Shown here one piece after another: positions 1 through 23,729 of a stretch of DNA of 23,729 nt. The notes under the pieces are model-generated. The model was not told where the DNA came from. It worked only from the letters and a program-made list of their open reading frames with translations, and ran no database searches. The translations under genes and the position numbers were made by a program. Source of the DNA: a virus; the IMG/VR virus record IMGVR_UViG_3300044726_000001, positions 1 through 23,729 of that record; one strand, written 5' to 3'. Every line of letters starts with the position of its first letter. Within the stretch, counting starts at the first letter, position 1.

Positions 1-1
1 C

Positions 2-463
2 AATGTCATCAGGGGTGAGGGAGTGGGCGGCAAGAAGGCCCAGATATTCGATGTCGATAAGATGCTGCATGACCTCACTGAACCATCACTGCGACAAGTA
101 CCACAGGAGCATGCTGGAGATACTCTATTCACGCTGACCGGGAATGTCGTACATAAGCCAGTGATGACCAAGGGTGCTCATCCAGCCTACCCATACCTGC
201 TGGAGGGTGATGACTCAGGGATGATCTACCGGACTACACCTGCTGAGGTGATGGTTCCTGAGTGGACGCATGGACTCGAGCAGAAGCATGGCAGGGGCAT
301 TCAGGGGATCGACTACCGGACTACCGACCCTAATCAGTTCATCTCCGAGGATTACCTGAACTGGCTCCAGAGACTGGGCTACAAGAAGGGTGGGCAGGTC
401 AAGGAGCCAAGCATCAAGGAGATGAAGCTATCTTTAATGAAGAGCAAGACTACAGGACGATAA
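2..463 (+). CDS. C-terminal part of an unrecognised phage protein (5' partial)
   Basis: The reading frame is open from base 2 with no stop before TAA at 461-463, so this is probably the end of a longer gene that starts left of the window. A GTG at 23 could be a start after a purine-rich stretch, which would give 146 residues, but nothing favours it over read-through from upstream. The visible part is soluble, with a Tyr/Trp/Pro-containing middle (for example VMVPEW and GIDYRTTDPNQF) and a basic tail containing YKKGGQVKE. That Lys-Gly-Gly motif recurs many times in the protein at 8600-10723. The stop is directly followed by the portal ATG, so it sits in the same transcription unit. Position before the portal is often held by terminase-linked or head genes, but no terminase motif is visible here. 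Function unknown. Confidence 0.6.
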   Translation, partial: NVIRGEGVGGKKAQIFDVDKMLHDLTEPSLRQVPQEHAGDTLFTLTGNVVHKPVMTKGAHPAYPYLLEGDDSGMIYRTTPAEVMVPEWTHGLEQKHGRGIQGIDYRTTDPNQFISEDYLNWLQRLGYKKGGQVKEPSIKEMKLSLMKSKTTGR

Positions 464-3091
464 ATGGACAACTTCCCCTATCAGCAAGACGCAGTACTGG
501 ACGAAGAGGAGCTCCCGGCAGAGTTCGACATGGATCAATTCATGGAGGATGAGATCGATCCTGATGTCGTCGAGATGCCTGATGGCTCCGCTATGGTCAC
601 GATGGATGAGCTTGAGGGACAGGCGCAGGGTGGCTTCTACGAGAACTTAGCCTTGGTGATGAGCGAGTCCGAGACCTCCAAGCTGGCGATCCGGTTCATG
701 TACAACATCGACGCTGACAAGAAGGCCCGTGAGAAGCGTGATGAGCAGTACGCCGAGGGCATGAAGCGTACCGGGATGGGTGAGGAGGCTCCGGGTGGTG
801 CTGACTTCGATGGCGCATCCAAGGTGGCTCACCCAGTACTCGCTGAAGCCTCGGTAGACTTCGCAGCCCGTGCCATGAAGGAACTGTTCCCGGCAGATGG
901 GCCTGTGCGTACCACGACCATAGGGGAAGCGTCCGAGGAGAAGACCGAGATTGCAGAACGCAAGCGGGACTACATGAACTGGCAGCTCACTGAGCAGATC
1001 GTGGAGTTCCGTGATGAACTACAGCAGCTACTGACCCAGCTACCACTCGGTGGCAGTCAATTCCTGAAGCTATGGTGGGATGCCAAGAAGCGCAGACCTC
1101 GTGCTCAGTTCATCCCGATAGATCGCATCTACCTCCCATTCACTGCATCCAGCTTCTATACGGCTCCACGGGTGACCGAGGTACAAGACATCTCCGACTT
1201 CGAGTTCAGGCAGCGTGTGGAGCAGGGCATCTACCGGGACACCGACCAGCTAACATCCTCAATGGAACCTGAAGCCTCCGAGTCCGAGACAGCCAACAGG
1301 AGGATTGAGGGCAAGGAATACCAAGATAGTGACGATGGGATCAGGCGCATCTACCACATCGAGTGCTACCTTGAGCTCGAGGACGATCCGATCACTCGAG
1401 GTGCGATGGCTCCCTACACCATGATGATCGATGACAACGACTACTCGGTGCTCGGGCTCTACCGGAACTGGGAGGATGGAGACCCTGACTTCGAGGAGCT
1501 CGACTGGATCGTGGAGTTCAAGTTCATCCCGTGGAGAGGCGCATACGCTATCGGGTTCTTCCAGCTCATCGGAGGTCTAGCAGCCAGTGCTACAGGATCA
1601 CTACGGGCTCTGCTCGATACAGCGCATGCCCAGAACTCCATGACCATGCTGAAGCTCAAGGGTGGGAAGGTAGGAGGCCAGTCGAAGCAGGTGGACATCG
1701 GTGAGGTGGTCGAGATCGAGGCCATTGCAGGGATCGATGACATCCGCAAGATCGCCATGCCCATGCCGTACAACCCTCCATCCGAGACACTGTTCAAACT
1801 ACTGGGATGGTTGACTGATGCTGCCAAGGGTGTAGTGACGACTGCCGAGGAGAAGATCGCTGATGCCACGAACAACATGCCAGTCGGGACAGCTCAGGCG
1901 TTAATCGAGCAGGGATCGGTGGTGTTCAGCTCCATCCATGCTGGACTCCATGCATCTCAGAAGCGAGTGCTCCGGATACTCCAGAGGATAGACAGGTTCT
2001 ACCTCAAGGATCAGAAGCAGGATTACATGGTGGAGGAGCTGAAGGTAATCCCCTCAGACTTCGATATCGATACCAATGTCATCCCGGTCAGCGATCCGCA
2101 CATCTTCTCGGAAGGACAACGGGTAGCCCAGAATCAGGCGATCCTCCAGATGATGGAGAAGGCCCCGGAGCTGTACGATGCTCGTGCTGTGCATAGCCGG
2201 GTACTGAAGCAGATGAAGGTTCCGAACGTCTCTGAGATCATGCCCCAGTACAACAAGAACGTCGAGATGAATGCCAGCGATGAGAATGCTGCGATGTGTC
2301 TGGGACGTGCGGTCGTAGCCTATCCGGAGCAGGATCAACTGGCTCACCTCGAGTCACACATGGCCTTCGCGCTAGACCCGGTACTCGGATCGAACCCGCT
2401 GCTGTCCCCTACGTTCATCCCTGCCGTACTCGAGCACGTGAAGCAGCACATGGTTCTCTGGTACACCCAGCGAGTCGAGTACTACGCCGGGGAGCGGGTA
2501 GGAGAGCTGAAGCCAAAGTACTCCAAGAAGACCGATATGTCCACCATCGACAAGGCAGTCGCCAGCGCATCTCACATGGTAACCAACGATACCAAGGCTG
2601 GGTTCGCTCAGTTCATGCCCGTACTACAGCAGCTCCAGCAGATGGCAGCGCAGATCGCAGACTCCCAGAAGAAGGCCGCTATTCCTCCCGATCCACAGGC
2701 AGATGCTTATATCCAGACTGGCATGGCTGAGACCCAGCGCAAGGCCGAGAAGGACAAGGCAGATACCCTGATGGACATGAAGAAGCTCGAGGCTCAGGTG
2801 CAGGAAGCCAGTGACAAGAACCAACTGACTGCTGCGATGGCGACCGAGAAGAACCTCACCGAAGAGCGTATGGCTACACTCGATCTTACTGTTGAAGCTG
2901 CCAAGATCAAAAGGGAGCAGGAACAGACAGTTATGGACTTGCAGAATCAATTGCAGGATACTATTACCGAACAGCAACTTAATGAGCGTGATCTAGCCGA
3001 CAAGATGTCCAACTTAACAGGAGAGCAGAATGCACAACAAGAACCACAAGGCCGAGTCCAACCAGAAGGGGGAGCTAACCAACCAGCATAA
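464..3091 (+). CDS. Portal protein, SU10-like family
   Basis: This is probably the dodecameric portal at the head vertex through which DNA is packaged and ejected. The 875 residues begin with an acidic segment (about 1-55). Around residues 113-145 is the pattern DGASKVAHPVLAEASVDFAA, followed by a Lys/Glu-rich helix and PLGGSQFLKLWWD, which I recognise as the portal type of phage SU10 and relatives. A central stretch (FIPWRGAYAIGFFQLIGGLA, about residues 350-370) and a helical wing follow. Residues about 730-845 form a long Lys/Glu/Gln coiled-coil tail, then a Gln/Pro-rich end. Length is large but usual for podovirus portals with a long barrel or tail. ATG follows the preceding TAA directly, with a weak AGGAC before it. 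The last 62 bases overlap the start of the next small gene. Portal identity is strong; subfamily is from memory. Confidence 0.9.
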   Translation: MDNFPYQQDAVLDEEELPAEFDMDQFMEDEIDPDVVEMPDGSAMVTMDELEGQAQGGFYENLALVMSESETSKLAIRFMYNIDADKKAREKRDEQYAEGMKRTGMGEEAPGGADFDGASKVAHPVLAEASVDFAARAMKELFPADGPVRTTTIGEASEEKTEIAERKRDYMNWQLTEQIVEFRDELQQLLTQLPLGGSQFLKLWWDAKKRRPRAQFIPIDRIYLPFTASSFYTAPRVTEVQDISDFEFRQRVEQGIYRDTDQLTSSMEPEASESETANRRIEGKEYQDSDDGIRRIYHIECYLELEDDPITRGAMAPYTMMIDDNDYSVLGLYRNWEDGDPDFEELDWIVEFKFIPWRGAYAIGFFQLIGGLAASATGSLRALLDTAHAQNSMTMLKLKGGKVGGQSKQVDIGEVVEIEAIAGIDDIRKIAMPMPYNPPSETLFKLLGWLTDAAKGVVTTAEEKIADATNNMPVGTAQALIEQGSVVFSSIHAGLHASQKRVLRILQRIDRFYLKDQKQDYMVEELKVIPSDFDIDTNVIPVSDPHIFSEGQRVAQNQAILQMMEKAPELYDARAVHSRVLKQMKVPNVSEIMPQYNKNVEMNASDENAAMCLGRAVVAYPEQDQLAHLESHMAFALDPVLGSNPLLSPTFIPAVLEHVKQHMVLWYTQRVEYYAGERVGELKPKYSKKTDMSTIDKAVASASHMVTNDTKAGFAQFMPVLQQLQQMAAQIADSQKKAAIPPDPQADAYIQTGMAETQRKAEKDKADTLMDMKKLEAQVQEASDKNQLTAAMATEKNLTEERMATLDLTVEAAKIKREQEQTVMDLQNQLQDTITEQQLNERDLADKMSNLTGEQNAQQEPQGRVQPEGGANQPA

Positions 3092-3167
3092 GCGCATGGC
3101 AATGGGAGCACCCGTGAACGGCAAGACCAACACAGCTCCTCCGGCAATCAAGAAGGGCAATAAGTGA
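3030..3167 (+). CDS. Small basic 45-residue protein overlapping the portal end
   Basis: ATG at 3030 is preceded by AGGAGA at 3018-3023 with good spacing and opens a 45-codon frame, different from the portal frame, ending at TGA 3165-3167. The product is highly polar and basic, rich in Lys, Asn, Gln and His, with GELTNQHKRMAMGAP in the middle and a KKGNK end. It has no cysteine, membrane segment or signal peptide. The first 62 bases lie inside the portal gene, and the stop overlaps the next gene's GTG as GTGA, indicating translational coupling on both sides. Function unknown. Small basic proteins after the portal are common in such phages and may be head components, but that is inference. Confidence 0.62.
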   Translation: MHNKNHKAESNQKGELTNQHKRMAMGAPVNGKTNTAPPAIKKGNK

Positions 3168-3340
3168 TCGATGTAGCCAAGCTGATCGCCAAGATATCTG
3201 ACCTGAAGAAGGCGAGTGACAAGTGTATTACTGATGGCACTCCTCATAAGATCAAGGACTACAAGTATCAGGTGGGCTACGGACATGGGGTACAGGCAGT
3301 AGCTGATGCCCTCGAGAAGTTGATGGACGATGAAGAGTAA
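3164..3340 (+). CDS. Small 58-residue hypothetical protein (GTG start)
   Basis: GTG at 3164 overlaps the preceding stop (GTGA) and follows a purine tract AAGAAGGG at 3150-3157 that can serve as a ribosome binding site. The frame runs 58 codons to TAA at 3338-3340. The predicted product starts MIDVAKLIAKISDLKKASD, has a Tyr-rich centre (DYKYQVGYGHG), and ends in an acidic helix with ALEKLMDDEE. It would be a small, mostly helical soluble protein. There is no in-frame ATG near the start. Position between portal and co-chaperonin suggests a head-assembly role, but no family was recognised. Confidence 0.55.
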   Translation: MIDVAKLIAKISDLKKASDKCITDGTPHKIKDYKYQVGYGHGVQAVADALEKLMDDEE

Positions 3341-3342
3341 AT

Positions 3343-3356
3343 AGGGACGCGTCCCT
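3343..3356. repeat. Dispersed palindrome, copy 1 (intergenic)
   Basis: AGGGACGCGTCCCT is a perfect 14-base palindrome just after the stop at 3340, in the 80-base gap before the co-chaperonin gene. It is followed by a pyrimidine-rich run, so it could form a small 5-bp hairpin with a CGCG loop. The same element recurs at six other places in the window. Confidence 0.85.
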
Positions 3357-3420
3357 TTCCCCTTTCAAAGATAGCGTGATTGCTATGTGTCGCACTGAGA
3401 GATGTGCATTTACATGAAAG

Positions 3421-3948
3421 ATGACTATGAGACAGACAGCAGAAGAGAAGAAGGACTTGGAACTGGATGCAGCCAAGCAGCACAAGCCTATGGTCAAGAT
3501 GGTGAAGTGTGCTGAAGATGATCCGAAGTGTGCTCCAGAGGAAGCCCTAGACTACGACGAGGAGATGACCTATGCCTTCCCCGAGGTGAATCCCGGAGCG
3601 AGGCCACTGGGGGGCAGGATACTGGTTCAGCTCAAGCGGATCAGGGCTACCAAGAAGGGATCACCGATCATCATGCCGGGTTCCTATGTCGAGGCAGAGA
3701 AGTACCAGAACATGGTTGGGAAGGTGATCGCTATCGGGCCTCTGGCATTCAAGAAGCGTGACTCGATGGAACCGTGGCCTGAGGGATCGTGGTGTGAGAT
3801 TGGCGACTACCTTAGAGTGCCGAAGTGGGGTGGGGATCGGTGGGAGGTTCCATTCCATGATGGGCTGGTTTCTTTCGTGGTGATGAACGATCACGAGATC
3901 ATCGCAGCTATCACTGGCAATCCACTTGAGATGAAGGCGTACTACTAA
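3421..3948 (+). CDS. GroES/Cpn10-like phage co-chaperonin
   Basis: The 175-residue protein carries a recognisable GroES pattern after a 60-residue charged N-terminal extension: PLGGRILVQL (62-71), then a loop TKKGSPIIMPGS (77-88) in the place of the GroES mobile loop, then GKVIAIGPLAF, GDYLRVPKWGG, and a final strand VVMNDHEIIAAI (about 153-164). In GroES the loop tripeptide IVL docks on GroEL; here I83-I84-M85 is at the matching place. Known phage analogues such as T4 gp31 cap GroEL to fold the capsid protein. Placement between portal and scaffold fits that role. The body is longer than GroES (about 97 residues) because of the N-terminal extension and an insert before GDYLRV. ATG 3421 has no spacing to the GAAAG upstream, so the ATG at 3427 may be the true start. 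Fold assignment is by eye. Confidence 0.72.
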   Translation: MTMRQTAEEKKDLELDAAKQHKPMVKMVKCAEDDPKCAPEEALDYDEEMTYAFPEVNPGARPLGGRILVQLKRIRATKKGSPIIMPGSYVEAEKYQNMVGKVIAIGPLAFKKRDSMEPWPEGSWCEIGDYLRVPKWGGDRWEVPFHDGLVSFVVMNDHEIIAAITGNPLEMKAYY

Positions 3949-4931
3949 TGGGAACCCAACATAGACCAGATGAGGGCGACTTCCAGATCGTCGAGAACAA
4001 GGATGGCACGGTTGCCGTAGATGGGCTGGATATCCCTGATGGCGATGAGGCTGGAGATGATGAGGGTGCTGGCTTCACTGCCTCGACTACCCAGAATATC
4101 CCGGACGATGGTGGTCAGGATCAGGCATCCGACACGGACGAGATACGCAACATCAGGCGCGAGAAGCGGAAGGCCAAGAAGGTATTCCATGCCCAGCAAC
4201 GTGCCGAGAAGGACATGCGGTTCGAGCAGCTCAAGCAGGAGAACCAGACACTCGTAGCACGTCTGACCTCCCTCGAGCAGAAGAACCACAAGGATGACCT
4301 GTCCCGGCTGGACTCCGAACTGAACAATGAGATGACCCGGTACGAGTACGCCGAGGATGAGATCAGGAAAGCGACTGCCAGTGGTAATGGCAATGCCATG
4401 ATCGCAGCCACTCGGGTACTGAATGATGCCCGTGATAAGGTCAAGTTGCTGTCCGAGCTGAAGGAACGCGCAGCCCAGCCACAGCAGCCCAAGACGATAG
4501 CTGACGACCCTGAGGTGCAGCGAATGGCACGTGACTGGATCGCCAACAATCCTTGGTACGACCCCAAGCTCGGTGACCAAGACTCAGAGATTGCACTGGC
4601 ACTCGACAAGAGACTGATAAAAGAGGGATATAATCCGAAAACTACAATGTACTGGGATGAGTTCAATTCCCGGTTACAGAAGACACTACCGCATCGTTAT
4701 AGCAATGCTAACGGCAATGACAACGAGGTGGTCAGGGAAAGGCCCAGAAGTATGAACGTATCACAGGAACATGGAAGCATAACTAGCGGTCGCTCCGCGA
4801 ACAGCTTCATGCTTAATCAAGAGAGAGTCAGAGCGTTGAAGGAGGCCGGGATGTGGGACGACCCTGCCAAGCGCAACAAGATGATCAAGCGATACTATGA
4901 TATGGACAAGAAAGCTGGGAGGCAGACATGA
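3948..4931 (+). CDS. Probable capsid scaffolding protein
   Basis: The start overlaps the preceding stop by one base (TAATG). The 327 residues show a very acidic N-terminus (1-60), a long charged coiled coil (about 65-180, with LKQENQTLVARLTSLEQK), then a compact part (about 185-250) with WIANNPWYDP and MYWDEFNSRLQ, and a basic C-terminal end (about 285-327, KRNKMIKRYYDMDKKAG). Acidic head, coiled coil and basic C-terminus just upstream of the capsid genes are the usual design of podovirus scaffolds, where the basic end binds the shell. No protease domain is visible. The next gene overlaps the stop as ATGA. Role inferred from architecture and position. Confidence 0.72.
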   Translation: MGTQHRPDEGDFQIVENKDGTVAVDGLDIPDGDEAGDDEGAGFTASTTQNIPDDGGQDQASDTDEIRNIRREKRKAKKVFHAQQRAEKDMRFEQLKQENQTLVARLTSLEQKNHKDDLSRLDSELNNEMTRYEYAEDEIRKATASGNGNAMIAATRVLNDARDKVKLLSELKERAAQPQQPKTIADDPEVQRMARDWIANNPWYDPKLGDQDSEIALALDKRLIKEGYNPKTTMYWDEFNSRLQKTLPHRYSNANGNDNEVVRERPRSMNVSQEHGSITSGRSANSFMLNQERVRALKEAGMWDDPAKRNKMIKRYYDMDKKAGRQT

Positions 4932-5476
4932 GCGCAAGTGATGACAGAATCAAGAAGACAGTAACTGGGGCAGACCGTGAGAACCGTGGAACAGCAGACG
5001 AGAGCCGGAAGTCACCAGAGGCAATGAACGTATCTTCAGAAGAACTACGGAAGTTATTCAGGGAGAACTGGACGCAGCAAGCATTGCCCGATCCTCCCGC
5101 AATACCCGGATGGCACACCTGCTGGCTTTCAACGACCAACGTCTATGACACGATAGATCGGCGCATGAAGCTGGGGTATGTTCGCGTGACTCCTGAAGAA
5201 TCTGGATTGAGTGACTCGATGAGATTGAAGGAGGGCCAGTTCGCGGGATTCATATCCTGTAACGAGATGCTCTTGTTCAAGATACCGATGGCCTCATTCC
5301 AAGAAGCGATGCAAATATTTCACCATGAAGCTCCAGCAGAGAATGCCGCAAGTATCCGGAGGAAGATCGAAGAAGTCCAATTCCAAGATAACGATGGCAG
5401 GAAGCTCGGGAGCATTGATGAGGGTATGAGGAATATGGCAGACGACAGGAAGCCTACCCCTACCTTCATTGGATAA
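4928..5476 (+). CDS. Conserved-looking head-module protein of unknown function
   Basis: ATG overlaps the scaffold stop (ATGA), implying coupled translation. The 182-residue product has a polar N-terminus (1-50), then LPDPPAIPGWHTCWLSTTN and the strand DRRMKLGYVRV, a GQFAGFISCNEMLLFKIP segment, and a helical end with HHEAPAENAASIRRK. I recall proteins of this plan next to scaffold and capsid genes in other short-tailed phages, but they have no assigned role. No enzyme motif, membrane segment or metal site is evident. It may be a minor head protein or an assembly factor. Confidence 0.6.
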   Translation: MSASDDRIKKTVTGADRENRGTADESRKSPEAMNVSSEELRKLFRENWTQQALPDPPAIPGWHTCWLSTTNVYDTIDRRMKLGYVRVTPEESGLSDSMRLKEGQFAGFISCNEMLLFKIPMASFQEAMQIFHHEAPAENAASIRRKIEEVQFQDNDGRKLGSIDEGMRNMADDRKPTPTFIG

Positions 5477-5495
5477 TCCAATTTAGGAGAATGAT

Positions 5496-6068
5496 ATGTC
5501 GCAAACCAACAAGCCATTCGGACTGCAACCAATCTACCATCCAAGTGGGGTGATTAAGCCTACTGTGGTGAGAGATGGCATCTTATCCGGTTATGCCTTC
5601 AATCTGCTCAAGGGACAGTTCGTCAAGCTCAATACCAACGGCACGATTGAGAAGGCTGCTGTAGGTGATCCGGGTGTAGGCACTTTCCACGGTGTTCAAT
5701 GGACAGACACCACTGGTCGCACTCGAGTGTCCAACTACTGGCCTGCCAATACCGTCTACCAAGTCGGTTCCTGCCAAGTGTTCTTCTATGCTGATCCAGA
5801 CATCATCTATGAAGGTCAGGCAGATGGGCCAGTGCTGCAAACTGCTATCGGTGATCAGGTGGATATCTCCAACCCAGATGCTGGATCGGCTGTAACGGGG
5901 CTATCTCAAGCTACATTGAGCACTGTACTCGCTGGTGTGGGCGTACAGAAGACATTCATAGTGCTCGGGCAAGGGTTAGGTGTTGATAACAATTGGGGTG
6001 ATCCTTTCACGGTTCTTCGTGTGAAGATCAACGAATCTCAATTCCAAGCTCCGGTTAACGCAATCTAA
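5496..6068 (+). CDS. Probable capsid decoration (head) protein
   Basis: ATG follows AGGAGA at 5485-5490. The 190 residues are beta-rich with many Gly, Val and Thr: an N-terminal segment KPFGLQPIYHPSG, then GYAFNLLKGQFVKLNTNG, GVGTFHGVQW, and alternating strands to the end. Small beta proteins with a start like FGL-P and a later 'GQFVKL-TNG' segment occur next to the major capsid gene in many phages and are usually annotated as head or decoration proteins. It is well expressed-looking, with a strong SD and no overlap. Position directly before the capsid gene supports a shell-associated role. The exact function is inferred. Confidence 0.6.
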   Translation: MSQTNKPFGLQPIYHPSGVIKPTVVRDGILSGYAFNLLKGQFVKLNTNGTIEKAAVGDPGVGTFHGVQWTDTTGRTRVSNYWPANTVYQVGSCQVFFYADPDIIYEGQADGPVLQTAIGDQVDISNPDAGSAVTGLSQATLSTVLAGVGVQKTFIVLGQGLGVDNNWGDPFTVLRVKINESQFQAPVNAI

Positions 6069-6099
6069 CCGCCAGCTAACTGATTAAGGAGACTCTAAT

Positions 6100-7014
6100 A
6101 TGTCAGCACCTATGAATAGTATGGACTTCCGCTCGATAGTTGAGCCGATCCTGAATGAATGCTTCGATGGACTGTATGACCTACGGAAGGATGAGTGGTC
6201 TAAGGTCTTCCGCGAAGAGCAAGGTATTCCCCGTAACTACCACGAAGAGCCAGTATTGTATGGCTTCCCATCTGCTCCTGAGATGCCTGAGGGAACTCCG
6301 GTCACCTACCAACAAGGTGGTGTGCTGTTCCTCAAGCGTTATGTCTACCGTCCATACGGCATGGCATTCGCTCTGACCAAGGTGCTCGTTGAGGATGGCG
6401 ACCATATCCGTATCGGTTCCACGTTCTCCCAGCACTTGGCTCAATCGTTGATCGACACGAAGGAAACACTGTCGGCTAACGTGATCAATCGCAGCTTCAA
6501 CCCGAACTTCATCGGTGGCGATGGCGTGAGCTTGATCAGTACCCAGCATCCTATCTCCCGTGGCGTACTCAGCAACCAGCTCAACACTGCTGCTGCACTG
6601 TCCCAGACCTCGCTTGAGCAGATGCTCATTCAGGTTCGGTTGGCAGAGGACAACACAGGCAAGAAGGTAATCATCACTCCACAGCAACTGGTAGTTCATC
6701 CCGGCAACATGTTCCAAGCCGAGGTGATCATCAACAGCGTACTCCGGACTGGTGGAGCTAACAACGACCTGAACCCGATCAAGTCCACTGGCAGCTTGCC
6801 TAAGGGTGCTGTTGTGATCTCTCGCCTGACCTCGCCAACTGCTTGGTGGGTACAGACTGACGCTCCTCAGGGCATGAAGCTGATGATGAGACGTAAGCTG
6901 GAGAAGACCTTGGAAGGTGACTTCCAGACTGACTCGATGCAGTACAAGGCCACAGAGCGTTATGACGTGGGCTGGACTGACTGGAGAGCAATGTGGGGTA
7001 CTCCCGGTCTGTAG
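6100..7014 (+). CDS. Major capsid protein (HK97 fold)
   Basis: The 304-residue protein starts after AAGGAG at 6086-6091. It contains the features expected of HK97-type shell proteins: an N-terminal helix (FRSIVEPILNECFDGLYD), an extended-loop region with YGFPSAPEMPEG, a spine-helix-like region (HLAQSLIDTKETLSANVINR), and a P-domain/A-domain stretch with ITPQQLVVHPGNMF and a late GWTDWRAMWG. The VVHP segment and the 'S-T-QHPISRG' part resemble Mu-type head subunits. Size and place, after scaffold and decoration genes, fit. There is no cleavable N-terminal delta domain, consistent with a separate scaffold. A 143-base gap with a hairpin follows. Confidence 0.88.
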   Translation: MSAPMNSMDFRSIVEPILNECFDGLYDLRKDEWSKVFREEQGIPRNYHEEPVLYGFPSAPEMPEGTPVTYQQGGVLFLKRYVYRPYGMAFALTKVLVEDGDHIRIGSTFSQHLAQSLIDTKETLSANVINRSFNPNFIGGDGVSLISTQHPISRGVLSNQLNTAAALSQTSLEQMLIQVRLAEDNTGKKVIITPQQLVVHPGNMFQAEVIINSVLRTGGANNDLNPIKSTGSLPKGAVVISRLTSPTAWWVQTDAPQGMKLMMRRKLEKTLEGDFQTDSMQYKATERYDVGWTDWRAMWGTPGL

Positions 7015-7157
7015 TAGCGTGATGGCATTCAGGTGTAGTATGACTATGCCTGATTGTCACCAATAAAGGGACGATTCCCTAATTTATACAAGAGATGAAT
7101 ATGCGCTAGTAATCAACGACTTATTCGATAACTAAACTTTTCAAGAAGGAAGCTATC
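7015..7157. other. Intergenic gap after the capsid gene
   Basis: This is the longest gap in the window. It holds a palindrome at 7067-7080, with outer bases ATAA (7063-7066) and TTAT (7084-7087) able to extend the stem past a short bulge. It then becomes AT-rich and ends with AAGGA at 7146-7150 as the ribosome site of the next gene. A TAGCGTGAT at 7015-7023 also occurs at 3372-3380 in the other sizeable gap. No convincing sigma-70 promoter (correct spacing) was found. It may attenuate transcription after the capsid gene. Confidence 0.5.
7067..7080. repeat. Dispersed palindrome, copy 2 (intergenic, hairpin)
   Basis: AGGGACGATTCCCT has 5-bp perfect arms around CGAT and lies between the capsid gene and the next structural gene. 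Flanking ATAA and TTAT can lengthen the stem with a bulge. It could work as a weak terminator or RNA processing signal, though copies inside genes argue that the element is not simply a terminator. Confidence 0.8.
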
Positions 7158-7898
7158 ATGCCCGGATTTAGAGATGACCTATTCCTAGGTTCTGCCGAAA
7201 CTGGTATGGGAATGAACCCAGCCCTCGGTGAGCCTTCTCCTATGGATGTCGGTGTCGGCCCTCTTGGTCGCATCTACGTGTGGGACACTGTTCCCGCTGT
7301 CCTTGCTAACAACAACATTGCCCTTGCTCAAATCCTCACTGCGTCTGCCGTACTGACTGCTGGTGCGGGTAATACGGCTATCGTCAAGAATGGCGTACCT
7401 GCTGTTCAACTCGATGTCCCACGTGCTGTATCTGTCACTACTGGTGCTGGCACTCCCACGATCCAGCCTGTGACCATCCGTGGCTTCGACTACTACGGTC
7501 AGCCAATGTCCGAAGTGATCAACTCCAGTGGTGTCGCTGCTACTGCTGTGCTCGGCAAGAAAGCCTTCTACCAAATATCCAGTGTGACTGTCCCGGCCTC
7601 TACTGTCGTGACCATCGCTGTGGGTACTACTGACATCCTCGGGCTACCTGTCCGTGTGGTTGATGCTGCCTACATTGCTCGTATCGGCTATGGTGGCCTG
7701 TTGCCTACTGATGCTGGTACTTTCGTGGCTGCTGCTACTGCTACTGCTACTCCTACTACTGGTGATGTCCGAGGCACTTACCTGCCGAGTGTTGCCACCA
7801 ATGGAACACGTAGATTAGTGATGGGTATCCTGCTGGCTGGTATTGCTGTTGGCCCGAATGCAACGAGATTGGGAGCACTAGGCGTACCTCAAGCATAA
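7158..7898 (+). CDS. Virion structural protein, paralogue A
   Basis: ATG is preceded by AAGGA at 7146-7150. The 246 residues are rich in Ala, Val, Thr and Gly and poor in charge, typical of a beta-sandwich virion protein. The N-terminus is FRDDLFLGSAETGMGMNP, followed by VGPLGRIYVWDTVP. The central domain has VTIRGFDYYGQPMSEVIN, then KAFYQISSVTV and VTIAVGTTDILGLPVRV, and the end is GPNATRLGALGVPQA. I recall this plan from structural proteins of other short-tailed phages, with no fixed role. The central domain matches the next gene, so the two look like a tandem duplication. A head fibre, decoration or tail-spike base is possible. Confidence 0.65.
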   Translation: MPGFRDDLFLGSAETGMGMNPALGEPSPMDVGVGPLGRIYVWDTVPAVLANNNIALAQILTASAVLTAGAGNTAIVKNGVPAVQLDVPRAVSVTTGAGTPTIQPVTIRGFDYYGQPMSEVINSSGVAATAVLGKKAFYQISSVTVPASTVVTIAVGTTDILGLPVRVVDAAYIARIGYGGLLPTDAGTFVAAATATATPTTGDVRGTYLPSVATNGTRRLVMGILLAGIAVGPNATRLGALGVPQA

Positions 7899-7908
7899 GG
7901 AGACTGAC

Positions 7909-8589
7909 ATGAGGCCAATTCAGTTCAATTATGGAGGCTTACCCGCTGCGGTAATCAACTCTGTCGCACTGGCTCAATCGTTTGTTGGTGGTGGGGAGAT
8001 GATCCTCAACGGCACTCTATCGACTGTCGTACCCAAGTTCGTGGCTCAGATACCTCCTGAGATCACTCAAGGCCGGGTGATTCTCCCTGCCGCTACGAGG
8101 CTGACCATCTCATCGGCTGGCAACAACAGCAGTGTCATCTTCACTATCATTGGGACTGACTTCAGTGGTTCCGAGATCAAGGAAGTGATCAATGGTGGGA
8201 ATGCGGTTCCTGTCACGACAAGGTTCTCGTACAAGACAGTGACTCGTATCACTGTGGATGGTGTGACCAATGGCTCTGTGACTGTAGGGAATGCTGCTAC
8301 GGGTGCTGTGATCGTACCATTGGATATCTATGTGCCGAATCAGGTGACCAACATCTCAGTGACACTGCTCTCCGGTGCTGTGACTTACTCAGTGGAGTAC
8401 ACCAACGAAGACCCGTTCGACCTGACCATCAACCATCAGTGGGTTCCACATCCTACCGCTGCTATGGTGGGTGCTACAGCCAGCCAGACAGCAGGGTTCA
8501 CGGCAACATTGATGAGGGCAGTGCGATTGAACATCACGGCAGGTACAGGCTTAGTCCGGACGACCATCGTCCAACAATCTACGCAATAG
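7909..8589 (+). CDS. Virion structural protein, paralogue B
   Basis: An AAGGAG overlapping the preceding stop (7897-7902) precedes ATG 7909. The 226-residue product is beta-rich and lightly charged. Its centre, FTIIGTDFSGSEIKEVIN followed by KTVTRITVDG and SVTVGNAATGAVIVPLDI, parallels the centre of the previous protein in order and spacing. The ends differ: this one begins MRPIQFNYGGLPAAVINS and finishes with a beta domain containing YSVEYTNEDPFDL. It is probably a partner of the preceding protein on the virion surface. Function unknown. Confidence 0.62.
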   Translation: MRPIQFNYGGLPAAVINSVALAQSFVGGGEMILNGTLSTVVPKFVAQIPPEITQGRVILPAATRLTISSAGNNSSVIFTIIGTDFSGSEIKEVINGGNAVPVTTRFSYKTVTRITVDGVTNGSVTVGNAATGAVIVPLDIYVPNQVTNISVTLLSGAVTYSVEYTNEDPFDLTINHQWVPHPTAAMVGATASQTAGFTATLMRAVRLNITAGTGLVRTTIVQQSTQ

Positions 8590-8599
8590 GGAGAAGATC

Positions 8600-10723
8600 A
8601 TGGAAGGCTACAAGAAGATGCCACGGTCGGGCATAGCACATATGCAAACAGAGGGAGTGTCGACGGCTCCCATCAAGAGGTCTGCTCCCAAGTCTGCGGC
8701 TAAGGCCAAGGGCTACAAGAAGGGCGGGGCAGTCAAGAAGGCTGGTGGTGGAATGATGAGTATGCTCCCCATTCCAAAATCCAGAGAAGCAGAGGAAATA
8801 GCGGAAGGTGAATCTCCAGCCAAGCCATCTGCTGCTGCTCGTCGGAAGGCAATGAAGCTCAAGCCTAAGGTCAAGCCTAAGCTCGATGTGATGATCGCTA
8901 TCGGCAAGGGTAAGAAGGAGGGTGGTAAGGTCAAGAAGTACGCTGATGGTGGTGCGATAGAGGACTTGGTTGCTCGTCGTCAGGCATCTCGTGGACAGGC
9001 TCCAGCTCCACAGGCTCCTGCTGCTCCGGCTCCACAAGCACCGACACAACCTCCACGTGCCATGTTCGGTGATGCAGCCAGACAGGTAGCCGATCAATTC
9101 CAGCAAGGTGGTGGCAATCCATCTAGGACAGCAGACTTATGGAGACAGCTACGAGGGGAAGGTGGTAATCAACTCCCACCACCTAAGTATCTTGGCAATG
9201 GTAATTATGAAGGTGGCGATACATCAAATCCTGATCTCGACTTTTGGGCTAATCGAGGAGGAGGAGGGGGTGGTGATGGTGGCATGGATGGTTGGGGTAG
9301 CTTCGAGCCGTGGCAAGGTGGCGCACTTCCTCCCGGCTATCATGGCCCCGGTGATGGAGTAAGTGGCCCTATCCGTGGTGGTCGTGGTCGTGGTCGCGGC
9401 AACCAACTAGGCAGACTGATAGGTGGAGTGGGTAAGCAACTTGGTACAGCAATACCTGAAGAACCTCTGACTCGGGAATCTGCTCTGGCTAAGGTCAGGA
9501 AGGGCATAACGGGCCAGAAGGATGGCGGTAAGGTTGACTGCAAGAAGGAAGGCGGAGTAGTAAAAAAAAAGTCTAGTGCCATGCCCGTGTCAAGAGTAGA
9601 GGACACTGGCTTCAAGTCCATGACCAAGATGAAGAGCAGCATGTCAGGTAAGAGTGCTGCTACTGGTCACGTCCAGAAGTTGGCTACTGGAGGCCGGGTA
9701 CAGCGTCTGGCTGAGGGTGGTCAGTATCAGTACGAGAAAGACCCTGCTGAGTCTGCTGATGCCTTCAACAAGAGGATGGCTACAGCAACGATGGCTACCG
9801 ATACCTACAAGATGCAGAATGATCCTGCTCAAGCAGCACAAGCCAAAGCATGGATGGATGAATTTCGTCGCGTAAACAATATGCCTGCTGGTAGCAAGTC
9901 TGATGCTGTTGGTGATATGCAATACTGGAAGAAGATTGTCGCCAATCAACAGGCCAAGCTGAATGATCCTAATCAGGGATACCGATTACCCGGTGATACC
10001 AATATCAGGCTACCTCATGCTATGGAGGCTGGCGGTACTGCCCCGTACATAACATTGGCACAGGCGCAGGAGATGGCTAAGACCAATCCTGAGATCGCTA
10101 ACCTCATCAAGACTCAGCTACCAGCGACCAATATGTTCGGCAAGGATCGTGGTGTAGGCCCTGCTTCTACCAACTTGGACTTGGCTAAGGATATCCGTCA
10201 GTACGCTGGTGGTGCTGGCCCATCCAAAGACCCGTGGACATTCGCTGATCAAGGACAGGGGGCAGATACTGGCTCGGCAGCGACACCATCCGGGCCAAGC
10301 ATGGAAGGGTTCCTGAAGCTGATCAATGATCGTCGGGCTACTAGGAACATGCCTCCACTGACCTCGTTGAGTCCTACACCTGATGCGTCTCAACCACCTC
10401 CAGCAACTACGCAGCCTCCACCTGCTACGACCCAGCCTCCTCCAGCGACTCAGACTCCTCCGGGAACTGGTCAGCCTCCTCCTAATGGTGGCTATGGTGG
10501 GTACGATTGGTACGGGCAGAACAATGGCTCGTTCGGTGGCTTCAGTGGTGGGCCTATTGGATTCTTGGATCGACCCAACAAGTACGTGCCTAATCAGGCT
10601 CGAGTGAGTGGTGGGCGACTGGTTCAGGGTGCTAATGGGCAATGGGTTCCTCAACAAGCTGCTACTGCCCAGACCGTCCCGGCTCAGAAGAAGGGTGGCA
10701 GAGTTAGATCGAGGGCCAGATAA
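8600..10723 (+). CDS. Large low-complexity protein with Lys-Gly-Gly motifs
   Basis: ATG follows GGGAG at 8588-8592. The 707 residues contain scattered copies of a K-x-G-G-x-V type motif: GYKKGGAVKK near the start, EGGKVKKYADGGAI, KDGGKVDCKKEGGVVKKK before residue 325, TGGRVQRLAEGG, and KKGGRVRSRAR at the very end. Between them are Pro/Ala/Gln-rich and Gly/Arg-rich linkers, including repeated QPPPATT (10391-10483) and a GRGRGRG stretch. Only residues about 370-590 look like an ordered helical part. No enzyme motif is visible. It lies between head and connector genes. An A9 run forms a possible frameshift site that would give a 325-residue product. Similar KKGG repeats are common in phage proteins of unknown role; nucleic acid or protein binding by basic repeats is a guess. 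Confidence 0.65.
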   Translation: MEGYKKMPRSGIAHMQTEGVSTAPIKRSAPKSAAKAKGYKKGGAVKKAGGGMMSMLPIPKSREAEEIAEGESPAKPSAAARRKAMKLKPKVKPKLDVMIAIGKGKKEGGKVKKYADGGAIEDLVARRQASRGQAPAPQAPAAPAPQAPTQPPRAMFGDAARQVADQFQQGGGNPSRTADLWRQLRGEGGNQLPPPKYLGNGNYEGGDTSNPDLDFWANRGGGGGGDGGMDGWGSFEPWQGGALPPGYHGPGDGVSGPIRGGRGRGRGNQLGRLIGGVGKQLGTAIPEEPLTRESALAKVRKGITGQKDGGKVDCKKEGGVVKKKSSAMPVSRVEDTGFKSMTKMKSSMSGKSAATGHVQKLATGGRVQRLAEGGQYQYEKDPAESADAFNKRMATATMATDTYKMQNDPAQAAQAKAWMDEFRRVNNMPAGSKSDAVGDMQYWKKIVANQQAKLNDPNQGYRLPGDTNIRLPHAMEAGGTAPYITLAQAQEMAKTNPEIANLIKTQLPATNMFGKDRGVGPASTNLDLAKDIRQYAGGAGPSKDPWTFADQGQGADTGSAATPSGPSMEGFLKLINDRRATRNMPPLTSLSPTPDASQPPPATTQPPPATTQPPPATQTPPGTGQPPPNGGYGGYDWYGQNNGSFGGFSGGPIGFLDRPNKYVPNQARVSGGRLVQGANGQWVPQQAATAQTVPAQKKGGRVRSRAR
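9562..9610 (+). promoter_or_regulatory. Candidate programmed -1 frameshift site (dnaX-like)
   Basis: Nine A's (9562-9570) plus G make the in-frame slippery heptamer A AAA AAG at 9565-9571. Upstream, AAGGAAGG and GGAG (9545-9557) resemble the stimulatory Shine-Dalgarno of dnaX. Downstream, after 6 bases, GCCA (9578-9581) and GTGTC (9587-9591) can pair with GACAC (9602-9606) and TGGC (9607-9610), forming a stem with a 5-base bulge. A -1 slip meets TAG at 9574-9576 after one codon, giving about 325 residues. A9 could also cause transcriptional slippage. Untested. Confidence 0.45.
10391..10483 (+). repeat. Pro-rich QPPPATT tandem repeat inside the KKGG protein
   Basis: Four to five successive units read QPPPATT, QPPPATT, QPPPAT, QTPPGTG, QPPP. 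The codons differ between units, so the peptide, not just the DNA, appears to be maintained. It is a probable flexible linker. Confidence 0.75.
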
Positions 10724-10881
10724 TGCCAGCCAAGAGTAAGGCTCAACTACGACTCATGGCAGCAGTGGCTACCAATCCGAAGCTGGCGAAGGCCAAGGGT
10801 ATTCCTCAGAAGGTGGGCAAGGAGTACCTCGCTGCCACTCCAACCACCAAGGGACTACCTACGAAGATCAAGAAGAGGTAA
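10723..10881 (+). CDS. Small basic protein with SKAQ-type start (52 residues)
   Basis: ATG overlaps the preceding TAA by one base (TAATG), and TAA at 10879-10881 ends a 52-codon frame. The product begins MPAKSKAQLRLMAAVATNP, continues LAKAKGIPQKVGKEYLAAT and ends in basic KIKKR. Proteins with this opening, SKAQ-R-M, and a later IP-VGKE-segment are widespread in phages and in some bacterial genomes, always without a known function. It is strongly basic (11 Lys) and would be soluble. Its place between the KKGG protein and the first connector suggests it is a virion or DNA-binding accessory, but this is inference. Confidence 0.72.
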   Translation: MPAKSKAQLRLMAAVATNPKLAKAKGIPQKVGKEYLAATPTTKGLPTKIKKR

Positions 10882-10883
10882 TC

Positions 10884-11939
10884 ATGCCATTCTCAGGAAC
10901 AGTCAGCCAGACAGTGATTGATGTCATGCAGCTCATCGAACACGCGGTCAGACGCTGCGGTAAGTTCGCGGAGGAGCTGACGGTCGAACAGATACAGTCT
11001 GCCCGTGAATCGCTCTACTTCCTGCTGTCGCACATGGGGAACCGTGGCATACAGTACTGGGCAATCCAGAAGACTGTTATCGGCACGATCTCGCACAAGT
11101 ACACCTACTACCTGCCTCTCGGCTCAATAGACGTGCTCAATGCCTTCTATCGCACGATGAACCGGAATACAGGCATAGCGATCATGTCCGATGGTGATGG
11201 TCAGCTTACTCTGGATGGTGATGTGAGTACCAAGTGCGTACAGGCCATAGCTGATGGGTTCATCGGGGTAAGCCTACCTGAGCCTGTCTACGTCACATCG
11301 GTCGGGATACTGGCAGGGGAATCGTCCCCTTTTACCATTGTCATCGAGTACTCCGAGGATGGTGTCACGTGGAACCTCCTGCAAGCTGTTCCCAAGACAA
11401 TGTGGGTGGACGGTCAATGGCTCTGGTATGACATCGATCCCGGCAAGAATGTCAAGTACTACCGGATACGCGAGACTGCTGGTGGCTTCCTGAATGTCCG
11501 TGAGCTGTTCATGGGGAGCAATCCATCCGAGATCACCCTCTCTCGACTTAACCGGGATGACTACACCAACCTCCCGAACAAGACATACCCGAGCCAGCAA
11601 CCTGTCCAGTACTGGATGGATCACACGATCAACGTACCCAACATTCAGGTGTGGCCCGTACCCAACAACTACTTCACTCAGATAGTGGTGTACTGCTCCC
11701 GGTACATCATGGACGTGGGTGATCTTCAGGGTGAGATCGAGATACCCCAGAGATGGTATGAAGCGATCATATTCTCACTGGCCCACAAGATGTCACTGGA
11801 GCTGCCGGGTATCGACTTGCAGAGAATCCAGTATCTTGAGGTACAGGCAGAGAAGCACAGGGGTGAAGCCGAGGATGCTGAGTACGACCGTAGTCCGATC
11901 CGGTGGCTACCTAACGTCAGATGCTACACGAAGATATAG
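10884..11939 (+). CDS. Head-tail adaptor-like protein with discoidin-like insert
   Basis: The 351-residue protein starts with a helical part typical of phage connector proteins (VIDVMQLIEHAVRRCGKF, then ESLYFLLSHMGNRGIQYW). Residues about 130-212 look like a discoidin (F5/8C) type beta sandwich: VTSVGILAGESSPFTIVIEY, DGVTWNLLQ, VKYYRIRETAGGFLNVRELF. The core resumes with LSRLNRDDYTNLPNKTYPSQ, INVPNIQVWPVPN and EIEIPQRWYEAIIFSLAHK. That R-DY---P-K/WPVP/IPQRW pattern recurs in podovirus connector or tail proteins. The insert may bind carbohydrate or another tail subunit. It contains palindrome copy 3. Adaptor assignment is by resemblance and order. Confidence 0.62.
   Translation: MPFSGTVSQTVIDVMQLIEHAVRRCGKFAEELTVEQIQSARESLYFLLSHMGNRGIQYWAIQKTVIGTISHKYTYYLPLGSIDVLNAFYRTMNRNTGIAIMSDGDGQLTLDGDVSTKCVQAIADGFIGVSLPEPVYVTSVGILAGESSPFTIVIEYSEDGVTWNLLQAVPKTMWVDGQWLWYDIDPGKNVKYYRIRETAGGFLNVRELFMGSNPSEITLSRLNRDDYTNLPNKTYPSQQPVQYWMDHTINVPNIQVWPVPNNYFTQIVVYCSRYIMDVGDLQGEIEIPQRWYEAIIFSLAHKMSLELPGIDLQRIQYLEVQAEKHRGEAEDAEYDRSPIRWLPNVRCYTKI
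11315..11330. repeat. Dispersed palindrome, copy 3 (inside the adaptor gene)
   Basis: AGGGGAATCGTCCCCT has 6-bp perfect arms around ATCG. It lies in the discoidin-like part, where it is read A-GGG-GAA-TCG-TCC-CCT (Gly-Glu-Ser-Ser-Pro). This copy is one base pair longer than the others. Confidence 0.7.
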
Positions 11940-12275
11940 ATGCCACTATTCCTAGACACTCGAGGCAAGACAATACTCTCTGTAGCGATCTGCGACAGGT
12001 GCGGTATGAAGCGACCCTATGTCGACCTCAGTGCTGACAGGAACAACCCCGGACTTCGCGTGTGCAACAAGAATTGCAATGATGAATTCGATCCGTGGAG
12101 GCTACCTGCACGTCCACCTGACAAGATCGCCATCCGGTACGCGAGACCTGACAACTACCCTGACATGCCTGAGCCACTGACACTGATAACCGAGGAAACC
12201 TCAGCCTTCCAGATATTCGTGGAGAATTCCTCGATCCCTGAGGCCAACGGTAACCTAGACGTACTGGAGCTATGA
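11940..12275 (+). CDS. Zinc-ribbon-like phage protein
   Basis: ATG is directly after the preceding TAG. The 111-residue product has four cysteines arranged C18-x2-C21 and C42-x3-C46, in CDRCGMKRP and RVCNKNC, followed by DEFDPWRLPARPPD. This looks like a small zinc-binding ribbon with a proline-rich extension. Such proteins with CDRCG and a DP-RLP tail are found among tail and connector genes of podoviruses, with no assigned role. The C-terminal half (about 70-111) is polar and less ordered-looking. Zinc binding and a structural role are inferred from the cysteines and the neighbours. Confidence 0.65.
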   Translation: MPLFLDTRGKTILSVAICDRCGMKRPYVDLSADRNNPGLRVCNKNCNDEFDPWRLPARPPDKIAIRYARPDNYPDMPEPLTLITEETSAFQIFVENSSIPEANGNLDVLEL

Positions 12276-12276
12276 G

Positions 12277-12816
12277 ATGCCATCCAAGAGAATAATCGAC
12301 CTGCCATTCGCTACCCTGCCACTAACCGGGACTGAGCTGACCCTTGTATTCCAAGATGGGACAACCAAGTCCGTGGCACTGGATGAGATCGCGCTGGCCC
12401 CACTACCTGACACTGGTGTCACGCCGGGTGAGTACGGTACGGGTGACATGATCCCTAGAATCAATGTGGATGAGAAGGGCAGAATCGTCAGCTTAGATGT
12501 AGTGCCAGTGTTACCAAGCACGGTAGGTGAAGTACCAGTGCTGAAGTTCGATGACTTTGTCATGTCTGAAAGCGACAGGATTGTGATCAATGACAAGCCC
12601 GGAACATGCATTGTTACGATGCTTGATTCTGCTCTTCATGTAGGCCGACAGGTGACATTCATCAATGGCGCACCACAGGCACTCAATTCATCTGAAGACA
12701 ATATCATCCAGCAGAACGGCTCTGGGCCAACCAATGCCATCCTTGCTAATCCTGTAGGCAGATGGGCTGACCTGATAAGCACTGGACTGTTCTGGCGGAT
12801 CATCAGGTCTGGATAA
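12277..12816 (+). CDS. Short tail-fibre-like protein
   Basis: The 179 residues have three parts. The N-terminus reads IIDLPFATLPLTGTELTLVF, a start common to phage fibre-like proteins. Residues about 45-75 contain LPDTGVTPGEYG and INVDEKGRIVSL, the classic tail-fibre linker repeat. Residues 88-179 form a beta module that is clearly related to the last 92 residues of the large fibre at 13873-17151, ending GLFWRII against GSVWRIM. It probably trimerises and sits on the tail, perhaps as a second receptor-binding protein or as an adaptor for the long fibre. No chaperone domain is present. Palindrome copy 4 follows the stop. Confidence 0.68.
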   Translation: MPSKRIIDLPFATLPLTGTELTLVFQDGTTKSVALDEIALAPLPDTGVTPGEYGTGDMIPRINVDEKGRIVSLDVVPVLPSTVGEVPVLKFDDFVMSESDRIVINDKPGTCIVTMLDSALHVGRQVTFINGAPQALNSSEDNIIQQNGSGPTNAILANPVGRWADLISTGLFWRIIRSG

Positions 12817-12818
12817 AA

Positions 12819-12832
12819 AGGGACGAGTCCCT
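12819..12832. repeat. Dispersed palindrome, copy 4 (intergenic)
   Basis: AGGGACGAGTCCCT sits in the 29-base gap between the fibre-like gene and the next small gene, directly upstream of that gene's GGAG ribosome site. It could occlude or regulate translation as a hairpin, or act as a protein-binding site. Confidence 0.82.
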
Positions 12833-12845
12833 AATGGAGATTATC

Positions 12846-13226
12846 ATGGCACAGGACAAGAAGTCGTTCTCTGAGTCGATCAACGAGAAGATACTGGACG
12901 TATATGACAGTGGCGAGGTGTTCAACTCACGCAACTTCAGGGACGTATGCAAGAAGTTCTGCCGTACCTATGGCGAGGTGAACCAGCTACTCGGGACGCT
13001 GAGATCGAAGGGAGTGCTCGAGGAATGCATGCTCCCTGACTCGCTGCACAGGCTGGTGCTGCACTACAGGCTGGTCAATCGGGACAAGCTGCTTGACATG
13101 ATATCTCCCAGAAAGCGCGATATGGTAGCCAGATTACGCGGAGATGGCATTGATAACATGGGATTGCAGGACATTCTTGATAGAATAACAAGGGCAAGGC
13201 TAGGACACCAGACACACGCCAGATAG
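12846..13226 (+). CDS. Small hypothetical protein with possible winged-helix fold
   Basis: ATG 12846 is chosen because GGAG at 12836-12839 precedes it with good spacing. The in-frame ATG at 12834 lacks a ribosome site, abuts the palindrome and would add only four residues. The 126-residue product begins MAQDKKSFSESINEKILDVY. Residues about 26-60 (NFRDVCKKFCRTYGEVNQLL, then LRSKGVLEE) resemble a winged-helix or helix-turn-helix segment. The rest is helical and basic (RKRDMVARLRGDG). It is unusual among structural genes and might be a regulator or a small virion protein. There is no recognised family. Confidence 0.55.
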   Translation: MAQDKKSFSESINEKILDVYDSGEVFNSRNFRDVCKKFCRTYGEVNQLLGTLRSKGVLEECMLPDSLHRLVLHYRLVNRDKLLDMISPRKRDMVARLRGDGIDNMGLQDILDRITRARLGHQTHAR

Positions 13227-13236
13227 GGGATTCACC

Positions 13237-13869
13237 ATGACCACAGCAGTAGTAATGACGTACAACAGTCTGGTACTGGACATAGAACACTATCTGGAGC
13301 GCACTGACGCTGATACTCTCTCCCAGATACCACGATTCATCAGCCTTGCCGAGCTGATCATAGCGGCTAACCTCAAGTTCCTCGGCAATCTGGTCGTAGC
13401 GACCGGAAATCTCACTCTAGCTGACCCAATCCTCGTGAAACCCGCTGGATGGCGCAAGACTGTCTCGATGAACATCACTGTGAACGACAAGAAGCAGCCA
13501 GTATTCCTAAGAAAGTACGAAGTATTAAGGACTTACGCTCCAGATGCAGATGAGGGACGTGTCCCTAAGTATTATGCCGATTATGACTACGATCATTGGC
13601 TCGTAGCACCCACTCCGGACGCTCCATACGAGTTCGAGGTCACTTTCTACGGGATTCCACCTCTATCCAGCGACAATCAGAGCAACTGGTTCACTCAGAA
13701 TGCTCCTCAGGCCCTGCTTTATGGCTCATTACTGCAATCTGCACCCTATCTGAAGAACGATGAGCGTGTAGTGCTATGGAAGAGTGAGTTCGAAGGCTTC
13801 CTGAACAGCCTGAAGACCGAGGAAACTGAGCGAATAGTCGATAGAAGCGCATATGTTAAGGGTACATAA
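13237..13869 (+). CDS. Tail adaptor protein, SU10 adaptor-like
   Basis: The 210-residue protein has the usual plan of short-tailed phage adaptors: an N-terminal helix YNSLVLDIEHYLERTDAD (9-26), the pattern IPRFISLAELIIAAN (31-45), a beta part with GWRKTVSMNITVN, DYDYDHWLVAPTPDAPYEF and VTFYGIPPLS, and a C-terminal helix FTQNAPQALLYGSLLQSA with YLKNDERVVLWKSEFEGF. I recognise this as the type of adaptor bound below the portal in SU10-like phages, which would link it to the nozzle. It lies with the other tail genes and ends 3 bases before the fibre gene. Palindrome copy 5 is inside it. Confidence 0.72.
   Translation: MTTAVVMTYNSLVLDIEHYLERTDADTLSQIPRFISLAELIIAANLKFLGNLVVATGNLTLADPILVKPAGWRKTVSMNITVNDKKQPVFLRKYEVLRTYAPDADEGRVPKYYADYDYDHWLVAPTPDAPYEFEVTFYGIPPLSSDNQSNWFTQNAPQALLYGSLLQSAPYLKNDERVVLWKSEFEGFLNSLKTEETERIVDRSAYVKGT
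13553..13566. repeat. Dispersed palindrome, copy 5 (inside the adaptor gene)
   Basis: AGGGACGTGTCCCT is read GAG-GGA-CGT-GTC-CCT (Glu-Gly-Arg-Val-Pro), so it begins at the second base of a codon. That differs from the phase of the copies at 11315, 17682 and 22225. Confidence 0.75.
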
Positions 13870-13872
13870 GAC

Positions 13873-16800
13873 ATGACCAGCTATACCTCACCATTCACAG
13901 GGAATGTGATCCAGCCAACAGACGTTTCGCTGACCACTATCGACCTTACCACGGAAAATCTCCAGACTCAGTGGCCTATCAATGGCGATCCTGACCTGAC
14001 GATGATCGCTCGGATCACTGAAGTCACCTCCGGATCAGCTCTATTCAATCTCAGACTGCCTCCAGCCAACCAAGCCTCGGTAGGTGAGGACATTCTGATG
14101 CGGAATGTGGGTGCTGAAGCCTTCACGGTGCAGGACTTCGATGGGATTAATGACATTGTTACCATCAATCCCGGTCAGGCAAGGTACATCTACATCTCGG
14201 AGAACGACGATGAACAAGGTCTCTGGCACACCTTTACTTTTGGTGCTGGTACTTCTGCTGTTGATGCTGCTGCGCTGGCTGGGAATGGACTGGTAGCACT
14301 CGACTCGAAGCTCAATCAGTCACTTCCTATCGTCCTGATTAACTCGAACTATGTCATACAGCCAACTGACAGGGCCAATCTCATCATCTGGGTAGGCGGA
14401 GCAGGGGTATTCACGCTGCTGACTGGTGGCCTATATGGGCCTGACTGGTTCGTGAACATCAGGAATAACGGTACTGGACTGCTGACCATCACTACTACTT
14501 CGGGGACTATCAACGGTGCTGTATCGATCAGTCTCCAGCCCACTGACTCATGCTTCATCGGGTGTGATGGAACCAACTTCTACACTGTCGGGCTCGGCAA
14601 GAATACCCAGTTCAACTTCTCGCAGCTCGTCAAGCAGGTATCGGGTGGGACATACACACTGACTCCATCCGAAGCATCCAACACGATGATGAAGTTCGTG
14701 AGCTCCGGCAACCTGACCAGCAACGTAGTGATAGTGCTGCCTCCTACCATTCAGGTCTACTTCGTCCAGAACGCTACGACCTCTCCTGATGGCTTCACGA
14801 TCCGGCTCACGACCAATACTGGTGGTGCTGATGCGATCATCCCGGCTGGAGAACAGGCGACAGTGATCAATGACTCGATCAATATCGTCAACGCTAATAG
14901 TATCTCTGCTGGCCCGGTGAACTTCGCACTGCCTGATGGTTCTGCTGCTGCACCTGCCATGTACTTCGCTACAGAGCCTACGACTGGAGTATATCGTCCG
15001 GGGCCGGGTAGATATGGCTTCACTATCCTCGGCACTCAGGTGGGAGAGTGGGGTGCTTCCATACTCAGGATCATTGGCAGTCTGGCCTTCTTGGGGATCG
15101 GCAGAAGGATCACGGGTAACCTCTCTGATGCCGTAGTAGCCAATCGTCTGCTATTCCAGAACTCCATAGCGAATGCAGCATCTGGGGTGGAAGTGATCCC
15201 TAATGGAACGGGTACTAGCTCGAACTTCACTGTCAACAACAACAGTGATCCAGACAATGGTTCGATAGCTCAAATCGTCATAGACATTAATACTGCCGTA
15301 GTGCGGTCTGGGAGACGAGGAACTGGGGCATTCCTGCCTCTCTCGTTCCAGACAAGTGATGTTGAGAGACTCATCATAGGTGCAGATGGCACTATTGCAC
15401 TCATAGGCAACCTGAACTGGATTGGAGCAAGCAGGAGGATACAGGCTGACTTCTCTGCCAATCCCATCAATCTCAGGACGATGTTCCAGACTTCTGTGGT
15501 GAATGGCGGTTCCAATATCGAAGTGATACCGAACGGTACTGGTGTTCAATCAAGCTGGATCGTTAACAATAACTCTGATCCTCTGCTTGGATCGAGATTC
15601 CTGCACTCCATAACAACCACAGCAGCTAACTTGATCTCAACCAGACAGGGTGCTGCTCCATTCCTGCCTATCTCATTCCAGACCAGTGACATAGAGAGAA
15701 TGAATATCGGTGTGGCTGGTGAAGTTACTTGCTTCGGGAATCTGGTGTTCTCAGGGGCAAGCAGAAGGATATTGGGTGACTTCTCATCTCTGCCATTAGC
15801 TCTCAGGACATTGTTCCAGACTACTGTGGCTAATACAGTCACATCCTTAGAGACCATACCAAGTGGTACTGGTACTGGCTCAAACTTTGTAGCCAACAAC
15901 AATGCTGATCCTGACAATGGTTCAAGATTCCTGCACAACATCTCAAGCACACAGGCCATACTAAACTCTACCAGACGTGGAACTGGTGCATTCCTACCCA
16001 TCTCATTTCTGACCAGTGACATCGAGCGAATGAACATAGGTGTAGCTGGTGAGACTACTCTATTTGGCAATCTAATATTCTCAGGAGCAAGCAGAAGGAT
16101 TCAGGCTGACTTCTCTACTTCAACACCTAATCTTGCTCAAAGGACGATGTTCCAGTCATCAACTGTGAATGGGATAACCAATGTCGAAGCCATGCCTAAT
16201 GGTACTGGAGCCGCAGCATCTTTTGGTGTTTACACTAGCACCGATCCACAAAATAGTTCTCGTGGGCAGATGGTTATCAATGCAGGTGGCTTTGACATAA
16301 TCTCGTCGGCATTAGGTTCAGGTAGTGTACAGCCAATAAGATTCTTCACAAGCGGTCTTGAGCGACTAAACATTGCTGCTGCTGGTGGTGCTAATGCTGG
16401 TACTGTCACAGTGCTTGGCACTTTCAATGTAAACAGCAGCTTAAATGTCACTGGCGGTGCTACATTCAGCAATAGTGTAAGCATAATAGCTAACTATGTT
16501 GGGGTTGAATTAGCTTTAGTTATCCAGAATACGGACAACACCAATCCTGCTAGTAATGCGAGACAGGTTATTCAAACTGGTGGTGCTGCTGGTGGTGATC
16601 CATACACTGTCTACTTCATACCGGGAGTAAAAGGCTACAGTGTTGGAATAGATAGGACAGATGGAGCAAAGTTCAAGATATGCGGCACTATCGGAATGGG
16701 TGGTGTTGACGTACTGACTATTGATAACGCTGGTCTGGTCACAATACCTAATAACCTGACTGTAGTCGGCGCACTCTCTGCTGGCTCACTTGCCTTCACC

Positions 16801-17151
16801 AACCTGAGTGTGTCTGGCACTCTGACTGTTGGTGGTGCAGCTACTGTTGGTTACCTAAACAGTGGTATACCTGTCATCAAGACTGCTGACTTCACTGTTG
16901 GTGCAAATGAGAATTGGATCATATGTAACAAGCCTAGCACTTCCATTATCGTTACTATGCCAAGTGCTGCTGCCTTTCCGGGACGACAGATTCGTTTCCT
17001 TAGCTACATGGCAGTTGGCAATGTGCAATCATCTGCAAACAACATTGCCAATCCTTCCAATGGTGGCTTGACTAACTTGATTGTTACTTCACAAGCTGGT
17101 TCTGCAACAGTGGTCAGTGATGGCTCTGTATGGCGAATCATGGGTGCTTAA
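13873..17151 (+). CDS. Tail fibre protein with four tandem repeats
   Basis: The 1092-residue protein is beta-rich, lacks signal peptide and membrane segments, and is low in Lys. Residues 1-350 hold several beta modules. At about 355-400 is the phage fibre motif DGSAAAPAMYFATEPTTGVY. Residues 402-843 are four tandem units of 110-112 residues, each with GASRRI (or GIGRRI), a Phe-Gln segment, a Glu-x-Ile/Met-Pro-x-Gly-Thr-Gly motif, and a Phe-Leu-Pro / SDIERMNIG tail. Then come NVNSSLNVTGGATFS-type fibre repeats and a 92-residue C-terminal module shared with the protein at 12277-12816. This is probably the trimeric fibre that binds the host. No S74 chaperone domain is seen at the end. DNA from about 15900 on is more AT-rich than its neighbours. 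Confidence 0.83.
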   Translation: MTSYTSPFTGNVIQPTDVSLTTIDLTTENLQTQWPINGDPDLTMIARITEVTSGSALFNLRLPPANQASVGEDILMRNVGAEAFTVQDFDGINDIVTINPGQARYIYISENDDEQGLWHTFTFGAGTSAVDAAALAGNGLVALDSKLNQSLPIVLINSNYVIQPTDRANLIIWVGGAGVFTLLTGGLYGPDWFVNIRNNGTGLLTITTTSGTINGAVSISLQPTDSCFIGCDGTNFYTVGLGKNTQFNFSQLVKQVSGGTYTLTPSEASNTMMKFVSSGNLTSNVVIVLPPTIQVYFVQNATTSPDGFTIRLTTNTGGADAIIPAGEQATVINDSINIVNANSISAGPVNFALPDGSAAAPAMYFATEPTTGVYRPGPGRYGFTILGTQVGEWGASILRIIGSLAFLGIGRRITGNLSDAVVANRLLFQNSIANAASGVEVIPNGTGTSSNFTVNNNSDPDNGSIAQIVIDINTAVVRSGRRGTGAFLPLSFQTSDVERLIIGADGTIALIGNLNWIGASRRIQADFSANPINLRTMFQTSVVNGGSNIEVIPNGTGVQSSWIVNNNSDPLLGSRFLHSITTTAANLISTRQGAAPFLPISFQTSDIERMNIGVAGEVTCFGNLVFSGASRRILGDFSSLPLALRTLFQTTVANTVTSLETIPSGTGTGSNFVANNNADPDNGSRFLHNISSTQAILNSTRRGTGAFLPISFLTSDIERMNIGVAGETTLFGNLIFSGASRRIQADFSTSTPNLAQRTMFQSSTVNGITNVEAMPNGTGAAASFGVYTSTDPQNSSRGQMVINAGGFDIISSALGSGSVQPIRFFTSGLERLNIAAAGGANAGTVTVLGTFNVNSSLNVTGGATFSNSVSIIANYVGVELALVIQNTDNTNPASNARQVIQTGGAAGGDPYTVYFIPGVKGYSVGIDRTDGAKFKICGTIGMGGVDVLTIDNAGLVTIPNNLTVVGALSAGSLAFTNLSVSGTLTVGGAATVGYLNSGIPVIKTADFTVGANENWIICNKPSTSIIVTMPSAAAFPGRQIRFLSYMAVGNVQSSANNIANPSNGGLTNLIVTSQAGSATVVSDGSVWRIMGA
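15076..16401 (+). repeat. Four tandem 330-base repeats in the fibre gene
   Basis: Units start at 15076, 15406, 15736 and 16066 (GGC/GGG start codons), giving an exact 330-base (110-codon) period. The fourth unit is 336 bases. Shared landmarks are GASRRI, the NGTG loop, and SDIERMNIG or its variants. The DNA has diverged while the protein pattern holds, so the duplication is old or under diversifying selection. Confidence 0.85.
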
Positions 17152-17154
17152 CAG

Positions 17155-19248
17155 ATGCCTAAAGCTCTCCTGTCACTCGATACCAAACCGGGCATCCAGC
17201 GCGATGGGACTGTGCTCGACAAGCTCACCTACAACGATGGCGAGTGGGTACGGTTCCAACGTGGCAAGCCTCGGAAGATCAGTGGCTATCGTGAGATCAC
17301 CGACGAGATGCACGGGCCTTCACGTGGCATCCATGTCGACTCGGCAGATGGTATCAATCGCATCTTCAATGGCTTCCCGGAAGGCATGGAGAAGGTCTCG
17401 GTGGACGCTGATGGGATAGGATCGGGACTCACTACCTATGACCTCGCTGCGGGGCCTGTGCTTACGCTGACCATAACCGATCCCGGCTCAGGGCTCACTG
17501 ATGGTGTCTACCCCGGTGTCTCGGCTACTGGCAACACTGGCTTCGGGGCTACCTTCACGGTCACTGTAGCAGGTGGAATAGTCACCAATATCACGCTCAC
17601 CAACTCAGGCAATGGTTACCAGCAGACACTGGGCATACCTGACCTCTTGATGACAATACCTGTATCGAGTATTGGTGGAATAGGGACGAGTCCATTAATC
17701 TCCATTGACGTAGTAGCGGCTGCATTCGTGGCAGATGAGCGCACCCTCTGGCAGATGGATGGGTACTTTGACGCTACAGGGGATGGAATTAACCTGATCG
17801 TGGCACATCCCGGTCAGAACCTCGTCTCGATAGACAACACGACTGAGACTGCTGTGCTGGCCTTCGATCCTGCTGGCGTGATCTCACCTACCCTCGTGAA
17901 TCCTCCCATGTATCCGCTCACCGATACTCAGGGTACGACTCCAACTGGCGACACCATCATGGTAAGTGGCGGGGTGGTAGTGCTCCATCCATACATCTTC
18001 GTGTACGGGGACAATGGCCTCATCAAGAACAACTCTGCCGGGAATGCATTCGACTGGAACTCGCCTGACTCGAATGAAGCCAACGTATCGGCTCAGAAGA
18101 TCGTCAAAGGGCTGGCAGTCCGGGGAGGCTCCAACTCACCATCTGGCCTCTTCTGGGCTATGGATAGTCTCATCAAGGTCAGCTTCGCTCCGAGTACAGT
18201 AGGCCCGGACACTATCTTCTGGCGGTACGATGTCATCGGTACATCCACGATCCTGTCCAGTCAGTCAGTCATTGAGTACGATGGCATCTATTACTGGGCC
18301 GGGATAGACAGGTTCCTCCTCTATAACGGGGTGATCAAGGAGCTGCCCAACGAGATCAACATCAACTGGTTCCTCGACGCACTCAACTTCGCTCAACGTC
18401 AGAAGGTGTGGGTGAACAAGGTTCCCAAGTTCGGTGAGATATGGTGGTTCTACCCGAGGGGAGATGCTACCGAATGTACTGACGTGATCATCTACAACGT
18501 GAGGATGGACACTTGGTACGACACAGGCTCGGCTCCCGGATCACAGAGGTCGGCAGGGTACTATGCTCAAGGGTTCAGGTATCCAGTGAATGCCGGGACT
18601 GAACTTACTATCGAGACCGTGGTGGTGACTCAGCTCATCACAACGACAGCAGCATCGTTCTTCATAGATACCGCAGTCAACATGAACATCGCGGTCGGGC
18701 AACTGGTACAAGGCTCAGGGATACCAGCCAACTCATTCGTGCAGACTATCAGCGTGATCCCTGCTGGCTACCATATCAGACTCTCCAAGGCTGCTACCTT
18801 CTCGACGACAGCACAGGCCACCTTCTCGACCACTGGCAATCGTATCAGCCTATGGCAGCATGAGTTCGGAACCAACGAGATCAAGGGGCAGAACATCACG
18901 GCGATCCGGAGCATGTTCGAGACTGACAACATCGGTCTCGTCACTGGTGGGCCATCTCAATCCGGGCTACAGGGCGAGAACAAGTGGCTGCATCTCGATA
19001 GTGTGGAGCCAGACTTCAGGCAGACTGGTGTCATGGAGATGTTCGTCACTGGTCGTCCCTATGCACAGCAGGATGATGTAACCTCCCAGCCATTCCCATT
19101 CGAGCCTAACACGGGGAAGATCGACCTCAGGCAACAACGCAGAGAGCTCCGACTACGGTTCGTGAGCAACGTACAGGATGGCAGCTACCAGCTCGGCAGG
19201 TTGCAGCTACTCGTTGATGCAGGTGATGTGAGAGGATTCAAGGAATGA
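17155..19248 (+). CDS. Tail nozzle (hub) protein
   Basis: The 697-residue protein begins MPKALLSLDTKPGIQRDGTV, then LTYNDGEWVRFQRGKPRKIS, the usual start of podovirus nozzle/hub proteins (T7 gp12- or P22 gp10-like). An apparent insert at about residues 85-185 has two GSG(L/N)-type repeats (TITDPGSGLTDGVYPGVS, ITLTNSGNGYQQT). The beta-propeller-like core follows, with WAMDSLIKVSF, YDGIYYWAGIDRFLLYNG and WFYPRGDATECTDVIIYN. The C-terminal part has EGW-like turns and ends in FVSNVQDGSYQLGRLQLLVD. The product should close the tail tip and gate DNA exit. ATG follows the fibre stop by 3 bases, and the stop overlaps the next gene (ATGA). Palindrome copy 6 lies in the insert. Confidence 0.8.
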   Translation: MPKALLSLDTKPGIQRDGTVLDKLTYNDGEWVRFQRGKPRKISGYREITDEMHGPSRGIHVDSADGINRIFNGFPEGMEKVSVDADGIGSGLTTYDLAAGPVLTLTITDPGSGLTDGVYPGVSATGNTGFGATFTVTVAGGIVTNITLTNSGNGYQQTLGIPDLLMTIPVSSIGGIGTSPLISIDVVAAAFVADERTLWQMDGYFDATGDGINLIVAHPGQNLVSIDNTTETAVLAFDPAGVISPTLVNPPMYPLTDTQGTTPTGDTIMVSGGVVVLHPYIFVYGDNGLIKNNSAGNAFDWNSPDSNEANVSAQKIVKGLAVRGGSNSPSGLFWAMDSLIKVSFAPSTVGPDTIFWRYDVIGTSTILSSQSVIEYDGIYYWAGIDRFLLYNGVIKELPNEININWFLDALNFAQRQKVWVNKVPKFGEIWWFYPRGDATECTDVIIYNVRMDTWYDTGSAPGSQRSAGYYAQGFRYPVNAGTELTIETVVVTQLITTTAASFFIDTAVNMNIAVGQLVQGSGIPANSFVQTISVIPAGYHIRLSKAATFSTTAQATFSTTGNRISLWQHEFGTNEIKGQNITAIRSMFETDNIGLVTGGPSQSGLQGENKWLHLDSVEPDFRQTGVMEMFVTGRPYAQQDDVTSQPFPFEPNTGKIDLRQQRRELRLRFVSNVQDGSYQLGRLQLLVDAGDVRGFKE
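17682..17695. repeat. Dispersed palindrome, copy 6 (degenerate, inside the nozzle gene)
   Basis: AGGGACGAGTCCAT keeps 13 of 14 bases of the consensus. It is read ATA-GGG-ACG-AGT-CCA (Ile-Gly-Thr-Ser-Pro), in the insert of the nozzle. The 3' arm has one mismatch. Confidence 0.6.
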
Positions 19249-19481
19249 TAGCCTACGATCCCAGATACCATACGTTCGAATCATGGTCAGCTCTCATGTG
19301 TGAGGCATATGCTGATCAGGGCTTGCCAATAGAAGCAGATGAGAGCAAGTGGCTCGATTGGGCAGACTCATTCATCGATCAGACTGATCTGGACAAGGAA
19401 GGACTTGTGGCTCCTCGGGCATACTTGACGTGGGACGCATGGGCAACAGCACTGCTCAATCTGAGCAATAGTGGAGCTTAA
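19245..19481 (+). CDS. Small acidic protein of the tail module
   Basis: ATG overlaps the nozzle stop (ATGA), so translation is probably coupled. The 78 residues are rich in Trp, Asp and Ala: YDPRYHTFESWSALMCEAYA, DESKWLDWADSFI, then YLTWDAWATALLN. This YDP...W...M...Y / W..W / TW..WA layout occurs in small proteins that follow nozzle genes in short-tailed phages, with no function assigned. It is soluble, acidic and without membrane segments. Its coupling to the nozzle suggests a tail assembly or internal virion role. Confidence 0.68.
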   Translation: MIAYDPRYHTFESWSALMCEAYADQGLPIEADESKWLDWADSFIDQTDLDKEGLVAPRAYLTWDAWATALLNLSNSGA

Positions 19482-19483
19482 TC

Positions 19484-21022
19484 ATGGCTAGACCGATAAA
19501 CGCGATCAAGAGGCCGGGTGACGAAGGTTATGTCGCACCTGATACCGAATGGGCCAAGAGCCAGACAATCGATGATCTGATAAAAGGTCAGTACGCACTC
19601 ACTGCGGCTCAACGAAAGCAGCTCACCCCTGAGCAACGATACCAGTACGGCAAGTATTCCAGAGGCTCATCTGTCTTGGGCAGTGACTTCGGTTCTGCTC
19701 CTACTATCGAGAGCATTGGTGGAGCATCTGGTAACGCTGCGATTGATGCACAACGTCTGAAGGAAGCACAAGACCAGTTCTACTCGACTCACGATCCATT
19801 CAATACGAGTGGCAGTGACTACATGGGATCACTGACTCCAGAGCAACGTACTGCATACGATACCGCCAATGCTGCTCAACGTGAAGCTTACATAGCCAAC
19901 GATGAGAATTGGGGCGGGAAGAATCCTCTCTTCCACAACTCTACCGATCAAGGTATCGATAGGTACAGCAATGGACTGTACGATCCCAACATCGTATGGG
20001 GTTCCAATCCAAATGGCGTAAACCTGAAGAACGTGGGCAAGATGACTGCTGCGATGATTGCTCTCGGTCTTGGAGGCACGTATCTGACAGGTGGCTTCTC
20101 AGGTGCTGCTCCCGGTGTTGCTGCTGAAGGTGCTGGTGGTGCTCTCGGTGGTGGGACAGGAGTGCAGACAGGTCTCGGCACTATCCCGGACATGTACGCT
20201 GGCCTCGGTGGTGGCCTGACAGAGAGTGGGGTGGCTGATGCCTTCGCTGGTCTCGGTGGCATGTCATTCGGTAACGCTGCTGCTGCTGCCAGCACGCTGG
20301 GGGGATCGGTAAGCGACTTCTTCACGTGGGACAATGCCAAGAAAGCCTACGACTGGACGAGCAAGGGGCTGAAGGTGCTCCAAGCCTTCACTGGTGGCGG
20401 AGGAGGTGGAGCTGGCAAGGGCGGAGCAGGTGGTGCGGGTGGACAGGACTGGGCCAAGCTCTTCGGTCTCGCGGCACAGCAGCCACACAGCTCATCTCCC
20501 GATCCAGAGTTCGCCAAGGCTAACATGATCAGGAACGAGGCGAGGCAGGGGCCATCAGCACTCTGGGCTGGGCTACCACAGACCACGACTCCGCCACGAG
20601 CCTTCGCGCAGCCTGAGAGCATACCTGAGCCTGAGATACGTGACTGGAGCACCGAGCCTGTCGCTGAAGCATCCTACGATCCGGAAGAGATGAACGATGG
20701 GGGACACGTCCTCCCTGTCATGGTTCCGGGGCCTGAGGACAGGCACTACGCCAGACATCCGAGACTCGCTAACCGTGGGCTGCACATCAAGGGGCCGGGA
20801 GATGGTCAGTCTGACGAGGTTCCGACCATGCTATCTCCGGACGAATACGTTCTGGACGCTGACACTGTCTCGGCACTGGGCAATGGCTCGAGCGATGCCG
20901 GGGCAAAGGCACTGGACAAGATGCGTGAGGAGATCAGGAGACACAAGCGGTCAGCACCTGCACATAAGATACCACCTGCTGCCAAGTCTCCGTTAGAATA
21001 CCTATCGAAATCAAAGGAGTAA
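19484..21022 (+). CDS. Probable internal virion protein, Gly-rich with SPDEYV motif
   Basis: The 512-residue product starts two bases after the preceding stop. Residues 1-180 are polar and Gln/Tyr-rich with paired motifs (LTAAQRKQLTPEQRYQYGKY and GSLTPEQRTAYDTANAAQRE). Residues about 185-210 form a hydrophobic, Gly-rich possible membrane segment (MIALGLGGTYLTGGFSG), followed by a long Gly/Ala stretch with GGGGGGAGKGGAGGAGG. The C-terminal part (from 437) has GPGDGQSDEVPTMLSPDEYV and LGNGSSDAGAKALDKM, a module I recall at the ends of many phage tail or structural proteins. The mix of membrane-compatible Gly-rich segments and location among the last genes fits an ejected internal protein. Exact role inferred. 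Confidence 0.62.
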   Translation: MARPINAIKRPGDEGYVAPDTEWAKSQTIDDLIKGQYALTAAQRKQLTPEQRYQYGKYSRGSSVLGSDFGSAPTIESIGGASGNAAIDAQRLKEAQDQFYSTHDPFNTSGSDYMGSLTPEQRTAYDTANAAQREAYIANDENWGGKNPLFHNSTDQGIDRYSNGLYDPNIVWGSNPNGVNLKNVGKMTAAMIALGLGGTYLTGGFSGAAPGVAAEGAGGALGGGTGVQTGLGTIPDMYAGLGGGLTESGVADAFAGLGGMSFGNAAAAASTLGGSVSDFFTWDNAKKAYDWTSKGLKVLQAFTGGGGGGAGKGGAGGAGGQDWAKLFGLAAQQPHSSSPDPEFAKANMIRNEARQGPSALWAGLPQTTTPPRAFAQPESIPEPEIRDWSTEPVAEASYDPEEMNDGGHVLPVMVPGPEDRHYARHPRLANRGLHIKGPGDGQSDEVPTMLSPDEYVLDADTVSALGNGSSDAGAKALDKMREEIRRHKRSAPAHKIPPAAKSPLEYLSKSKE

Positions 21023-21025
21023 ATC

Positions 21026-22009
21026 ATGGCACTCTCTGACCTAACACAAGGCAAGCCGTTCCCGAACACTACGACCACTGCCAATACGAAGATCACGGCT
21101 CCATCGTGGTACACCGACTTCCTCAGTGGACTGGCATCCAAGGGACAGGCAGCACTCGCTGGGGCAAGTCAGGTGGCTGGGCCATCTCCTCTCCAACAGG
21201 CTGCATATGGAGGTGCTCCGAGTGCGATCCACTATGGCGAACCGGGGACGGCAGCAGCAGGTCGGGAACTACAGGATGTCTCCGAGGCATACACACCTGA
21301 CATGATCCAAGGCTTCATGTCACCCTACACGTCCAATGTGGTCGATGAGATGGGACGACTCGGCACTCAGAACTTCAACAGAGTACTGGCTCCGGGTGCT
21401 ACGGCTGGTGCGGTAGGTGCTGGTCAGTTCGGATCGAAGCGGGGCATGCAGGTCTACGGCAATGCAGCTCAGGCTTCAGCTCAGGATACGCTCGGCAAGC
21501 AGTACGGGGCTCTCGAGAGCGGGTACAACAAGGCACTCGATGCAGCACAGGCTGAGAAGCGGATCGGGCTCGACACTGCACGTGGGTTCAGTGACCTGTC
21601 GAACACTGCATACAACCAAGCGGTCGGTGGTATCGGTGTGCTCTCCAACCTCGGCAAGGAACAACAGGCCACGGAACAGGCACGGATCAACCAGCCATTC
21701 AATGCACTGAAGGAGTACAGTGGGCTATTCGGTGGACTCAACATACCGACAGAGACCACGGCTACCACTACAGGTGTCGGACGGCAGGATCAGTTCATGA
21801 AGTCACCACTCGAGACAGGGCTTGGCATTGCTTCAGGTGTCGGTGCTCTATTCGCCGGGGACAAGTCTCCGGGCGGTCAGCTATGGAACTGGGTGAAGGG
21901 CATGATCGGTGGAGGTGAGGGTGGATCGGAAGCCTCTCCTGAGGATATCCAGAACGTGATCGACCTTATCGGCAACCAGACTAAAGATGTTGGATACGCA
22001 GGAGAATAA
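21026..22009 (+). CDS. Probable internal virion/ejection protein
   Basis: ATG follows AAAGGAG at 21014-21020, which overlaps the preceding stop region. The 327 residues are Ala/Gly/Gln-rich and probably helical. At about 97-117 is FMSPYTSNVVDEMGRLGTQN, then GAGQFGSKRGMQVYGNAA and GALESGYNKALDAAQAEKR, with later segments of TAYNQAVGGIGVLSN and INQPFNALKEYSGLFGG. This YM-PYTQ-VVDE...GAGQFGS...QALN-like plan is shared by a family of phage proteins encoded after nozzle genes and often thought to be internal or DNA-transfer proteins. The end holds a hydrophobic GLGIASGVGALFAG and a Gly-rich tail. Identity is from family memory. Confidence 0.6.
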   Translation: MALSDLTQGKPFPNTTTTANTKITAPSWYTDFLSGLASKGQAALAGASQVAGPSPLQQAAYGGAPSAIHYGEPGTAAAGRELQDVSEAYTPDMIQGFMSPYTSNVVDEMGRLGTQNFNRVLAPGATAGAVGAGQFGSKRGMQVYGNAAQASAQDTLGKQYGALESGYNKALDAAQAEKRIGLDTARGFSDLSNTAYNQAVGGIGVLSNLGKEQQATEQARINQPFNALKEYSGLFGGLNIPTETTATTTGVGRQDQFMKSPLETGLGIASGVGALFAGDKSPGGQLWNWVKGMIGGGEGGSEASPEDIQNVIDLIGNQTKDVGYAGE

Positions 22010-22011
22010 CC

Positions 22012-23729
22012 ATGACATTCCAAGCAGTACCACTCGACATCATGAAGATGCGGAACATGGCCCAGAGAATGCAAGCTGGTGGTCAACCCGAGGTATTCCC
22101 CTATCCTGACGATCCTGAGGCACAGAACCTGCCACCTGAGGTAGTCGATGCTCAACCACGGGGCGACATGACTGCGACTGACTGGGAGACTGATCCCGGA
22201 TTCCAGCAGGAAGTACCTGAAGAAAGGGACGAGTCCCTATCTCCCGAGGCTGATCCTGTTGAACGGATAGCCCAGATCGAGCAGGAGATCAAGGTAACCA
22301 CGGCTCGTGCTCGTGAGGAACGTGAGCTGGCCTCTGCTGCTGCGATCAAGGCTGCTGACGAGAAGTCCGAGAAGGCTCAGGCACTGGTCAGGGAGCTTGA
22401 GACCAAGGCTGCTGAGAGCAAGGCCCACCTAGCCCAATTACTGGAGGAACATCACACCATCAGTCAGGCTGAGGCTCCCAAGGAAGCTGCTCCGGTCGAT
22501 GAAGCCAAGCAGAAGATGTACGAATCAGGCGACTTCCCACCGAACTTCAAGATACCGGACGAGGATGCGGCTCTGTTCGAGGCTACTCAGGATGCCAGAA
22601 GCAAGTCCATCATGGATCGTATGCAGGGTGGGATCGATCAGGCTGCTCAGATGGGGCAAATCCCTGAGCCTGAAGCTGTCGCACGTCCTATCCGTGAAGG
22701 TGATGAGCTGACTGCCGGAACTGAGCAAGCTGCTACTCCCGAGATGCCTGATGATATCGCTGCTGTCCCTGCTGCCGAGACTCCAGAGGTCGGGCCTGAC
22801 ATGGATGCCCAGCTCAATGCCATGATCCTGAAGAGCAAGATGAGTCAGAGTGATCTCAATAAGCCTGAGGACTTGGGTGGGATGCAGGATCAGCTCGGTC
22901 AGATGATCGCCAAGAGCCAAGCAAGCCAAGCAGAGATCAAGACACCTGATGTTACCTCTCCACTGGGCAGTGTACAGCCTCCGACAGAGAGCGCACTGCC
23001 TACGGCGGAGAATGTACGGTCTCCGGTGGACACGGATGTCACTGACTTCGGGCCAACCATAGCCAAGATACTCCAGAACTTCGTGCCTCCACCCGGACAA
23101 CCACAGCCCGGACAACCACCTGCTGGTCAACCATCGCCACTGGAAGCTGCTATGCCTCCTCCGCCTGATGAGGGTATGACTCCAGAGCAACAGCAAGCAC
23201 TCCAAGCTCAGATGGCAGGTGGAAGCCCAGAGCAACTGACTACCCAGCCAGTACAGGCAGAGCAACCATCGCCTCTCGAGCAAGCAGCTCAACCTCAAGG
23301 TCAGGGTGGGCTGGCTCCTATCGGCATGAAGGAAGCTCTGTCCATGAGTCCGGGTGCAGAGCAGGGAGGGGCATTACCCGTGGCAGCAGCTCCGGCAGCT
23401 CCAGTGCCAGCTACTCCGAGTGCAATCGCAGCGCAGCCAATCAAGCAGCAGCCCAACGAGATGGCGACGATCATGCAGGAGTACCAGAGGAAGAAGGCTG
23501 AACTCGAGGCCAAGCAGGAGAAGATACTCAATGACCTGCAAGGCAAGATAGGTGGGGCATCTGGCAATCTGCTGGCCCTGTCCCGTGGGTTCCTTGCGCC
23601 TAATCTTGGTGGTCAGTTCGCTACCTCTATGGGTAACGCTATCGGATCGTACCAAGACTACAACCAGCAGCAGATCAGGAACCAATCTCTGGTCGCGCAG
23701 CAACAGCTCAACCTCGCCAAGCTACAGGC
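22012..23729 (+). CDS. Probable internal virion protein (3' partial)
   Basis: ATG at 22012 follows AGGAG at 22000-22004 with 7-base spacing. The frame stays open to the window end, so 572 residues are visible and the stop lies beyond. The product begins MTFQAVPLDIMKMRNMAQR. Residues about 83-148 are a charged coiled coil (RIAQIEQEIKVTTARAREER). Most of residues 150-450 are low complexity, rich in Pro, Gln, Ala and Glu, with PPGQPQPGQPPAGQP. A second coiled coil appears near 483-510, then GNLLALSRGFLAPNLGGQF. Acidic and disordered with coils, it resembles large ejection or inner-core proteins but carries no transglycosylase motif in the visible part. Palindrome copy 7 is near the start. Confidence 0.62.
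   Translation, partial: MTFQAVPLDIMKMRNMAQRMQAGGQPEVFPYPDDPEAQNLPPEVVDAQPRGDMTATDWETDPGFQQEVPEERDESLSPEADPVERIAQIEQEIKVTTARAREERELASAAAIKAADEKSEKAQALVRELETKAAESKAHLAQLLEEHHTISQAEAPKEAAPVDEAKQKMYESGDFPPNFKIPDEDAALFEATQDARSKSIMDRMQGGIDQAAQMGQIPEPEAVARPIREGDELTAGTEQAATPEMPDDIAAVPAAETPEVGPDMDAQLNAMILKSKMSQSDLNKPEDLGGMQDQLGQMIAKSQASQAEIKTPDVTSPLGSVQPPTESALPTAENVRSPVDTDVTDFGPTIAKILQNFVPPPGQPQPGQPPAGQPSPLEAAMPPPPDEGMTPEQQQALQAQMAGGSPEQLTTQPVQAEQPSPLEQAAQPQGQGGLAPIGMKEALSMSPGAEQGGALPVAAAPAAPVPATPSAIAAQPIKQQPNEMATIMQEYQRKKAELEAKQEKILNDLQGKIGGASGNLLALSRGFLAPNLGGQFATSMGNAIGSYQDYNQQQIRNQSLVAQQQLNLAKLQ
22225..22238. repeat. Dispersed palindrome, copy 7 (inside the last gene)
   Basis: AGGGACGAGTCCCT is read AGG-GAC-GAG-TCC-CT (Arg-Asp-Glu-Ser-Leu), beginning at codon position 1. 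It is identical to copy 4 at 12819, 9.4 kb away, although the two lie in different contexts. Confidence 0.78.

Follow-up and report, generated by a model that had tools for sequence, protein, structure and literature searches.

Does a run of nine adenines followed by a guanine (A9-G), set in frame within a lysine- and glycine-rich repeat gene, let a tailed phage make two proteins from one gene? The question arises from a 23,729-base fragment of an uncultivated tailed phage held as an IMG/VR record, the whole of which is referred to here as the window. Its plus strand carries, in order, a portal-like gene, a GroES-like gene, a scaffold-like gene, the capsid gene (6100-7014), two small genes, a KKGG-repeat protein gene (8600..10723; a zero-frame ORF of 707 amino acids with syntenic KKGG genes in relatives), a 52-residue ORF and a tail-adaptor gene (10884..11939). 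A preliminary description of this DNA had proposed that the KKGG gene contains a -1 frameshift signal of the dnaX type that yields a truncated protein beside the full-length one.

The KKGG-repeat gene and its putative slippery site

The KKGG protein had no match in Pfam and PHROGs family searches, nor in a tblastn search against 50,697 phage records. Its location between the capsid and the tail adaptor suggests a head or connector role and would agree with the virion protein that the preliminary description proposed. The adaptor, which we used as the syntenic anchor for finding relatives because it serves this purpose better than the rapidly evolving KKGG gene, is recognized by weak SU10_adaptor and phrog_12985 matches and by homologues annotated 'tail adaptor'. 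Directly 3' of the KKGG gene, the 52-residue ORF (MPAKSKAQLRLMAAV..., 10727-10882) has a single Pfam match, to MBT, which is weak and probably spurious. The GroES-like co-chaperonin gene (3421-3948) lies upstream of the scaffold and capsid genes, and the gene at the same position is annotated as co-chaperonin GroES in the related loci L028 and L246-L250.

The A9 run (9562..9570, plus strand) is the sole run of six or more A's in the window, and the zero-frame codons spanning it (9560-9571) read GTA AAA AAA AAG. They contain the slippery heptamer A_AAA_AAG at 9565..9571, overlapped by A_AAA_AAA at 9562-9568. In the -1 frame, the heptamer is followed by GTC and then by TAG (9574..9576), a stop also reached by inserting one A; the predicted product has 325 residues and ends in KKKV. 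Loss of one A leads instead to TAG at 9597..9599 in the +1 frame, such that stops follow A9 after one codon (-1) and eight codons (+1). Re-reading the sequence bore out the positions, the reading phase and the predicted 325- and 707-residue products of the preliminary description, as well as the stop reached upon loss of an A. The only other in-phase X_XXY_YYZ heptamers in the main genes of the window are G_GGG_GGC (3609), C_CCT_TTT (11327) and G_GGG_GGA (20299).

Comparison with the relative L005 reveals purifying selection on the zero frame downstream of A9, with a dN/dS of 0.23 from codon 326 and 0.095 over codons 353-510, and the full-length KKGG protein is therefore used. The gene is also mosaic: about 140 Gly/Pro-rich residues (170-305; window 9100-9510 compared with L005) are largely absent from close relatives, and these relatives are almost the same as the window in the blocks around A9 and over codons 525-585.

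Chance expectation for the window site

Lysine is encoded by AAA in 22 of 315 Lys codons of the window, and we modeled chance by resampling codons in 20 genes while keeping the proteins unchanged. At least one A_AAA_AAR arose in 22% of simulations across the 20 genes and in 8% for the KKGG gene alone. The in-frame heptamer is thus unremarkable by itself and constitutes weak evidence. The same does not apply to A9, which appeared in only 0.125% of the simulations (P about 0.001). When single A9 genes were tested, the early -1 stop had a P of about 0.13 and the distance to the +1 stop a P of about 0.4, both of them unremarkable.

The proposed stimulators fared less well. A Shine-Dalgarno (SD)-like purine tract, AAGGAAGGCGGAG, is indeed present 5' of A9 (9545..9557), and its predicted duplex with the anti-SD sequence has an energy of -8.9 kcal/mol. 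However, 98% of synonymous shuffles pair as well or better, meaning that the tract is no stronger than the KKEGG codons would give and does not stand out as a stimulator beyond what the protein dictates. As for the stem suggested 3' of the heptamer as a second stimulator, the best hairpin (GCC-C-GTGTC / GACAC-T-GGC, 9583..9610) begins 11 nt downstream of the heptamer, compared with 5-9 nt in the dnaX type, and its stability does not exceed that of shuffled sequences (z -0.35), 30% of synonymous shuffles being at least as stable.

A slippery heptamer in the KKGG genes of related phages

Three adaptor scans and a capsid scan yielded about 240 loci with 177 KKGG genes, of which 92 were non-redundant. 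A canonical site, GGxxKKx[YF]AxGG, occurs in 54 of the 92. Among the first 58 KKGG genes, A_AAA_AAG was observed 37 times against 12.8 (s.d. 3.4) expected from synonymous shuffles. No enrichment was seen in 345 other genes of these loci (7 observed, 9.4 expected), and together the shuffles and this control rule out KKGG codons alone as the source of the heptamers. All 54 canonical genes carry the heptamer, in unchanged codon phase, compared with 7.5% in synonymous shuffles. The first Lys is encoded by AAA in every one of these, and the second is divided evenly between AAA (27) and AAG (27). Six different residues occur before the two lysines (Ala, Thr, Leu, Pro, Ser and Ile), yet in 54/54 sites the codon for this residue has A as its last base. 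Because the preceding residue varies while the third base stays A, A_AAA_AAR is conserved at the nucleotide level beyond the needs of the protein. Wobble positions adjoining the heptamer vary freely (GGT/GGC, GCT/GCC/GCG); this variation, the changing preceding residue with its fixed third A, and compensatory changes rule out simple inherited identity.

We also searched all loci examined for the downstream stem alone. The distinct KKGG-gene sites recovered all carried A_AAA_AAR except three with G_GGA_AAG, and the search returned no genuine cassette with a non-slippery sequence. Stem-pattern matches in KGG-rich frames of L285 and L068 were set aside, as their context differs and they look like chance. 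In one lineage (L100, L180 and L182), G_GGA_AAG occupies the same place and phase, with the stem kept, and a model search indicated a similar arrangement in L110. With this change the residues become LGK instead of AKK and the A run is lost, but slipperiness is preserved; G_GGA_AAG is highly shift-prone in E. coli (PMC5009743, Atkins review).

The cassette is widespread, with at least 120 contigs found in one pattern scan, and all relatives bearing it are uncultivated contigs or genomes. In distant isolated phages found through the capsid (HTVC027P, HTVC023P, CRP-901, QDWS535, MinM2 and others), no KKGG gene with a comparable A_AAA_AAR cassette was seen, and no relatives came up when bacterial genome contigs were scanned with the capsid and the adaptor. 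Six genes (L028, L072, L077, L130, L140 and L148) have a second in-frame GTA AAA AAG 42-44 codons past the canonical cassette, in most cases reaching a -1 stop one or two codons later, making a third truncated product possible. With just a handful of genes carrying it, this second heptamer was rejected as a general feature.

A covarying stem and other cassette elements

The family stem comprises 7-8 bp: its 5' arm, GCNRCGG(G), starts 6 nt past the heptamer, and its 3' arm, C(C)CGTNGC, follows after a further 22-25 nt. The third base pair of the stem is formed between the wobble positions of an Ala codon and a Val codon. When genes were selected by protein motif only, these bases pair in 48 of 48 (GCC-GTG 14, GCT-GTA 22, GCG-GTC 11, and one G-U, GCT-GTG), and in 85/85 when redundant genes are included. 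A separate pattern scan that left both covarying bases free gave pairing at all 70 sites with a located 3' arm (30 G-C, 21 C-G, 19 U-A); by eye, five of the six sites without a scored 3' arm pair with a G-U at the stem end. We regard the motif-chosen set (48/48) and the free-base scan (70/70) as the fair tests of covariation, in preference to an alignment count in which 95.6% of cells paired, against 28-46% with the partner slid, since the rows of that alignment had been chosen for pairing.

Other elements depart from chance in the same 54 genes. Mean fold energy is -22.7 kcal/mol compared with -17.2 in synonymous shuffles, and upstream anti-SD pairing, at -9.59 versus -8.58 kcal/mol, lies beyond all 100 shuffle sets, although the effect is modest. 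A -1 stop falls within nine codons in 54/54 genes, whereas shuffles reach 42% (maximum 56%). In a search with a covariance model of the cassette, the coding strand matched at most of the loci, with E values reaching about 0.002 in divergent members; an Rfam search gave no match. The family stem is missing from 11 of 53 canonical sites, and these may use another structure. Several genes with the heptamer and no 8-bp stem (L060, L069, L113, L140, L163 and similar) have a hairpin, TGACG..GGCA/TGCC..CGTCA, about 26 nt downstream.

The window clade and its relatives

The preliminary description named conservation of the heptamer in relatives as a check. Three close IMG/VR relatives have the identical A9 in an intact ORF (the run is the same in L001/L002/L003/L005), two of the three being the same as each other in the KKGG gene. 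As these contigs come from other samples, A9 is not an assembly slip. The run lies, however, in a block of about 135 nt (about 46 codons) with a single change among the close relatives, and because this block is nearly identical throughout, conservation there says little about selection. In the nearest sister clade (L006, L007-L014), A_AAA_AAR is absent altogether.

A covariance model of the family cassette (R1) found no match in the window or the sister clade. In the window subclade, the corresponding KKYADGG motif, at codon 111, is encoded GTC AAG AAG. The canonical cassette has been lost from the subclade, with A9 sitting at another KKEGG motif. Two relatives, L045 and L047, have the canonical cassette plus, 43 codons on, GTA AAA AAA AAG with a -1 stop after one codon, an arrangement that shows how the window layout could come about.

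A9 sites in other phage KGG proteins

Scanning IMG/VR for GGNGGNNNNGTAAAAAAAAAG showed that further phage KGG proteins contain this A9, followed one or two codons later by a -1 stop. The contexts included GGFVKKKFADGG in several genomes and GGSVKKKANGG in genomes of 59-65% GC. At these A9 sites, the stop is contributed by an Ala codon, which is GCT in 24/24 cases, compared with 36% elsewhere in the same genes. Because the matches were selected for A9, they show recurrence rather than conservation. In L401, L403, L407, L420 and L424, phages of 59-65% GC, A9 lies at GG[SH]VKKKANGG and both other frames, -1 and +1, stop early; on this sequence layout, they are good candidates for programmed transcriptional slippage.

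A further phage protein family has GGFVKKK[FL]A[DE]GG encoded as GTA-A8-AG with a -1 stop after two codons (L388, L390, L391, L392, L398, L413, L434-L437, L445 and L447). The part following the site differs strongly among its members, one of which has a HELLH-type metallopeptidase motif, as if C-terminal domains could be exchanged behind the site while the N-terminal part stays constant.

Mechanism and alternative explanations

At the level of the family, the proposal of dnaX-type slippage with a truncated KKGG product is strongly supported by the heptamer, the spacer, the covarying stem and the -1 stop. We consider it very probable that these genes undergo -1 ribosomal slippage on A_AAA_AAR, aided by the stem and probably by anti-SD pairing, toward an early stop; a fraction of ribosomes would shift at the cassette and then terminate. 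The cassette elements and the selection acting on them across the family are read from the sequences, and from these we infer slippage, its rate and the use of both forms.

The window itself presents a more mixed picture for the same proposal. In its favor are the rarity of A9 together with the immediate -1 stop, the purifying selection on the zero frame further downstream, the three relatives, and the recurrence of such sites in KGG proteins; against it are the stimulators, which do not exceed chance, the absent match to the family model and the sister clade free of A_AAA_AAR. On balance, and counting slippage by either route, the A9-G of the window is probably a programmed slippery site from which the KKGG gene gives two co-expressed proteins. 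In-frame reading of A9 would produce the 707-residue form, and a -1 event there would produce the 325-residue form, which lacks the C-terminal 382 residues. The site would then be a divergent version of the recoding that related phages conserve in this gene. Kinship favors the ribosomal route. Slippage by the polymerase on A9 is nonetheless quite possible, given the nine A's, the stops in both other frames and the lack of stimulators that stand out; it would lead to the same product and may contribute.

Polymerase slippage could also be the whole explanation, with A's added or dropped at A9 such that A8 and A10 mRNAs encode short products and the ribosome plays no special part. We hold this purely transcriptional account to be somewhat unlikely, its probability forming a share of that given to productive slippage as a whole. 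Exactly nine A's with near stops in both other frames reproduce the layout of Thermus thermophilus dnaX (PMC1088944, PMC5009743). Transcriptional slippage needs no stimulators, in keeping with the lack of significant ones in the window, and unrelated phage KGG proteins, some from genomes of 59-65% GC, repeat the combination of A9 and early stops in both frames. However, the rest of the family carries A6G, A7G or G_GGA_AAG with a covarying stem, which fits the ribosome and is too short for efficient polymerase slippage, and the distance to the +1 stop is usual. The G_GGA_AAG sites with their stem speak against transcriptional slippage for the family cassette.

It is less likely still that A9 is a by-product of the lysine-rich KKGG repeat and that slippage, if any, is incidental. 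The heptamer alone is expected in a minor share of such genes (the 8% above), KKEGG codons give rise to the purine tract, the window stem is not significant, and the sister clade manages without A_AAA_AAR. Such an origin nevertheless sits poorly with the rarity of A9 given codon usage and with the slippage signals, backed by covariation, in the same gene of relatives; in many coding regions of bacteria, moreover, selection acts against long A runs (PMC1088944).

Two further explanations are very improbable. The A run and stem could form a frame-independent DNA or RNA signal, such as an antisense terminator, since the minus strand of most relatives reads as a hairpin, 6 nt and T6-7; but a 6-nt gap separates stem from T run, the window shows no likely minus-strand gene, the heptamer keeps its codon phase with -1 stops enriched, and GGGAAAG with the stem in L100, L180 and L182 destroys a terminator while keeping slipperiness. 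An internal start, in which the purine tract is a real Shine-Dalgarno sequence for a C-terminal product beginning, for example, at the in-frame ATG at 9581, founders on a spacing of about 23 nt, which is too long, and on the amino acids that already account for the tract.

Comparison with known frameshifts

In E. coli dnaX, A_AAA_AAG with a -1 stop one codon later gives a truncated product beside the full one (tau/gamma) (PMC5009743). The window shares the heptamer, the position of the stop and a predicted truncated form, and the family adds the stem 6 nt downstream and upstream anti-SD pairing better than expected. The KKGG gene differs in being a phage gene that encodes no DNA polymerase subunit. 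In the family, the stem also encloses the 22-25-nt region holding the -1 stop, and many members have A_AAA_AAA or G_GGA_AAG as the heptamer; the window, for its part, has A9 and no significant stimulators. Thermus thermophilus dnaX obtains its shorter product by transcriptional slippage on nine A's with stops near in both other frames (PMC1088944, PMC5009743). The window resembles it in its in-frame A9, the two nearby stops and a predicted shorter product, whereas the six- or seven-A runs, or GGGAAAG with structure, of the wider family point to ribosomes.

A further parallel is csoS2 of alpha-carboxysomes, in which a -1 frameshift to an early stop occurs at 50% efficiency with no 5' SD stimulator and yields CsoS2A/B (PMC5009743). 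There, a shell-associated protein of an icosahedral body is made in two lengths, as is predicted for the KKGG protein, to which CsoS2 is unrelated. Phages also offer examples of -1 frameshifting, and lambda G/GT uses the heptamer G_GGA_AAG, the one seen in L100, L180 and L182. The KKGG gene does not conform to the G/GT type, as its -1 frame stops at once and it lies between capsid and tail adaptor; the lambda shift, in a gene ahead of the tape measure, extends the product into another frame, while the KKGG shift would truncate it, in a gene that is not a tail chaperone. In T3/T7, frameshifting likewise gives two proteins from a single structural gene, the capsid gene 10, but there the frameshift product is the longer one.

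Implications

Truncating frameshifts are hard to find, as they offer no new reading frame to compare (PMC1088944). Here, synonymous covariation exposes such a frameshift in a widespread group of uncultivated phages. Truncating -1 frameshifts are already known from dnaX and csoS2; their occurrence in a phage gene located between the capsid and tail-adaptor genes appears to be undescribed, and our literature search, mostly of papers available without subscription, found no truncating -1 frameshift described for a phage gene of this kind.

We tentatively advance a broader proposal, to which we give somewhat less than even weight: that many uncultivated tailed phages set the long/short ratio of a KGG protein of the head or connector region by truncating slippage. 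One gene family would use both dnaX solutions: ribosomal slippage, in which a covarying stem accompanies A_AAA_AAR or G_GGA_AAG, and slippage of the A9 type (the window clade and L045/L374). A9 at GGxVKKK would have emerged as well in KGG proteins with no apparent kinship to this family, including some at 59-65% GC. By analogy with tau/gamma or CsoS2A/B, slippage perhaps serves to supply long and short forms in a set proportion for building the head or connector.

The analysis predicts a second, unannotated product of the gene beside the tail adaptor in these phages, and the family offers a ready reporter cassette. It also raises the question of why head or connector assembly needs two lengths of one lysine- and glycine-rich repeat protein. 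If the proposal is true, the KKGG gene would provide a phage counterpart to tau/gamma and CsoS2A/B.
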